From: Chlorobaculum tepidum TLS
GTDB lineage: Bacteria; Bacteroidota; Chlorobiia; Chlorobiales; Chlorobiaceae
NCBI RefSeq assembly: GCF_000006985.1
Contig: NC_002932.3
Coordinates: 333,501 to 397,500, forward strand
Direction of reading: 5' to 3'
Length of the DNA: 64,000 nt
Below, piece after piece: positions 1 to 64,000 of the stretch. Both the position numbers and the translations under genes were made by a program. The notes below the pieces were generated by a model. It was not told where the DNA came from and made no database searches. It saw only the letters and a list, made by a program, of their open reading frames with translations. How positions within the stretch are numbered: position 1 is the first letter of the stretch; each line of letters starts with the position of its first letter.

Positions 1-692
1 ATGAACATCACCGAAAGGAAATCGAACAGACCCGGCAGGAATCGCGATGCCCCAAACTTGCTCTTGCCGAACTTGCGCGCGTGGTGCATGACGGGAATTT
101 CAGTGACGCGGAATCCTTTCCACTTTGCCAGCACCGGAATGTAGCGGTGCATTTCGCCGTGCAGGTCGAGCGAAGCGACGAGTTCGCGGCTGTAGGCTTT
201 CAGGCCGCAGTTGAAGTCGTGCAGCGGGATGCCGCTGAAGAGGCGCGTCGTCAGGTTGAAAAGCTTCGAAGGCACGGTTTTACTCATCGGATCGTTCCGT
301 TCCCGCTTCCATCCGCTCACCAGGTCGAATCCTTCGTTTATTTTCAGAACAAGGCCGGCGATCTCGCGCGGATCGTCCTGCATGTCGGCGTCGATGGTGA
401 CGACCACCTCACCCGACGCCGCTCGAAATCCTGCCGAGAGTGCCTCGGTCTTGCCATAATTCCGCCGGAACGAGATCAGTCGCAGCTCCGGCCTGTCAGT
501 CATCAATTCACCGATCACCTTGTCGGAGCCATCGGTCGAACCGTCATCGACCATGATGATCTCGAAACTGAATTCGTCTCCGAAACATCGCTTCAGCTCG
601 GAGCTTTTCAGCGCTGCGAACAGGCTTTCGCAGAATTCGGGAAGCGATTCCCGCTCGTTGTAGAGCGGCACGATGATGGAGAGGCTCGTCAT
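1..692 (-). CDS. Glycosyltransferase family 2, DPM1/DpgA-like (partial, C-terminus beyond left edge)
   Basis: Reads from ATG at 692 towards the left edge; about 230 codons are present and the end is missing. It begins MTSLSIIVPLYNERESLPEF and contains the GT-A signatures MVDDGSTDGS and TIDADMQDDP (the DxD-type metal site), then HHARKFGKSKFG near the edge. Family members transfer a sugar from a nucleotide-sugar to polyprenyl phosphate at the membrane, and usually end in two membrane helices, which would lie outside the window. The ATG directly abuts the stop of queE, so it is probably translated after it. It is a paralogue of the enzyme at 41656-42591. The exact donor and acceptor cannot be told. 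Confidence 0.85.
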   Translation of the reverse strand, partial: MTSLSIIVPLYNERESLPEFCESLFAALKSSELKRCFGDEFSFEIIMVDDGSTDGSDKVIGELMTDRPELRLISFRRNYGKTEALSAGFRAASGEVVVTIDADMQDDPREIAGLVLKINEGFDLVSGWKRERNDPMSKTVPSKLFNLTTRLFSGIPLHDFNCGLKAYSRELVASLDLHGEMHRYIPVLAKWKGFRVTEIPVMHHARKFGKSKFGASRFLPGLFDFLSVMF

Positions 693-1355
693 TTATACAC
701 CTCTGGCGTCTGGGTTCCAGATGTACTTGTGCAGCTGGAGCTGCATCCGTACCGGGAGGCGGTCGCGTAGCATCCATTCGGCGAGGAGGCGCGGTTCGAG
801 CTGGCCGAACACCGGGCCGAAGATGATCGAACATTTGCCGAGGATGCCGTGTCCGGCGATATACGATTTTGCCCACAGGTAATCCGCCTCCGAGGCGACG
901 ACGATCTTGAATTCGAAGCGTTCCGGCTCGTTGAGGGCGAGTGTGAAATTGGCGGCGCAATTATGCTCCATGACTCCCGACGACGGCGCCTTGATGTCGA
1001 TGATCGCGTGCACACGCGGGTCAACGCGATCCACCGGCAGGAAGCCGCCTGTTTCGAGCAACACCACTGGATGCCGGTCGCAGAGCGCTGAAAGCAGCCC
1101 GAATGTCCCAGATTGAAGCAGCGGCTCGCCGCCCGTGACCTCGACGCACGGCGCATCAAACGCGAGTACGCGGTGCATGATCTCGTCAATAGTCATCGCA
1201 GTGCCCGGCTCCTCAGCGTAGGTTGTGTCGCAGTAACGGCAACCGTGGCCGCATCCGGCGAGGCGCACGAAGGCGCAAGGCCAGCCTGCAAACGAAGACT
1301 CACCCTGGATTGAGTAAAAAATCTCGCTGATATTGAGGGGGGCTTCCGTGCTCAT
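693..1355 (-). CDS. queE: 7-carboxy-7-deazaguanine synthase (radical SAM)
   Basis: A 220-residue radical SAM protein that rearranges 6-carboxy-tetrahydropterin to 7-carboxy-7-deazaguanine, a step in queuosine/preQ0 synthesis. The N-terminus carries EIFYSIQGESSFAG and the cluster motif CGHGCRYCDTTYA (C-x3-C-x2-C), followed by EVTGGEPLLQ, the glycine-rich SAM motif, all in family positions. Length is typical. Its ATG overlaps the purN stop by 4 bases, so the two are translationally coupled. QueG, a later enzyme of the same pathway, is separately encoded at 4447-5388. Confidence 0.93.
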   Translation of the reverse strand: MSTEAPLNISEIFYSIQGESSFAGWPCAFVRLAGCGHGCRYCDTTYAEEPGTAMTIDEIMHRVLAFDAPCVEVTGGEPLLQSGTFGLLSALCDRHPVVLLETGGFLPVDRVDPRVHAIIDIKAPSSGVMEHNCAANFTLALNEPERFEFKIVVASEADYLWAKSYIAGHGILGKCSIIFGPVFGQLEPRLLAEWMLRDRLPVRMQLQLHKYIWNPDARGV

Positions 1356-1951
1356 GGCTGCTTGTCAAGCAGTTTTTCGAGCGCGGCGGGGTAGAGGCGA
1401 TGCTCGCACCGGAGCACCCGCTCGGCGAGTGTTTTTGGCGTGTCGCCTGGCAGCACCGGCACATGATTCTGCATGATGATCCGGCCCTTGTCGTACTCCT
1501 CGTTGACGAAGTGAACCGTCGCCCCGCTCCGGGTTTCACCCGACGCGATCACCGCCTCGTGCACGCGCATTCCGTACATGCCATGGCCGCCGAACTGCGG
1601 CAGCAGCGACGGATGGATGTTCACGATTTTTTCCGGGTAGGCGGCAATCACCGCGTCCGGAATCTTGCGCAGATACCCGGCGAGCAGGATCATGTCGATC
1701 TGCCGATCCCGGAGTTCGCTCAGCATGGCGCGGGCGAAATCGTCATGCGAGCCGAACTGCGATTCCGAGAGGTGCAGTGTCTCGATGCCATACTCTTTTG
1801 CGAAATCGATCGCGCCGCACTGCGAGCGATTCGACAGGCACATCACGATCTCGGCAGGCAGCTCGCGTTCGATGATCGCGTGGAACAGCGCCTTGAAGTT
1901 TGAGCCCGTTCCCGAGCAGAATACCGCCAACCGTTTTTTCTTGTCAATCAT
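1352..1951 (-). CDS. purN: Phosphoribosylglycinamide formyltransferase (GART)
   Basis: About 199 residues from ATG at 1951. It starts MIDKKKRLAVFCSGTGSNF, matching the PurN N-terminal fold; the frame remains open upstream to 1996 but those extra residues do not look like the family. Internal motifs LAGYLRKIP, NIHPSLLPQFGG (catalytic Asn/His region) and ATVHFVNEEYDKG are diagnostic. The enzyme transfers a formyl group from 10-formyl-THF to GAR, the third step of purine synthesis. It is followed by queE with a 4-base overlap and lies divergent to purH, so two purine genes share one intergenic region. Confidence 0.93.
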   Translation of the reverse strand: MIDKKKRLAVFCSGTGSNFKALFHAIIERELPAEIVMCLSNRSQCGAIDFAKEYGIETLHLSESQFGSHDDFARAMLSELRDRQIDMILLAGYLRKIPDAVIAAYPEKIVNIHPSLLPQFGGHGMYGMRVHEAVIASGETRSGATVHFVNEEYDKGRIIMQNHVPVLPGDTPKTLAERVLRCEHRLYPAALEKLLDKQP

Positions 1952-2152
1952 GCAGATCGCGTACAAAGGATTTCGTGAATTCCCTCTAATATGCACCCGA
2001 ACGTTGCTTTTTTCAAGCTGAAAGGTTCCCCGCGAACGGTTCAGTTAAGAGTGTGCCTGCGCGGAGTTGCAGTTCTCCGGTCGGTATAGTCGCGGATTTT
2101 TGTAAATTCCCGGTCTATTTTTGATTTCCGAACACAACACAACTCTCTGCTC

Positions 2153-3724
2153 ATGCTTGATCCTGTCATCAAACGGGCGCTCGTGTCCGTTTCCGACAAA
2201 ACCGGCATCGTCGATTTCTGCCGCGAACTGGCCTCGATGGATGTCGAAATCTTCTCCACCGGTGGCACGCTGAAATTACTTCAAGGTGCTGGTATCGTCG
2301 CGCAATCCATTTCGACCATCACCGGTTTTCCGGAGATCATGGACGGCAGGGTCAAGACGCTTCATCCGAAAATCCACGGTGGTCTGCTTGCCGTGCGCGA
2401 CAACGCCGAGCACCAGAAGGCGGCCCGCGAGAACGGTATCCAGTTCATCGATCTCGTGGTGGTGAACCTCTATCCCTTCGAGGCAACTATCGCCAAAGCG
2501 GATGTGACTTTCGAGGAGGCTATTGAAAATATCGATATTGGTGGCCCATCGATGCTGCGCAGCGCGGCCAAGAACAACGAGTCGGTCACGGTGGTTACCG
2601 ATGTCGCCGACTACGCCACCGTGCTTGACGAAATGCGCTCGAACGGTGGCGCGACCACGCGGGCCACCCGTCTGACGCTCGCGGCCAAAGTGTACGCGCT
2701 GACCTCGCGCTACGACACGGCCATTGCGGCCTACATGGCTAAAGCCGCTGGAGTCAAGGGCGCGGGCGACACGATGACCCTCAAGCTCGAAAAAGAGCTG
2801 AGCATGCGCTACGGCGAGAACCCGCACCAGAGCGCCGGACTCTACAAAATGGACGATGGCAACGGCGTGCGTTCGTTCAGCGCGATTTTCGAGAAGCTGC
2901 ACGGTAAAGAGTTGTCGTATAACAATATGCTTGACATCGCCGCTGCGACTGGTATCATCGAGGAGTTTCGCGGCGAGGAGCCGTCGGTGGTGATTGTCAA
3001 GCACACCAATCCGTGCGGCGTCGCGCAGGCGCCGACGCTCTGCGAGGCCTACCGCAAAGCCTTCTCGACCGACACGCAGGCTCCGTTTGGCGGTATCATC
3101 GCCTTCAACCGCCCGCTCGACATGGAGACAGCCAGCGCGGTCAACGAAATCTTCACCGAGATTCTCATCGCTCCGGCTTTCGAAGATGGCGTGCTCGAGA
3201 TGCTCATGAAGAAGAAGGACCGCCGTCTCGTGCTCCAGAAGCAGCCGTTGCCGAAAGCTGGCTGGGAGTTCAAGTCCACGCCGTTCGGCATGCTCGTGCA
3301 GGAGCGCGACAGTAAGACGGTTGCTCCTGAAGAGCTGAAGGTGGTCACGAAGCGCCAGCCGACCGCTGAAGAGCTGGCCGACCTGATGTTCGCCTGGAAG
3401 ATCGTGCGGCACATCAAATCCAACACGATCCTCTACGTCAAGAACCGCCAGACCTTCGGCGTCGGCGCGGGCCAGATGTCGCGCGTCGATTCATCGAAAA
3501 TCGCCCGCTGGAAAGCCTCGGAAGTGGCCCTCGATCTCAGGGGATCGGTTGTCGCCTCCGACGCCTTCTTCCCCTTCGCCGATGGCCTTCTCGCTGCCGC
3601 TGAAGCTGGGGTAACCGCCGTCATCCAGCCGGGTGGTTCGATCCGCGACAACGAAGTCATCGAAGCCGCCGACGCCAACAATCTCGCAATGGTCTTCACC
3701 GGAATGCGCCATTTCAAGCACTGA
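2153..3724 (+). CDS. purH: Bifunctional AICAR formyltransferase / IMP cyclohydrolase
   Basis: A 523-residue protein of the usual PurH length. The N-terminal IMP cyclohydrolase (MGS-like) domain shows [43 protein letters not shown] and NLYPFE. The C-terminal transformylase domain shows [23 protein letters not shown] (catalytic Lys-His) and [14 protein letters not shown]. It makes the last two steps to IMP. A strong terminator follows directly at 3751-3797. A TAAATTCC element at 2103-2110, about 43 bases before the ATG, resembles the recurrent promoter-like motif seen elsewhere in the window. Confidence 0.97.
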
Positions 3725-3750
3725 GGTAGCAGAAAAAGACAGAGAACTGC

Positions 3751-3797
3751 AAGGGCAGCAGGAACAACGTGATGAGCGTTGTTCCTGCTGCCTTTTT
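3751..3797. terminator. Bidirectional intrinsic terminator between purH and the DUF456 gene
   Basis: A perfect 16-bp stem (3754-3769 with 3777-3792), 7-base loop, preceded by AA and followed by a T run. It ends purH and is placed to end the convergent gene at 3828-4313 as well. Confidence 0.9.
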
Positions 3798-3827
3798 GTT
3801 TTTACTGCTATTCCGGGATTGTATTTC

Positions 3828-4313
3828 TCACAAAAACCGCACTACGACAAACACCCCAACCATAGTAAATGCCACGGCGATCCGGGCAGCTATGCCGATG
3901 GCCATACCGATCCAGACTCCGAATCCGGCGGTGCTGGCGGTGCGGAGGTCTTTCTGGGCGTAGAGTTCACCACCGACGGCTCCGGCAAAGGGGCCGATGA
4001 TGATGCCTGGCAGTCCGAACATGAGCCCAATGATCGTGCCGATTGCCGCGCCGATGATGCCGTATTTGCCTGCGCCGAAGCGTCTTGCTCCGAGCAGCCC
4101 GCCGAGAAAGTCGATGAGGTAGGCCGCCGCGGTGAGCACGCCGAGGATGGTGAGCGTTCCCCAGCCGACATAGACGAAGCCTTCCGCCCAGGCGGCGAAG
4201 ACGAGGCCCGCGAAGATGAGCAGCACGCCGGGCAGACCGGGCAGCAGCAGGCCTGCGAATCCGGTAATGAGCAGAAGCGCAGAGGCGAGCCAGAGGATGG
4301 TGGAGGTTTCCAT
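3828..4313 (-). CDS. DUF456 family integral membrane protein
   Basis: About 161 residues from ATG at 4313 (METSTILWLASALLLITG); the longer open frame up to 4388 runs into a dispersed repeat and is rejected. The protein is almost entirely hydrophobic, with four to five helices and glycine-rich stretches such as LLPGLPGVLLIFAGL, FGLPGIIIGPFAGAVGGE and DFLGGLLGARRFGAGKYGII, the layout of the DUF456 family. No enzymatic residues are visible. Function is unknown; glycine-zipper repeats suggest tight helix packing or a small pore. It stands alone, convergent with purH. Confidence 0.8.
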   Translation of the reverse strand: METSTILWLASALLLITGFAGLLLPGLPGVLLIFAGLVFAAWAEGFVYVGWGTLTILGVLTAAAYLIDFLGGLLGARRFGAGKYGIIGAAIGTIIGLMFGLPGIIIGPFAGAVGGELYAQKDLRTASTAGFGVWIGMAIGIAARIAVAFTMVGVFVVVRFL

Positions 4314-4323
4314 AATCAGTGGA

Positions 4324-4438
4324 AGATATTGGGCTGAAGCCTTGAATTTTTTATCTGATGGCTGACCCCGGCTTGAAAGCCAGGGCAATATGAATGTAAA
4401 AGTTCTGGATGTCCGAAGGGTTGAAACCCTTTGGAATG
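4324..4438 (+). repeat. Dispersed palindromic repeat, copy 1
   Basis: Starts AGATATTGGGCTGAAGCC, then a variable spacer, a CCCCGGCTTGAAAGCC-type hairpin ending in GGGCAAT, and a second hairpin AAGGGTTgAAACCCTT flanked by ATGTCCG and GGAATG. The same order of blocks recurs at 21752-21871 and, for the first half, inverted at 21917-21981. It fills nearly the whole gap between the DUF456 gene and queG. Confidence 0.8.
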
Positions 4439-4446
4439 TTTATCGT

Positions 4447-5388
4447 TCAGCTTTTTGATTGGCTCTTGTTTGCAACCGCTGCCCGTGCGTTGCGTTTCAG
4501 GCGACGGAGGCCGAGGCGCAGGGCGGGGGTTCCGGCGAAGCGTTTTCGGAATTGCGAATGGGTGAGTTCGAGGGCTTTTTCTGGTGTCAGGTTGACGAGT
4601 TCTTTTTTTTGCTCAAAGCCGGGGTAGCCTGTTGCTTCGATGTTTGCGTTGTGCGGGCAGGCGTCGAGGCAGTGGTCGCAGCCGTAAAACCAGCCGTTGG
4701 TCATCGCGGCTTCCTCGTCGGTGAAGTCGCGTTTCAGCTCTATCGTCAGGTATGAAATGCAGCGCCGGGCGTCGAGTTTTCCGGGGGTGTTGAGCGCTCC
4801 GGTGGGGCAGGCGTCGAGGCAGGCGGTGCAGTCGCCGCAGGGGTTCCAGTCGAGCGGTGTGTCGGGTTCAAGTTCGAGGTCGAGCAGCAGTTCGCCGAGG
4901 AACACTCGCGAGCCGTAACCGGGCACGATAAGCAGCGTGTTCTTGCCGGTGCGCCCGATTCCGGCGGCTTCGGCCCACTCTTTTTCGAGCACTGGCGAGC
5001 TGTCAACGCAGATTTGTCCGTTGATCGGATGGTCGCAGATCGAGCGGATGAAGTCGAGCAGCTCCTTCAGCAGTTCACCCACGACGCGGTGGTAGTCCGG
5101 AATGACGGCGTAGCCGGAGATCGCGCCGGGCTTCGCGGGCGCGGGCCACGGCAGGGCGGCGGAAAGGACGCTCTTGACGCCCGGCAGAAGCAGCTCCGGA
5201 TTGGCGCGAGCTTCGAGGCCTGTTTCGAGGTAGCCCATCTCGCCGTGCCGTCCCTCGTCGATCATCGCGCGGTACTCCTTCATCGCCTCATTCAGCGTGT
5301 CGGCGGCGGCGAATCCGACGGCGCAGAAGCCGAGGCTGAGGGCTTTCCGGCGGATTGTTTCTTTCATTGTAAGCCGCTTTTCAGACAT
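4447..5388 (-). CDS. queG: Epoxyqueuosine reductase
   Basis: A 313-residue cobalamin- and Fe-S-dependent enzyme that reduces epoxyqueuosine to queuosine in tRNA, the last step of the pathway. Two ferredoxin-like 4Fe-4S motifs are visible: CGDCTACLDACPTGAL and CDHCLDACPHN, plus the DUF1730-type N-terminal region (SVLSAALPW, DYHRVVGELL) and the RTGKNTLLI stretch. Start ATG at 5388 is taken; an ATG seven codons in (MKETIRRKALSLGF) is equally possible, as neither has a clear ribosome site. Divergent from crtU. Confidence 0.92.
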   Translation of the reverse strand: MSEKRLTMKETIRRKALSLGFCAVGFAAADTLNEAMKEYRAMIDEGRHGEMGYLETGLEARANPELLLPGVKSVLSAALPWPAPAKPGAISGYAVIPDYHRVVGELLKELLDFIRSICDHPINGQICVDSSPVLEKEWAEAAGIGRTGKNTLLIVPGYGSRVFLGELLLDLELEPDTPLDWNPCGDCTACLDACPTGALNTPGKLDARRCISYLTIELKRDFTDEEAAMTNGWFYGCDHCLDACPHNANIEATGYPGFEQKKELVNLTPEKALELTHSQFRKRFAGTPALRLGLRRLKRNARAAVANKSQSKS

Positions 5389-5490
5389 ATCGATTCACCA
5401 TTGGTTGCGATAACATCCATTTATTCTTAAATATACGAGTCAACTTCACGTAGTTGTTTCGCAACCTTTCGAACCGCCACCAATTCCTTC

Positions 5491-7434
5491 ATGCAGCGAC
5501 GCGAGTTTTTCCAGCATTTCCTCAAACGCGCCGGTATCGGGGCGGGCGCTCTCGGTGCCGCAACCGCCGGTCTTGTCGGCTATTACCAACCGCGCAAGGA
5601 GGTCTTCGACACCTCCGGCAAGAACAACGACGAGCTGGCAGAAAAGCTGACGACGCCTAAAAAAGCGGTGGTGATTGGCGGCGGGCTGGCGGGCATCAGC
5701 TCGGCGCTGGAACTTGCGCGTCGGAACTTCGAGGTGACGCTGGTCGAGGCCTCGCCGTCGCTGGGCGGCAAGCTGACTGGCTGGTCCATCGAGGCGCTCG
5801 GCGAGCAGTTCCCGGTGGAGCATGGCTTTCACGGCTTTTTCGACCAGTACTATAACCTGAACGAAATGTTCGCCTCGGCGGGCATCGGCAGCGACATGTT
5901 CACCGCCTCGCCCGGCTATCCGGTCATCTTCAGCGACCGGCAGGTCGAGGTGTTCGGCCAGACGCCGAAGTGGTTTCCGTTCAACATTCTCTCGGTGGTG
6001 CAGCAGTCGAAACGGCTCGACATCATGTCGTTCCTGAAGGATTATCCCGGACTGTGGCCGGTCATCAGCATGTTCCGCTACCAGTACGACCGCACCTTCC
6101 GCGACTGGGACAGCATTGATTTCATGACCTACTGCCGGCGTGGCGAGGTGCTTCCGGCCTTCATCGACACCGTGCTGCATCCTTTCTCGGACGCCACGAT
6201 GAACCGCATGGAGGTGCTCTCAGCCGCCGAGGCGATGCGTTACTTCCATTTCTACTTCATGGGCAGTCCGGAGGGGCTGGCTTTCCGGATCATCACGAAG
6301 GATTGCATGAGCGCCCTCATCGAGCCGCTGGAGCGCAAGATGACGTCGCTGGGCGTGCGGGTGCTGAAAGGGCGCAAGGCACAGAACCTCGTGATGCAGG
6401 ATGGGCGCGTCACGGCGGTGCGGCTCGACGGCGCGGGAGCTGCGAATGGCGAGGTGGCGTCGATTCCGAAGCGCGAGGTGCCAGTGACCGGATGGCTGCA
6501 ACACATGTCCGACGCGGGGATTCCCGTGCTGGTGGCGCGGCGAGGTGCGTCGTGGGTGGCCCTCGACGGGCGCTGCACTCACATGGGTTGCCCGGTGGCT
6601 CCCGAAGTGTCAACAGGAGGCTTTCATTGCCCCTGCCACGATGGCCGCTTCAACGCAGAAGGGCTTCCGGTGAGTGGCCCGCCGAAAGCGCCGCTGCCCC
6701 GGCTCGATGTGCGGGAAGCGGGGGAGATGCTCGTCATCGGGCAGGCGTCGTCAAGCTCGTCGCCGGTGGTTGTCACCGCTGAGGAGCTGCCGTGCGATTA
6801 CTGCGTGGTGGCTTCGGGCGTGCGCGGTACCCGCGAGCTGATCGCCTTGACCCGGCCTGGCAACAGTGGCTTCGCCGGTCAGGTGGCCGCGCTTGGTGAG
6901 GCCGATCCCTACGTCGTCTGGCGCGTTTGGCTCGACCGCCCGTTACCATCCGCCGACTTTCCGTTCTACACCGTCTCGGGCTACACCTACACCGACTCGA
7001 TCACCTTTTATTCGAGCTTTCAGCAGCCCTTCATCGACTGGGCCAAGCGCACCGGTGGCTGCGTCGTCGAGCTGCACGCCTACGCCGTCGCGCCGCAAGA
7101 CGTGCGCCCCGAGCCGGAGATCCGCGCCACGATGTTGCAAGAGCTGCACGCCATGTTCCCGGAATCGAAAAACGCCACGATCCGGCACGAAATTTTCATG
7201 ATGCAATCAAACTTCACCCGCTGGGCACCCGGCGACCATGCCAAACGCCCCGGCGTCGAAACACCCTATGCCAACCTCTTTCTGGCGGGCGACTGGGTAA
7301 GCACCAAAGCCCCGGTTTTCCTGATGGAAGCCGCCGTCTTCACGGGCCGTATGGCCGCCAACGCCATTTCTGCAAAAGAGTCGCTGAGGCAGAAGCCGTT
7401 GCCGATTGTGCCGATGAACGGGATTTTTGCTTAA
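5491..7434 (+). CDS. crtU: Carotenoid desaturase/methyltransferase CrtU with internal Rieske domain
   Basis: A 647-residue FAD oxidoreductase. The N-terminus MQRREFFQHFLKRAG followed by a hydrophobic Gly/Ala stretch resembles a twin-arginine signal or anchor. Next come the dinucleotide fold VVIGGGLAGISSALELARR with LVEASPSLGGKLTGW, a Rieske 2Fe-2S domain at about residues 355-395 (CTHMGC ... CPCHDG), and the C-terminal FAD motif ANLFLAGDWVSTKAPVFLMEAA. In green sulfur bacteria CrtU turns gamma-carotene into chlorobactene (phi-ring formation) for chlorosome carotenoids. The assignment rests on that architecture and the GSB context; another CrtP/CrtH-type desaturase is the alternative. Confidence 0.75.
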   Translation: MQRREFFQHFLKRAGIGAGALGAATAGLVGYYQPRKEVFDTSGKNNDELAEKLTTPKKAVVIGGGLAGISSALELARRNFEVTLVEASPSLGGKLTGWSIEALGEQFPVEHGFHGFFDQYYNLNEMFASAGIGSDMFTASPGYPVIFSDRQVEVFGQTPKWFPFNILSVVQQSKRLDIMSFLKDYPGLWPVISMFRYQYDRTFRDWDSIDFMTYCRRGEVLPAFIDTVLHPFSDATMNRMEVLSAAEAMRYFHFYFMGSPEGLAFRIITKDCMSALIEPLERKMTSLGVRVLKGRKAQNLVMQDGRVTAVRLDGAGAANGEVASIPKREVPVTGWLQHMSDAGIPVLVARRGASWVALDGRCTHMGCPVAPEVSTGGFHCPCHDGRFNAEGLPVSGPPKAPLPRLDVREAGEMLVIGQASSSSSPVVVTAEELPCDYCVVASGVRGTRELIALTRPGNSGFAGQVAALGEADPYVVWRVWLDRPLPSADFPFYTVSGYTYTDSITFYSSFQQPFIDWAKRTGGCVVELHAYAVAPQDVRPEPEIRATMLQELHAMFPESKNATIRHEIFMMQSNFTRWAPGDHAKRPGVETPYANLFLAGDWVSTKAPVFLMEAAVFTGRMAANAISAKESLRQKPLPIVPMNGIFA

Positions 7435-7485
7435 AACAGAAATTGAGGTCAATATCGAAAGGAAAAATCTCAAAAACAGAATTTC

Positions 7486-8628
7486 TCATTTTTCCTCAAC
7501 ACACTCCACTACCGTATCATGCAACAGTGGTCGGAATGTGCGAATCTTCTTGTTTTCCTCGGTCGGCCAGACTCTGTTGCTCAATAAAATCACCGCTAAA
7601 TCTTTTTCCGGATCGACCCAGATGCTGGTGCCGGTGAAGCCGAGGTGGCCCCAGGAGTTGGCGGAGAAGCGGGTGCCTGCGGATGATTTTCCGGGGGTGA
7701 TGATGTCCCAGCCGAGCGCTCGCGGGGCATCGGTTTTCCTGAGAAACATCCTGACCGTTTTTGCCTGGATGTAGCGGTGGCCGTGGTATTCGCCGCCGTT
7801 CATCAGCATCCGCACCATCTTTATCAGATCACCTGTCGTCGTGAAAAGGCCCGCGTGGCCGGCGGCTCCGCCGAGAAGGGCGGCGTTCTGGTCGTTGACG
7901 AGCGGGCGCGGCGTCGGGAGTGTCCAGGTGGTGTCGGGGGCGGTCGGGGCGATTCGCGTCCGTAACCCGGCGGGCGGGTTGAACAGCGTCGATCTCATGC
8001 CGAGCGGCGCGGCGAAGCGGGCGTGGAAGTTTGCCGGAAGGCTCTGGCCAGTCAGCTTTTCGATGATTCTTCCGAGCAAGATGAAGTTCAGGTCGCTGTA
8101 CTTCGTCTCGCTTCCCGGTCGATAGGTGAGCGAGTCCTGCTCGATGGCGCGGAAAACGTCGCTGGGCGTGCGGCAGGTTTTGGCGTAGAAAACGTGTGGG
8201 CGGAGGCCGGAGGTGTGGCGCATGAGCTGCTCGATGGTGATGCGCTCCTTGCCGTTGCAGGCGAAGCCGGGCAGGTAGCGTGCGACAGGCGCGTGCAGGT
8301 CGAGCGAGTCGCGCTCGACGAGCTGCATGGCGATGCTGGTGGTGACGACCGCCTTGGTGAGCGAAGCAGCGTCGTAGATTGTCGTGGTGTCCGCCGGAGC
8401 GCTTTGCGGGTCATAGGTGAGCCGCCCGAACGCTTTGTGATATACCGTCTTGCCCCGGTAGATCACCGCAAGGCTCGCACCGGGGAAGACGCTATCGTGC
8501 ACCGCACCGTTCAGGAGCGTATCGAGCTTTCTGAAATCCGCCGCACCTGCGTTTGCCGGAAATGCGGCGGCCATCAGCAGAATGACCGCACAAGCGAGGG
8601 CGGCGGTGAGTTTCCGGAGCAGGCGCAT
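7486..8628 (-). CDS. Secreted serine hydrolase, beta-lactamase/class C PBP-like
   Basis: 380 residues with a clear signal peptide (MRLLRKLTAALACAVILLMAAAFPANAGA). The fold signatures are the SxxK nucleophile in AASLTKAVVTTS, the YSDLNF tyrosine motif (Y-x-N equivalent) and HLGFTGTSIW near the C-terminus (HTG-like). It also has the family's TIEQLMRHTSGL block. Members are D,D-peptidases, esterases or PBP4-type enzymes acting in the periplasm; the substrate cannot be assigned. Convergent with crtU and just downstream of the mla cluster, from which it is 17 bases away, so it may be co-transcribed. Confidence 0.85.
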   Translation of the reverse strand: MRLLRKLTAALACAVILLMAAAFPANAGAADFRKLDTLLNGAVHDSVFPGASLAVIYRGKTVYHKAFGRLTYDPQSAPADTTTIYDAASLTKAVVTTSIAMQLVERDSLDLHAPVARYLPGFACNGKERITIEQLMRHTSGLRPHVFYAKTCRTPSDVFRAIEQDSLTYRPGSETKYSDLNFILLGRIIEKLTGQSLPANFHARFAAPLGMRSTLFNPPAGLRTRIAPTAPDTTWTLPTPRPLVNDQNAALLGGAAGHAGLFTTTGDLIKMVRMLMNGGEYHGHRYIQAKTVRMFLRKTDAPRALGWDIITPGKSSAGTRFSANSWGHLGFTGTSIWVDPEKDLAVILLSNRVWPTEENKKIRTFRPLLHDTVVECVEEK

Positions 8629-8645
8629 AAGCGTTCGGGATGCGG

Positions 8646-9524
8646 TCAGAAGAGCGTGAAGCGCACGTACCGGTTTGGCCTCTTTTTCAGATCGATAAGC
8701 AGGGTGTCGAGCGAGATCAGCGTCTTGCTCAGGTTGTTGTAAAGCGCCGGATCGCTGTTGAGCTTGCCGAGCGTGCCCTTCCCTTCGTTGAGCTGCTTCA
8801 TCAGTGTCTCGGTTTCGGCGGCGGCGTTTTTCAGGTTCACAATGGTCTGCTCGGTGTTGTCGGCCAGCGACTTGTCGTTGATCAGCTTCGGCAGCAGCCC
8901 TTTGCCGTTGTGAAGTTCCGCACTGACTCTGGTCAGCTCGTCTGAACTTTTGCGCAGGTTCATCACGGTTTTCTGCAGGTCTTCGCCCATCTGCTTGTCC
9001 GAAATGAGCCGTCCGGCAGGGCCGTCGCCGTTGTTGAGCTTGTCGAGCAGCGTGTTGAGCTTTTCGATGGTGCTCTTGGCATTGTCGGTCAATGCGGAAA
9101 GTCCGTCTTCGGGCACGAGCTGGATGAAATCACCCTCCTTGACCGGCTTTCCGGTTCCCGCCTTGATGTCTACATATTTGTCGCCCAGCACGCCGAGAGA
9201 GCGAATTGAGGCCTTCGAGTCTTTGGTGACGAGGTTTGCATACTCGTTCTGCAACTTCAGTTCAGCTACCACGAACAGCGAGTCGTTCTGAGTGCTGAAG
9301 TCGAGTTTCGAGACCGTGCCGATTTTTTTGCCGGCGACCGACACGAAGTTGTTTTCCGCGAGACCGTTGACATCCCGGGTCATGACCTTGATGGTGGTTA
9401 CGCCGGTGAAAATGCTGGTGTTTTTACCAATTACCAGGCCGAGATAGGCCGCAAACCCGAGTCCAAGCAGGAAAAAAATGCCGGTTTTCAGGTCGCTCCA
9501 TTTCAGTTCTTTCAGATTTCTCAT
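8646..9524 (-). CDS. mlaD: MCE/MlaD-family substrate-binding protein
   Basis: About 292 residues from ATG at 9524 (MRNLKELKWSDLKTGIFFLL); upstream residues of the open frame overlap the mlaF end and look random. One N-terminal transmembrane helix (TGIFFLLGLGFAAYLGLVIG) is followed by a single MCE domain (VKMTRDVNGLAENNFVSVAG ... LGDKYVDI) and a long helical tail with repeated LNTLLDKLNNGDGPAGRLI-type units, the coil that in other MCE proteins builds a tunnel. It binds phospholipid for the MlaE/MlaF transporter. The gene symbol is by analogy with MlaD. Confidence 0.85.
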   Translation of the reverse strand: MRNLKELKWSDLKTGIFFLLGLGFAAYLGLVIGKNTSIFTGVTTIKVMTRDVNGLAENNFVSVAGKKIGTVSKLDFSTQNDSLFVVAELKLQNEYANLVTKDSKASIRSLGVLGDKYVDIKAGTGKPVKEGDFIQLVPEDGLSALTDNAKSTIEKLNTLLDKLNNGDGPAGRLISDKQMGEDLQKTVMNLRKSSDELTRVSAELHNGKGLLPKLINDKSLADNTEQTIVNLKNAAAETETLMKQLNEGKGTLGKLNSDPALYNNLSKTLISLDTLLIDLKKRPNRYVRFTLF

Positions 9525-9549
9525 GCTATCGCAGGGGTCTTGAAAAAAA

Positions 9550-10284
9550 TTAAAGTTCGAGGATTTTATCCGACAGGATCGACTTGATGAATGGATGCTG
9601 CGAATCGTGCAGCTGTCCGGTCGGGCCGTCAAAGATGATTTTGCTCTGGTACAGTACGGCCACTTCGTCGGCGATGGCGAACACGTCGTCGATGATGTGC
9701 GTCACGAACACCGCGCCGAGGTCGTTGCTCTTTTTGAGCGAGGCGATCAGGTTCAGAATCTTGTGCGAACTGACCGGGTCGAGACCGGCGGTTGGTTCGT
9801 CGAAGAGGATCATCTTCGGATTGAAGATCAGCGCCCGCCCGATGGCCACGCGCTTTTGCATGCCGCCGCTGAGGCTTTCAGGGAGTTGATCTTCGTAGCC
9901 TTCGAGGCCCGCGAAACGGATCTGCTCGGCCACCCGGCGGTCGATCTCGTCATCCGGAAGCTGCAGATTCTCCCGCAGGAAAAAACTCATGTTTTGGCTG
10001 ATGGTCATTGAGTCGAAGAGTGCGTTGCCCTGGAAGACGATGCCCATTTTGCGACGGATCGGGTAGAGGTCGGCCTCCTTGAGTGGCGTGATGTCCACCC
10101 CATCGACGAATACCTGCCCGCTGTTGGGCTTGATGAGTCCGAGCATGAGCTTGATGATCGTGCTCTTGCCGACGCCGCTAGGGCCGAGTATCGCCTTGAT
10201 GGTGTTGTCCTGCACGGTCAGCGAAACCTTGTCGAGAATCACCTTTTCGCCATATCTGAGTGTGACGTTCCGGAGTTCAATCAT
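9550..10284 (-). CDS. mlaF: ABC transporter ATPase, MlaF-like
   Basis: 244 residues with a Walker A GPSGVGKST, signature LSGGMQKRVAIGRAL, Walker B MILFDEPTAGLDPVSS and switch His in FVTHIIDD. The GGMQKR form of the signature is typical of the MCE/Mla transporter ATPases (also called Ttg2A). It powers phospholipid movement through the MlaE permease encoded directly upstream with a single-base gap. Operon order is mlaE, mlaF, mlaD; no MlaB or MlaC homologue is seen in this cluster. Confidence 0.92.
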   Translation of the reverse strand: MIELRNVTLRYGEKVILDKVSLTVQDNTIKAILGPSGVGKSTIIKLMLGLIKPNSGQVFVDGVDITPLKEADLYPIRRKMGIVFQGNALFDSMTISQNMSFFLRENLQLPDDEIDRRVAEQIRFAGLEGYEDQLPESLSGGMQKRVAIGRALIFNPKMILFDEPTAGLDPVSSHKILNLIASLKKSNDLGAVFVTHIIDDVFAIADEVAVLYQSKIIFDGPTGQLHDSQHPFIKSILSDKILEL

Positions 10285-10285
10285 A

Positions 10286-11083
10286 TCAGTGCATGATGTC
10301 GAACACGAGTTTCGAGACGTAGAAATTGGCTACCAGCACCAGACCCGACGAAGCAACAATACCCTTGATGGTCGATCGGCCTACGCCCGCCGTGCCGCCC
10401 CGTGCCGAGAAGCCGTTGAAACTGCTGACCAGTGTGATGATGATGGCGAAGACCGGCGCCTTGAGGAAGCTGACGACGAAGTCCATCGGCAAGAGGCGCG
10501 GGTAGATCGAGTTCCAGAAGATGCCGGGGTCGAGTTTGTGGTAGTACTGGGCGACGAGGGCACCGGTTTGCAATCCGGCGAAGTCGGAGAGGGCGATGAG
10601 TGGCACGAACATGATGAGGGCGGCCAGCAGCCTCGGCATGACGAGTTTGGCGATCGGGTCGGTGCCGAAGGCGCGCAGGGCGTCGATCTGCTCGGAAATC
10701 TGCATCGCGCCCAGCTCCGCGCCGTTGCGCGCGCCGTAGCGGGCCGAGAGCATGAGGCCCATTAGCAGGGGACCGAGCTCGCGGAGCACAGCGTTCGAGG
10801 TGGAGCGACCAAGCATCGTTTTCGCACCAAATTCTTCGAGCAGGTTGCCAACTTCCATCGACATTAAGGCCCCGATGGAGATCGAGCTGACCAGCACGAT
10901 CGGGATCGACTCGACGCCACAGATGAACGCCTGGTCGAGCACGTCCCGCCAGTAACGCTTCGCCTTGGGCAGGGTGGCGAAGGCCCGGAGCGCGAAATAG
11001 AAAAATTCCTGCATGGTCAGCACAAGCTCCTTGAAGCGGAGCATCTTGCTTTCTACGTAGTTACCAATGAGCGTCGCTGCCAT
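10286..11083 (-). CDS. mlaE: ABC transporter permease, MlaE family
   Basis: 265 residues with five to six predicted membrane helices. The family signature is present: GVESIPIVLVSSISIGALMS, EFGAKTMLGRSTSNAVLRELGPLLMGLMLSAR and GAELGAMQISEQIDALRAFG (the EQIDALRA helix contacting the ATPase). MlaE dimers move phospholipid between the inner membrane and the MCE protein. First gene of the mlaE-mlaF-mlaD cluster. Its upstream gap to the PHP gene is about 100 bases. Confidence 0.92.
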   Translation of the reverse strand: MAATLIGNYVESKMLRFKELVLTMQEFFYFALRAFATLPKAKRYWRDVLDQAFICGVESIPIVLVSSISIGALMSMEVGNLLEEFGAKTMLGRSTSNAVLRELGPLLMGLMLSARYGARNGAELGAMQISEQIDALRAFGTDPIAKLVMPRLLAALIMFVPLIALSDFAGLQTGALVAQYYHKLDPGIFWNSIYPRLLPMDFVVSFLKAPVFAIIITLVSSFNGFSARGGTAGVGRSTIKGIVASSGLVLVANFYVSKLVFDIMH

Positions 11084-11180
11084 AATTACTGGTTCAATTC
11101 ATCAAAAAACGCAGAGCACGGCGTTCCGGTGCAAGTATATGAAAACCTGACCGAAATTTCAGCCAAAGGGCGGAAAAATC

Positions 11181-12053
11181 TCACTCTTTGACTGCCGGGG
11201 CAAGCCGGCTTTTCATTTTGGTTACCCATTCGTAGGGTATCCAGACCTGTCCGAAGTTGTCTTCGTGATCCTTCGGACCGTGGTAATCCGAGCCGCCCGA
11301 AAAGAGCAGGAAGTACTCGTTGGCGATTTCGCGGTAGTAGTTCTGGCGGTACGTGTCATGCGAAGGATGGATGATTTCGAGGCCATCCAGTCCGAAAGAG
11401 ATGAGCTGCCGGAGGATTTCATCGGGCACGTTCTGCGCCGGATGGGCGAGGAACGACAGGCCGCCCGCTTCGTTAATGAGGCGGATGACCTCTTCCGGAT
11501 GCGTTTCAATGCTTTTGACGTAAGCCGGGCTGTGCGAGCCGAGGTACTTGCTGAACGCTTCGCTGAAACTTTTGACAAAGCCTTCGTCCTGAAGCACCGC
11601 CGCGATGTGCGGACGTCCCACGCTGCCGTTCTGGGCCTTCATGATGATCTGTTCGATCTCGATCTTGACGCCCATCTTCGCCAGTTTCTGTACCATGCGT
11701 TCAGCCCGTTCTGTGCGGAGAAGGCGGCAGTGATCCAGATACCCTTTCAGCTCCGATTGCTGATAGTCAAAAAAATAACCGAGGATATGGATGTCATACC
11801 CTTTATAGGCCGAGCTCATCTCTACACCGGGGATAAGCTCCAGACCCAATTCGAGTGCTAATGGCTTTGCTTGGTCTATACCCGTGACGGTATCATGATC
11901 GGTGATGCTGATGGCTTTCAGCCCGACATGAATCGCCTTGTGCACGATCTCTTCTGGCGTGAACAGACCGTCCGAACATTTGGTGTGTATGTGTAAATCT
12001 GCTTTATCAAAGCCATTATGCCCTACACCTGACGAGCTGTATGGCATGGCCAA
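11181..12053 (-). CDS. PHP-domain phosphoesterase (RNase AM / TrpH-like)
   Basis: 290 residues. Metal ligands of the PHP fold are all visible: KADLHIHTKCSDGLFTPEE, SITDHDTVTG, IPGVEMSS, GRPHIAAVL, FLAHPAQ and SGGSDYHGPK. The closest characterised relatives are the 3',5'-nucleoside bisphosphate phosphatase/5'-3' exoribonuclease YciV (RNase AM). An ATG two codons in (MPYSSSG) is also possible as start. Monocistronic, with a fairly A+T-rich upstream region of about 200 bases. Confidence 0.85.
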   Translation of the reverse strand: MAMPYSSSGVGHNGFDKADLHIHTKCSDGLFTPEEIVHKAIHVGLKAISITDHDTVTGIDQAKPLALELGLELIPGVEMSSAYKGYDIHILGYFFDYQQSELKGYLDHCRLLRTERAERMVQKLAKMGVKIEIEQIIMKAQNGSVGRPHIAAVLQDEGFVKSFSEAFSKYLGSHSPAYVKSIETHPEEVIRLINEAGGLSFLAHPAQNVPDEILRQLISFGLDGLEIIHPSHDTYRQNYYREIANEYFLLFSGGSDYHGPKDHEDNFGQVWIPYEWVTKMKSRLAPAVKE

Positions 12054-12223
12054 AGTTTTGTTTAGTGTTTTTCTTCAATCTGACTATATAATAAAATTTC
12101 CTTCTCTCTTGTATAGATTGACAATAATTTTTTGCCGTTGAAAGTTGCATGGTGACCGGATGGTGCGTCAGGGCGCAGGCGTGGAAGGATAATTTCATAT
12201 CCGGTGACAGGGGCAGCGGTCAT

Positions 12224-12249
12224 CTGTAGGGGCAGGCCTCGCGCCTGCC
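12224..12249 (-). repeat. Small palindromic repeat (TGTAGGGGCAGG type) after uppP
   Basis: A hairpin with GGCAGGC (12231-12237) and GCCTGCC (12243-12249), preceded by CTGTAGGGGC. It sits 7 bases past the uppP stop and may act in 3' end formation. The same TGTAGGGGC lead-in starts the palindrome at 21682-21711, read on the minus strand. Confidence 0.6.
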
Positions 12250-12255
12250 TTGATT

Positions 12256-13104
12256 TCACGGCAGCAGGTGGCCAGTGCCGATCATGACGATGAGGCCGAT
12301 GCCCAGGATCAGGCGGTAGGCGATGAAGATACCGGTGGTGTGGCGCTTGAGGTAGTTGAGCAGAAAGGCGATGGAGAGGTAGCCGAAGATGAAAGCGGCG
12401 ATGGTGGCGACGGCGAGGTTGAGCATGTTGTGCGTCGATGACATGATCTCCTGCCGGGTCTGGTAGAGTTCGAGCATTCCGGCGGCGAAGACCGATGGCA
12501 GCGAGAGCAGGAACGAAAAACGGGCGGCGGTTTCGCGGTCGAGGTTGCGGAACAGGCCGCCGGTGATGGTGACGCCGGAGCGCGAAGAGCCGGGAATGAG
12601 CGCCATTGCCTGGGCAAGTCCGATGATGATGGCGTCCGTCCAGCTGAGTTCATTGATCGATTTGCCTCTGCGCCCGTCTCGAGCGCGATTTGCGGTGTGC
12701 TTTTCGGCTACGACGAGCACAAGTGCCAATCCGATCATCGAAGCGGAGACGATGTAGAGCGAGCGCAGAACGGTTTCGATCTCGTGCTTGAAGGTGAGTC
12801 CGAACACGACGATCGGTATTGTGCCGACCGCGATCATCCAGCCCGTCCGCGCCTCGTCCGTTCCGAGCGGCTTGCCCTTGACGAGACCCGAGATCACTGC
12901 GCCCGAGATCGAAACAATGTCCTTTGCGAAGTAGATCAGCACCGCCGCGAGCGTGCCGATCTGGATGATCGCCGTGAAGGCCGCGCCCGGATCGCCCCAT
13001 CCCATGAGAGCCGGGACGATGCGCAAGTGCGCAGAGCTGCTGATTGGCAGAAATTCGGTGAGACCCTGAATGATGCCGAGGATGATGGCCTGGAAGAGGT
13101 TCAT
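12256..13104 (-). CDS. uppP: Undecaprenyl-diphosphatase
   Basis: 282 residues from ATG at 13104 (MNLFQAIILGIIQGLTEFLP). The open frame extends upstream through rdgB but those residues are out-of-frame shadow. Signature motifs are the first catalytic block GIIQGLTEFLPISSSAHL and the second, LIPGSSRSGVTITGGL, within an eight-helix membrane protein. The enzyme recycles undecaprenyl diphosphate to the monophosphate carrier for peptidoglycan and other envelope polymers. Third gene of the pdxJ-rdgB-uppP run. Confidence 0.95.
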   Translation of the reverse strand: MNLFQAIILGIIQGLTEFLPISSSAHLRIVPALMGWGDPGAAFTAIIQIGTLAAVLIYFAKDIVSISGAVISGLVKGKPLGTDEARTGWMIAVGTIPIVVFGLTFKHEIETVLRSLYIVSASMIGLALVLVVAEKHTANRARDGRRGKSINELSWTDAIIIGLAQAMALIPGSSRSGVTITGGLFRNLDRETAARFSFLLSLPSVFAAGMLELYQTRQEIMSSTHNMLNLAVATIAAFIFGYLSIAFLLNYLKRHTTGIFIAYRLILGIGLIVMIGTGHLLP

Positions 13105-13123
13105 TGGATGGTGGTGGATTCTG

Positions 13124-13804
13124 TTACTGGATTCCGCATTGTGAAAGGTACTCGCCGATGCGCTTTGCCGCCGCCACGACGGCGCGGCCACGGTGGCTGA
13201 TGGCGTTTTTTTCGTCGATACCGAGCTGGGCGAAAGTTCGATCCATTCCTTCCGGTGCGAAGACCGGATCGTAGCCGAAACCGCCGTTGCCCTTCGGCTC
13301 CGTGGTGATGAGGCCGTCGATGTGCCCGTCCGTGGTTTCCTCGATCTCCACCGCGGAGCCATTCGCCGCAGGCAGGCGGCCCTTCATGGCGATGACTGTC
13401 CGGAAACGGGCGGTGCGCTTGCTCTTGCCGCGCATCTCTGAAAGCAGGTGACGGACGTTGTCTTCGTAGGTGCGGGCGACGCCTTCCGGCACGGGCGCGT
13501 AGCGGGCAGAGTAGACGCCGGGCGCGCCGCCGAGCGCATCAACTTCGAGGCCGGTGTCGTCGGCGAGCGCGATGAACCAGTCGAGGCGCGGCGCGACCAG
13601 CTCGAAAATCGCATCGGCCTTGAGCCGCGCGTTGCCTTCGAGGGTTGGTTCGGTCTCCTCGACGTCGATGTCGAGGCCGAGGTCATGGAGCGAGCGGACG
13701 TGGATGCCGGAGGCGAGAGCTTCGAGTACCGGCTTCAGCTCGCGAACCTTGTCCTTGTTGCCGGTGGCGAGAACGATGGTGATTTCGGGATGTTTCGGTT
13801 CCAT
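13124..13804 (-). CDS. rdgB: XTP/dITP diphosphatase (non-canonical purine NTP pyrophosphatase)
   Basis: 226 residues. Starts with IVLATGNKDKVRELKPVLE, the RdgB/HAM1 nucleotide-binding loop, followed by ETEPTLEGNARLKADA, ALADDTGLEVDALGGAPGVYSARYA and GFGYDPVF, and ends with SHRGRAV. It hydrolyses ITP, XTP and dITP to keep them out of nucleic acids. Four bases separate it from pdxJ upstream and 19 from uppP downstream, so an operon is likely. About 20 residues longer than the E. coli enzyme, mostly in loops. Confidence 0.95.
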   Translation of the reverse strand: MEPKHPEITIVLATGNKDKVRELKPVLEALASGIHVRSLHDLGLDIDVEETEPTLEGNARLKADAIFELVAPRLDWFIALADDTGLEVDALGGAPGVYSARYAPVPEGVARTYEDNVRHLLSEMRGKSKRTARFRTVIAMKGRLPAANGSAVEIEETTDGHIDGLITTEPKGNGGFGYDPVFAPEGMDRTFAQLGIDEKNAISHRGRAVVAAAKRIGEYLSQCGIQ

Positions 13805-13808
13805 AGCG

Positions 13809-14522
13809 TTACCGGCGGATGAGATCGAGGATTTCCTGGATGGCTGCCGGAAGGCCGATGAACACGGCGCGTGAGATGATGGCGTGGCCGATGCTCACCT
13901 CCTCGATGTCGTGCAGCTCCTTGAACGGAGCGATGTTCAGTACGCTCAGGCCGTGCCCGGCAACCACGGTCAGCCCCATTTCGCGGGCGATGCGCGCCGA
14001 ATTGCGGATGCGTTCCAGCTCGTAGGCCGTCTGTTTGTCGCTGGTGCAGAGCGAGTAGGTACCGGTGTGGAATTCGACGATGTTCGCCCCGGCTTCGGCA
14101 GCGAGTTCGATGGCCTCCTCTTCCGGCTCGATGAAGACGCTGACGCCTATCTCCTTGTCCCGCAACGGTTTGACGAATTCCGTGAGGCGGGTGAAGTGCT
14201 TCTGGATGGCGAATCCACCCTCGGTGGTCAGCTCCTCGCGCTTTTCGGGCACAAGCGTCACCAGGTCGGGCCTGACCGAGAGCGCGATTTTCTGCATCTC
14301 GTCGGTCATGGCCATTTCGAGGTCGAGCTTGGTGGTGATCTCCTCTCGCAGCCGTGCGAGGTCGTCGTCCTTGATGTGGCGGCGGTCTTCGCGCAGGTGG
14401 CAGACGATACCTGCCGCGCCGTGCTTTTCGGCGAGCAGAGCGGCTTCGACGGGATCGGGATGCCCTTCGTTGCGAGCGTTGCGCAGGGTGGCAATATGGT
14501 CAATATTGACGGCAAGTCTCAT
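13809..14522 (-). CDS. pdxJ: Pyridoxine 5'-phosphate synthase
   Basis: 237 residues, the family length. N-terminus [20 protein letters not shown] and later [36 protein letters not shown] and the phosphate loop [11 protein letters not shown] match PdxJ. It condenses 1-deoxy-xylulose 5-phosphate with 3-amino-2-oxopropyl phosphate to make PNP; the DXP substrate is the product of Dxs encoded at 19520-21454. First gene of the run with rdgB and uppP. A TATCTTCT element lies on the minus strand at 14576-14583. Confidence 0.96.
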
Positions 14523-14668
14523 GGTTGTAGTCTCTTATGCGATGTTCATGCTTGGGGAATTGTCCCGGTGATTTGAGAAGATAGATAAAACAAAAGAAAC
14601 AAAACGTAAAATCAGCGGTAGGGAGGGGGATGGAGGTGTGGCTGTATTCGGATGCTTGCTTCGGGAAC

Positions 14669-14699
14669 TTGGCGGTGAAGCGGTAGTGTTATAACTTTG
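14669..14699 (+). promoter_or_regulatory. Candidate promoter of the AbrB/Doc module
   Basis: TTG at 14669-14671, a 20-base spacer, then TAACTTTG at 14692-14699. This matches the -33 TTTG / -7 TAnnTTTG promoter known from Bacteroidetes, a sister phylum. The predicted start of transcription lies just downstream, inside the repeated sites at 14703-14722. Inference only. Confidence 0.45.
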
Positions 14700-14702
14700 T
14701 AT

Positions 14703-14722
14703 TGACATCATTATGACATCAT
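14703..14722 (+). promoter_or_regulatory. Tandem operator-like direct repeats before the TA genes
   Basis: TGACATCAT occurs at 14703-14711 and again at 14714-14722. The copies are 11 bases apart, about one helical turn, so two protein subunits would bind the same DNA face. They lie between the candidate promoter and the antitoxin ATG, as expected for autoregulation. Confidence 0.5.
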
Positions 14723-14732
14723 AGGTTCAATC

Positions 14733-14960
14733 ATGGTAAAGCAACTGACGAAACACGGAAACAGCATGGCGATGGTTATCGACAAACCGATTCTTGAATT
14801 GATCGGTGCCGATGCCGATACTCCGTTTGAAATCACGACGGATGGTCAGGCGCTCATTCTCACGCCGTTGAAAAATCCCAAAGGGGGCGAGGCGTTCGGT
14901 GTGGCGCTTGAAAAGGTGAATACCCGTTATGCCAGGGCGTTGAAAAAACTTGCAGAATAG
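14733..14960 (+). CDS. AbrB/MazE-type antitoxin
   Basis: 75 residues. The N-terminal swapped-hairpin DNA-binding fold is recognisable in VKQLTKHGNSMAMVIDKPIL (the K-x-GNS-x-x-x-x-I/L pattern) and ALILTPLK; the C-terminal tail (VALEKVNTRYARALKKLAE) is a helix likely to wrap the toxin. The toxin gene begins immediately after its stop codon. It probably neutralises the Doc toxin and represses the promoter through the paired repeats upstream. Doc is usually paired with a Phd antitoxin, so the AbrB partner is a variant combination. Confidence 0.8.
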   Translation: MVKQLTKHGNSMAMVIDKPILELIGADADTPFEITTDGQALILTPLKNPKGGEAFGVALEKVNTRYARALKKLAE

Positions 14961-15347
14961 GTGATGAGATTTCTGGACCTTCACGAGGTTCTGCACATCC
15001 ATCGCGATCAGATCACCCGTTATGGCGGAACGCTCGGCGTCCGGGATATGGGCCTGCTCACCTCGGCGATTGCCATGCCGACGGCGATGTTCAAAGGCGA
15101 TTTTCTGCATACCGACATTTATGAAATGGCTGCGGCATACCTTTTCCACTTGGTGAGGAATCACCCGTTTCTTGACGGAAACAAACGGGTTGGCGCGGTG
15201 TCAGCCATCGTTTTCCTCGCGTTGAACGGATACGATTTCGAAGCGCCGGAAAATGATCTCGTCGAAATGGTTTACGGCGTGGCGAGAAGTGAGTTTGAAA
15301 AATCTGATGTTGCGCTGTTTATGAGGAGATGGAGCGTGAAATGGTGA
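14961..15347 (+). CDS. Doc (death-on-curing) family toxin, Fic fold
   Basis: 128 residues from GTG at 14961, or ATG one codon later at 14964. The Fic/Doc core motif is HPFLDGNKRVGAV, with the conserved His, Asp-Gly-Asn-Lys-Arg. The N-terminal LHEVLHIHRDQITRYGG and LGVRDMGLLTSAIAMP are typical of Doc. Doc kinases phosphorylate EF-Tu and stop translation. The K in DGNKR, rather than the G of AMPylating Fic proteins, fits the kinase subtype. Tandem with the antitoxin with no gap. Confidence 0.88.
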   Translation: MMRFLDLHEVLHIHRDQITRYGGTLGVRDMGLLTSAIAMPTAMFKGDFLHTDIYEMAAAYLFHLVRNHPFLDGNKRVGAVSAIVFLALNGYDFEAPENDLVEMVYGVARSEFEKSDVALFMRRWSVKW

Positions 15348-15931
15348 TTGTGGATGAGCAGTTGCATAACGTAACACTCAGGGGAAACCAAGGCTTTTCC
15401 TGACGCACATGGCTCTGAGGCCTTGATTTCATAAGTCCCTTTCTATTCATCAGGATCAACAATAAGAATGAGTCGTTTCATGTGCGTCTCCGATGTGATG
15501 TGCAGAGAGAACCGCTCTACACGTGCGGGGGCTTATAGATGCCCAACAATAATTAGATTGATCCGCGTCTTATACGGATCAGTATAGGACTTATTGTATC
15601 CCACAGTAACACAGTCTGAATCAAACACAGCAACAGAGCCCAAGCTTCCCGCACTCAATTGCGACGCCAGCGCTGCCAACAAAAAAATCTCACTGTGAAA
15701 CAGTCGTGTTTCGACAGAAATCCTCCATACGCATCTGCCAATCTGCCGCCAGTTCGAGGATTTTTTATCGGCTCACAGGAGCCTCCTATCCCACGTCACC
15801 CTGCACGATGTGAAGCCTTTGGCTTCAAGCGCCGAGCAGGCATCCCCCCAACAAAATCTCTCATTCTCAGCTTTTTCGGGATTATCTTTTATCTTGGCGG
15901 CCTGAAGCGTGAACGAAGTGACAACAGTGTT
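15348..15931. other. 584-base gene-free region with several stem-loops
   Basis: No coding sequence is supported. It holds a long inverted repeat (15402-15488, listed separately), then hairpins GGGC/GCCC (15529-15544), GATCCG/CGGATC (15560-15580) and TGAAGCC/GGCTTCA with a TTT loop (15811-15827). The open frame running from 15659 into mutS2 has no family-like residues before 15932 and is treated as untranslated. Confidence 0.6.
15402..15488. ncRNA. Candidate structured RNA or small inverted-repeat element
   Basis: GACGCACATG (15402-15411) pairs perfectly with CATGTGCGTC (15479-15488). The 67-base interior can form smaller stems such as GGC-tctga-GCC at 15412-15422 and ATTC/GAAT further in, giving a multibranched shape. 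Orientation is unknown and no known RNA family is recognised. It could equally be the footprint of a miniature mobile element. Confidence 0.3.
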
Positions 15932-18337
15932 ATGGTGAATATGGACGAAACGACAGTGACAGAATCGGTCTCCCTCTTCAGAAAGCTTGAGTTTGACAAG
16001 GTGGCCCGTCATGCGGCGGGGTTCTGCATTTCGGCGATGGGGAGCGATTTGCTGATGGAGATGGGGCTTCCCGACGAGTGCGAGCGGGAACTGGTGCGGG
16101 TGCTTGAGCTGAAGAACTTTCTGCTCGAAGGCGAGCCGCTGCCGTTTTCGCGCCTGCCCGACACGCGCTTTCTGCTCAGCAAGCTCGAAGTGCTCGACAG
16201 CTGGCTCAATGCCGCCGAGCTGCTCGATATTTTCTACCTGCTGCAAAGCTCCGCGCAGCTTCGCAAGTTCATGTTTACCAGCCGCGAGCGATTCCCGGCA
16301 CTGAACGAATTCACCATCCGCATCTGGCTCGAAAAGAGCATCCAGTATTCGATTTCGCAGGCCATCGACGAGCGGGCTGTGGTGCGCGATACGGCAAGCG
16401 ACGCGCTCTACGAAATCCGCAAAAAACTCGGCGAGGCGCGCGACGGATTGCGCCGCAAAATGGAGCGCATCCTGCGCCGCTGCCAGAACGAAGGGTGGCT
16501 GATGGAGGAGACCGTGGCGCTGAAAAACGGTCGGCAGGTGCTGCCGCTTCGGGTCGAGAACAAGCACCGGCTGCCCGGCTACATCCAGGACTACTCACAG
16601 ACCGGCCAGACGGTGTTCGTCGAACCCGCCGAAACGCTCGAAATCAGCAATCGCATCCAGGAACTCGAAATCGCCGAGCGGCGCGAGATCGAGCGCATTC
16701 TCAAGGCGCTCTCCGACGGCGTGCGGCAGGAGCTGGAGAATGTGCGCCATAACGAGCGAATCATGGCGGCGTTCGACTCGCTTTACGCACGGGCGCGGCT
16801 CGCCGTCGAGACCGGTTCGATGCTGCCGAAAATCTCGGCGGGGCGGCGGCTGAAGATCGTCAAGGGCTACCATCCGTGGCTCTTCATTTCGCACGGTTTC
16901 TCGAAGGAGAAAGTCTTTCCGCTCGACATGGAGCTTGACGAAAACGAACAGGTGCTGGTGATTTCGGGGCCGAACGCGGGCGGCAAGTCGGTGGCGATGA
17001 AGACCGTCGGGCTGCTGGTCTGCATGTTGCGCCACGGCTATCTCGTGCCGTGCAGCGAGAGTTCGGAGTTCCCGCTTTTCAACAGCATCTTCATCGAAAT
17101 CGGCGACGAGCAGTCGATCGAAAACGATCTCTCGACCTTCAGCTCGCACCTCTCGGCGATCCGCGACATCCTTGACCACGCGCAGCCCGACAGCCTCGTT
17201 TTGATCGACGAACTCTGCTCCGGCACCGACGTCGAGGAGGGGAGCGCCATCGCCCGCGCGGTGATTGAGGAGCTGCTTGAACGCGGCGTCAAGACCATCG
17301 TCACCACCCATCTCGGCGAGCTGAAGCTTTACGCCCACCGGCGCGAAGGGGTCGTCAACGGCGCGATGGAGTTCGACCGGCACGGCCTCGCGCCGACCTT
17401 TCGCTTCCTTAAAGGCGTGCCGGGCAACAGCTTCGCCTTTGCGATGATGCGGCGCATGGGCTTTTCGGATGAGATCGTCAACCGCGCAACAGGCTTTTTG
17501 ACGACCGGTCATACCGGCTTGGAGGAGATGATCGAGGATTTCCGGAAGTCTGCGGCGAGCAACCGCGAGCTGGAGAGGGAGCTGAGGCGCGAGCGGCTCG
17601 AAGCCGAATCGATTCGCTCGGCCTTGACCTTGCAGCGGGCCGAACTGCGCAAAAAAATGCAGGAGCTGAAGAGCAGGGGGTATCGCGATCTCGACCGCCA
17701 GCTCGAACAGGCGCGCAAGGAGATTCGCGATCTCGTGCGCGAGGTGAAGGAACATCCCGGCGACGATGCGACGCTGCACAAGGCGCGGACGAAGCTGGCC
17801 GGAATGAAGCGCGAGTTGGCGGTGAAGGGGGAGCAGGTCGAGCGCGAGGTCGCGCCGCAGGCCGACCTGAGCATCCGCCCCGGCGACACGGTTCGGATTG
17901 GCGACACCAACACCACCGGCGAGGTGGAGTCGATCCAGGGCGACTCGGCGGTGGTGCAATGCGGCAACTTCCGGCTTACCACGGCGTTGCGCGGGCTGAA
18001 GAAGATTTCCCGTGCCGGTGCGAAGAAGCTGCAAAAAGAGGCGGCGACGGGCGCGGCGGCGGGCAAGAGCTGGTCGGTCAAATCGTCAACGCTCGAATCG
18101 ACGCGGCTCGACCTGCGCGGCCTCACTGGTGACGAAGCGATTGCCGAGATCGGGCGTTTCATCGACGCGCTGGCGGTGCACCGGATGCCCTTCGGAACCA
18201 TTGTTCACGGCAAAGGTTCCGGCGCGTTGCGGCTGCGTACGGCAGAGTTTCTCAAGCAGCACTCGCGCGTCAAAAGCTTCCGCCTTGGCGACTGGCAGGA
18301 GGGCGGTGCGGGCGTGACCGTGGTCGAGATGCGCTGA
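15932..18337 (+). CDS. mutS2: Endonuclease MutS2
   Basis: About 801 residues from ATG at 15932 (a second ATG at 15941). The ATPase core has Walker A VISGPNAGGKSVAMKTVGLL, Walker B DSLVLIDELCSGTDVEEG and the switch TIVTTHLGELKLYA. A long coiled-coil follows (residues about 520-640, rich in E/R/L), then a KOW-like segment (GDTVRIGDTNTTGEVESI) and a C-terminal Smr nuclease domain with LDLRGLTGDEA and IVHGKGSGALR. MutS2 lacks the mismatch-binding domain of MutS; it suppresses recombination or rescues collided ribosomes. Monocistronic. Confidence 0.95.
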   Translation: MVNMDETTVTESVSLFRKLEFDKVARHAAGFCISAMGSDLLMEMGLPDECERELVRVLELKNFLLEGEPLPFSRLPDTRFLLSKLEVLDSWLNAAELLDIFYLLQSSAQLRKFMFTSRERFPALNEFTIRIWLEKSIQYSISQAIDERAVVRDTASDALYEIRKKLGEARDGLRRKMERILRRCQNEGWLMEETVALKNGRQVLPLRVENKHRLPGYIQDYSQTGQTVFVEPAETLEISNRIQELEIAERREIERILKALSDGVRQELENVRHNERIMAAFDSLYARARLAVETGSMLPKISAGRRLKIVKGYHPWLFISHGFSKEKVFPLDMELDENEQVLVISGPNAGGKSVAMKTVGLLVCMLRHGYLVPCSESSEFPLFNSIFIEIGDEQSIENDLSTFSSHLSAIRDILDHAQPDSLVLIDELCSGTDVEEGSAIARAVIEELLERGVKTIVTTHLGELKLYAHRREGVVNGAMEFDRHGLAPTFRFLKGVPGNSFAFAMMRRMGFSDEIVNRATGFLTTGHTGLEEMIEDFRKSAASNRELERELRRERLEAESIRSALTLQRAELRKKMQELKSRGYRDLDRQLEQARKEIRDLVREVKEHPGDDATLHKARTKLAGMKRELAVKGEQVEREVAPQADLSIRPGDTVRIGDTNTTGEVESIQGDSAVVQCGNFRLTTALRGLKKISRAGAKKLQKEAATGAAAGKSWSVKSSTLESTRLDLRGLTGDEAIAEIGRFIDALAVHRMPFGTIVHGKGSGALRLRTAEFLKQHSRVKSFRLGDWQEGGAGVTVVEMR

Positions 18338-18375
18338 GTGCGATCAACTCATTCGCCCGGCGTATTTCAGTCAGC

Positions 18376-18407
18376 TTTGACAAAATGTGCAGGATGAAGT
18401 ATCTTTT
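18376..18407 (+). promoter_or_regulatory. Candidate promoter of pgsA-pgpA
   Basis: TTTG at 18376-18379, 20-base spacer, TATCTTTT at 18400-18407, about 54 bases before the pgsA ATG. It fits the TTTG / TAnnTTT pattern described in the findings. Confidence 0.4.
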
Positions 18408-18460
18408 GCCCTTGCGAACGTTCGGATTGAGGAGGCATCGACTTCAATTTCATCATCAAC

Positions 18461-19057
18461 ATGACTTTTTCCAATCAGCTTACCATTCTGAGAATCATTC
18501 TCGTGCCGGTTTTCGTGCTGCTGCTCATGCAGGATAGCGCGTGGTACAGGCTGTTGGGGGTCATTGTCTTCGTAACGGCTTCTCTCACCGATATTTACGA
18601 TGGCTACCACGCCCGTAAGTACGGCGAGGTGACGCGGCTCGGAGCGTTTCTTGATCCGCTGGCCGACAAGTTGCTCATCACTACGGCATTTCTTTTCTAT
18701 GTATGGGAAGGCTATCTGGCGCTCTGGATGGTGTTGCTCGTGGCTGCCCGTGACATCGTGGTGACGGGGCTGCGCGTCTATGCGGAGCACATCGACCATC
18801 CTGTGGTGACCAGCAAGGAGGCCAAGTACAAAACCTTCGCGCAGAACCTGTTCGCCTATGTTATCATGCTTTTCATCCTGCTGAAGGAGAAGAGCTTTTT
18901 CGGCCCGAAGATGGCGGCTTTCATGGAGGTGATTCTCCATTCGCCCTGGCTTGGTTACGCGATGTTCGCCATTACGCTGTTTACGGTCTGGACTGGGGTT
19001 TCCTACCTCATCAGCAACAGGCGCCTCATCTTCCGGAATTCTGCGGGAGGGCGCTGA
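18461..19057 (+). CDS. pgsA: CDP-diacylglycerol--glycerol-3-phosphate 3-phosphatidyltransferase
   Basis: 198 residues, four to six membrane helices. The CDP-alcohol phosphotransferase signature is complete: DIYDGYHARKYGEVTRLGAF followed by LDPLADKLL (DG-x2-AR-x8-G-x3-D-x3-D). It forms phosphatidylglycerol phosphate in the inner membrane. The next gene, 5 bases downstream, encodes the matching phosphatase, so the pair completes phosphatidylglycerol synthesis. Confidence 0.95.
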   Translation: MTFSNQLTILRIILVPVFVLLLMQDSAWYRLLGVIVFVTASLTDIYDGYHARKYGEVTRLGAFLDPLADKLLITTAFLFYVWEGYLALWMVLLVAARDIVVTGLRVYAEHIDHPVVTSKEAKYKTFAQNLFAYVIMLFILLKEKSFFGPKMAAFMEVILHSPWLGYAMFAITLFTVWTGVSYLISNRRLIFRNSAGGR

Positions 19058-19061
19058 AGCC

Positions 19062-19538
19062 ATGCGGCAATGGCTCGGCAGAATCTTCGGGAGCGCCTTT
19101 GGTATTGGGTATGTGCCGTTTGCGCCGGGCACCTTCGCCAGCGGAGCCGCCGCGCTGCTCTATCTTTATATCCCTACAATTCGTGAATTGCCGTTGCTCG
19201 CTTTGCTGATCGCGCTTTCGATTGTGCTTGGCGTGTGGGCTGGCGGGGCCATGGAAAAGGAGTATGGTGAGGATCCTTCGCAGGCGGTGATCGACGAGGT
19301 TGCCGGGCAATGGATTTCGCTGTTTGCCATTCCATTTTCACCGCTTGCCGTGTTGCTTGCGTTCATCTTCTTCCGGCTCTTCGACGTACTCAAGCCGGGC
19401 ATTGTCGATCGTGCCCAGCACCTCCCCGGCGGCTGGGGCATCATGGCCGACGACGTGCTGGCCGGAATTCTGGCCAACCTGTTACTTCGTCTCGTGATGC
19501 TTGCCCTTCCGATGCTGCCTTACGGCTTATCCTTGTAA
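19062..19538 (+). CDS. pgpA: Phosphatidylglycerophosphatase A
   Basis: 158 residues from ATG at 19062; upstream residues of the same open frame are shadow of pgsA. PgpA signatures are GIGYVPFAPGTFASGAAALL, DPSQAVIDEVAGQWISL (the acidic metal-binding helix) and FRLFDVLKPGIVDRAQHLPGG followed by MADDVLAG. It dephosphorylates phosphatidylglycerol phosphate. Its last 19 bases overlap the convergent dxs gene. Confidence 0.95.
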   Translation: MRQWLGRIFGSAFGIGYVPFAPGTFASGAAALLYLYIPTIRELPLLALLIALSIVLGVWAGGAMEKEYGEDPSQAVIDEVAGQWISLFAIPFSPLAVLLAFIFFRLFDVLKPGIVDRAQHLPGGWGIMADDVLAGILANLLLRLVMLALPMLPYGLSL

Positions 19539-21454
19539 AACTCCAGAATCTTTCCCGACAGACTTTCGGCGTCGAGGCCGACTTCACGGTACAGCTCATC
19601 CATGCTGCCGTGGGTGACGAAGGCATCGGGCAGGCCGAACGAAATGCATTTGATTCCGGGATGGGCGTGGTGCAGATAGTTGACCACGTTGCTGCCGAAG
19701 CCGCCGATGATGCTGTTCTCCTCGATGGTGACGATGTGCGTACAGCGTGATGCCGCCATGTCGATTATCTCGGTGTCGAGCGGCTTGAGGAAGCGCATGT
19801 CGCACACCAGCGGATCGAGGCCTGCCGCTTCAAGCAGTGCAGCGGTTTCGAGCGCGCGGTTGCTCATGGTGCCGATGCCAAGCAGCGCCACCGATTTGCC
19901 ATCCCGCAGAATTCGCCCCCTGCCGACCGGAACAGGCGTGAACTCCTTGTGCAGCGTCGCGCCGCTGCCGCTGCCTCGAGGATAGCGGATCGCCACCGGG
20001 CCTTTGATATCGTACAGTGCCGTGTAGAGCATGTTTCGCAGCTCCTGTTCGTCGCCGGGGGCCATGATGGTCAAATTCGGCACGACGTTGAGGTACGACA
20101 GGTCGAACGCGCCATGGTGGGTCGGGCCATCCTCGCCGACCAGGCCAGCGCGGTCGATGGCGAACACCACGTGCAGGTTTTGCAGCGCCACGTCGTGGAT
20201 GAGCTGGTCGTAGGCGCGTTGCAAAAAGGTGGAATAAACGGCGAATACCGGTTTGAAGCCGCCGCAGGCGAGTCCTGCTGCGAAGGTGACAGCGTGCTGC
20301 TCGGCGATGCCCACGTCGAAGCATCTCGACGGAATAGCCTGCTGGAACAGGTCGAGCGAGGTGCCGCTCGGCATGGCTGCCGTGATCGCCGTGATGGTCG
20401 GGTCTTTCAGCGCCAGCTCGACCAGCGCTTCGCCGAACACCTCCTGATACTTCGGCTTGGCCGGTTTGCCGGGAGCCTTGACGTTCTTGCCTGTCTCGAT
20501 GTCAAAGCCTCCAACACTGGCGTGCCACTTGGGCTGGTTCTCCTCGGCGGGCTTGAACCCCTTGCCCTTGGTGGTAATGACGTGTAGCAGCTTGGGGTGG
20601 TGGAGCTGGCGCATTTCGCGGAGCGCCTTGATGAGCTGCTCCATGTTGTGGCCGTCGATGGGGCCGAAGTAGCGGAAACCGAGCGCCTCGAAATACGCGC
20701 CGGGCGTGAAGGCGGCCTTGATGCCATCCTCGATGCGGTGCACGGCGGTTTTGGCTGTTTCGCCTATTTCGTTGTGCAGCAGGGAGAGGCTGTCCCATAC
20801 AAACTTGCGCAAGCGGTTGTAGGTTTTGTTCAGGGTGAGGTTGACCAGATAGTTCTTCAAGCCTCCGGTGCTTGGCGAAATCGCCATCTGGTTGTCGTTG
20901 AGGATGACCAGTACGTCGGACTTCGTATCGCCGAGATGGTTCATCGCCTCGAAGGCCATGCCGCCTGTCAGGCTGCCGTCGCCGATGATCGCCACTACCT
21001 TCTCCTTTCGTCCGGCAAGGTCTCGTGCTGCCGCCAGTCCTGCCGCCGCCGAGATCGAGGTCGAGGCGTGGCCGGTGCCGAAGGCGTCGTGCGGGCTTTC
21101 GCTGCGCTTCGGGAAGCCCGCCAGGCCGTGGTAGCGGCGGTTGGTCTCCATCTGCGCCAGCCGCCCGGTGAGGATTTTGTGCACGTACGCTTGATGGCCC
21201 ACGTCCCAGATGATCCGGTCGGTCGGGCTCTGGTAGACGTAGTGCAGCGCCACGGTCAGCTCCACGACTCCGAGGCTCGAACCGAAGTGTCCCCCGTTCT
21301 GCGACACCAGCTCGATCACCTTTTTCCGGCACTCGGCAGCCACCAGTTCGAGTTCGTGAAGACTCAGTTTCTTGAGGTCGGCGGGAGAGTGGATGGACGA
21401 AAGCAGTGGATAGGCCTGCGAAATCATAGCCGGAGCGGAGACGAGGTCTGCCAT
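19520..21454 (-). CDS. dxs: 1-deoxy-D-xylulose-5-phosphate synthase
   Basis: 644 residues. Thiamine-diphosphate features are clear: GHFGSSLGVVELTVALHYVY, WDVGHQAYVHKILTGR, the GDGSLTGGMAFEAMNHLG diphosphate motif, and the transketolase pyrimidine domain AEQHAVTFAAGLA with DRAGLVGEDGPTHHG. It condenses pyruvate and glyceraldehyde 3-phosphate, feeding isoprenoids (carotenoids, chlorophyll tails, quinones) and PLP. A TACTTTCA element lies at 21478-21485 on the minus strand, about 24 bases before the ATG. It is a late-diverging overlap with pgpA at the 3' end. Confidence 0.97.
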   Translation of the reverse strand: MADLVSAPAMISQAYPLLSSIHSPADLKKLSLHELELVAAECRKKVIELVSQNGGHFGSSLGVVELTVALHYVYQSPTDRIIWDVGHQAYVHKILTGRLAQMETNRRYHGLAGFPKRSESPHDAFGTGHASTSISAAAGLAAARDLAGRKEKVVAIIGDGSLTGGMAFEAMNHLGDTKSDVLVILNDNQMAISPSTGGLKNYLVNLTLNKTYNRLRKFVWDSLSLLHNEIGETAKTAVHRIEDGIKAAFTPGAYFEALGFRYFGPIDGHNMEQLIKALREMRQLHHPKLLHVITTKGKGFKPAEENQPKWHASVGGFDIETGKNVKAPGKPAKPKYQEVFGEALVELALKDPTITAITAAMPSGTSLDLFQQAIPSRCFDVGIAEQHAVTFAAGLACGGFKPVFAVYSTFLQRAYDQLIHDVALQNLHVVFAIDRAGLVGEDGPTHHGAFDLSYLNVVPNLTIMAPGDEQELRNMLYTALYDIKGPVAIRYPRGSGSGATLHKEFTPVPVGRGRILRDGKSVALLGIGTMSNRALETAALLEAAGLDPLVCDMRFLKPLDTEIIDMAASRCTHIVTIEENSIIGGFGSNVVNYLHHAHPGIKCISFGLPDAFVTHGSMDELYREVGLDAESLSGKILEFYKDKP

Positions 21455-21681
21455 AGGTTAGGGGGATGATGTTCAGATGAAAGTACGTTTTTTTTCTAAC
21501 CTCCCGGATCAGCCTACCGTTCCGGGATGGGGGGATTTCCTTGTTCTGAATCGAGATCGAAATCGGGATTTGGTAGAAATGAAATAAAGAGATTTTTTCC
21601 GTAGCCCATCTCCGTGGTTGCCTGATTGGACTGGTGAATCCGCAACCGTGTCGGCAAACCGGGATCTGCCAACATGGTTCT

Positions 21682-21711
21682 GGGGCGACCGCAAGGGTTC
21701 GCCCCTACATT
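21682..21711 (-). repeat. Small palindromic repeat (TGTAGGGGCGA type)
   Basis: GGGGCGA (21682-21688) pairs with TCGCCCC (21699-21705); on the minus strand it reads TGTAGGGGCGAACCCTTGCG. This lead-in matches the palindrome at 12224-12249. Confidence 0.6.
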
Positions 21712-21751
21712 TTGTTCCATGTTGCGCATGATCAAAATAATCGGTTGCACA

Positions 21752-21871
21752 AGATATTGGGCTGAAGCCGAGTGGAGAGATGGGGGAAAATTAACCCCGG
21801 TTTGAAAACCGGGGCAATAGGGTACATGTAAGAGGTCGAATGTCCGTCTGGTTAAAAAAACCGACTGAATG
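21752..21871 (+). repeat. Dispersed palindromic repeat, copy 2
   Basis: Same block order as copy 1 at 4324-4438: AGATATTGGGCTGAAGCC, variable spacer, CCCCGGTTTGAAAACCGGGG hairpin ending in CAAT, then GAATGTCCG, a second GGTTaaaaaaaACC hairpin and GAATG. The stems keep pairing although the bases differ between copies (compensating changes). Confidence 0.8.
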
Positions 21872-21916
21872 GAAAAGCGGCTCGTTGAGAAGAGGGGACT
21901 TGGTCAATAAGCCCGT

Positions 21917-21981
21917 GACAATTGCCCTGGACTTTAGTCCGGGGTCAAGCATCTGCTAAAAAATCCGGGCTTCAGCCCAAT
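21917..21981 (-). repeat. Dispersed palindromic repeat, copy 3 (inverted, first half only)
   Basis: On the minus strand it reads ATTGGGCTGAAGCCCGG, a spacer, then CCCCGGACTAAAGTCCAGGG and CAAT. It lacks the second hairpin of copies 1 and 2 and faces copy 2 tail to tail about 45 bases away. The remaining gap between dxs and the YjbQ gene (21455-22018) holds no gene. Confidence 0.75.
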
Positions 21982-22018
21982 TCTTCATATCCTGAGCGAC
22001 CCTGCGGTTTCGTCCCTT

Positions 22019-22444
22019 TTATTCCCCCTGGATATGCACCAGCACTTCGCGTTTTGGGCGCGGACCATCAAGTTCAATGAAAAAGATCGACTGCCATTTG
22101 CCGAGCATGAGCTGGCCTTCGGAGAACGGAATCGTTTCGGAGCTGTTCATGAAAAGTCCCAGCAGGTGCGAGTGGGCGTTGTCGCGGCCATCAATGGTTT
22201 CGATGTTGTGCAGCCAGTCGCCATCTTTCGGGATGAAGCGCTTCAGCCAGGTGGTCATGTCTTGCATGAGCCGCTCCTCCCGCTCGTTGATGTTGAGGCA
22301 GGCCGTGGTGTGGCGGCTGAGCAGCGTGACGGTGCCCTGTTGCAGACCGGATTCTTCGAGCGCCGAACGCACATCGGCGGTGATGTCGATAATGTCGATT
22401 GGCCGCGTTGTCTGGCAGGTGATGGTGGCGGTATGGTAGTTCAT
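22019..22444 (-). CDS. YjbQ/UPF0047 family protein (secondary thiamine-phosphate synthase family)
   Basis: 141 residues. Family blocks are visible: GTVTLLSRHTTACLNINERE, DNAHSHLLGLFMNSSETIPF and GKWQSIFFIELDGPRPKREV; the conserved His of NAHSH and Cys of TACLNI are present. Members show weak thiamine-phosphate synthase activity, but the true role is not settled. Starts MNYHTATITCQ. About 50 bases after the GH13 gene on the same strand, so it may be co-transcribed with it. Confidence 0.85.
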   Translation of the reverse strand: MNYHTATITCQTTRPIDIIDITADVRSALEESGLQQGTVTLLSRHTTACLNINEREERLMQDMTTWLKRFIPKDGDWLHNIETIDGRDNAHSHLLGLFMNSSETIPFSEGQLMLGKWQSIFFIELDGPRPKREVLVHIQGE

Positions 22445-22492
22445 GGATGCGTGTGCGAAAATGTGGTGGTGAAAAACGCCGGTTGAACTGCG

Positions 22493-23944
22493 TCAGCTGT
22501 TTTTGGCTATGAGCAGCACTCCTTCGTGGGGCGCGAGGCGGATGCTCAGGGTCGAATCGTGCAGATGAAGTTCATGAGGATGTTCCGGAAATCGGGTTGA
22601 CAAGGCGGTGATTGCCGAGTCGCCAAGCCCCGCGAGCGCTGGATGGCTGAATTGCGTGTCGATGCCGGTAGCCGAGAAGTTGGCGAGAATGAAGGCGTAA
22701 ACGTCCGGAATCGTCCGGCAGTAGCCGAAACAGAGCGACTGGCCATTCGTGTTCAGTTCGAGCCATTCGGTATGCCCCTCCTGAATCACGGCCTCACGGC
22801 GGAATTCGAACAGTTTGAGGTACAGATGCAAAAGCGCCTTGTCTGAAGGCTCTTTTGAATGGCGGATGAGCTGCACGGGAATTTTCTTTTTCAAGCCGAG
22901 CATCTGCCCCTGGTGGATCAGGTTCATGCCGGGCGAGGTGAGCATCACCAGCGCCGCGACCGCGTGGTTCGGGCCGAAGCGCTCCGAGGCGCGAACCTCG
23001 TCGTGGTTCTCGATGAACCGGCACAGCTTCTGCTGATACTCCCAGTCGGCGAGCAGGTGGCCCTTGAGTTTCGGCACATTGACCGGCGAGGCGCCGAGGT
23101 AGTCGTAAAACGGTTTGTCATAGGTGAAATCGAACCCCAGCTGCTGCAATTCCGACTCGCGGTTCCAGTACGATTCGGCAAGAAAGAGAAACTTCGGGTG
23201 CTTGTGCCGGATCGCCTCGATCGCTTTCGGCCAGAACTCCTCGCTCATCTTTCCGGCCAGATTCTGCCAGGTGGTGTTGAACACATCCTTCAGGATCAGC
23301 ATCGCCACATCGCAGCGCACGCCATCGCACAGGTCGCTGATGTGCGACAGGTTGTGGATCATCATTTCGTGCGTGGCCGGATTGGCGTAGTTGAGCTGCA
23401 GGGTGTCGGTCCAGGGCGGGAAGTACGGGTCTTTGCCGTGCGCGAGATATTTGCCTTTGGTGTATTCGAAGCAGGATGAGGGATCGTGGCACTGCTCGTG
23501 CCTCGAAATGGTGACGAAATATTCGGGATGCTCCGGCAGCCAGCGGTTGTCGAGTGCCATGTGGTTCGGCACGAAATCGAGGATCAGCTTGATGCCCATG
23601 TCGGCCAGGCGTTTGCGGAACGCCACGAGCGCCTCCTGACCGCCGATGACCTTGCTGACTTCGTAAGCCGGAATGGAGTAGGGGGAGCTGACAATATCCT
23701 CGGCTTGCAGATCCTTGAGATAATCGAGCAACTCCGAGCGAAGCCCCCGATGCGAAGCCGCGATAGCCGCGCTGTAGCGGCTCGGTCTCCACACGCCCAT
23801 GAGCCAGACATGGGTGAACTTCCCGTCGCGAAGAATCTGCAACTCCTCATCGGGCACCTCTTCAAGGGTGATAGGGTGCCCAAGCCTCGCCGAAATCTCT
23901 TTCAGCCAGACTCGCGTATTGATTTCATAAACCAGAGGAAACAT
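22493..23944 (-). CDS. GH13 alpha-amylase family glycoside hydrolase
   Basis: 483 residues with no signal peptide, so cytoplasmic. The conserved regions of the GH13 barrel are visible in order: LILDFVPNHMALDN (region I), GVRCDVAMLI (region II, nucleophile Asp), FLFLAESYW (region III, acid Glu) and FIENHDEVRASE (region IV, transition-state Asp). It probably acts on the cell's own glycogen or maltodextrins; the exact specificity (amylase, glucanotransferase, or GlgE-like) cannot be read from the motifs. Starts MFPLVYEINTRVWL. Confidence 0.85.
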   Translation of the reverse strand: MFPLVYEINTRVWLKEISARLGHPITLEEVPDEELQILRDGKFTHVWLMGVWRPSRYSAAIAASHRGLRSELLDYLKDLQAEDIVSSPYSIPAYEVSKVIGGQEALVAFRKRLADMGIKLILDFVPNHMALDNRWLPEHPEYFVTISRHEQCHDPSSCFEYTKGKYLAHGKDPYFPPWTDTLQLNYANPATHEMMIHNLSHISDLCDGVRCDVAMLILKDVFNTTWQNLAGKMSEEFWPKAIEAIRHKHPKFLFLAESYWNRESELQQLGFDFTYDKPFYDYLGASPVNVPKLKGHLLADWEYQQKLCRFIENHDEVRASERFGPNHAVAALVMLTSPGMNLIHQGQMLGLKKKIPVQLIRHSKEPSDKALLHLYLKLFEFRREAVIQEGHTEWLELNTNGQSLCFGYCRTIPDVYAFILANFSATGIDTQFSHPALAGLGDSAITALSTRFPEHPHELHLHDSTLSIRLAPHEGVLLIAKNS

Positions 23945-24189
23945 GCCTGTACCAGTTGAGCGGAGGCGGCCAGTGTCGAGGCCGGAAATTTCGGATGCCT
24001 AATATAGCAAGGAAATAGCAAAAGATAGGGCGCGAGCAGAGGTTTTACAGTTTCCGGACATGACCCGCGTGCAACTCTGGGATGGATGGCGCGGTTGAAA
24101 ATTACGCAAAGGCAATGCAGCACTCCAGTGACATCACCAGCGGGGCGATCTGGGCCTAGTCTGCGGAACACAAGACAGGAGAACATATC

Positions 24190-24525
24190 ATGACACAGCT
24201 CGAAAACAAGCATTGCGTGCCCTGCGAGGGGACGGCAGCTCCGATGGCTTCGGAAGAGCTTCAGCGGCAACTCTCCTCTCTGCCAGAGTGGACACTGGTC
24301 GATGACTCCGGCACCTCGAAACTGGTCAGGGTTTTCACGTTTAAGGATTTCCAGTCGGCGCTCGACTTTACCAACCGGGTTGGCCAGCTCGCCGAAGCCG
24401 AGGGGCACCATCCGGCGCTTCTGACCGAATGGGGCAAAGTGACCGTCTCGTGGTGGACGCACGCCATCGGAGGCATCCACCTGAACGACGTCATCATGGC
24501 GACGAAGACCGAAAAGCTGGTTTGA
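24190..24525 (+). CDS. phhB: 4a-hydroxytetrahydrobiopterin dehydratase (pterin carbinolamine dehydratase)
   Basis: 111 residues. Signature [20 protein letters not shown] followed by [16 protein letters not shown] gives the His-His-Pro and Trp-Thr-His active site. The enzyme dehydrates 4a-hydroxy-tetrahydropterin. No aromatic amino acid hydroxylase is in the window, so the physiological substrate here is not apparent. AGGAGA lies about 7 bases upstream of the ATG. Monocistronic. Confidence 0.9.
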
Positions 24526-24618
24526 GGACGTTTTTTTCTAATGTCAGCGTTGGTATTCGAGTCCGGATGTGCGAAATTCTTCTGAGCTTTGTGATGGCTT
24601 GCCGATCCCCAGCCGGGA

Positions 24619-26898
24619 GTGTGGGCCGCTAACCTTTTATTTCCAGAAGCTTTGACAGATTTTCTCCAGGGACTCAACGATGTTCAGCGACAGGCCGTGC
24701 TCGCTACCGAAGGCCCCGTGATGGTACTGGCGGGCGCGGGGTCGGGCAAGACTCGCGTCATTACCTACCGCATCGCGCACCTCATCCGCAACGTCGGGGT
24801 TTTGCCCCAGAACATTCTCGCCCTCACCTTCACCAACAAGGCGGCGGGCGAGATGCGCCAGCGTATCGACAGCATCCTCGAATATGGCAGCGCCTCCAGC
24901 CTCTGGATCGGCACCTTCCACTCGGTGTTCGCGCGGCTTTTGCGCAGCTACATCCACCTGATCGGCTACGATCGCAACTTCTCGATTTTCGATGCCGACG
25001 ACAGCAAGAGCCTCATCAAGCAGTGCATGAAGGAGCTGAACCTGTCGCCCGAAACGCTGCCGGTGAACCTCGTGCACTCGGCCATCAGCAAGGCCAAGAA
25101 CAGCTTCGTCCTGCCACCGGAGTTCCATCGCAAGGCGATCGACGACCAGTCGCAGAAGATTTCGCTGGTCTATGAGCGCTACGTGCACAAGCTGCGCGAG
25201 AACAACGCGCTCGATTTCGACGACCTGCTCATCAAGCCTATCGAGCTGTTCACCGAGCAGCCGCGTGTGCTGGAGCAGTTGCAGGACTATTTCAAGTACC
25301 TGCTCATCGACGAGTACCAAGACACCAACCGCGTGCAGTACCTGGTCGCCAAAATGATCGCCGAAAAGCACCGGAACATCTTCGTCGTTGGCGACGACGC
25401 GCAGTCGATCTACTCGTGGCGCGGGGCGGACATCTCGAACATACTCAACTTCAACGACGATTACGGCGACGCGCAGGTGTTCAAGCTGGTCGATAACTAC
25501 CGCAGCACCAAGACGATTCTGGACGCGGCCAACAGCGTCATCAGCCGCAACACGCACCAGATCAAAAAGGAGCTGGTGGCCAACGCCGGTATGGGTGAGC
25601 CGATCACGCTGATCGAAGCGTTCAACGAAAAGCGCGAGGCCGAAAAGGTGGCCGAGCACATCAAGTCGATCCGGCTGTCGAAGGGCGCGCAGTACCGCTC
25701 GTTCGCGGTGTTTTACCGCACCAACGCCCAGTCGCGCGTGATCGAGGACATGATGCGCCAGAACCGCATTCCGTACAAGATTTTCGGCAGCGTGTCGTTC
25801 TACAAGCGCAAGGAGATCAAGGATGCCGTGGCCTACATGCGGCTCGTGCTGAACGACCGTGACAGCGAGTCGCTTCTGCGGGTCATCAACTTTCCGCCGC
25901 GCAAGATTGGCGACGTGAGCATCAACAAGCTCAAGGAGTTCGCCGAGGAACGGAACATTTCGCTCTATGAAGCGGTGAAGCGCGCGGGTGAGGGGGGCTT
26001 CCAGGCGCGGCTCGTCAACGCGCTGACGCAGTTCACTGACCTCATCGAGGCGATGCGGAAGCAGGCCGAAGAGGGCACCGCCTACGACGTGCTTTCGATG
26101 CTCTACGAGACCACCGGCCTGCTCTCGCTCTTGAAGGAGGAGAACACGCCCGAAGCGCTTGCGCGGCACGAGAACCTTCAGGAGCTGCTCTCGATGACGC
26201 GCGACTTTGCCGACCACAATCCCAATTCGGCCACGCTCGGCGACTTCCTCTCGACCATCTCGCTCGCCTCGGACTACGACGAAACACAGGAGTCGGATAA
26301 CTACGTCTCGCTCATGACGGTGCACGCGGCGAAGGGTCTTGAATTTCCGGTGGTGTTCGTCACCGGCATGGAGGAGAAGCTGTTCCCGCTCAACAGCTAC
26401 GAACCGGGCGAACTGGAGGAGGAGCGGCGGCTCTTCTACGTGGCGATCACCCGAGCGCGCGAAAAGCTGTTCCTCTCGTGGGCGCAGAGCCGCTATATGT
26501 ATGGCCAGCCGCAGATGTGCATGCGCTCGACCTTCATCAACGAAATCAACCCCAACATTATCGTCACCGAAGGGGGGCGCAAGCTCTCCGAAAGCCCGAA
26601 AAAGGTCGCTGCGACGGCGATGGCCGGACGCCCGGTCTTCGGCTCGTCGCTGAGGCCTCAGCCGGGGGGCAGCCCGGCGGCAAAGGTGCCGACCGTCAAA
26701 CCCGCCGGATCGGCGCGTCCCACCGGCGCGGCCAAAAGCGAGTACCGCCCGGGCACCAGAGTGCAGCACGCTATCTTCGGCCCCGGCACCGTGCTCGAAG
26801 TGCAGGGCAGTGGGGCGAAGCAGAAGGTCAAGATCAACTTCCGCACCGCCGGCGAAAAAACGCTGATGGTGCAGTACGCCAATCTGAAGATCGTGTGA
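24619..26898 (+). CDS. pcrA: UvrD/PcrA-type ATP-dependent DNA helicase
   Basis: 759 residues from GTG at 24619; a TTG at 24652 just before TDFLQGLNDVQRQAVLATEG is an equally plausible start. SF1A motifs are complete: Q-motif LNDVQRQAV, I GAGSGKTRVI, II LLIDEYQDTN, III GDDAQSIYSWRGAD, IV-V VSLMTVHAAKGLEFPVVFV and VI RRLFYVAITRARE. The C-terminus carries the PcrA Tudor-like tail (GTRVQHAIFGPGTVLEVQGS) that binds RNA polymerase in other bacteria. It unwinds DNA 3'-5' in nucleotide-excision repair and replication conflicts. Confidence 0.93.
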   Translation: MWAANLLFPEALTDFLQGLNDVQRQAVLATEGPVMVLAGAGSGKTRVITYRIAHLIRNVGVLPQNILALTFTNKAAGEMRQRIDSILEYGSASSLWIGTFHSVFARLLRSYIHLIGYDRNFSIFDADDSKSLIKQCMKELNLSPETLPVNLVHSAISKAKNSFVLPPEFHRKAIDDQSQKISLVYERYVHKLRENNALDFDDLLIKPIELFTEQPRVLEQLQDYFKYLLIDEYQDTNRVQYLVAKMIAEKHRNIFVVGDDAQSIYSWRGADISNILNFNDDYGDAQVFKLVDNYRSTKTILDAANSVISRNTHQIKKELVANAGMGEPITLIEAFNEKREAEKVAEHIKSIRLSKGAQYRSFAVFYRTNAQSRVIEDMMRQNRIPYKIFGSVSFYKRKEIKDAVAYMRLVLNDRDSESLLRVINFPPRKIGDVSINKLKEFAEERNISLYEAVKRAGEGGFQARLVNALTQFTDLIEAMRKQAEEGTAYDVLSMLYETTGLLSLLKEENTPEALARHENLQELLSMTRDFADHNPNSATLGDFLSTISLASDYDETQESDNYVSLMTVHAAKGLEFPVVFVTGMEEKLFPLNSYEPGELEEERRLFYVAITRAREKLFLSWAQSRYMYGQPQMCMRSTFINEINPNIIVTEGGRKLSESPKKVAATAMAGRPVFGSSLRPQPGGSPAAKVPTVKPAGSARPTGAAKSEYRPGTRVQHAIFGPGTVLEVQGSGAKQKVKINFRTAGEKTLMVQYANLKIV

Positions 26899-26911
26899 TG
26901 AACGCTGCCTG

Positions 26912-26941
26912 ACGGGATGCTTCGCTCTGCTCAGCATGACA
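26912..26941 (+). repeat. Possible small dispersed repeat after pcrA
   Basis: GACGGGATGCTTCGCTCTGC followed by TCAGCATGACA resembles short intergenic repeats common in many genomes. Only one copy is in the window. The rest of the gap up to 27172 holds no gene; a TATATTTC element is at 27081-27088. Confidence 0.3.
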
Positions 26942-27172
26942 AAGGCGCAGCATCCGGGAGCGACGCCGGTTGATTTATCCTTCACCCGCTACGTCCACAG
27001 CGTCAATGCCTTTTCTCCGCTTTTCTCATGCCGCCGGTCAATCTGTGATGCAACGGTGTTACGCCGTTGCTGCTTTCTTCTATATTTCCGTAATAATTGT
27101 AATTTTAAGCTGTTGGCATCCAGTCCCGTGGCTTTTGACTGGCAACGGGAAGGTATTAAACAAACGCAGTGC

Positions 27173-28222
27173 ATGAAGATCCTTTTCGGCGTTCAGGGAA
27201 CAGGGAATGGCCATATCAGCAGAAGCAGGGAGCTGGTCAGAAAGCTCAAGGAAGATGGGCATGAGGTTCAGGTCATCATCAGCGGCAGAAAGGAGGAAGA
27301 GCTTCGTGAGATTGAGGTGTTTGCTCCCTACAAGGTGCTCAAGGGCTTCACCCTGGTGACGCGCCGCGGCAAGATGAGCTACATGGAGACCATGTTCCAG
27401 CTCGATTTTGTCAGTCTTTGGACCGATGTTCTGTCGCTCGATACTTCGTGTGTCGATCTGGTGATTACCGATTTCGAGCCGGTCACTTCGATGGCTGCCC
27501 GGTTCAAAGGGATCGTGAGCGTCGGGTTTGGTCACCAGTACGCATTTCCCTTCCATATTCCCATCGCACGCGGTAATCTCTTCGAGAAGTACACTCTGCT
27601 CAATTTCGCTCCGGCCCGCTACAACGCCGGATTGCACTGGGACCATTTCAACCAGCCAATCTTTCCCCCGGTTATTCCTCAAACACTCTACGATGCCGTT
27701 CGGCCAGAAGAGGATCCGCAGAAGATTCTGGTTTATCTGCCGTTCGAGGAGGTCGAGGACATTGATGCGTTTCTCCGTCCGTTCGATGCGTACCGCTTTT
27801 TTATTTACGGCAAGGTCAAAGAGGATCGCGACGATGGTCATCTCTGTTTTCGGGGCTACTCGCGGGAGGGGTTCCTGCGCGACCTCATGGAGTGCTCCGG
27901 GGTGGTTTGCAACGCGGGCTTCGAGCTGCCGGGCGAGGCGTTGCATCTCGGCAAGAAGATGCTGCTCCGTCCGCTCGATGGCCAGATCGAGCAGGAGTCT
28001 AACGCGCTGGCAATGGTGCAGCTCGGCTATGGCATGTCGATGCACACGCTCGATGGCGAGGTGCTCAAGGAGTGGTTCGCCATGCCGCCGGGCAAGCCGC
28101 TTAATTATTCGAGGACGGTCGATTACATCGCCGAGTGGATTGCTTCGGGCAGATGGAACGATCTGCGCGTCTTTACCGATGCCGCATGGAAGGATCACTG
28201 TCGCGAGGAGTCGAAATCATGA
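27173..28222 (+). CDS. Glycosyltransferase, MJ1255/VC2487 family (GT28-like)
   Basis: 349 residues from ATG at 27173; the frame is open upstream but without family-like sequence. Starts MKILFGVQGTGNGHISRSRE, the G-x-G-x-GH donor fold of GT28/MurG-like enzymes, and the C-terminal nucleotide-sugar loop is seen in CSGVVCNAGFELPGEALHLG followed by EQESNAL. No signal peptide; probably peripheral at the inner membrane. Substrate unknown. Its stop overlaps the nitroreductase start (ATGA). Confidence 0.8.
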   Translation: MKILFGVQGTGNGHISRSRELVRKLKEDGHEVQVIISGRKEEELREIEVFAPYKVLKGFTLVTRRGKMSYMETMFQLDFVSLWTDVLSLDTSCVDLVITDFEPVTSMAARFKGIVSVGFGHQYAFPFHIPIARGNLFEKYTLLNFAPARYNAGLHWDHFNQPIFPPVIPQTLYDAVRPEEDPQKILVYLPFEEVEDIDAFLRPFDAYRFFIYGKVKEDRDDGHLCFRGYSREGFLRDLMECSGVVCNAGFELPGEALHLGKKMLLRPLDGQIEQESNALAMVQLGYGMSMHTLDGEVLKEWFAMPPGKPLNYSRTVDYIAEWIASGRWNDLRVFTDAAWKDHCREESKS

Positions 28223-28815
28223 AGCTCAGGGAACTGGTGGCCCGGAGTCGCAGCATCCGGCGGTTCGACGAACATGTCGCCGTGAATGATGCAACGCTTC
28301 GCGATCTGGTTGAGCTGGTCTGCTACACGCCGTCCGCGGCCAACAGGCAGCTGTTGCGGTTTTTGCCGGTTACAGGTGCTGATATGTCCGACAAGGTGTT
28401 TCCCTGCCTGAAATGGGCCGGGTATCTCGAAGATTGGCCTGGCCCTGAACCGGGCGAGCGTCCCGCCGCCGCCCTTGTCATGCTGTGCCGGAACGAAGAT
28501 TTGCCCGGCGCGGCCTGCGACAGCGGTATTGCGGCGCAGACCATCATGCTTGGCGCGGCTGAGAAAGAGCTAGGTGGCTGCATCGTCGCCGCCATCGACC
28601 GTGAGCGTCTCATGGCGTCGCTTGGCATTCCCGACGCATGGACGGTGCTTCTTGTGATTGCGCTTGGCAAGCCCGCCGAAACGGTGGTGATTGACCAGAT
28701 AAAACCGGGAGACGATATCCGCTACTGGCGCGACAAACATGGTATTCACCATGTGCCGAAGCGGCAGGTCGATGAATTGCTGGTGACGGCGGAACAGCTT
28801 CGTGAACGCGGGTAA
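28219..28815 (+). CDS. Nitroreductase family protein
   Basis: 198 residues from ATG at 28219. FMN-binding features include RSRSIRRFDEHVAV (phosphate-binding Arg-Ser-x-Arg) and ELVCYTPSAANRQLLRFLPV; the second flavin-contact block is AAEKELGGCIVAA and WTVLLVIALGKPAE. These enzymes reduce nitro, quinone or flavin substrates with NAD(P)H. Translationally coupled to the glycosyltransferase upstream and 9 bases before aat; the physiological role is not evident. Confidence 0.85.
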   Translation: MKLRELVARSRSIRRFDEHVAVNDATLRDLVELVCYTPSAANRQLLRFLPVTGADMSDKVFPCLKWAGYLEDWPGPEPGERPAAALVMLCRNEDLPGAACDSGIAAQTIMLGAAEKELGGCIVAAIDRERLMASLGIPDAWTVLLVIALGKPAETVVIDQIKPGDDIRYWRDKHGIHHVPKRQVDELLVTAEQLRERG

Positions 28816-28824
28816 GTCCTTAGC

Positions 28825-29409
28825 ATGATAAAAGTAGAGGATATTCTGCGTGCCTACAGGCACGGCTTTTTCCCGATGGCCGACTCTCGCGAGGGGACGG
28901 TGAGCTGGTGCCAGCCCTACCAGCGCGCGGTGGTGCCGCTCGACAGTTTCCGGCCGTCGCGAAGCCTCCGGCGCGTCATTGGCAAAAAGCGTTTTACCAT
29001 CAAAATCAATTCAGTTTTCGAACAGGTGATCCGTGCCTGCTCGCAGCCTCGTTCAACCGGGCAGGAGACCTGGCTTTCGGAGGAGATTATCAAGGTGTTT
29101 CTCAAGCTGCATCGTCTCGGAGTGGCGCACAGTGTGGAGAGCTGGCAGGATGGCGAGCTTGCCGGAGGGCTGTACGGTCTGTCGATGGGTGGGGCTTTTT
29201 TCGGTGAGTCGATGTTCTTTTTTCGGTCTGATGCCTCGAAAGTCGCCTTTGCCTGGCTGGTGGGCTATCTCAAACGCAAAGGCTATCTCCTGCTCGACGC
29301 GCAGATCATGAACCCACACCTTGAGAGTCTCGGTGCGATTGAAATCCCCCACGAAGAGTACATGGTGCAGCTTGAGCGCGCTCTCGGAAAAAAGATTTCG
29401 TTTGTCTGA
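28825..29409 (+). CDS. aat: Leucyl/phenylalanyl-tRNA--protein transferase
   Basis: 194 residues, family length about 200-230. Conserved blocks are AYRHGFFPMADSREG (usual Y-x-x-G-x-FPM), CSQPRSTGQETWLSEEIIKV, HSVESWQDGELAGGLYGLSM and GGAFFGESMFFFRSDASKVA. It adds Leu or Phe to N-terminal Arg/Lys of proteins for ClpS/ClpAP degradation (N-end rule). Last gene of the three-gene run starting at 27173. Confidence 0.95.
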   Translation: MIKVEDILRAYRHGFFPMADSREGTVSWCQPYQRAVVPLDSFRPSRSLRRVIGKKRFTIKINSVFEQVIRACSQPRSTGQETWLSEEIIKVFLKLHRLGVAHSVESWQDGELAGGLYGLSMGGAFFGESMFFFRSDASKVAFAWLVGYLKRKGYLLLDAQIMNPHLESLGAIEIPHEEYMVQLERALGKKISFV

Positions 29410-29582
29410 GAAGCAAAGGGGAAAAGAGCTACCTTTTTCTATTTGACAACGGGTTGAAACGCGGCCTTTATTCAACGTTCGATCAACCGCTGTTTTCGAA
29501 GCACCAATTCTTCTTGGTGCATTTTGAGATGGATGCGAGAAGCGTCATGGTTCATTCACCTATAAAACAAACGCCGACGGCA

Positions 29583-29999
29583 ATGAAACAGAGATTTTTA
29601 CAGGCTTTCTTTATCGTGTTCGCAATAAGCAGCTTTTTTGGCGGCGTATCGCTTGCGGCTGATTCATCACCCGCAGTTTCCAAAAAGGCGGCAACCAGTC
29701 CGGAATCCGGGAAGACGGTTTCCAAGGATATTTCAAAGCCAGGCGTCTGGTCGAAGTTTGAAATGCTTTCATTCACGGATCGGGTAGTATTCAGGGATAC
29801 TATGGCCGGTCTTACAGGGGTGGGCTATGAGCCTCTTGTTGTCAGGAAGCAGATTGTTGAAGGCGTGAACTACGAATTTTTCTGTAACGCGAGGGCCGTC
29901 TATCCTGGCACGGATTGGCATCCTGCAATGGTGCTGATTTACAAGCCACTGAAAGGCAACGCAGTCATTAAGAAGATCAGCAAGATAGATGGGCGCTGA
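29583..29999 (+). CDS. Small secreted protein with cystatin-like QxVxG motif
   Basis: 138 residues from ATG at 29583; an upstream in-frame extension to 29454 is not hydrophobic in the right place. Signal peptide MKQRFLQAFFIVFAISSFFG with a likely Ala cleavage site (SLAADSS). The mature part has a Ser/Lys-rich linker, then GVWSKFEML, GVGYEPLVVRKQIVEGVNYE and FFCNARAVYPG. QIVEG matches the QxVxG protease-binding loop of cystatins and the surrounding beta-strand pattern fits that fold. A single Cys remains in the mature part. Function unproven; monocistronic. Confidence 0.6.
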   Translation: MKQRFLQAFFIVFAISSFFGGVSLAADSSPAVSKKAATSPESGKTVSKDISKPGVWSKFEMLSFTDRVVFRDTMAGLTGVGYEPLVVRKQIVEGVNYEFFCNARAVYPGTDWHPAMVLIYKPLKGNAVIKKISKIDGR

Positions 30000-30063
30000 A
30001 ACGAGTCTGTTTGTTCTGTCTTGTAATTGTTTATATCATTATTCCAAAATGATTTAGCGATCT

Positions 30064-30096
30064 TTTGAAAATGTTGCTGTAAAAGTGCTAACTTCA
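30064..30096 (+). promoter_or_regulatory. Candidate promoter of the ArsA-family gene
   Basis: TTTG at 30064-30067, 21-base spacer, TAACTTCA at 30089-30096; ATG follows at 30149. Fits the recurrent pattern described in the findings. Confidence 0.4.
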
Positions 30097-30148
30097 CAGT
30101 TCGTTTTATCGGGATCATTTTTCAGGCTGTATCAAAGGAGTGTGCCGC

Positions 30149-31450
30149 ATGTCGTCGAGAGATTTATCTGAAAAACAGTCTCCGCCAAGGATTATCATCT
30201 ATTCCGGCAAAGGGGGAACGGGCAAGACCACCATTTCGTCCTCTACGGCAGTCGCCCTTGCACGACAAGGCAAACGGGTGCTCATCATGTCCTCCGATCC
30301 GGCTCACTCGCTCTCTGATGTGTTCGGCGTGCAGATTGGCCGCAACGAGCCGCTCAAGATCGAAAAGAACCTGTACGGTCTCGAAGTCGATACCATCTAC
30401 GAGCTGAAGAAAAACATGTCGGGCTTCCAGAAGTTCGTCTCTTCGTCGTACAAGAATCAGGGCATTGACAGCGGCATGGCTTCGGAGCTGACCACGCAGC
30501 CAGGTCTTGACGAAATCTTCGCGCTTTCCCGTCTGCTCGACGAATCGCAGTCCGGCAAGTGGGACACTATCGTGCTCGATACCTCGCCGACCGGCAACAC
30601 GCTTCGACTGCTCGCCTACCCGGAGATCATCATCGGCGGCAACATGGGCAAGCAGTTCTTCAAGCTCTACAAGAGCATGTCTTCGCTGGCGCGTCCTCTC
30701 TCGGGCAACAATATTCCCGACGACGACTTCTTCAACGAGGTCAACGTGCTGCTCAAGCAGATGGAGGACATCAACGAGTTCATTCTCAGCCCGGAGGTCA
30801 CCTTCCGGCTGGTGCTGAACCCGGAGAAACTCTCGATTCTCGAAACCAAGCGCGCCTATACTTTCGTGCACCTCTACGGTATCAATATCGACGGCATCGT
30901 CATCAACAAGATTCTGCCGACCTCGCGAACCGTGGGCGAGTACTTCGAGTTCTGGGCCGATCTGCACAGCAAGTACCTGATGGAGATCGACAACTCCTTC
31001 TATCCGACGCCGGTCTTCCGCTGCCACCTGCAACGCACCGAGCCGATCGGCCCCGACGCTCTCTACGACATCAGCCAGATCGTCTTCGGCGAAGAGGCTC
31101 CCGACAAGACCTTCTATTCGGGCAAGAACTTCTGGATCGAGAGCAAAAAGAATCAGGCGACCTCTGACAACCGCGAGGTGCTCTGCATCCGGATTCCGTT
31201 CCTCAAGGACGCCGCAGATGTCTCGGTCGAGCGTATGGGTACCGACATCATCGTCACGGTTGACCGCGCCCAGCGCAATATCACCTTGCCAAGGGCGCTC
31301 TACAGCCTCGACATGGATCGCTTCGTCCGTGAAGACAACATACTGAGGGTGATCTTCAAGGAGGTTAAGGTTGACAAGGAGGAGATGGAGCTGAACGTCA
31401 ACAAGAACGTTCTTGACAAGTTGCGCTCCATGCGCCGCCTGAAAATCTGA
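30149..31450 (+). CDS. ArsA/Get3-family ATPase with C-terminal HSP20-like domain
   Basis: 433 residues from ATG at 30149, which has AAAGGAG 8 bases upstream; a GTG at 30140 lies inside that site and is rejected. The deviant Walker A YSGKGGTGKTTISS, SSDPAHSLSDVFG (A-loop/switch I) and DTSPTGNTLRLLAYPE (switch II) define the family. Residues about 340-410 form an ArsA-type HSP20-like domain (IPFLKDAADVSVERMGTDII). No Cys triad for arsenite is present, so it is more likely a Get3-like targeting or assembly ATPase than an arsenite pump. Paralogues are common in Chlorobi. Confidence 0.85.
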   Translation: MSSRDLSEKQSPPRIIIYSGKGGTGKTTISSSTAVALARQGKRVLIMSSDPAHSLSDVFGVQIGRNEPLKIEKNLYGLEVDTIYELKKNMSGFQKFVSSSYKNQGIDSGMASELTTQPGLDEIFALSRLLDESQSGKWDTIVLDTSPTGNTLRLLAYPEIIIGGNMGKQFFKLYKSMSSLARPLSGNNIPDDDFFNEVNVLLKQMEDINEFILSPEVTFRLVLNPEKLSILETKRAYTFVHLYGINIDGIVINKILPTSRTVGEYFEFWADLHSKYLMEIDNSFYPTPVFRCHLQRTEPIGPDALYDISQIVFGEEAPDKTFYSGKNFWIESKKNQATSDNREVLCIRIPFLKDAADVSVERMGTDIIVTVDRAQRNITLPRALYSLDMDRFVREDNILRVIFKEVKVDKEEMELNVNKNVLDKLRSMRRLKI

Positions 31451-31680
31451 CAGCTGTGCCACCGGATTCCGCGCTTCTTGCCATTCCCGATGGCGCGGCC
31501 CTGACTGGTGGCAGGTTGATTTCCGTACCACAGTTTGTGTTGTATCGCCTTTTCCGTCAGGATGCAATTTTTACCGGTAACTGTTTAACAATTCACCGGA
31601 AACTTGTATCTTGACAGCTTTGAACGATCATCAAAGGGGTATCCGCTACCCTTATTTTCTGAATAGAATCAGATTGTATC

Positions 31681-32562
31681 ATGCCCGAGAAAGCGCACTA
31701 TGGTCTTTTGAAAGGGAAAAAAGGAATTGTTTTTGGCCCGCTCGATGAAAGCAGCATCGGTTGGCAGATTGCACTTCATGCTTACCGGGAAGGCGCACAG
31801 GTCGCCCTTTCCAATGTCGCGACAGCCATTCGCTTCGGCAAGCTGCAGGAGCTGTCCGAGCTTTGCGGCAATGCACCGATTCTGATCTGCGATGCGTCCA
31901 AGAACGAAGAGGTAGATAATACTTTCAGGGAACTCAAGGAGACCATGGGTTCTGTCGATTTTATTGTGCATTCGATCGGCATGTCCCAGAATATTCGCAA
32001 ACAGGTGCCCTACGAGGAACTGAACTACGAGTGGTTCATGCGGACGCTCGATGTTTCCGGCATTTCGTTCCACCGGCTCGTGGCCTATGCGCTGAAGAAC
32101 GAGGCGCTCAATGACGGCGCAAGCATTGTCGCGCTTTCATACATCGCGTCGCAGCGCAACTACTGGACCTATTCGGACATGGGCGACGCTAAGTCGCTGC
32201 TCGAATCGATTGCACGCAGCTTCGGCCCGAGACTGGCACCCCGTGGCATCCGGATCAACACGATTTCACAGAGCCCGACCTACACGAAAGCCGGCAGCGG
32301 TATTCCCGGTTTCGAGAAGATGTATGATTACAGTGAACTGATGTCGCCGCTCGGTAACGCGAGTGCTGAAGAGTGCGCCGAGTACACCATGACGATCCTG
32401 AGCGATCTGACGCGCAAGGTGACCATGCAGAACCTTTTCCATGATGGCGGTTACAGCTCGATGGGTGCAACCATTCCTATGATCAAGCTTGCTCATGAGG
32501 CTCTTCATGACAAGGAGCTTGCCGAAAGAGTTGGACTCGAAGGCCGTCATTCATCAAGGTAA
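31681..32562 (+). CDS. fabI: Enoyl-[acyl-carrier-protein] reductase (NADH), FabI type
   Basis: 293 residues, a little longer than E. coli FabI (262). An SDR with an atypical start KGIVFGPLDESSIGWQIALH (FabI-type G-x5-S-I-x-W/A-x-I), VDFIVHSIGMS, the catalytic Tyr-x6-Lys in WTYSDMGDAKSLLESIAR and GIRINTISQSPTYTKAGSGI. It carries out the last reduction in fatty acid elongation. Extra residues precede the active-site Tyr (IASQRNYW). Some drift from classical FabI leaves a related SDR as a minor alternative. Confidence 0.85.
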   Translation: MPEKAHYGLLKGKKGIVFGPLDESSIGWQIALHAYREGAQVALSNVATAIRFGKLQELSELCGNAPILICDASKNEEVDNTFRELKETMGSVDFIVHSIGMSQNIRKQVPYEELNYEWFMRTLDVSGISFHRLVAYALKNEALNDGASIVALSYIASQRNYWTYSDMGDAKSLLESIARSFGPRLAPRGIRINTISQSPTYTKAGSGIPGFEKMYDYSELMSPLGNASAEECAEYTMTILSDLTRKVTMQNLFHDGGYSSMGATIPMIKLAHEALHDKELAERVGLEGRHSSR

Positions 32563-32694
32563 GCATTGATGGAGCGCCGGCTTCCGCTGGCCTCCCGTTT
32601 TCCTTCATCACTTCCATACCCATTCGTCTTTGGCCTTGCTGACCAGGGCTAGAAGGTAGGTAGGGTTCACCTTTTTTGCGGTCGAACTGCCATT

Positions 32695-32745
32695 TAAGGA
32701 GGTGATTGTTATTTTAGGCACGATACGTGCATTGACAGTATGTCA
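32695..32745 (+). promoter_or_regulatory. Twin palindromes and orphan Shine-Dalgarno upstream of icd
   Basis: TAAGGAGGTGAT at 32695-32706 is fully complementary to the usual 16S 3' end but no sizeable ORF follows. Then come two perfect 13-base palindromes with the same 5-3-5 layout: GCACG-ATA-CGTGC (32718-32730) and TGACA-GTA-TGTCA (32733-32745). They may be operators for icd, whose ATG is at 32883. The 320-base gap holds no other gene. Confidence 0.4.
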
Positions 32746-32816
32746 GTCAATTCCGGTGTGTTTTCGGGAGCATACAATGGCAGTTTTTTTCTGACCGGGG
32801 GTAATGCGACTCCTGA

Positions 32817-35108
<2,292 letters not shown>

Positions 35109-35137
35109 TTTCTGTCGCAAGGCAGCACATCGTAAAC

Positions 35138-35168
35138 GAAGAAGCCCGGTTTATCGCCGGGCTTCGTC
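35138..35168. terminator. Bidirectional terminator between icd and the L,D-transpeptidase gene
   Basis: Stem GAAGCCCGG (35141-35149) with CCGGGCTTC (35157-35165), 7-base loop. It overlaps the last codons of the convergent gene ending at 35167 slightly, and lacks a long T run. Confidence 0.65.
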
Positions 35169-35811
35169 ATTTCCGGGAGTTATCGTCTGGTGTTGCCCAC
35201 GCATAGATGAACCCTCCGCCGGCCAGCTTTTGCACCACCTCGTCGATGTCGTTTTCCGAGACGACAAAGCAGCCGTTGCTTCTGCCGATCATCGGGCCAT
35301 AGCCGGTCACGACGTTCAGCAGAATGAACGGAATCGAGACGTATCCGGCTTTGTGCAGCACGATGTCGCGCTTGGCGGCGTTGCCGTTGCGGAGCGAATC
35401 GAGGCCGTCGAGCCGGAGCGCGAGGCCGTGGTCGCCGAGGTATCGCTCGCCGACGCGGAACAGGCCGAGGCTGCTCATGTTCGACTCCGGCACGTCGGAG
35501 AAGCGCCGGGCGTACAGCTCGCCGGAATTCTTGCCGTGAGCGACCCGATAGAACGACTGCCGACCGGTTTTCAGGTCGATGATCGCCATGCGCTTTACGT
35601 ACGAAGGTTGGCTGTAGTCGATGACGGCAAGCGCTCGGGGTGGCGCTTCGGGATGCGCAGCGAGATAGTCCGCCAGTGCGATCTTCGCGCCGTTGACCGC
35701 TTCTTCGCTGACTTTGCCGGAGTCGAAGCGCAAGCCCGCAGCGGCGACTGTCAGCAGCATGATACTGCCGAGGAGGAGGGTGAGGGCGACTTTGAGCGCG
35801 GTGCTGTGCAT
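35167..35811 (-). CDS. Murein L,D-transpeptidase catalytic domain family protein (YkuD_2)
   Basis: 214 residues with an N-terminal hydrophobic signal or anchor (ALKVALTLLLGSIMLLTVAA). The domain shows AVIDYSQPSYVKRMAIIDL, VAHGKNSGELYA and the active-site block GPMIGRSNGCFVVSENDI, containing the S-x-G-C catalytic Cys; the paired His is in DIVLHKAGY. Family members are periplasmic and thought to act on peptidoglycan; enzymatic activity of this subfamily is little tested. Convergent with icd and four bases downstream of the pseudogene at 35816-36548. Confidence 0.85.
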   Translation of the reverse strand: MHSTALKVALTLLLGSIMLLTVAAAGLRFDSGKVSEEAVNGAKIALADYLAAHPEAPPRALAVIDYSQPSYVKRMAIIDLKTGRQSFYRVAHGKNSGELYARRFSDVPESNMSSLGLFRVGERYLGDHGLALRLDGLDSLRNGNAAKRDIVLHKAGYVSIPFILLNVVTGYGPMIGRSNGCFVVSENDIDEVVQKLAGGGFIYAWATPDDNSRK

Positions 35812-35815
35812 TGGC

Positions 35816-36548
35816 TCAGGGCAAAAGCATGGTTATTGCCTCAAGAGCACCACCAACAGTATCGTCGAGTGGGTATTGTTTCGATGGCCTCAACAGGTTC
35901 AGGTAGGCGATTAGATTCAACTTGTTGTTTTGATCGAACTCAAAAACTTTGTAGCAGAACCCGTTTGTGGATACAATTTTTTTACAATTCTTGCAGCACT
36001 CGGCGTATCCTTCAACTTGCTTATCGGCGAAATCAAGTCCAGACGAAAATGTTTTCGTTTCAATGATCATGATGCAATCGTCATCAGTAGTATTCTTATC
36101 GTGATTTTTGGAAAAACAGGCGATATCGATTGTTCCTCGTTTGCATCCATACTCTATTTTTAACTGCTGTTCACGCCAGCCAAGTGCAAGAAGTAGCGGA
36201 ATTACAAGGAATGTTCTCGTTTCGTGTTCAAGAATTTTTTTACCCCATGATCCCGGTAATATTCTGCCATCAGTCTGATGCGAACAAGCGTGTTTGCCAG
36301 GTTTACAGCGTTGAAAGGGCTTAGCGAAGTTTTGATGAGATGCTTGAGGATTTCGAATCATCGATTTTGCTCAGTCGGGGTGCATTGGCGACAGGCACTG
36401 TGCTGGGCGTGTTTTTGATCAGATTGTCGGCCAGCATGATTACAGTTGAACTGGTCACTTGACTTACGGTACGACGATCGAGTTTTATAAGTATATCAGA
36501 ATAATCCCTGCCATCTGCTCCAGATGCTATTTGCCGGTAGTTTGCCAT
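35816..36548 (-). pseudogene. Frameshifted PD-(D/E)XK nuclease-like gene (HsdR_N-like)
   Basis: Three minus-strand frames join into one coherent protein of about 245 residues. Segment 1 (from ATG 36548) MANYRQIASGADGRDYSDIL ... LSKIDD; segment 2 (from about 36357) FEILKHLIKTSLSPFNAVNL ... MAEYYRDHGVKK; segment 3 (from about 36236) ILEHETRTFLVIPLLLALGW to the end. The breaks are near 36356-36363 and inside an A7 run at 36235-36241. Segment 3 has the nuclease core GTIDIACF ... IMIIETKTF (D ... E-x-K) as in restriction-enzyme HsdR N-terminal domains. Composition is more A+T rich than neighbours. Decay or sequencing error are both possible. Confidence 0.6.
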
Positions 36549-36802
36549 GAGATGATGGTCTTGTTTTAGGTATTACCGACTCTTTTATCGCAGCTGAGCT
36601 TTGGTTTGGCTGATTTGGTGATGCGTATTTTTACTTCATTTCTCAATGTAATGAGGGCGAATTTGTTCTACAAAGCTTGTTTACCGGTGGTCAGCCTGAC
36701 GGTCGTCGATGAATTGTATCTGTGTCTTTCAGAATACGCCTCTGTTTGCGTACCTTTGCAGATTCAACTTTTACCCGCCCGTAACTTTTTTCAGCCTTTA
36801 TC

Positions 36803-37624
36803 ATGTCAGCAAAAACCGCCAATATTCTCTTCATCGGCGACGTCGTCGGCAATCCCGGTCTGCAGATCGTTAGCCGGATGCTCAAAGGATTTATCTCTAA
36901 ATATGGGGTCGATTTTGTTATTTGCAACGGCGAGAACGCTCACAACGGCAAAGGCATGAGCCTCGAAGCGCTGAACCTGATGCTCGAAGCGGGCGTCGAT
37001 GTGGTGACCGGAGGCAATCACACCTGGAACAACTTCAATTTCTTCGAGACGCTCAAAACGCACGAGCGGGTGCTCCGCCCGCAGAACTACCCGAAGGGCA
37101 CCTACGGCAAGGGTTACGGAGTGTACAAACTTCCTCGCGGGCTGGGCAACATCACCGTGCTGAATCTGCAAGGGCGCACCTTCATGTCTCCTATCGACTG
37201 CCCGTTTCGCACGGCGGACTGGGTCATCAAGCAGACCAAAGAGCAGTCATCGCTCCTCGTGGTCGATTTTCACGCAGAGGCGACTGCCGAAAAAATTTCG
37301 CTCGCCTGGTACCTCGATGGCCGGGCATCGGCGGTGATCGGCACCCATACCCACGTGCAGACCGCCGACGAGCGCATTTTCCCCAAAGGCACGGCCTACC
37401 TGACCGACGTCGGCATGACCGGCCCGTACCAGTCGGTGATCGGAATGCAGGTCAAGTCAGCGGTTGACCGGATGCTCTACCAGACTCCCCACAAATACGA
37501 ATGTGCCACCGATGATGTGCATTTTTCCGCCGTGCTACTCACGCTCGATACGGAGACGGGGAAGGCTGTAGGGATCAAAAGGATTTTCTATCCAGAGTTT
37601 GAATCGGTTGCGACGCAGGGTTGA
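36803..37624 (+). CDS. ymdB: YmdB-family metallophosphoesterase (TIGR00282)
   Basis: 273 residues. Metal ligands are visible in ILFIGDVVGNPGLQIV, NGENAHNGKGMS, VVTGGNHTWNN and VVDFHAEATAEK, with AVIGTHTHVQTADERIFPKG and YLTDVGMTGPY further on. Family members are 2',3'-cyclic-nucleotide phosphodiesterases; the Bacillus protein affects biofilm and RNA turnover. TACCTTTG at 36751-36758 is a candidate promoter element. A strong shared terminator follows. Confidence 0.9.
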   Translation: MSAKTANILFIGDVVGNPGLQIVSRMLKGFISKYGVDFVICNGENAHNGKGMSLEALNLMLEAGVDVVTGGNHTWNNFNFFETLKTHERVLRPQNYPKGTYGKGYGVYKLPRGLGNITVLNLQGRTFMSPIDCPFRTADWVIKQTKEQSSLLVVDFHAEATAEKISLAWYLDGRASAVIGTHTHVQTADERIFPKGTAYLTDVGMTGPYQSVIGMQVKSAVDRMLYQTPHKYECATDDVHFSAVLLTLDTETGKAVGIKRIFYPEFESVATQG

Positions 37625-37676
37625 GCGGGAGTAATCAAGTCAGAATGAGGTTGCCCTGATTATCGAGATTGAAAAA

Positions 37677-37708
37677 CAAAAACCCCAGCCATTTAGTTGG
37701 GGTTTTTG
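37677..37708. terminator. Bidirectional terminator between ymdB and fbp
   Basis: An 11-bp perfect stem CAAAAACCCCA (37677-37687) / TGGGGTTTTTG (37698-37708) with a 10-base loop. The stem is A/T at its foot, so each strand presents a T run at the 3' side. It sits between two convergent genes. Confidence 0.85.
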
Positions 37709-37731
37709 TTGTCAGCAAAGTTGAATAAAAA

Positions 37732-38733
37732 TCATCGCTTCCCTTGTTCGAACTCTTCGGCGATGAGGACGTCGTTTTTGCTGCCGATGTAGAGCGGCGT
37801 GCGCTGGTGCAGCTCCTTAGGCTCTATGTCGAGAATCCGGCGGTATCCGTCGGTGGCGCGGCCTCCAGCCTGTTCGCAGATGAAGGCCATCGGGTTGGCT
37901 TCGTACATCAGGCGCAGCTTGCCGTTTTTGTGCTTCTTTGTGGCCGGATAGACGAACACTCCGCCGGTGAGCAGGTTGCGGTGGAAATCGGCGACGAACG
38001 AACCGATGTAGCGGGTGCTGTAGGGGCGTCCGGTTGCTTTGTCTTCTTCCTTGAGGTAGTCGAGAAAGCGCTTCGTGCCGTCGTTGAACTCCTGCCAGGA
38101 GCCCTCGTTGACCGAGTAGTATTTACCGTGTTCGGGAGTGGTGATGTTCTCGTGCGAGAGCAGGAACTCGCCGACGGTCTGGTCGTAGGTGAAACCGTGA
38201 ACGCCGTGGCCCGTGGTATAAACCATCATCACCGACGAGCCGTAGATGACGTATCCGGCGGCAATCTGGTCAGCCCCTTTCTGCAGGCAGTCCTCGAGGC
38301 TGGCCTGCGATGGCTCGCCGCTCTTGAGCCGGTAGATCGAGAAAATGGTGCCGACGCTGACGTTCACGTCGATGTTCGACGAGCCATCGAGCGGGTCGAA
38401 GAGCAGGACGTATTCGCCCGACTCGAACTTGGGCGGCTTGATGATCTCTTCGTTCTCCTCGGAACCCATGATGGCGAAGCGCCCGTGCTGACCGATGGCG
38501 TTGATGAGCCGCTCGTTGGCGAACAGGTCGAGCTTCTTGACCTCTTCGCCCTGCACGTTGGTCGATCCGGCAAGGCCGAGAATGTCGGCCAGACCCGCCC
38601 GCACGACTTCGCGCCGCACCAGCTTGGCCGCGAAGGCGACGTCGTTGAGGAGGTCGGTCACTTCGCTGTTGATTTCGGGATAGCGTTTCTGCAATTGCAG
38701 GAAATGGCTTTCAATGGTGGTGAGCTTGTTCAT
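37732..38733 (-). CDS. fbp: Fructose-1,6-bisphosphatase, class I
   Basis: 333 residues from ATG at 38733 ([20 protein letters not shown]). Motifs are [29 protein letters not shown], the metal-binding [20 protein letters not shown] and [20 protein letters not shown]. It removes the C1 phosphate in gluconeogenesis, needed to make hexoses from reverse-TCA products. A candidate promoter, TTG-N20-TAGATTTC, lies about 110 bases upstream. Confidence 0.97.
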
Positions 38734-38842
38734 CACAAAATCGTTCAGAAGGTTATTGGGAGGCCGGTTCAGCCGGGGCTTTCGCGGCACTGAATGCAAG
38801 GGCGGCCTTGTCGCTGTGGCGCCGGGAAGCGGCAATGGCCTT

Positions 38843-38873
38843 GAAATCTATACTATTTTCAAGGGGATTCCAA
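38843..38873 (-). promoter_or_regulatory. Candidate promoter of fbp
   Basis: On the minus strand, TTG (38873-38871), 20-base spacer, TAGATTTC (38850-38843). It would give a leader of about 100 bases before the ATG at 38733. Confidence 0.4.
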
Positions 38874-38904
38874 CGCCGCGTGATTCCGGTTTAAAAACGG
38901 TTTT

Positions 38905-38938
38905 TTTGTAAAGAAACGATGAATTATCCGTACATTCA
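38905..38938 (+). promoter_or_regulatory. Candidate promoter of recJ
   Basis: TTTG at 38905-38908, 22-base spacer, TACATTCA at 38931-38938; the recJ ATG is at 38970. Confidence 0.4.
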
Positions 38939-38969
38939 CCGACCATTTTCCTGATTCAAGGATTTATTC

Positions 38970-40676
38970 ATGAAACGATACCGGTGGACATGCCTTGAAC
39001 CCGAACCCACTTTGGTTCAGGCACTTTCCGAAGCGATCAACGTCAGCTCACCCATTGCCGCTGCGCTCGTCAATCGCGGCATTTCGAGTTTTGAGGAAGC
39101 CCGCCGGTTTTTTCGTCCTTCGCTCGACGAAATACCGTCACCATTCCTTTTCAATGACATGAAGCGTGCCGTCGGCCGCCTGTCGAAGGCGATTTTCGGT
39201 GGTGAGAAGATCATGGTCTATGGTGACTACGATGTCGATGGCACCTCCGGGACTGCCATGCTTTCGCTGTTTCTTCGTGAAATGGGGGCCGAGGTCTGTC
39301 ACTATATCAATGACCGCTTCACGGAAGGTTATGGTCTTTCGGAAGCTGGCATTGCCTGGGCCTTCGAACAGGGGGTGTCGCTCATCGTCACGGTGGATTG
39401 CGGCATCCGCGCCATCGATGAGGTGCAGGCATGCGTTGGCAAAGGGGTCGATGTCATCGTCTGCGATCACCACGAAGCCGGGGAGCTTCCGGCGGCGTGC
39501 GCGATTCTCAATCCGAAAGTGGAGGGCTGCGGTTATCCTTTCCGGGAGCTTTGCGGCTGCGGCGTGGCGTTCAAGCTCATGCAGGCGATGGTTGAAGCGA
39601 GGGGGGAGAGTCAGGATCGCTGGAGAAACTATCTCGATTTCGTGGCCGTCGCGACCGCTGCGGATATGGTGTCGCTGCAAGGGGAGAACCGTGCCTATCT
39701 GCGTGAAGGCCTCGAACTGATGCGGCGATCGCCCAGAGTGAGCTTTCAGGCGATGGCCGCGAACATGAAGCTCAATCTCGCCGAGTTCAGCATGATGAAC
39801 ATCACCTATGGCATCGCTCCCCGAATCAATGCAGCCGGCAGGATGGAGTCTGCTGGTGCGGCGATGCAGTGGCTGCTCTCTTCGGACGAGTCGGAGGCAC
39901 GCCTTCGTGCTGCGGAGCTTGAGGCGCTGAATGTCCGCCGCCGCCAGATCGATGCGGAAATTACGGCTCGCGCTGAAACGATGGTCGCGGGTCATTGCGC
40001 CAGTTTCTGTTCCTCGATCGTGCTCTATGACGAAGCGTGGCACCTCGGTGTGCTCGGCATCGTCGCCTCGAAGCTGCTCGACAAATATCAGTTGCCCACC
40101 GTCGTGATGGGCCGGATGAACGGTCTCATCAAGGGTTCGGTCAGGAGCGTCGATCAGCTCAACATCTATGACGTGCTGCACGAGTGCCGTGACCATCTCG
40201 AGCAGTTCGGTGGTCACCACCAGGCGGCGGGGCTGACGCTCAGGCCGGAACAGCTCGAAGCGTTCCGGCGCCGTTTTGACGAGGTGTGCCGCGAACTGCT
40301 GCCGGTCGAGGCCCGTCAGAAAACGCTCTTGATCGATGCCGATCTTACGCTCGACGAGATCACCCCGAAATTCCTCAACGTGCTCGAACAGTTCGCCCCT
40401 TTCGGTTTTTCCAACCGCGAGCCGCTTTTTACCGCCACCGGCTGCCGCCTGGTAGGCAAGCCGAAGCTCCTGCGGGAGCGGCATGTCAAGTTCACGGTGC
40501 GCGGAGAGCAGAGCTCGTCATTCGAAGTGATTGCTTTCGACCGGCCCGATATTTTCAACGATCTCGAAGCTCACGGTTCCGCTTCAGCCCTGCAGTTGGT
40601 CTGCATTCCCGAAAGAAATCAATGGAACGGCCGCGAATACGTGCAACTCCGGGTGATGGATATGGCGATTGGGTAG
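38970..40676 (+). CDS. recJ: Single-stranded-DNA-specific exonuclease RecJ
   Basis: 568 residues, typical length. DHH-family motifs are MVYGDYDVDGTSGTAML (motif I), VTVDCGIRAIDE, VIVCDHHEAGELPAACAILN (DHH), then GCGVAFKLMQ, PRINAAGRMESAGAAMQWL and the DHHA1 motif FGGHHQAAGLTL. It degrades ssDNA 5'-3' in recombination and mismatch repair. An excellent terminator follows at 40689-40719. Confidence 0.97.
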   Translation: MKRYRWTCLEPEPTLVQALSEAINVSSPIAAALVNRGISSFEEARRFFRPSLDEIPSPFLFNDMKRAVGRLSKAIFGGEKIMVYGDYDVDGTSGTAMLSLFLREMGAEVCHYINDRFTEGYGLSEAGIAWAFEQGVSLIVTVDCGIRAIDEVQACVGKGVDVIVCDHHEAGELPAACAILNPKVEGCGYPFRELCGCGVAFKLMQAMVEARGESQDRWRNYLDFVAVATAADMVSLQGENRAYLREGLELMRRSPRVSFQAMAANMKLNLAEFSMMNITYGIAPRINAAGRMESAGAAMQWLLSSDESEARLRAAELEALNVRRRQIDAEITARAETMVAGHCASFCSSIVLYDEAWHLGVLGIVASKLLDKYQLPTVVMGRMNGLIKGSVRSVDQLNIYDVLHECRDHLEQFGGHHQAAGLTLRPEQLEAFRRRFDEVCRELLPVEARQKTLLIDADLTLDEITPKFLNVLEQFAPFGFSNREPLFTATGCRLVGKPKLLRERHVKFTVRGEQSSSFEVIAFDRPDIFNDLEAHGSASALQLVCIPERNQWNGREYVQLRVMDMAIG

Positions 40677-40688
40677 AATGATGAACTG

Positions 40689-40719
40689 AAAAAGGAGATT
40701 GGTGAAATCTCCTTTTTTT
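40689..40719 (+). terminator. Intrinsic terminator of recJ
   Basis: Stem AAAGGAGATT (40691-40700) / AATCTCCTTT (40706-40715), 5-base loop, A run before and T run after. It can also serve the convergent gene ending at 40770. Confidence 0.88.
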
Positions 40720-40769
40720 CGTTTTACGCTGCTGTTTTTAGTGCCTCTGAAGTCGCTGTCGTCTTTTCT

Positions 40770-41672
40770 TCACTCACTGGCCGCCGGTAACGGTTCGCCG
40801 CTTTTTTCATGCCTGATTCTCGACAGAATTCCCACGAGAGACGAGATCGCCGAGATGGCGAAGAAGATCAGCGACAGGGCAATGCCGGTGTTGACATCGA
40901 GCCCGAGGTGGTTCAGCGCGTAGAAGAAGGTGACCTCTCGTGCTCCCGCTCCGCCAACGGTGAGTGGCAGGATGGTAGCGACGCTCGAAATCAGGAAGAT
41001 GGCGAGGTAGTCGATCTGGTTCGCCGTAGCCGAAAGCGCCATGAGAATGAACCACGCCGAGATGACCTGCGTTGCCTGGATTACCAGCGACTCAAATGCT
41101 GTAATGATGAAGACCGGCATGAACTGTCGGTAAAAGAGCCAGGTTAGCAGCAGTGATAGCGGATAAGTCGCACCGGCGATCACCCATATCCACACCATTT
41201 CACCGGGGTAGAGTGTCGCGAAAGAGCTCGGGATGATCAGCAGCGCTGACAGAAAGATGAGCGCGAAAATACCGCTGACACGGTCCCAGAATACCGCGCC
41301 GAAAATATTTATGGCCGTCAGGCCGTGATTTTTTTTCAGCACGTAGATTTTGTACCCGTCTCCACCGATGCCTCCCGGCAGGAAGAGGTTGTAAAACATG
41401 CCGAGGTAATAGAGTTTCAGGTTGTACCATGCCGAGAGCCGCAGGCCGATTGATGTGAAAAAGCGGTTCAGCCGAATGGCGTTCACGATCTTGGAGATGT
41501 TGAAAAAGAGGATCGCGCCCAAGAGGTACCACGGGTTGGCATGGCTCATGAGCGAAGTCAGTCGGCCAATATCGGTCTTGTTCAGCACGATGGCCAGCGC
41601 CGCCACGGTGAGCAGGAGCTGGATCACTGTTTTGAGCACCTTGCTTCTGATGGAGCTACTTGCTTTTGTCAA
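40770..41672 (-). CDS. Flippase-like / lysylphosphatidylglycerol synthase TM-region family protein
   Basis: 300 residues with about eight membrane helices. Family features are NPWYLLGAILFFNISKIVNA, RLNRFFTSIG, YLGMFYNLFLPGGIGGDGYK and TILPLTVGGAGAREVTFFYA, the UPF0104/YbhN pattern. Such proteins are suspected lipid or glycolipid flippases. Last gene of a four-gene overlapping run (PAP2, ArnT-like, GT2, this); the overlap with the GT2 gene is 17 bases. Confidence 0.82.
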   Translation of the reverse strand: MTKASSSIRSKVLKTVIQLLLTVAALAIVLNKTDIGRLTSLMSHANPWYLLGAILFFNISKIVNAIRLNRFFTSIGLRLSAWYNLKLYYLGMFYNLFLPGGIGGDGYKIYVLKKNHGLTAINIFGAVFWDRVSGIFALIFLSALLIIPSSFATLYPGEMVWIWVIAGATYPLSLLLTWLFYRQFMPVFIITAFESLVIQATQVISAWFILMALSATANQIDYLAIFLISSVATILPLTVGGAGAREVTFFYALNHLGLDVNTGIALSLIFFAISAISSLVGILSRIRHEKSGEPLPAASE

Positions 41673-42591
41673 TGATCTCTCTGATGATGTAGGGTTTCTT
41701 GTTCTGCGACTCGTAGTAGGTGCGCATGATGAATTCGGCGATGAAGCCGGTGGTGATCAGCTGGATGCCGATGAAGGTCATGATGACGCCGAGGCTGAGG
41801 AGCGGGCGACCACCGATGTCGTTGCCGAGGATTTTAAGTACGAGCAGGTAGAGGTTGATGCCGAGGCCGAGGAAGAGCGTGACGAAGCCGAGCGAGCCGA
41901 ACAGGTGCATCGGTCGGTGGGCGTACTTCTGGTAAAAAACCATGAAGAAAAGGTCACTCAGCACCCTCAAAGTTCTGCCGATGCCGTACTTCGACTTGCC
42001 GTATTTCCTCGCGTGGTGGCGCACATCGACCTCTTCCATCCTCGCGCCGTAAAGTTGCACGAGCACCGGAATGAAGCGGTGCAGTTCGCCGTACAGACCG
42101 AGGTTTTTGGCCACGTCGCGCTTGAACACCTTCAGCGTGCAGCCATAATCGCGGATGTGCACGTTGGTCAGGTTCCGGATCATCGCGTTGGCGATCTTGC
42201 TCGGAATCTTGCGCAGCACCATGCCGTCCTTCCGCCCTGCGCGCCGTCCCGCTACCACGTCGAGACCCTTCGATTCGAGGTGGGCGATCATCATTGGAAT
42301 ATCGGCAGGATCGTTCTGCAAATCGCCGTCCATCGTGGCGATCAGCTCGCCCTGGGCCTCGTCGATGCCTGCCGACATGGCTGCCGTCTGGCCGTAGTTC
42401 TTGTTGAGCACCACCAGTCGCGCGTTCGCCGGAGCGAGGCGCTTGATTTCGGCAACTGTCGAGTCGGTCGAGCCGTCATCGACCAGAATGATTTCGTGAT
42501 CGATGCCCTGAAGCGCCGAGGCGAGCGCATCGAAGAGCGGGCCAATGCTTTCGGCCTCGTTCATGAGCGGTATGACGACAGAGAGTTTCAT
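41656..42591 (-). CDS. Glycosyltransferase family 2, polyprenyl-phosphate glycosyltransferase type
   Basis: 311 residues. GT-A domain: MKLSVVIPLMNEAESIGPLF, ILVDDGSTDSTVAEI, ATMDGDLQNDPADIPMMI, GRRAGRKDGMVLR. The C-terminal third has HHARKYGKSKYGIGRTLRVL and two membrane helices (FGSLGFVTLFLGLGINLYLL, IMTFIGIQLITTGFIAEFIM), as in ArnC/DPM1 relatives. It probably makes polyprenyl-phosphate sugar, the donor for the ArnT-like enzyme encoded just upstream (4-base overlap). Paralogous to the gene at 1-692. Confidence 0.88.
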   Translation of the reverse strand: MKLSVVIPLMNEAESIGPLFDALASALQGIDHEIILVDDGSTDSTVAEIKRLAPANARLVVLNKNYGQTAAMSAGIDEAQGELIATMDGDLQNDPADIPMMIAHLESKGLDVVAGRRAGRKDGMVLRKIPSKIANAMIRNLTNVHIRDYGCTLKVFKRDVAKNLGLYGELHRFIPVLVQLYGARMEEVDVRHHARKYGKSKYGIGRTLRVLSDLFFMVFYQKYAHRPMHLFGSLGFVTLFLGLGINLYLLVLKILGNDIGGRPLLSLGVIMTFIGIQLITTGFIAEFIMRTYYESQNKKPYIIREIIDKSK

Positions 42592-44153
42592 CGGGAAGTC
42601 GGTTGAGTCGGCATTCTGACGAGCATGATTCCATTCCTGCCATACAGGCGCTCGACAGGTCCGAGCTTTTCGAGACGGTCGATGGTGGTCAGCACCACGT
42701 CACCCGGTTCAGGGAAGCGCCTTTCGGCAAAAGAGCCTGAATATACAAAAAAAGAGGGGTAATAGACCTTCCACATCACGATTTTGAGCTGCTCCTTCCG
42801 GGCAAGCTGCGCAGCCTCCTTGACCGGTTCCTGCATCACTCTGGCCGCCATCGGCATCGCCACGAAGTTGAACGAGAAGGTCAGGAGCGCTCCGCCGATG
42901 ATGAATCGCATTGACGGCGCGAGCGCCGGCACGAATTGCAGGAGCATGCAGAGCGCTGCCGCGGCGAGCATGAGCAGCGAGAAGTGGTTTGACTCCATCT
43001 CCGTTAGAAACCCCTGAAGCTGAGCCTGGATGAAGAGATTCTCCATCGACGGCATGAGCATCTCCAGCGCGAAAGGCAGGGCAGCGAGGAGCAGCAAGAG
43101 ACCGGTGGGCCAGAGCGCGAGAAGCCACGAACGCTCGATTTTCGACAGTTCCGCGCCGACGAGGATGAAGAGCGGCGTGTAGCCGTAGATCATGTAGTGC
43201 GGTAGCTTGGTGCCCGACAGCGAGAAGAAGACGAAAACGAAAGCGAACCAGATCAGGCAGAACTGCCAGAGCGGGTCGGCGAGGCGCTGCCGGAGCTTCG
43301 TGAAGAGGCCGAAAAAGAGCCCGGTCGAGGGCATGATGCCGATGAGCACCACCGGAATGTAGTAGAAGAGCGAACCCGAGTGACCCTCCATTGAGCCGTT
43401 GAAGCGTCTGACGTTGTGCTTCATGAAAAAGCCGTCGATGAACGCCTGCCCCTGCTCGCGGTATTCGAGCACGTACCAGGGGAGCGCGATCAGGAGAAAC
43501 AGCGCGATAGCCGTCGGATTCAGCATGGCTCGGAACCACGCCGTCAACTCCTTCTGCGCGAGGAAGAAGAGGAATGATACCGCGATCGGAATGAGAATCG
43601 CCACCGGCCCCTTGTCGAGCATCCCGAAGCCCATCGCCGCGAAGGCGATGTAGATCCACGATCGCCGCTTTGTTCGCCAGTGCGTGAAGAGCGCCGTCAG
43701 CGCGATTGCCAGACAGAGATTGAGCACGGCGTCGGCAATGGCCGCCTTGGCGATGATGCTCACCTGCAACGATAGCGCCATCAGCGCTGTAGCCAGAATC
43801 GCCTCGGTTTCGTTGCGCTCGCGCCGCACGAAGAAGAAAATCGCGCCCGCCCAGAGTGCCGCCGCCACAGCCGAGGGGAGCCGGAAGGCGAACTCGCTGA
43901 TGCCGAACGTCTTGATCGAGAGCAGTTGCAGCCAGTAGACGAGGATCGGCTTGTCAAAGCGCAGCGCGCCGTTCAGGTAGGTGGTGAGGTAATTTTTCGA
44001 CACGAGCATCTCCCGCGTCGCCTCGCTGAACGCGCCCTCGTCCACGTCGAAGAGCGGCCCGGAGCCGATTCCGGCAAAGAAGCTCAGGAAAATGATCAGG
44101 AAAAGTCCGGCGAAAAGGATGTTTCTGTCAGGTCTGTATGGTTGCAGTTTCAT
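42588..44153 (-). CDS. ArnT-like glycosyltransferase, family 39
   Basis: 521 residues with roughly twelve membrane helices. The first periplasmic loop holds the GT-C catalytic motif GPLFDVDEGAFSEATREML, followed by YLNGALRFDKPILVYWLQLL, exactly as in ArnT/PMT-type enzymes. It would transfer a sugar from a polyprenyl-phosphate donor to lipid A or another envelope acceptor on the outer face. A PAP2 phosphatase gene overlaps its 5' end by 26 bases and the donor-making GT2 its 3' end by 4. Confidence 0.87.
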   Translation of the reverse strand: MKLQPYRPDRNILFAGLFLIIFLSFFAGIGSGPLFDVDEGAFSEATREMLVSKNYLTTYLNGALRFDKPILVYWLQLLSIKTFGISEFAFRLPSAVAAALWAGAIFFFVRRERNETEAILATALMALSLQVSIIAKAAIADAVLNLCLAIALTALFTHWRTKRRSWIYIAFAAMGFGMLDKGPVAILIPIAVSFLFFLAQKELTAWFRAMLNPTAIALFLLIALPWYVLEYREQGQAFIDGFFMKHNVRRFNGSMEGHSGSLFYYIPVVLIGIMPSTGLFFGLFTKLRQRLADPLWQFCLIWFAFVFVFFSLSGTKLPHYMIYGYTPLFILVGAELSKIERSWLLALWPTGLLLLLAALPFALEMLMPSMENLFIQAQLQGFLTEMESNHFSLLMLAAAALCMLLQFVPALAPSMRFIIGGALLTFSFNFVAMPMAARVMQEPVKEAAQLARKEQLKIVMWKVYYPSFFVYSGSFAERRFPEPGDVVLTTIDRLEKLGPVERLYGRNGIMLVRMPTQPTSR

Positions 44154-44763
44154 CGAATAACTTGCGGAAATAGCGTTGGTAAAGGAGCGCGACCGTTACG
44201 GCGCCGAGCGCCGATCCGGCCACGATGTCGCTCAGGTAGTGCTGGCAGATCACGACGCGGCTCGCAGCGATTGTGGATCCGGCGATGATGAACACCGGTC
44301 TGAAGCGTGGAAACAGCAGCGACAGCGTCAGTGCAGCGCTCAACGCTGTGGCTGAATGGCCGGAAGGAAACGACTGCCAGGCATGGTCGAAATGCCATCC
44401 GAACAGGTCGAATCCATAGATGCCCTGTTGCAGGAAAAGCTCTGGCCGGGAGCGGCAGAGGATCACTTTTGCCAGATCCGACGCCAGCCCCGAGGCAGCC
44501 ACCGTGCTGAACAGAAAGAGTCCGCTCAGTGAGAGCCAGCGGTTCCATTTCCAGAATCCTGCAAACAGAAGGAGTCCGCCCACGAGATACCATTCGGATT
44601 GCCCCGCCTTGGTGATTGCTTTCCAGATGCTGTGCCAGAGTCCGATGTCGAGCTGGTGGAAAAAGAGCGTCAGCGGCTGGTCGAAGAAGAAAAACGAGAG
44701 GAGTCCGAACAGCAGCGTTGCCGCAAGCAGCAGGTGTTGTTTCTGATTTCTTTCATCTATCAT
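44128..44763 (-). CDS. PAP2-family membrane phosphatase
   Basis: 211 residues and five to six membrane helices. The acid phosphatase motifs are KVILCRSRPEL (KX6RP form), SFPSGHSATALSAALTLS (PSGH) and SRVVICQHYLSDIVAGSALG (SRx5Hx3D). Family members dephosphorylate undecaprenyl diphosphate, phosphatidylglycerol phosphate or lipid A. First gene of the glycolipid operon, so a lipid phosphate or polyprenyl diphosphate substrate is likely. Confidence 0.88.
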   Translation of the reverse strand: MIDERNQKQHLLLAATLLFGLLSFFFFDQPLTLFFHQLDIGLWHSIWKAITKAGQSEWYLVGGLLLFAGFWKWNRWLSLSGLFLFSTVAASGLASDLAKVILCRSRPELFLQQGIYGFDLFGWHFDHAWQSFPSGHSATALSAALTLSLLFPRFRPVFIIAGSTIAASRVVICQHYLSDIVAGSALGAVTVALLYQRYFRKLFDETATIQT

Positions 44764-44992
44764 GGCGTGTTTGTTTGCTTCGATGATGTATACCTGGCAT
44801 TCTCAAAACCTTTCGGGACGATTTTCGGGGGTTCATTTTCTTCGATCATGATGATTTTCCCGACAGTTTCCCCGTACCGGTCATATGGTTGCTATCGACG
44901 GAAATAACCATTTTTCTATGAGTCTTCCGGGGCGGCAAATGGTAAAGAGGGGCTGGTTGCAGGTCAGTGGGGCGGATTGAACCGGCTCCGGG

Positions 44993-45274
44993 TCAGTTCT
45001 TTTTCTTCTTGCTCCGGTAAAAAATCGCGAACAGAATCCACGCATACGCGCCGACCAGCGTGAAGGGGGCGATGTCGAGCGCGAAGAAGCCGTCTACTGA
45101 CTTTTCAATGTACATCACGGCGTAGCTGAGGGCGAGCACGGTTGCGCCAAGCGCGATGAAGAGGTAGTTCATCGCGCCGAGCGGCATCGTGGCTGGTGCC
45201 GGTTTGGCGGCGGCTGGCGGTTGCTTTGCCGCCGCTTCAGCCTTACGCTTTTGCTTCTTCGGTGAAGATGGCAT
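44993..45274 (-). CDS. DUF3098-like small membrane protein
   Basis: 93 residues from ATG at 45274 ([20 protein letters not shown]). A basic Ala/Pro/Lys-rich cytoplasmic tail precedes [20 protein letters not shown] and a second helix ([20 protein letters not shown]), the two-helix pattern of DUF3098, a family known from Bacteroidetes and Chlorobi. Function unknown. Its first 32 bases overlap the end of argD. The 229 bases between it and the PAP2 gene hold nothing recognisable. Confidence 0.65.
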
Positions 45275-46451
45275 CGAGTGTATCGAGACAGAGTTGCGCC
45301 TCCTCTTTGCTGATCGATAGCGGTGGAAGAAGCCTGATGACGTTGTTGCTGGTGGCATTGACGAGTACGCCCCTCTTCAACGCCTCTTCGACGTAGTACT
45401 TCGCTTCGCGGTGCACCGTGACGCCGATCATGAGGCCGTACTGGCGGATTTCGAGAATCTGCGCGTGCTTCTCGGCCATTTTCTCGAAAGCTGTACGCAT
45501 CATGGAGCCAACTTCGAGTGCGTTCTGCATCAGGCCGTCCGCCAGGATCGCTTCGATCATGGCGAGACCCGCCGCGCAGGCGACCGGATTGCCGCCGAAA
45601 GTCGTGCCGTGGCTACCGGGGGTGAACACCTCGGCGACCTTCTCCGAGCCGATGATCGCGCCGAGCGGCAGTCCGCCGCCAAGCGGCTTGGCCACGCAGA
45701 CCAGATCAGGCTGGATGTCGAACGGCATGTAGCTGAAAAACGCGCCCGTACGACCGCAACCGGCCTGAATTTCATCGGCCACGATGAGGAAATCGTGCTC
45801 CTTGGCCAGCTCTTTCAGCTTTGCAATGAAGGCTTCGCTCACTTTGTGGATGCCGCCCTCGCCCTGCACGAATTCGACAAAGACCGCTGCCGTGCGGTTC
45901 GAGACCTTGCGTTCCAGATCCTCCACGTCGTTGAAATCGATCATGCCGGTTTCGGGCACGAGCGGCTCGAAGCCGTCGACATACTTCGGCTTGGCGGTCA
46001 GCGAGAGCGCGCCGTAGGTTCTGCCGTGGAAGCAGTTGGTCAGTGAGAGCACCTGCGTTTTGTCGGTGTCTCCGTTACGCGCGGCGAAGCGTCTCGCGAG
46101 CTTGATGGCCGCCTCGATCGCCTCGGTGCCGCTGTTGCAGAAAAAGACCTTCGACATCCTGGAAATTTCAAGCAGCTTCGCAGCCAGGTCGAACTGCGGC
46201 TTCTGCATGAAGAGGTTCGAGACATGGATGTATTTCGAAGCCTGTTCGGTGATTGCCTGTTCGAGGCGCTTGTCGCCGTAGCCGATGGCGTTGACGCCGA
46301 CGCCGGCGATCATGTCGAGGTAGCGCTCACCGCTGGCAGTGTAGAGGAACGAGCCTTTGCCAGAGGCGATGTCGAGCGGCAGCCTTGCATAGTTATGAAA
46401 GAAGAGCTGCTTCTCGGTTTCGAGATTTATTGCAGGTGTGTTCATCGTCAT
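45243..46451 (-). CDS. argD: Acetylornithine aminotransferase
   Basis: 402 residues, class III PLP aminotransferase. Markers are [89 protein letters not shown] and the PLP lysine in [14 protein letters not shown]. It makes N-acetylornithine in arginine synthesis and may also serve lysine synthesis (DapC activity). Some relatives are ornithine or GABA transaminases, but length and motifs fit ArgD. Confidence 0.88.
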
Positions 46452-46513
46452 GGTTTGTTCTTTAAAGATCAGGTTTGTGATTTTTGTCTCTCATCGAAAT
46501 CAGCGCTTGTCCG

Positions 46514-46774
46514 TCAGCTCTTCTCGTCCTTCTGCCGGTAGCGAATCACGCCGCGGATCGCCCGCCAGATGCCGTACGCGCCAAGGAGCAGCGAGAACCG
46601 GAACAGGTCGCGGCCATGGTCGCCACCGGCCGTCGAAGTGTAGAGGCCAATATACGCAGCGAGCACCAGAAATGTGACGGAAAGAAGCGCGTCAAGCGCC
46701 ATGGTGATCGACCAAAACCCTTTTTTTCGTGCTCTTCCGCCGGCGTTGTCGTTGTCGTCAGGCTTTTTTGTCAT
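46514..46774 (-). CDS. Small two-helix membrane protein
   Basis: 86 residues. A polar start (MTKKPDDNDNAGGRARKKGF) precedes two hydrophobic stretches (ALDALLSVTFLVLAAYIGLY and FSLLLGAYGIWRAIRGVIRY) and a charged tail. No family recognised with confidence. It overlaps the end of ndh by 17 bases and so is probably co-translated with it; a role as a partner or anchor of that enzyme is speculation. Confidence 0.65.
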   Translation of the reverse strand: MTKKPDDNDNAGGRARKKGFWSITMALDALLSVTFLVLAAYIGLYTSTAGGDHGRDLFRFSLLLGAYGIWRAIRGVIRYRQKDEKS

Positions 46775-48062
46775 CGCAAGGCGACGATTTCTGCTCCCGG
46801 TAGAAGCGCCAGTCCTTGTTGACGATCAGGCGCGCGCCGTAGCCGAAGGTGAAGTACGACCAGGCCCACTGCATCAGCACGAAGACGCGGTGCTTGAAGG
46901 TCGAAAGATAATAGATATGCACGAGCAGCCAGGTGAACCAGGCGATCGCGCCGTCGAACTTCAGGTTGCCGATCTCGACAATCGCCCGGTTGCGCCCGAT
47001 GGTGGCCATCTGCCCTTTGTCGCGGTACTTGAACGGTTTGCGAGGCTTGCCCTTCAAATCATCCAGAATCATCCGCCCGATGGCCTTGCCCTCCTGCATG
47101 GCCACCGGAGCCATGCCTGGCAGGGTCGAACCGTTTTCGAGCGTGTAGCAGGCCTGGTCACCGCCGACGAACACCTCCGGATGACCGGGCAGGCTCAGAT
47201 CGGCCTCGACCATGATCCGGCCGCTGCGGTCGGTCTGGACGCCCATGTTCTGGCCGATCTCCGAGGCTTTGACGCCCGCTGCCCAGAGCACTGTGGCAGC
47301 TTCGATGCGCTCGCGCCCGATCTGCACGCCGTCAGCATCGACGTCGCTTACCATGCTCGACGTCCAGACCTGCACGCCGAGCTTTTCGAGCTCGCGGGTT
47401 GCCTTGCTCGATAGTTCGGGCGAGAACGTGCCGAGAATGCGTTCAGCGGCTTCGACGATGAAGATACGGGTGAGCTTCGGGTCGATGTGGCGGTAGAATT
47501 TCGACAGGGTGTAACGGCTCATTTCTCCGATCGAACCGGCAAGCTCGACGCCCGTCGGTCCGCCGCCAACGATCACGAAGGTGAGTTGCTTTTTGCGCTC
47601 CTTCATATCGTTGGTGCGCTCAGCGGCTTCGTAAGCCTCCATCACGCGGCGGCGAATTTCGGAAGCCTGGGCCAGGTTTTTCAGGCCAGGCGCATGCTCC
47701 TCCCAGTCGTTCTTGCCGAAGTAATGGTGCTGTGCCCCGCAGGCGAGGACGAGATAGTCGTACTCGATATCGCCAAAATCGGTCTTTACCTTTTTCTGTT
47801 CGAGATCGACGTTGCAGACGTTGCCTTTGAAGACCGTGACGTTGTCGTAACCGGCCAGCATGTTACGCAGTGGCGTGGCGATGTCGCCTTCACCGAGCGC
47901 GGCCATCGCCACCTGGTAGAGCAGCGGCTGGAAAAGGTGGTAGTTTTTCCTGTCGATGAGCGTGACCTCGACATCCTTTCTGTTACTAAGGATTCTCGCG
48001 GTGTTCAGACCGGTAAATCCGCCACCGACAATTACGACCTTTTTTTTCATCTCGTTTTTCAT
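46758..48062 (-). CDS. ndh: Type II NADH dehydrogenase-like FAD oxidoreductase
   Basis: About 434 residues from ATG at 48062 (MKNEMKKKVVIVGGG); ATG at 48050 or TTG at 48092 are alternatives. Two dinucleotide-binding folds: VVIVGGGFTGLNTARILSNR for FAD and FVIVGGGPTGVELAGSIGEM for NADH. Further marks are YLVLACGAQHHYFG, ATVLWAAGVKAS, VFVGGDQACYTLENG and the C-terminal membrane-contact region AWFTWLLVHIYYLSTFKHRV. It oxidises NAD(P)H and reduces quinone without pumping protons; sulfide:quinone reductase is a less likely alternative because no redox Cys pair is seen. Confidence 0.88.
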   Translation of the reverse strand: MKNEMKKKVVIVGGGFTGLNTARILSNRKDVEVTLIDRKNYHLFQPLLYQVAMAALGEGDIATPLRNMLAGYDNVTVFKGNVCNVDLEQKKVKTDFGDIEYDYLVLACGAQHHYFGKNDWEEHAPGLKNLAQASEIRRRVMEAYEAAERTNDMKERKKQLTFVIVGGGPTGVELAGSIGEMSRYTLSKFYRHIDPKLTRIFIVEAAERILGTFSPELSSKATRELEKLGVQVWTSSMVSDVDADGVQIGRERIEAATVLWAAGVKASEIGQNMGVQTDRSGRIMVEADLSLPGHPEVFVGGDQACYTLENGSTLPGMAPVAMQEGKAIGRMILDDLKGKPRKPFKYRDKGQMATIGRNRAIVEIGNLKFDGAIAWFTWLLVHIYYLSTFKHRVFVLMQWAWSYFTFGYGARLIVNKDWRFYREQKSSPCDDKKA

Positions 48063-48229
48063 CTCGTTCAGATTCTCACGTTCATTTCTCAAATCCCTGG
48101 CGTGGACATCCGTATGTCAATCAAGTTACGGCAAAGATGCCCTCATCGTATACAAACGCAGGGAATGTAATAAAAATGTGTTGAATATCGCTGCGAATGT
48201 CACTCAAGCGTTACGCAGAACGGCGCATG

Positions 48230-48736
48230 TCAGCTCAGCTTTTCGATGATCTGCGCATGGGCAGGAAATTGCGCGGTCAGCGCCGCCGGGTCGGCGAAGG
48301 TGAGGTCGCGGAAGTCGAAGCCCGGCGCGACCACGCAGCTTACGAGGGCGTATGTGCCGGGAGCGTCGGCCTGTTCCGAAAGAGATGCTCCAAACCAGTG
48401 TCCGGCTGACACCCATGAGTGCAGCACCTGCCCGGCGTTCGGGTCATCGCCCAGCGTGAACAGCGACGGATCGCCGGTTTCGGGAAAGCAGTGCACGTCG
48501 AGCGGCGAACCGGCGTGGAAGTACCACTGCTCGTCTGAGCGGATGCGGTGCAGGCGCGAGCGGTCGCCGTGTTCGAGCAGGTAGAAGATCGAGGTCGCGT
48601 AGGAGCGGGGCGAACCGAAGGGGCTGTTGCCGTTGAAACCGTACGAGCCTTCGCTGCGGTAGGTTTCGCGATACCAGCCCCCTTCCGGATGGCGTTCGAG
48701 GCCGAGGCGCCCGATCCAGAACTCAGCCGTTCGCAC
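48230..48736 (-). CDS. Cupin-fold DUF985 protein
   Basis: About 168 residues from GTG at 48736, which overlaps the purE end by 14 bases; a longer frame up to 48784 would extend further into purE. Family marks are [51 protein letters not shown] and [23 protein letters not shown]985 proteins adopt a single cupin barrel; a sugar epimerase or isomerase function has been suggested but not shown. Likely co-transcribed with purE. Confidence 0.82.
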
Positions 48737-49250
48737 GCAGTTTTTCCCGGATTTTGGCGGTCTTCTGGCGCGAGGCTTCGGCAAGCTTCTGTCGGAACTC
48801 CCTGAGCTTCTGCATCAGACTGGCGTCGCACAGGGCGAGCATCTGCACGGCGAGCAGCGCGGCGTTGCGGGCGTTGTCGATGCCGACGGTGGCTACGGGA
48901 ATTCCGGCGGGCATCTGCACGATGGCGTAGAGCGAATCCTGGCCGCTGAGCTTTTTGCTGTAGATCGGCACGCCGATGACCGGCAGGGGAGTCATGGCCG
49001 CCGTGACGCCCGGCAGATGTGCCGCACCGCCAGCTCCGGCGATGATCGCTTTCAGGCCGCGCTCCTCTGCCGAGGAGGCGTAGGCTTCGAGATCGCCCGG
49101 CGTTCGGTGCGCCGAGATGACCGATATTTCAAACGGAATGCCGAACTCGTTGAGCACCGTGGCGGCCTCTTTCATGATGTCGAAATCGGAATCGGAACCC
49201 ATCAGGATGCCGACCAGCGGCGCCTGTGCGTCAAAGGAAACTTGTGTCAT
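48723..49250 (-). CDS. purE: N5-carboxyaminoimidazole ribonucleotide mutase (PurE class I)
   Basis: 175 residues. Signature [60 protein letters not shown] and [20 protein letters not shown]. It isomerises N5-CAIR to CAIR in purine synthesis, normally with PurK, which is not in the window. Divergent from hemN. Confidence 0.96.
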
Positions 49251-49376
49251 GGAAAAAGAAGTTCTCCGTTCTTGTGAAGGTTAACGCCGTTGCAGTTTGA
49301 GGGCTAAAAAATTCGCGGAGTTTTTGTATTTTCATCAGTCTAACAAAAAAAATAACACTTGCCAAGGAAGAATACA

Positions 49377-50807
49377 ATGACAACAGATGTCGTCGCGAAG
49401 CTGGCTTTGAAGTACAGCAATCCCGGGCCACGTTACACCAGTTACCCCACCATTCCGTCCTGGAGTGAGGACGGCGTGACTCAGGAGCAGTGGAAAGAGG
49501 CTATGGTCAAAGGCTTCAACGAGAGCAACGAGACCACGGGTATCAGCATGTATATCCATATCCCGTTCTGCGAGAACTACTGCTACTTCTGCGGCTGCAA
49601 CGCTCATCGCACCACCGATCACTCGCTCGAGAAGCCCTACATCGATGCGCTCATCAAGGAGTGGCAGATGTATCTCGACGTTTTCCCCGGCAAGCTCAAC
49701 GTCAAGGAGCTGCATATCGGAGGCGGCACACCGACTTTCCTCAGCCCCGAGAACCTTATCCGTCTTGTCGATACCCTTTTCAGGGATGTCAACAAGATGG
49801 ACGATTACATGTTCAGTTTCGAAACCAACCCTCGCTCGACCACAAAAGAGCATCTCGAAGCGCTTTACAGCGTCGGATTCCGCCGCATGAGCTTCGGTAT
49901 CCAGGACTTCGATCCCGTGGTGCAGGCCGAGATCAACCGCCCGCAGTCCTTCGAACTGGTCAAGGAGAAGATCGACATGGCCCGCGAAATCGGCTTCAAC
50001 TCGGTCAACTTCGATCTCGTGTACGGCCTGCCGAAGCAGACGCTCGCCACGGTGACCGATACCATCCAGAAAGTGATGGAACTGCGTCCCGACCGCCTCG
50101 CCTTTTACGGCTATGGCCACAACCCGCACCTTTACGAAGGGCAGCGCCGCTTCAAGCTCGAAGACCTGCCGGTGGGCGACGTCAAGCAGGAGCTGTACGA
50201 CCAGGGCCGCGCGATGCTCGAATCGATCGGCTATCACGAGGTTGGCATGGACCACTTCGCCATCGAGGGCGACGCGCTTTACGAGGCGATGAAGAATGGC
50301 ACCTTGCACCGGAACTTCATGGGCTACACCGAGAACACCACCCAGATGATGCTCGCCCTCGGCGCTTCGTCGATCAGCGACACCTGGTACGCCTTCGCGC
50401 AGAACGAGCGCACCGACGACCGCTACATGGAGGAGGTCAACAAGGGCCGCTTCCCGATCATGCGCGGTCACCTGCTCAGCGACGAAGACCTTGTGCTTCG
50501 CCGCCATATCCTGAACCTGATGTGCCGCCAGGAGACCTCGTGGGAAGATCCGAAGCTCTACACCGAAGAGCTGGACATCGCCCGCTATCGCCTCGAAGAC
50601 ATGGAGAACGATGGCATCGTGGTGCTTGGCGAGAAGAGTGTGAAGGTCACCGAGATCGGCGTGCCCTTCCTCCGCAACGTCTGCATGGCGTTCGACGCGC
50701 ACCTCTGGCGCTCCGACAGCCTCTCCAAGGCCTACAACGTGTCGCGCGACATCCAGAAGGAGTACATCGAAAAGGCCCGCCAGGCCAAGCTCCAGCAGAC
50801 CTCCTGA
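49377..50807 (+). CDS. hemN: Oxygen-independent coproporphyrinogen III oxidase (radical SAM)
   Basis: 476 residues from ATG at 49377, with AAGGAAG 6 bases upstream; the six-codon upstream extension covers that site. HemN marks are [35 protein letters not shown] (C-x3-C-x2-C-x-C), [16 protein letters not shown] and [20 protein letters not shown], plus [16 protein letters not shown] at the end. It decarboxylates coproporphyrinogen III anaerobically, feeding bacteriochlorophyll and haem. A TATTTTCA element is at 49327-49334. Confidence 0.95.
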
Positions 50808-50831
50808 GCGGGTGTCTCTTAACGGTTTTGA

Positions 50832-50861
50832 GGGGTGATCGTTTGGTCACCCTTTTTTTTG
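50832..50861 (+). terminator. Intrinsic terminator of hemN
   Basis: Stem GGGTGA (50833-50838) / TCACCC (50847-50852), 8-base loop, eight T residues after. Confidence 0.85.
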
Positions 50862-50906
50862 GTTAAGATTTCGTATGAACCGCACGATGACAAAGTCAAT
50901 CACACG

Positions 50907-52052
50907 ATGAAACAAAAGATCAGGATCGGATTTATCGGCAGTGGATGGGCGCAGGTGGCGCAGGCTCCGGCCTTTTCGCTGATGGAAGATGTTGAACTGG
51001 CAGCGGTTGCAAGTCCGACTGAACGGCGGCGGCAGAAGTTTCAGGATCGCTTCGGCATTCCGGAAGGCTACGCTGACTGGCGCGAGATGCTCGACGAGTG
51101 CCCGCTCGATCTGGTATGCGTCACTACGCCGACCTTTCTGCACGATCCGATGGTGACGGGCGCGCTCGAAAAGGGTGTTGGTGTGCTCTGCGAAAAGCCG
51201 TTTGCCCTGACCGTCGAGGAGGCCGAGCGCATGAACGCGCTTGCCTCGAAATCGCCGGGCCTTTCGCTGATCGATCACCAGCTCCGGTTCCATCCGTCGG
51301 TCAGGAGCATGAAGCAGATGATCGACAGCGGCGAAATTGGCAAGGTGTATGAAGTTCGCGCCGTAGTGAACCTCGCCTCGCGTAACCGCATCGACATGCC
51401 GTGGTCGTGGTGGAGCGACGCCTCGAAGGGCGGCGGCGCGCTTCGGGCGCTTGGCTCGCACCTGATCGATTTGAACCGTTTTCTCGTCGGCGAGATTTCA
51501 GAAGTGTGCTGCAACCTTTCGACCTCGATTCCGCAGCGCCCCGATGCCTCGACGTCCGGCAAAAGCCTGCCGGTTACGTCGGACGACAGCTTCGCCATGT
51601 TCATGAAGTTCGGCCCTTCGTCGGTGGCGCTCGGCGCGTCGTCGCTCATGCACGTCACCACGGTTGGCTCCTACACCTGGTTTTCGCTTGAAGTGGTTGG
51701 AAGCCTCAAAACCATTCGGCTCGACGGTGCGGGTCGTCTCTGGGAGATCGTCAACAGCGAGGTCAAAGGAGGGCGCAGCCTCATCGACGCGCCGCGCTGG
51801 AAGCAGTTGGAGCCGATGCTGCCGTGGGACGAGCTGGTGCTTCAGGAGAAGATCAAGCAGTCCTCACTCGCCGTGCACGGTATCTTCGCCGTCGGCTTTG
51901 CTTTTCTTGCACATCGCATCGTCAAAGCGTTGAAGAGCGGCGACCCGGTCATTTTGCAGGACGCAGCAAGCTTCCGCGACGGCCTTGCCATCCAGAAGGT
52001 GATGCAGGCCGGGCTCGATTCTGACCGTGAGAAGCGCTGGGTGAAAGTGTAG
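50907..52052 (+). CDS. Gfo/Idh/MocA-family NAD(P)-dependent oxidoreductase
   Basis: 381 residues from ATG at 50907; upstream codons of the open frame lie in the hemN terminator. N-terminal Rossmann fold [20 protein letters not shown], then [20 protein letters not shown] and the family's [20 protein letters not shown] (catalytic Glu-Lys-Pro). The C-terminal beta-sheet domain includes [20 protein letters not shown], where His-x3-Asp is typical. Members oxidise sugars, inositols or reduce biliverdin; the substrate here is unknown. Biliverdin-reductase-like activity next to hemN would be attractive, but nothing specific supports it. Confidence 0.85.
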
Positions 52053-52113
52053 TCGATGGATGATTCGGTCGATCTGTCCCGTAAATGATGTTATAACCAG
52101 CAGGAACTGAATC

Positions 52114-52434
52114 GTGGCGTGGGTGATGCTGTTTGTGGCCGGGCTGTTCGAGTGTGCCTGGGCGGTGGGGTTGAAATATTCCGAAGGGTTCACGCGGCCC
52201 GTGCCGTCGGTGCTGACGATTGCGGCGATGCTGGTGAGCTTCTGGCTGCTCTCCGTGGCGATGAAAATCGTGCCGGTCGGCACAGCCTACGCCGTCTGGA
52301 CTGGTATCGGCGCGGCGGGTGTTGCCGTGGCGGGGATTCTGCTTTTCAACGAACCGCGCGATCTGGCGCGAGTTTTCTGCATTTTTCTGATTATCGCTGG
52401 TGTCGCTGGGTTGCGGGTGCTGGCTGGGAAGTAG
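52114..52434 (+). CDS. sugE: SMR-family transporter, SugE/Gdx-like
   Basis: 106 residues from GTG at 52114, with CAGGAA about 8 bases upstream. Four membrane helices and the membrane Glu of the SMR family ([20 protein letters not shown]), followed by [20 protein letters not shown] and the end [16 protein letters not shown]. The [12 protein letters not shown] form with W in helix 1 is typical of the SugE/Gdx subtype, which exports guanidinium. No guanidine riboswitch was recognised upstream. Confidence 0.87.
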
Positions 52435-52509
52435 CTGGGAATTGGGTGGACGGGGTGGGCAAATGGAAGAAGGTTCTGTCCGCAGTGTCCGCTTAGTCCA
52501 CTTTTTTCT

Positions 52510-54465
52510 TCACCCCGCTTCGTCCTCCCAGCACTGGTAGAGCGCATCCAGCTCTTTGCATAGCTCTTCGTACTCTGCGATGGCTTTGTGCGTCTCTTCT
52601 GCGGATTGTTCGTAAAATAAGGGTTGGGCCATCATATCCTCGTGCTGTTTTTTTGACTCCTCCAACCGCTGAATCTCCTTTTCGATTGCCGCGATCTTTT
52701 TGCTGTTCGCTTTGGGCGCGGCCGGTTTTTTTTCGACAGATTTCGCCGTGGCGGCTTTGCGTGCGGCTTCCTCTTTGGCCTGGGCTTCGGCCTGCTGTTT
52801 TTTCTCCTCTTCCCACGATTTTTCGGCTTTTTCGAGGTATTCGGCATAAGTGCCGAGATAGACCTGCACTCCACCGTTCTTGATCTCGAACACCTTGTTG
52901 ACGAGGCTGTCGAGGAAGTAGCGGTCGTGCGAGACGATGAGCAGCGTGCCGTCGTAGTTTTCGAGCGAGTCGATCAGCATTTCTTTGGAGCGCATGTCGA
53001 GGTGGTTGGTCGGCTCGTCCATGATGAGCAGGTTCGAGGCCTGGAGCAGAATCTTGGCGAGTGCCACCCTCGATTTTTCGCCTCCGGAGAGCACGGCGAT
53101 TTTCTTCTCCACCGCGTCGCCGCTGAAGAGGAAGCAGCCGAGGATGTCTCGCACGCGGCGCTGTGCTTCAGAGGTCGGGGCTGCGTCCATCATCTCCTGA
53201 AGGATGCTCTTTTCCGGCGCGAGATTGTCGGTCTGGTGCTGGGCGAAGTAGCTCATGCTGACGTGGTGGCCGGTCTGGCGTTTGCCCTCGAAGTCGATCT
53301 CGTCGGCCAGAATCCTGCAAAACGTCGTCTTGCCCGCACCGTTTGAGCCGACGATGGCGATGCGGTCGCCGCGCATGATTTCGAGATCGATGTTCTTGAG
53401 CACGGTTTTCGTCGTGCCGTCCGGTAGCGTGAACGACTTTGAGACTCCCTCCAGCCGGAGCACTTCGCGGCCCGACGGTCTGGCCTTCGGGAACGAGAAA
53501 GAAATCTGCGACAGATCCTCCTCCGGCGCCTGCAACTCCTTTTCGAGTTTCTGCATCTGGCGCAACCGGCTTTGCGCCTGCCGCGCCTTGGTGGCCTTGT
53601 AGCGGAAGCGGTCCACGAACGACTTCAGGTCGGCCATCTTTTTCAGATCGTTTTCGTAGCGCGACATCATGAGTGTGTATCGCTCGGCCTTTTCTTTCTC
53701 ATAAAAGCTGTAGTTGCCCTTGTACTCGGTGATTTCGTTGAAGGCGATTTCGAGCGTTTTGGTGGTGAGCTTGTCGAGGAAAAAGCGGTCGTGCGAGACG
53801 ATCAGGTAGCTGTGCTCGTAGTTGAGCAGGTACTGTTCGAGCCAGCGGAGCGAGTCGATGTCGAGGTGGTTTGTCGGTTCGTCGAGCAGCAGCAGCGTCG
53901 GGTTTTGCAAGAGCAAGCGGGCGATGAGCAGGCGCATTTGCCAGCCGCCGGAAAACTCTTTCACCTTTTTGTAGAAATCCGCGCTGCCGAAGCCGAGTCC
54001 GGAGAGAATTTTCTCTGCGTCGGACTGCATCCGGTAGCCGCCAAGCCGCTCGAAGTCTTGCGAGGCGTCGCTGAAGCGTTCGATCAGCTTGTGGTACTCG
54101 TCGCTCGCGTGATCCTGATCGGGCAGCGCGAGCTCGTGCTCCATGCGCGAAATCTTTTCAGAAAGTTCATGCAGCGTTTTGTTCGCTTCGAGAGCGTACT
54201 GGAGCGCGGTTTTGTCGAGGTCGCCTTCGAACGAAATCTCCTGCGGCAGATAGCCGATGGTGGTGGTCGAGGACTTCATGATCTGCCCTTCGCTGATGGG
54301 CCCGTCCTCCTTGAGCTGGCCGCTGAGGAGGCGCAGCAGCGTGGATTTGCCAGTGCCGTTCAGGCCGACCAGCGAGGCGCGATCCTTGTCGCCGATCCGG
54401 AATGAGGTGTTGCGCAGGAGCACTTTGGTGCCTGCTGAAAGAGAGAGATTTCGTACTTCGAGCAT
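52510..54465 (-). CDS. ABC-F family ATP-binding protein
   Basis: 651 residues, two ABC domains in one chain and no membrane segments. First: [57 protein letters not shown]. Second: [58 protein letters not shown]. Between them is the P-site tRNA interaction linker (rich in Arg/Lys/Gln). The tail (residues about 545-640) is a Lys/Glu/Ala-rich coiled coil, as in Uup/ABCF3-like members. ABC-F proteins act on ribosomes. Divergent from tolC; a TATCTTCA element lies at 54491-54498, minus strand. Confidence 0.92.
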
Positions 54466-54645
54466 GGAGTCGCGGTTTCAGGTTTGCAGTTGAAGATACG
54501 ATATTTCATTAAAGCGCCATGCCCTCTAAGGATTCCGGTTATGTGGCCGGTCTTTGGCTGTTTTTCCCATGGTCGCTGGAAACAGGAGGTTGCAGCGTCA
54601 AACCCGTGAGTGTCTGTCAACGTGTTTATAAATTATATCCGGATC

Positions 54646-55920
54646 ATGAGACGACTTCGCCGAACTTTTGTCATTGTAGCAGTGCTCTGTTTTGTCTGCC
54701 TGCCAAAGGCTCCCGTACTGGCTGTTGAAACGCTTGACTGGGCGCAGTGTCTTGCCGAAGCGGCCGGGCATCATCCCGATCTGCGTTCGGCGGCGGAAAG
54801 CGTCCGGCAGTCCGAGGAGCAGCGAAATAGTGTCAAGGGTGGAATGCTTCCGTCCGTCAGCGCGTCGGCGGGGGGCGAACGTTCGGGTTCGAGCGCTGCG
54901 GCTCCGGTGGGGGCGTGGTCGTACGGCGTCAATGCGAGCCAGTTGCTCTACGATGGCGCGAAAACTTCCAGCGAGGTGAAGTCCGCTACCGAAACACTCA
55001 AGGCGTCGAAGTATAATGAAAGCAAGGTTTCTGTCGCTACGCGCTATGCTTTGCGCACGGCGTTCGTCCAGCTTCTGACCGCGCAGAAACAGGTGGCGCT
55101 CGCAGAAGAGATTGCAACGAAAAGAAAGCAGGAGTTGCGCCTGGTCGCCCTGCTTTATAAATCGGGCACGGAAAATATCGGCTCGCTCAGCAAAGCCCAG
55201 GCTGACCTCGGCGAGGCGGAGTTCGAGGTGGCGCAGGCAAGGCGCGCGCTCGATCTTGCTCAGATGGTACTTAGCACTCAGCTTGGTCGCCGCAGCTTCA
55301 CGCCGATCCGCGTGACCGGGCAGTTCACGGCCAGCGAACAGACCCGCACACCGCCCGATTTCGACAGCATCGCACGGAACAATCCGGCCTACCTCGAACT
55401 CACCGCGCAAAAGAGTGCCGCCGGATACAGCTTGCAGGCAGCGCGGAGCGCGTTCATGCCGTCGGTTTACCTGAGCACCGGCTTCGGCAATAGCGCATTC
55501 CGGCAGCTTCCGCCCGACCGCACCGACTGGCAGGCGGGCATCGACGTGTCGGTGCCGATCTACGCGGGCGGCTCCGGCAAGGCAGGCGTGGCCAAGGCGC
55601 GGGCGGTGGTTAACCAGTTGAGCGCCGACGAGGAGAGCCTTTATCTGTCGCTCAAACGGAGCCTTGCGCAGGCGTGGAAGACTTTCATCGACGCCTCCGG
55701 TAACGTGGATGTCCAGAAAAAATATCTCGACGCCGCCTCCGAGCGGGCGCGCATCGCTGACGCGCAGTACTCGGCGGGACTGATTTCGTTCAACGACTGG
55801 ACCATTATCGAAGACAATCTCGTCACCGCGAAAAAATCATATCTCAACGCCCAGTCCAATCTGCTGACCGCCGAGGCGGCCTGGGTTCAGGCAAAAGGAG
55901 GCACTCTTGAAAGCAGGTAA
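54646..55920 (+). CDS. TolC-family outer membrane efflux protein
   Basis: 424 residues from ATG at 54646 (MRRLRRTFVIVAVLCFVCLP, a signal peptide). An upstream GTG at 54610 would add residues before the signal and is rejected. Two repeated halves carry the long helical hairpins, e.g. SKYNESKVSVATRYALRTAF ... LLTAQKQVALAEEIATKRKQ and LKRSLAQAWKTFIDASGNVD. Forms the outer membrane channel for the MacAB-type pump encoded just after it, with a 14-base overlap. Confidence 0.9.
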   Translation: MRRLRRTFVIVAVLCFVCLPKAPVLAVETLDWAQCLAEAAGHHPDLRSAAESVRQSEEQRNSVKGGMLPSVSASAGGERSGSSAAAPVGAWSYGVNASQLLYDGAKTSSEVKSATETLKASKYNESKVSVATRYALRTAFVQLLTAQKQVALAEEIATKRKQELRLVALLYKSGTENIGSLSKAQADLGEAEFEVAQARRALDLAQMVLSTQLGRRSFTPIRVTGQFTASEQTRTPPDFDSIARNNPAYLELTAQKSAAGYSLQAARSAFMPSVYLSTGFGNSAFRQLPPDRTDWQAGIDVSVPIYAGGSGKAGVAKARAVVNQLSADEESLYLSLKRSLAQAWKTFIDASGNVDVQKKYLDAASERARIADAQYSAGLISFNDWTIIEDNLVTAKKSYLNAQSNLLTAEAAWVQAKGGTLESR

Positions 55921-56890
55921 ACCGCAACTCATCTGGGGGGCAGTGGCCGTCGTCATTGCTCTGGTCGCCGGTTCTGTTGTGTACAGAACAGTGTTTGTCG
56001 GCAAGCCGAAAATTTCGTACCGCGAGTACCGCCCGGAGATTGGCGATATTCGCCAGCTGGTCTCCACCACGGCGACGATCACGCCGCAGAACAGGCTCGA
56101 AATCAAGTCGCCCGTGAGCGGACGCATCGACAAGATTCTGGTCAAGGAGGGGGATTTCGTCAAAAAAGGCCAGGTGCTGGCGCTTGTTAGCTCTACGGAG
56201 CGGGCGGCGCTGCTCGATGCGGCTACGCTGAAGGGGCAGAGCGAGATCGACTACTGGAACAAGGTCTACAACCAGACCGCCCTCATTTCGCCCATCGACG
56301 GGCAGGTGATCGTCAGCAGCCTCAATCCGGGCCAGACCATCACCACGAGCGATGCCGTGATGGTGCTCTCCGACCGGCTCATTGTGAGGGCCAATGTCGA
56401 TGAAACCGACATCGGGAACGTCAAGCTCGGCCAGAAGGCGGTAATCAGTCTCGATGCCTATCCCGACATCCACGTCGAAGGGGTGGTCGATCATATCTAT
56501 TACGAATCGACGCTGGTCAACAACGTCAATATCTATCATGTCGATATCGTGCCCCGAAAGGTGCCCGAGGTGTTCAGGTCGGGCATGAGCGCCAATGTCG
56601 ATATTGTCGTCAACGAAAAGGATCACGTACTCATGCTTCCGCTTGCCGCCGTCAAGAGCCGCAACAGCCATTCCTTTGTGCTGAAAAGAGTTGCAGCCCC
56701 CGATTCGGTCAAGCGCACGCCAGTGCGGATCGGCCTGTCCGATGACAACAATGTGGAGATCGTCAGCGGGGTTTCTCCATCGGATGTCATTCTGGTCAAA
56801 AATGCCGCCTACTCGCTGCCGAAAAACAGTGCGGGCACCAACCCATTCATGCCTCAGCGCAGGAGCTCACAACAAAACCGGCAGCGATGA
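55907..56890 (+). CDS. macA: MacA-like periplasmic adaptor (HlyD family)
   Basis: 327 residues from TTG at 55907, chosen because AAAAGGAGG ends 5 bases upstream and no ATG fits. One N-terminal helix ([20 protein letters not shown]), then the split lipoyl domain: [20 protein letters not shown] and [20 protein letters not shown], followed by beta-barrel segments ([20 protein letters not shown]). The alpha-hairpin between lipoyl halves is short. It links the MacB pump with the TolC channel. Overlaps macB by 4 bases. Confidence 0.88.
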
Positions 56891-58842
56891 TCGAAATCGT
56901 CAACGTTACCAAAACCTACCGGATCGGTGAGAGTTCGGTCAAGGCGCTTGACGGCGTGAGCCTGACGATTGGACAGGGTGAGTTCGTGGCGATCATGGGC
57001 GCGTCGGGTTCGGGCAAGTCCACGCTGATGCACATTCTCGGCTTGCTCGATGTGCCCGATACCGGGCAGTATCGCCTGATGGGCAAGGAGGTAAGCCGGA
57101 TGAGCGACGACGAGCTGGCCGGAATCAGGAACAACGTGGCCGGGTTCGTGTTCCAGCAGTTTCACCTGCTCAGCCGGATGAGCACGATTGACAACGTGGT
57201 GCTCCCCTGCATTTATAGCGGTCAGCGTGGCGATTTTCGTAAGGACGCGCTGAAGCGGCTTGAGATGGTCGGACTCGCGCAACGATCGGATCATCGCCCG
57301 AACCAGATGTCGGGCGGCGAGCAGCAGCGGGTGGCCATCGCTCGTGCGCTCATCCGGGATCCAATGCTCATCTTCGCCGACGAACCAACCGGCAATCTCG
57401 ACACGAAGAATTCGCACGAGATCATGCGGATTCTCACCGATCTGCACCGGCAAGGCAAAACCATCATCATGGTGACGCACGAGACGGATATCGCCGAATT
57501 TGCCGACAGGGTGATAACCATGAAGGATGGGGTCGTGGTGGACGACCGCAAGAAACAGGATGCGCGACTCAACCCCCAAATGCCCCAAGGAGGCATGGAG
57601 GCCGCTCATTCCGCGCTTTTTCAGCCGTCGCGCCTGCTTGGTTTTGTGGTTCAGGCGTTCCAGTCTATCGCGTCCAACAAGATCAGGACGTTCCTGTCGG
57701 TGCTCGGCATCCTTGTCGGTGTTGCTTCGGTCATCGCCATGATGGCGCTTGGTACCGGGGCGAAAGCATCGATGGAGGAGCAGTTGAAATCGATGGGATC
57801 GAACCTGCTCTCGGTCAGGGGCGGTTCGGCAAAGATCGGCGGCGCTTCGCAGGGTTTCGGTACGGTGACCCGTTTCACCGAAAAGGACGCGGCAGCCATT
57901 CAGGCTATTCCCAATCTGATCGATCACGTCTCCGGCGATGTTACCGGATCGGGCCAACTGGTCTATCTCGACAAGAACTGGAGCACCAGTGTCGAGGGTG
58001 TCGATTATGATTATGGCGAGATGCGCGCTGCCATACCCACTGTTGGGCGCTGGTTTACTAGGGAAGAGATTCAGGAGAGAGCCAAGGTCGCGATTCTCGG
58101 GACGACCGTTGCCATGCAGCTTTTCGGCGACGCTGATCCGGTTGACAAGATCATCAAGATCAACAGGATCAACTTCAGGGTCATTGGCGTCGCTCCGGCC
58201 AAGGGTTTCGCAGGCCCTCGCGATCAGGACGATGTCGTTTACATTCCTGTTTCGACCGCCATGTACCGCGTACTTGGCAAGCTGTATCTCGACGGCATTT
58301 ACGTGGAGGTTTCGAGCGCTGAAAACATCGCTCCGGCAACGCAGGCCATTGACGCGCTGATTCGTAAACGGCACAAGCTGGCCGCTGACGATCAGGATTC
58401 GTTCAACATTCGCGATATGACCCAGTTCCAGCAGATGCTCAGCGCCACCACGCAGACCATGAGTATGCTGCTTGGCTCGATCGCGGCCATTTCGCTGGTG
58501 GTGGGCGGCATCGGCATTATGAACATCATGCTGGTTTCGGTGACCGAGCGCACCCGCGAGATCGGCCTTCGCAAGGCTATCGGCGCGCGGAAAGGAGACA
58601 TCATGCTTCAGTTTCTGATTGAATCGGTGGGTATGACGCTTAGCGGTGGCATCATCGGTATCGTGGTTGGTGTCGGTGTTTCGGTAATGCTTTCAGCCTT
58701 CGCCGGGTGGGCGGTGAAAACGTCGATGTTCTCGGTGGTGCTTGCCACAGGCTTCTCCGTGCTGATCGGTCTGTTTTTTGGCTTGTGGCCTGCCAGAAAA
58801 GCGGCGGCACTCAAACCTGTAGAGGCGCTGCGTTACGAGTGA
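56887..58842 (+). CDS. macB: MacB-like ABC transporter, ATPase-permease fusion
   Basis: 651 residues, the length of MacB. N-terminal ATPase: Walker [20 protein letters not shown], signature [19 protein letters not shown], Walker [20 protein letters not shown]. Then a first helix near residue 265 ([20 protein letters not shown]), a large periplasmic domain, and a FtsX-type three-helix end containing [20 protein letters not shown] and [17 protein letters not shown]. It uses ATP to drive export from the periplasm through TolC. Substrate unknown (macrolides, peptides or lipids in relatives). Confidence 0.92.
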
Positions 58843-59241
58843 GGGGCGGCTGGATTCGACAGAGCAAAATTATTTTTTGAAAAAAAATAAAAAAGCGCGC
58901 AAGGAAGTTTGAGCATCATCGTCTCAATAATTGTAAGGGATGAGTTGAATGATATAATGAGTTTTTGTGTTGAATGTTCTTGAGTAAGGTTGTGATGTGT
59001 TGTTCTTTGTGTGTTGATTGACAGCAACGTTCCGGCTCTTCTTCGCCATGTTATGTGTTATAGTTGATTGTGATGTGTGAAGATGAATGTCTGAGTAAAC
59101 GATGAATCGCGGAGAAGAACGGGTTGTTGCTGATTTGGCCGGGCGATAGGCTGGTTGATCCTTTCGTCCGGCTTTTTTAGGATTGTACGCATTTCTCTTA
59201 TCGAAAAGAGACCTCAGTTTTTTTCTCCTGTGTTAGTGGCA
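58843..59241. other. Gene-free 3' region of macB with G/T-rich segment
   Basis: About 400 bases with no supported ORF. It includes an A-rich run (58868-58892), a strikingly G/T-rich stretch (about 58930-59110) and a terminator at 59138-59178. It may be a long 3' UTR of the efflux operon or hold a small RNA. Confidence 0.5.
59138..59178 (+). terminator. Intrinsic terminator downstream of macB
   Basis: GCCGG (59138-59142) pairs with CCGGC (59168-59172), extended inside by CGA/TCG with a bulge on each side, followed by a T6 run. Confidence 0.65.
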
Positions 59242-59297
59242 AAACGGAAAAGCCCGCCTCCATGAAGTTCGTTCTGTGGGGGCGGGCTTTTCCGTTT
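59242..59297 (-). terminator. Terminator of sucC
   Basis: A 17-bp perfect stem, 59242-59258 with 59281-59297, and a 22-base loop. It ends 19 bases past the sucC stop codon and presents a T run on the minus strand within the stem foot. Confidence 0.88.
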
Positions 59298-59316
59298 GTT
59301 TGCGTGTGTTGGGACT

Positions 59317-60495
<1,179 letters not shown>

Positions 60496-60634
60496 AGTAC
60501 AAGTTCTATGGTTACGGGAGAATACTTGCCGGTCGGTACCGGGCTTAACGCGGAAAAAAGTTTAAACTTTATGATAACAAAAATTCTTGTTTTACTGAAA
60601 CCGCTGTGGCTCGTAGCGCACATTTCTTCGCATC

Positions 60635-61096
60635 ATGATGTCTGACCTGAACCACTGCATGGAACTCGCCTTCAGGGAGGCGATCAAGGCGTACGAAAGC
60701 AAGGAGGTGCCGGTCGGCGCGGTGGTGCTCGACCCGAACGGCTTGATCATCGGGCGCGGCTACAACCAGGTGGAGACTCTGTCGGACGCCACCGCGCACG
60801 CCGAAATGATCGCCCTGACCTCGGCAATGGCAACTATAGGCAGCAAATATCTCGAAGGATGCACGCTCGCCGTTACGCTCGAACCCTGCCCAATGTGCGC
60901 AGGGGCGATCGTGCTGTCGAAAATCAGCCGCGTGGTCTTTGGCGCGTGGGATCCCAAGATGGGCGCGGCGGGAACCGTTCTCAACATTACCGCCTGCAAC
61001 GCACTCAACCACCAGCCCGAGGTGTATGGCGGCATCATGGAGCGCAAAGCCGAAAGTTTGTTGCAGGATTTCTTCCGGGGGCTGCGGGGGCGGTGA
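60635..61096 (+). CDS. tadA: tRNA-specific adenosine deaminase
   Basis: 153 residues. The zinc deaminase motifs are complete: DATAHAEMIALTSAM (H-A-E) and TLEPCPMCAGAIVLSKISRV (P-C-x2-C). It converts A34 to inosine in tRNA-Arg(ACG). Length and the end RKAESLLQDFFRGLR match TadA rather than cytosine or guanine deaminase. A second ATG one codon later is possible. The accessory patch begins right after its stop. Confidence 0.93.
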   Translation: MMSDLNHCMELAFREAIKAYESKEVPVGAVVLDPNGLIIGRGYNQVETLSDATAHAEMIALTSAMATIGSKYLEGCTLAVTLEPCPMCAGAIVLSKISRVVFGAWDPKMGAAGTVLNITACNALNHQPEVYGGIMERKAESLLQDFFRGLRGR

Positions 61097-61151
61097 AGAA
61101 GAAAGAAGAGAAACAAGAGGCTGAGGAGGTTTCGTTTGGACTCCTGCTGAG

Positions 61152-61360
61152 TCAATAACCGACGATCTCCCGATTGAAGAGTTCCATGATCACCGTGAGG
61201 TGCTGTGCTAACCGCTATCGGTCCGCAAGTAGGTCATATTGCTCGTCCAGGCCTCAAACGGCATATCCGGGAAGAAGTCAATAGAGCAAGCCCACGAACT
61301 TGTTGCTATGTTGATAATTAGGCCTTGCCAAGCCAATCGATAGGCGCTCAAACAGCAGTG
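61152..61360 (-). mobile_element. Remnant of an IS3-family transposase (OrfB)
   Basis: Two minus-strand frames keep parts of the IS3 DDE domain: FEAWTSNMTYLRTDSG (61208-61258) and, after a frame change, HLTVIMELFNREIVGY (61155-61202). These match the family's usual WxxDITYIRTxxGWLYLxVVxDLFxRxIVGW. The first catalytic Asp is replaced by Asn, and stop codons break the frame. No ends or repeats could be defined. Confidence 0.55.
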
Positions 61361-61383
61361 CATCGCCGCAGCCTGGGGTGATC

Positions 61384-61660
61384 TTATCCGATGGATATTT
61401 TCGATGCGGCTCGCCAGCCAGCAGCGCCATTCGAAACGGCGCAAAAAAGCAGGTTGAACAGCTGACCCGGATTCATCACCAGAAAAATGACCGAGACCGC
61501 CGTCATGCTGCTCTTGGCCAAACGGGCCATATCGCTGTTGCGCCTGGCCGAAGTTGCCTTTGACCGCATCGCGGATGCCTCGCTTTTTGGACCAGTTCCG
61601 GTTCTCTCGCGTCCGGTAAAGCTTGTCGGTACGCACCGATTCGGGATAGTGTCCACTTTT
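61384..61660 (-). mobile_element. Remnant of an IS1182/IS5-like transposase
   Basis: Two minus-strand frames hold the C-terminal part: KLYRTRENRNWSKKRGIRDA then VKGNFGQAQQRYG, continuing in another frame as MARLAKSSMTAVSVIFLVMN followed by PGQLFNLL. This resembles the IS1182-type end (YRTRxNRxWCKxRGIR ... GKFGQxKRRYG ... FLVMNLE). A segment between GIR and AVKG appears deleted and the frame is shifted, so it is inactive. Confidence 0.6.
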
Positions 61661-61843
61661 TCGTTACAGGTTCAACGCAGCCGCAGTGATGAACGAATTA
61701 CTCAATGCACGTGTAGATTGGTTACTGGTTGCTTCTCCAGTTTTTCCCACGCATGATCATCTGGGCGCATTCACAGGTTAAGAGGCTCATCGACGGATGG
61801 TGAACATGATTCGGGCGGCTTCATCGGAAAACAAATCATCACC

Positions 61844-62722
61844 ATGTCAGATGATACGATAGATCGTTTTTTTGGATATCTGAACTGGCTTTTCAATCCA
61901 TTCCACGGGTTGAAAACAACGGAAGTCTATGATTTGATCGGCACCTCTTCTCTAACCGAGAACGCGCTCTATCTGAATCTCGGCTATTGGCGGAAGGCGG
62001 ATACCATCGATGAAGCCAGTGAAGCGCTTGCGCTGCTGGTGGCGAAAAGAGGCGGCATGGGGCCGGGCGATATTGTGCTGGATTGTGGGTACGGTTTTGG
62101 CGATCAGGACATCCTCTGGGCAAGACAACTGAAACCCGAAAAAATCATCGGCCTGAACATTACGAGTTCCCAGGTGGAGCGCGCCCGGAAGCGTGTTGCT
62201 GATGCAGGTCTGGAACAATCAATCGATTTACGAGAAGGTTCGGCAACAGCAATGCCCATTGAAAACGAGTCCATCGATCTGGTGGTTTCCGTAGAAAGCG
62301 CTTTCCACTACAGAACTCGTGAGGCTTTTTTCAGGGAAGCGTTCCGCGTTTTGCGGCCGGGCGGAAGGCTTGTGACAGCGGACATTGTGCCAACAGAAAA
62401 CTCCGGCAATCCCTTCAGGCGAATGGAGCAGTGGTTTTCATGGAATCTTGTAGCAGGAAAATTCAATATTCCGCAAGAAAACTATTACTTGATCCCATCC
62501 TACCAGAACAAGCTCACCAAAGCCGGATTTGTCCAGATTGACATCAAATCCATCCGTGACGATGTCTATGAACCGCTTCATGCGTATCTGGCAAAAAACC
62601 GGACATTTTTTGCCAAGATGCATCCCCTTGCAAGGATTATGGCGCAATTAACCCTGAATCGTTCTGCAGAGAGTGTGTATGCCGGCTTGGATTATATCCT
62701 TTCTTATGCTGAAAAGCCATAG
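61844..62722 (+). CDS. Class I SAM-dependent methyltransferase
   Basis: 292 residues from ATG at 61844. SAM motif I is GDIVLDCGYGFGDQDILWAR, then IIGLNITSSQVERARKRVAD, GSATAMPIENESIDLVVSVE (motif II-III) and FREAFRVLRPGGRLVTADIV. The N-terminal FFGYLNWLFNPFHGLKTTEV and C-terminal half are longer than UbiE, closer to small-molecule O- or C-methyltransferases. The substrate cannot be inferred. It lies between decayed transposase pieces and decayed sequence, so it may have been acquired. Confidence 0.8.
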   Translation: MSDDTIDRFFGYLNWLFNPFHGLKTTEVYDLIGTSSLTENALYLNLGYWRKADTIDEASEALALLVAKRGGMGPGDIVLDCGYGFGDQDILWARQLKPEKIIGLNITSSQVERARKRVADAGLEQSIDLREGSATAMPIENESIDLVVSVESAFHYRTREAFFREAFRVLRPGGRLVTADIVPTENSGNPFRRMEQWFSWNLVAGKFNIPQENYYLIPSYQNKLTKAGFVQIDIKSIRDDVYEPLHAYLAKNRTFFAKMHPLARIMAQLTLNRSAESVYAGLDYILSYAEKP

Positions 62723-63336
62723 TCTGAAGCGGCTCTCAGGGTATGCAAAAATGAATGACACAGAACAGCGTTAAGCAAGCGCCTGTTTGAAGGCCGCTTT
62801 TATACGAGAGCCACTCAAGTCTGCATATCCTGCTCTTTGGGGAAGGCTCTCCTTTGGCCTTGCTCGGAATATCCTAAACTGAACGGGGATTCAGATTACG
62901 ATACGCCGCCCCGTTTACCTCTTCAACTTGACGTTTGCTTATCCCGAAACTTACAGGCCTCAAACCACCCGCGTTTCCGGTAATGCGTCAGCAGCTCATG
63001 CAGAATATCATGAGCAGAATGCCAGCTCTAAAGAGCTTAACCGATGCCCTCTGCAATAAGCTGCTTTGTTTTTAACACTCTATTGGTCTCGACAGGATGA
63101 TATTGCTTTACTATTGACTAAACAGTTTTTTTGGAACATCCCCCACCCATCGAGTGACCGAAAGACCTGCGCCCTCTTTGTAGAGGGAGTACTGTCTCAC
63201 AGAACAAAACCATAAGCGCCATTACTATGAATCTTATGGGCACCTTTCAACAAACGTTACGATATCAAAATCGACAGCCAACGCGCGCCAACGATAAAGA
63301 CTGTAGCCCCTCATATCTACTTCAGCAACGTGCAAT
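62723..63336. other. 614-base region without intact gene, decayed coding traces
   Basis: No intact ORF is supported. On the minus strand at about 62920-63015 a short protein-like fragment reads HELLTHYRKRGWFEACKFRD and ends in a stop; more broken frames follow to 62780. GGCTCTC (62731-62737) and GAGAGCC (62806-62812) form an inverted repeat just past the methyltransferase stop. Confidence 0.45.
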
Positions 63337-64000
63337 TCAATCGACGACGACCGCCTGCCCCTCCATGTCGAACAGCACGAAGGTCAGGGAGGTGTCAGGA
63401 AGCCACCGGCGACAGGCGCGATAGCTGGCGTTGGCAATGGCCGTATAGAGTGGTTCATCGCTGCTAAAAGGGATGAGGTCGGTCACATTCCGGACGAGGT
63501 GGAGGTCGGCGAGCTGGTTTGCAATTACCGGGCTGTAGCCAAGATCGGCAGAGAGATTGGCAAGCCATCGGGGATCGAGCTGAACGACGCGGCTGGAGAG
63601 GTCGGCCTGGCCCTGAGCGAGTTTGGTGGCTTTGGCGAGCATGACGCCAACGATGACGCGGCTGAAGCCGCCGTGCTGGTGCACCAGTTCGAGCGTGCGC
63701 CCAATATAGTTGCCGTAGTGAATGCAGGCCAGCTCCGGCAGGTCGGGGTAACGCGCGCGGAGGTGACGTTCGGTTCGAAGACCAGAGGTGAGAGCGAGGG
63801 TGGTACAGCCGTTGGTGGAGGCAACCGCGATAGACTGGCGGATGCTGGCGAGCCACGCCTCTATTGAGTAAGGAATGACCTCGCCACTGGTACCGAGAAT
63901 CGAGATACCTCCGGTGATGCCGAGCCGTTCGTTCATCGTTTTGCGGGCGACCGCGTTGCCGCCGGGCACTGATATCGTGACCGCGACGGCGTGGCGCAAC
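63337..64000 (-). CDS. cbiD: Cobalt-precorrin-5B C1-methyltransferase (partial, N-terminus beyond right edge)
   Basis: About 220 C-terminal residues are inside the window. Diagnostic stretches are AVAVTISVPGGNAVARKTMN, ERLGITGGISILGTSGEVIP and CIHYGNYIGRTLELVHQHGG. CbiD methylates C1 of cobalt-precorrin-5B in the anaerobic cobalamin pathway, needed in green sulfur bacteria for B12-dependent enzymes including bacteriochlorophyll steps. The start and any riboswitch would lie to the right of the window. Confidence 0.92.
   Translation of the reverse strand, partial: LRHAVAVTISVPGGNAVARKTMNERLGITGGISILGTSGEVIPYSIEAWLASIRQSIAVASTNGCTTLALTSGLRTERHLRARYPDLPELACIHYGNYIGRTLELVHQHGGFSRVIVGVMLAKATKLAQGQADLSSRVVQLDPRWLANLSADLGYSPVIANQLADLHLVRNVTDLIPFSSDEPLYTAIANASYRACRRWLPDTSLTFVLFDMEGQAVVVD

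Follow-up and report, generated by a model that had tools for sequence, protein, structure and literature searches.

A secreted stefin-type domain in Chlorobaculum tepidum as a probable inhibitor of papain-like proteases

A gene at positions 29583-29999 on the forward strand of the window (the whole 64,000-nucleotide stretch of the Chlorobaculum tepidum TLS genome that was analysed) encodes what we interpret as an exported stefin-type inhibitor of a papain-like protease, most likely a foreign one, and we put the probability of this reading at about 0.62. Cystatins inhibit papain-like proteases and are known from animals and plants. That the protein belongs to the cystatin superfamily (I25) is close to certain, and by its sequence features the domain is to be placed with the stefins (type 1, I25A) and not with the type 2 cystatins. 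The gene is almost certainly the one reported in 2009 by Kordis and Turk (PMC2784779), whose relevant passages count stefins in 17 bacterial genera, name Chlorobium tepidum and record its stefin as unique among 12 Chlorobi genomes; its novelty is therefore low. The description of the protein as cystatin-like in a sequence-only reading of the window thus holds for the superfamily, on both fold and profiles, and can be narrowed to the stefin kind with its one cysteine, but the protein had not gone unnoticed.

The translation comprises 138 amino acids from an ATG start to a stop codon, and the reading frame and peptides quoted earlier were borne out letter for letter. In the aligned homologous loci, the start and stop regions are common to the orthologues. 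Since these share the start MKQRF or MKKKF, a longer, mechanically called frame from a TTG at 29454 was rejected as an unlikely gene. Residues 1-26 (29583-29660; this and all other features of the gene lie on the forward strand) form a predicted signal peptide, plain to the eye, with a K/R n-region, a hydrophobic core and an ...SLAA end, the cleavage site (...GGVSLAA / DSS) being placed by eye. Comparable leaders are present in 8 orthologues, and the leader agrees with the secretion that had been proposed. A low-complexity Ala/Ser/Pro/Lys linker follows (residues 27-52, 29661-29738; predicted disordered, pLDDT about 50), whose amino acids change faster than those of the domain, and residues 53-138 form a single compact domain. 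A promoter and terminator scan of the locus gave no signal exceeding shuffles.

The leader and the start of the linker (29583-29723) resemble those of two small, otherwise unrelated proteins encoded in the same genome (G000, a single contig of 2,154,946 bases), located at C1:515736-515861 (L173) and C1:1302935-1303057 (L174), with E-values of 6e-12 and 3e-11. Their products are Lys/Ala- or Arg-rich, and many Chlorobiaceae loci match the stefin query solely at the leader. Judged by sequence, this appears to be an export leader that is typical of the lineage and used repeatedly.

The AlphaFold2 model, built with 47 sequences, predicts a single helix and four strands for the domain at pLDDT 95-98, with the helix lying against an antiparallel sheet as in the cystatin fold; structure prediction had been set beforehand as a refutation test. 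Gly54 (29742-29744), the N-terminal glycine expected in the protease cleft, is at least 90% conserved, its equivalent (G28) is invariant in the A3 alignment, and it lies ahead of the helix. The alpha-1 helix itself (residues 64-74, 29772-29804) falls inside the stretch KFEMLSFTDRVVFRDTMAGL where it had been expected. A strand of residues 80-92 (29820-29858) runs into QIVEG (residues 90-94, 29850-29864), the predicted QxVxG first inhibitory hairpin, and is followed by the strands NYEFFCNARA (residues 94-105, 29862-29897) and HPAMVLIYKP (residues 113-122, 29919-29948). Next comes PLKG (residues 122-125, 29946-29957), a stefin-like second hairpin without Trp in which P122 and G125 are invariant in the A1 alignment, and the last strand covers residues 128-134 (29964-29984).

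Compared with the domain model by VIA, CsStefin-1 (5zc1) gave Z 10.9 and rmsd 2.3 over 82 aligned residues, Dictyostelium cystatin A2 Z 10.5 and rmsd 2.5 over 79, and stefin B from its papain complex (1stf) Z 9.9 and rmsd 2.6 over 81. The VIA matches listed are cystatins and known derivatives of them, such as monellin, Affimers and SQAPI. With the whole mature model, cystatins fill Foldseek ranks 1-23 (prob 0.90-1.00) at modest E-values, the best being 1e-3 with a TM of about 0.5, which we count against the inhibitor reading. A common fold alone is no proof of function.

Type 2 cystatins have two disulfides and a Pro-Trp second hairpin. The C. tepidum protein has a single cysteine (residue 101, invariant in the A1 and A2 alignments) and therefore no internal disulfide, and its second hairpin is PLKG; it thus lacks the type 2 (I25B) traits and shares the missing disulfide with type 1. 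Type 1 proteins also have no signal peptide and are cytosolic, and because of the leader at residues 1-26 we speak of a secreted stefin-type domain rather than a canonical stefin. Chagasin (I42) was rejected, the protein having no Pfam match, PF09394 having no match in the genome and the model being cystatin-like. In the passages concerned, Kordis and Turk (PMC2784779) make the absence of a signal peptide part of their definition of stefins and do not discuss the leader of the C. tepidum protein.

Sequence relationships became visible with family profiles. As a single sequence, the protein had no match in Pfam or NCBIfam up to an E-value of 10, reached E 1 at best in the PDB and found no relative in a scan of wider genome contigs. 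The family profiles reached the PDB cystatin 6i1m at E 3.4e-4 (A1), 2e-6 (A2) and 1e-8 (A3), the last with the help of rows found by motif. A1 consists of 13 rows from 15 Chlorobiaceae loci, without L002 (in-frame stop) and L015 (a copy of L014); A2 comprises 21 sequences and took 8 of 10 Bacteroidota loci, without L032 (a near-copy) and L040 (degenerate); A3 combines 46 of 80 loci with the window sequence. The Pfam model PF00031 weakly touches 11 of the 21 family members (best E 0.039) and does not match the C. tepidum protein itself; the bacterial group lies below the reach of this model. The SQAPI model matches 6 of the 21, with a best E of 0.0069. We count these missing and weak family matches against the inhibitor reading.

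Conservation of the motif was assessed solely from the whole-protein and profile searches, neither of which contained a motif pattern. The former gave 16 matches in 98 genomes of the class, 15 spanning the domain and one (G085) covering only the leader; the latter matched 55 of 394 genomes of the phylum, 25 of them with the domain (15 Chlorobiaceae, 10 other Bacteroidota) and the remainder in the leader region only. At these 25 loci, chosen without the motif, QxVxG is present 24 times (15/15 Chlorobiaceae, 9/10 Bacteroidota), the exception being L040, which has several in-frame stops; the conservation that had been named as a check is therefore found. The A2 scans of genome contigs and viral sequences used a peptide pattern containing QxVxG, and their rows are uninformative in this respect. 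QxVxG and the following NY are invariant in 13/13 aligned homologues, and the positions invariant after the start Met in this alignment are W56, F70, V80, Y82, P84, Q90, V92, G94, N96, Y97, C101, I119, P122 and G125. The domain is under purifying selection, with dN/dS of 0.12-0.22 (15 pairs, 6 genes; some dS values approach or exceed 1). That an unrelated secreted protein carries the motif by chance, a view for which the missing Pfam or NCBIfam match of the protein itself might speak, is ruled out for practical purposes by the invariant QxVxG, the profile matches to PDB cystatins such as 6i1m, the AlphaFold2 fold and the VIA matches.

The motif-based scan of genome contigs returned 362 relatives, of which 80 were kept, from Bacteroidota, Pseudomonadota, Bacillota and others, so that the distribution of bacterial stefins is now wider than the 17 genera given in the relevant passages of PMC2784779. 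A crude heuristic, which overlooked at least L066, assigns an export leader to about 12 of the 80, and these include lipoprotein-type leaders in gut bacteria. Gut Bacillota and Alistipes (L063, L066, L079, L082, L122) encode stefins with leaders of this type, several of them with tandem domains, and the sequences suggest surface-anchored inhibitors. Clustering of the neighbourhoods of 92 loci revealed no partner gene of evident function, the recurrent neighbours being common to related organisms.

Diverged stefin-like proteins, some in tandem, were also found in real phage contigs (L136:4659-5273, L137:4932-5204, L180:6001-6273, L184:6001-6270, and further in L185-L190 and L192), several of which look like copies of one phage. 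The frames of L180 and L184 adjoin a terminase and a portal gene, with a major head protein further along in L184; those of L136 and L190 lie near an endolysin and a DNA primase, respectively. None of the five phage frames tested matched a PHROGs family. Comparison of the phage and bacterial stefin profiles gave a probability of 97.5 (E 6.7e-12), and the L184 model, whose alignment included bacterial stefins, matched tarocystatin by VIA with Z 9.5 and rmsd 2.1 over 77 aligned residues. One phage record (H1/MT837993) was dropped, its frames looking like a bacterial fragment. When the predicted C. tepidum model was compared with predicted viral proteins, no match reached E 0.001, and a Catovirus cystatin-domain protein ranked first at 4.6e-3. 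If confirmed, the phage relatives would carry a protease-inhibitor fold into phage biology.

These relatives bear on whether a genuine stefin fold has been repurposed, as in monellin or SQAPI, into a binding scaffold or a non-papain inhibitor whose QxVxG blocks no cysteine protease. SQAPI scores slightly above Cystatin in some relatives, and the phage proteins retain the fold yet lose parts of the motif. The C. tepidum protein itself has QIVEG where relatives most commonly have QVVAG, and Gly-Val at the N-terminal glycine where most have Gly-Gly-Trp; we also count both deviations against the inhibitor reading. Set against this, QxVxG, the N-terminal glycine and the second-hairpin proline are kept across Chlorobiota and Bacteroidota, beyond the needs of a scaffold, and we consider repurposing unlikely.

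At the locus itself, the gene lies between aat, encoding leucyl/phenylalanyl-tRNA--protein transferase (28825-29409, forward strand; TIGR00667 at E 2.3e-60, over the cut-off, and PF03588), and a gene for an ArsA/Get3-family ATPase with a C-terminal HSP20-like domain (30149-31450, forward strand; TIGR00345 at E 6.9e-70, PF02374 and PF17886). We regard both genes as mere flanks of the stefin; because it is also present in genomes without the stefin, the ATPase is apparently unrelated to it. Eleven of the 21 genomes of the genus carry a single copy of the stefin, and in 10 of these 11 it lies on the downstream side of aat and precedes the arsA-like gene; G011 carries it elsewhere. The remaining 10 genomes have no stefin, which we count against the inhibitor reading, and in nine of them aat and arsA are separated by 72-200 bp; in the tenth (G010) no arsA was present in the stretch inspected. 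The position of the stefin between aat and the arsA-like gene in a Chlorobaculum subclade is new here. A tree of the stefins, with 94 columns only and a poorly supported backbone, unites eight Chlorobaculum-type rows in one clade (99/96), separate from the Chlorobium-type rows.

In two carriers (G008 and G009), one extra gene separates aat from the stefin (L163:1603-3030, reverse strand; L164:713-1993, forward strand). It encodes about 426-475 amino acids with a leader-like start, and neither Pfam nor NCBIfam has a match for the copy in L164.

The closest relative (G004, locus L002; 86% identity) carries a TGA in frame shortly behind the leader and an otherwise open domain, and this too counts against the inhibitor reading. 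The stop may be a recent break; as G004 appears to be the same record as L046, a MAG, an error of assembly is possible too. Apart from such an error, a broken copy in the closest relative would make the stefin dispensable.

As for the target, the C. tepidum genome has no match to the peptidase families PF00112 (C1A), PF03051 (C1B) or PF01650 (C13), on which ground an endogenous target of these classes was rejected and a foreign papain-like protease becomes the likeliest one. Among the 98 genomes, some of them incomplete, C1 peptidases occur in 4/15 stefin carriers and 42/83 non-carriers (p = 0.10; p = 0.20 when restricted to 21 genomes). There is no significant link between stefins and C1 peptidases, which we count against the inhibitor reading, and nothing suggests that an endogenous target goes along with a stefin. 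NlpC/P60 enzymes have a papain-like fold. Two NlpC/P60 genes are present in the genome and the stefin has a leader, so regulation of endogenous periplasmic peptidoglycan endopeptidases of this family might be envisaged. Nevertheless, the stefin is missing from 10 of the 21 genomes of the genus and we know of no cystatin that inhibits NlpC/P60, and we regard this target as highly improbable.

C. tepidum lives freely as a phototroph in anoxic hot-spring mats and has, to our knowledge, no host, which tells against a role in blocking cathepsins of eukaryotic hosts or grazers. In favour of such a role, stefin relatives occur in gut and animal-associated bacteria; against it, they also occur in those of soil and water. 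The motifs are the same as in eukaryotic inhibitors, and in the passages concerned Kordis and Turk (PMC2784779) propose that bacterial stefins and cystatins inhibit eukaryotic host proteases. For the C. tepidum protein we think this an improbable explanation.

Inhibition of a foreign papain-like protease thus remains our preferred reading, with inhibition of a papain-like protease as such being likely. The signal peptide would export a stefin-type domain on a flexible linker and, as it precedes both, the protein is expected to work outside the cytoplasm, presumably in the periplasm or the medium. There, Gly54 and the QIVEG (90-94) and PLKG hairpins would form a wedge, as in solved stefin and cystatin complexes, that reversibly blocks a papain-like (C1) cysteine protease at its active-site cleft. 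This protease would come from another organism, whether a bacterial competitor, a predator or a mat eukaryote.

Much more tentatively, stefins may constitute a widespread mobile prokaryotic family in microbe-versus-microbe conflict. If so, the Chlorobaculum stefin domain, behind its lineage-typical leader, would be exported to shield the cell from the papain-like proteases or toxins that neighbours produce, and the diverged, often tandem phage stefins would serve a related purpose. Sequences of bacterial cystatins and stefins have been on record since 2009, and the relevant part of a 2012 review (PMC3594739) called for further experimental data. The open-licence literature searched showed no title on an experimental study of a bacterial stefin, no assigned target of bacterial cystatins or stefins, nothing on C. 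tepidum and cystatin jointly or on stefin and horizontal transfer, and nothing apparently related to phage-encoded cystatins; no cystatin appears in the relevant passages on the C. tepidum OMV proteome (PMC12285230). C. tepidum is a useful case, with its leader and with natural presence/absence pairs across its genus at the single aat-arsA locus, and the foreign-protease hypothesis can be tested in it because it has no detectable C1 or C13 peptidase of its own.

We know of no solved bacterial cystatin. The best PDB sequence relative of the protein, 6i1m, is a secreted type 1 cystatin of Fasciola hepatica (VIA Z 9.6, rmsd 2.7, 81 aligned) that likewise combines a stefin-type domain with export; it differs in being an animal parasite protein, with 22% identity over the structural alignment. 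Stefin B (1stf) and CsStefin-1 (5zc1) share with the C. tepidum protein a single domain, the absence of a disulfide, QxVxG and a second hairpin without Trp (Z 9.9-10.9), whereas typical stefins are cytosolic and the C. tepidum protein has a leader and a linker. SQAPI (PF16845), a plant aspartic protease inhibitor, also has the cystatin fold and shows a weak sequence match in some relatives, but it targets a different protease class, while the C. tepidum protein keeps the QxVxG cleft-binding set.
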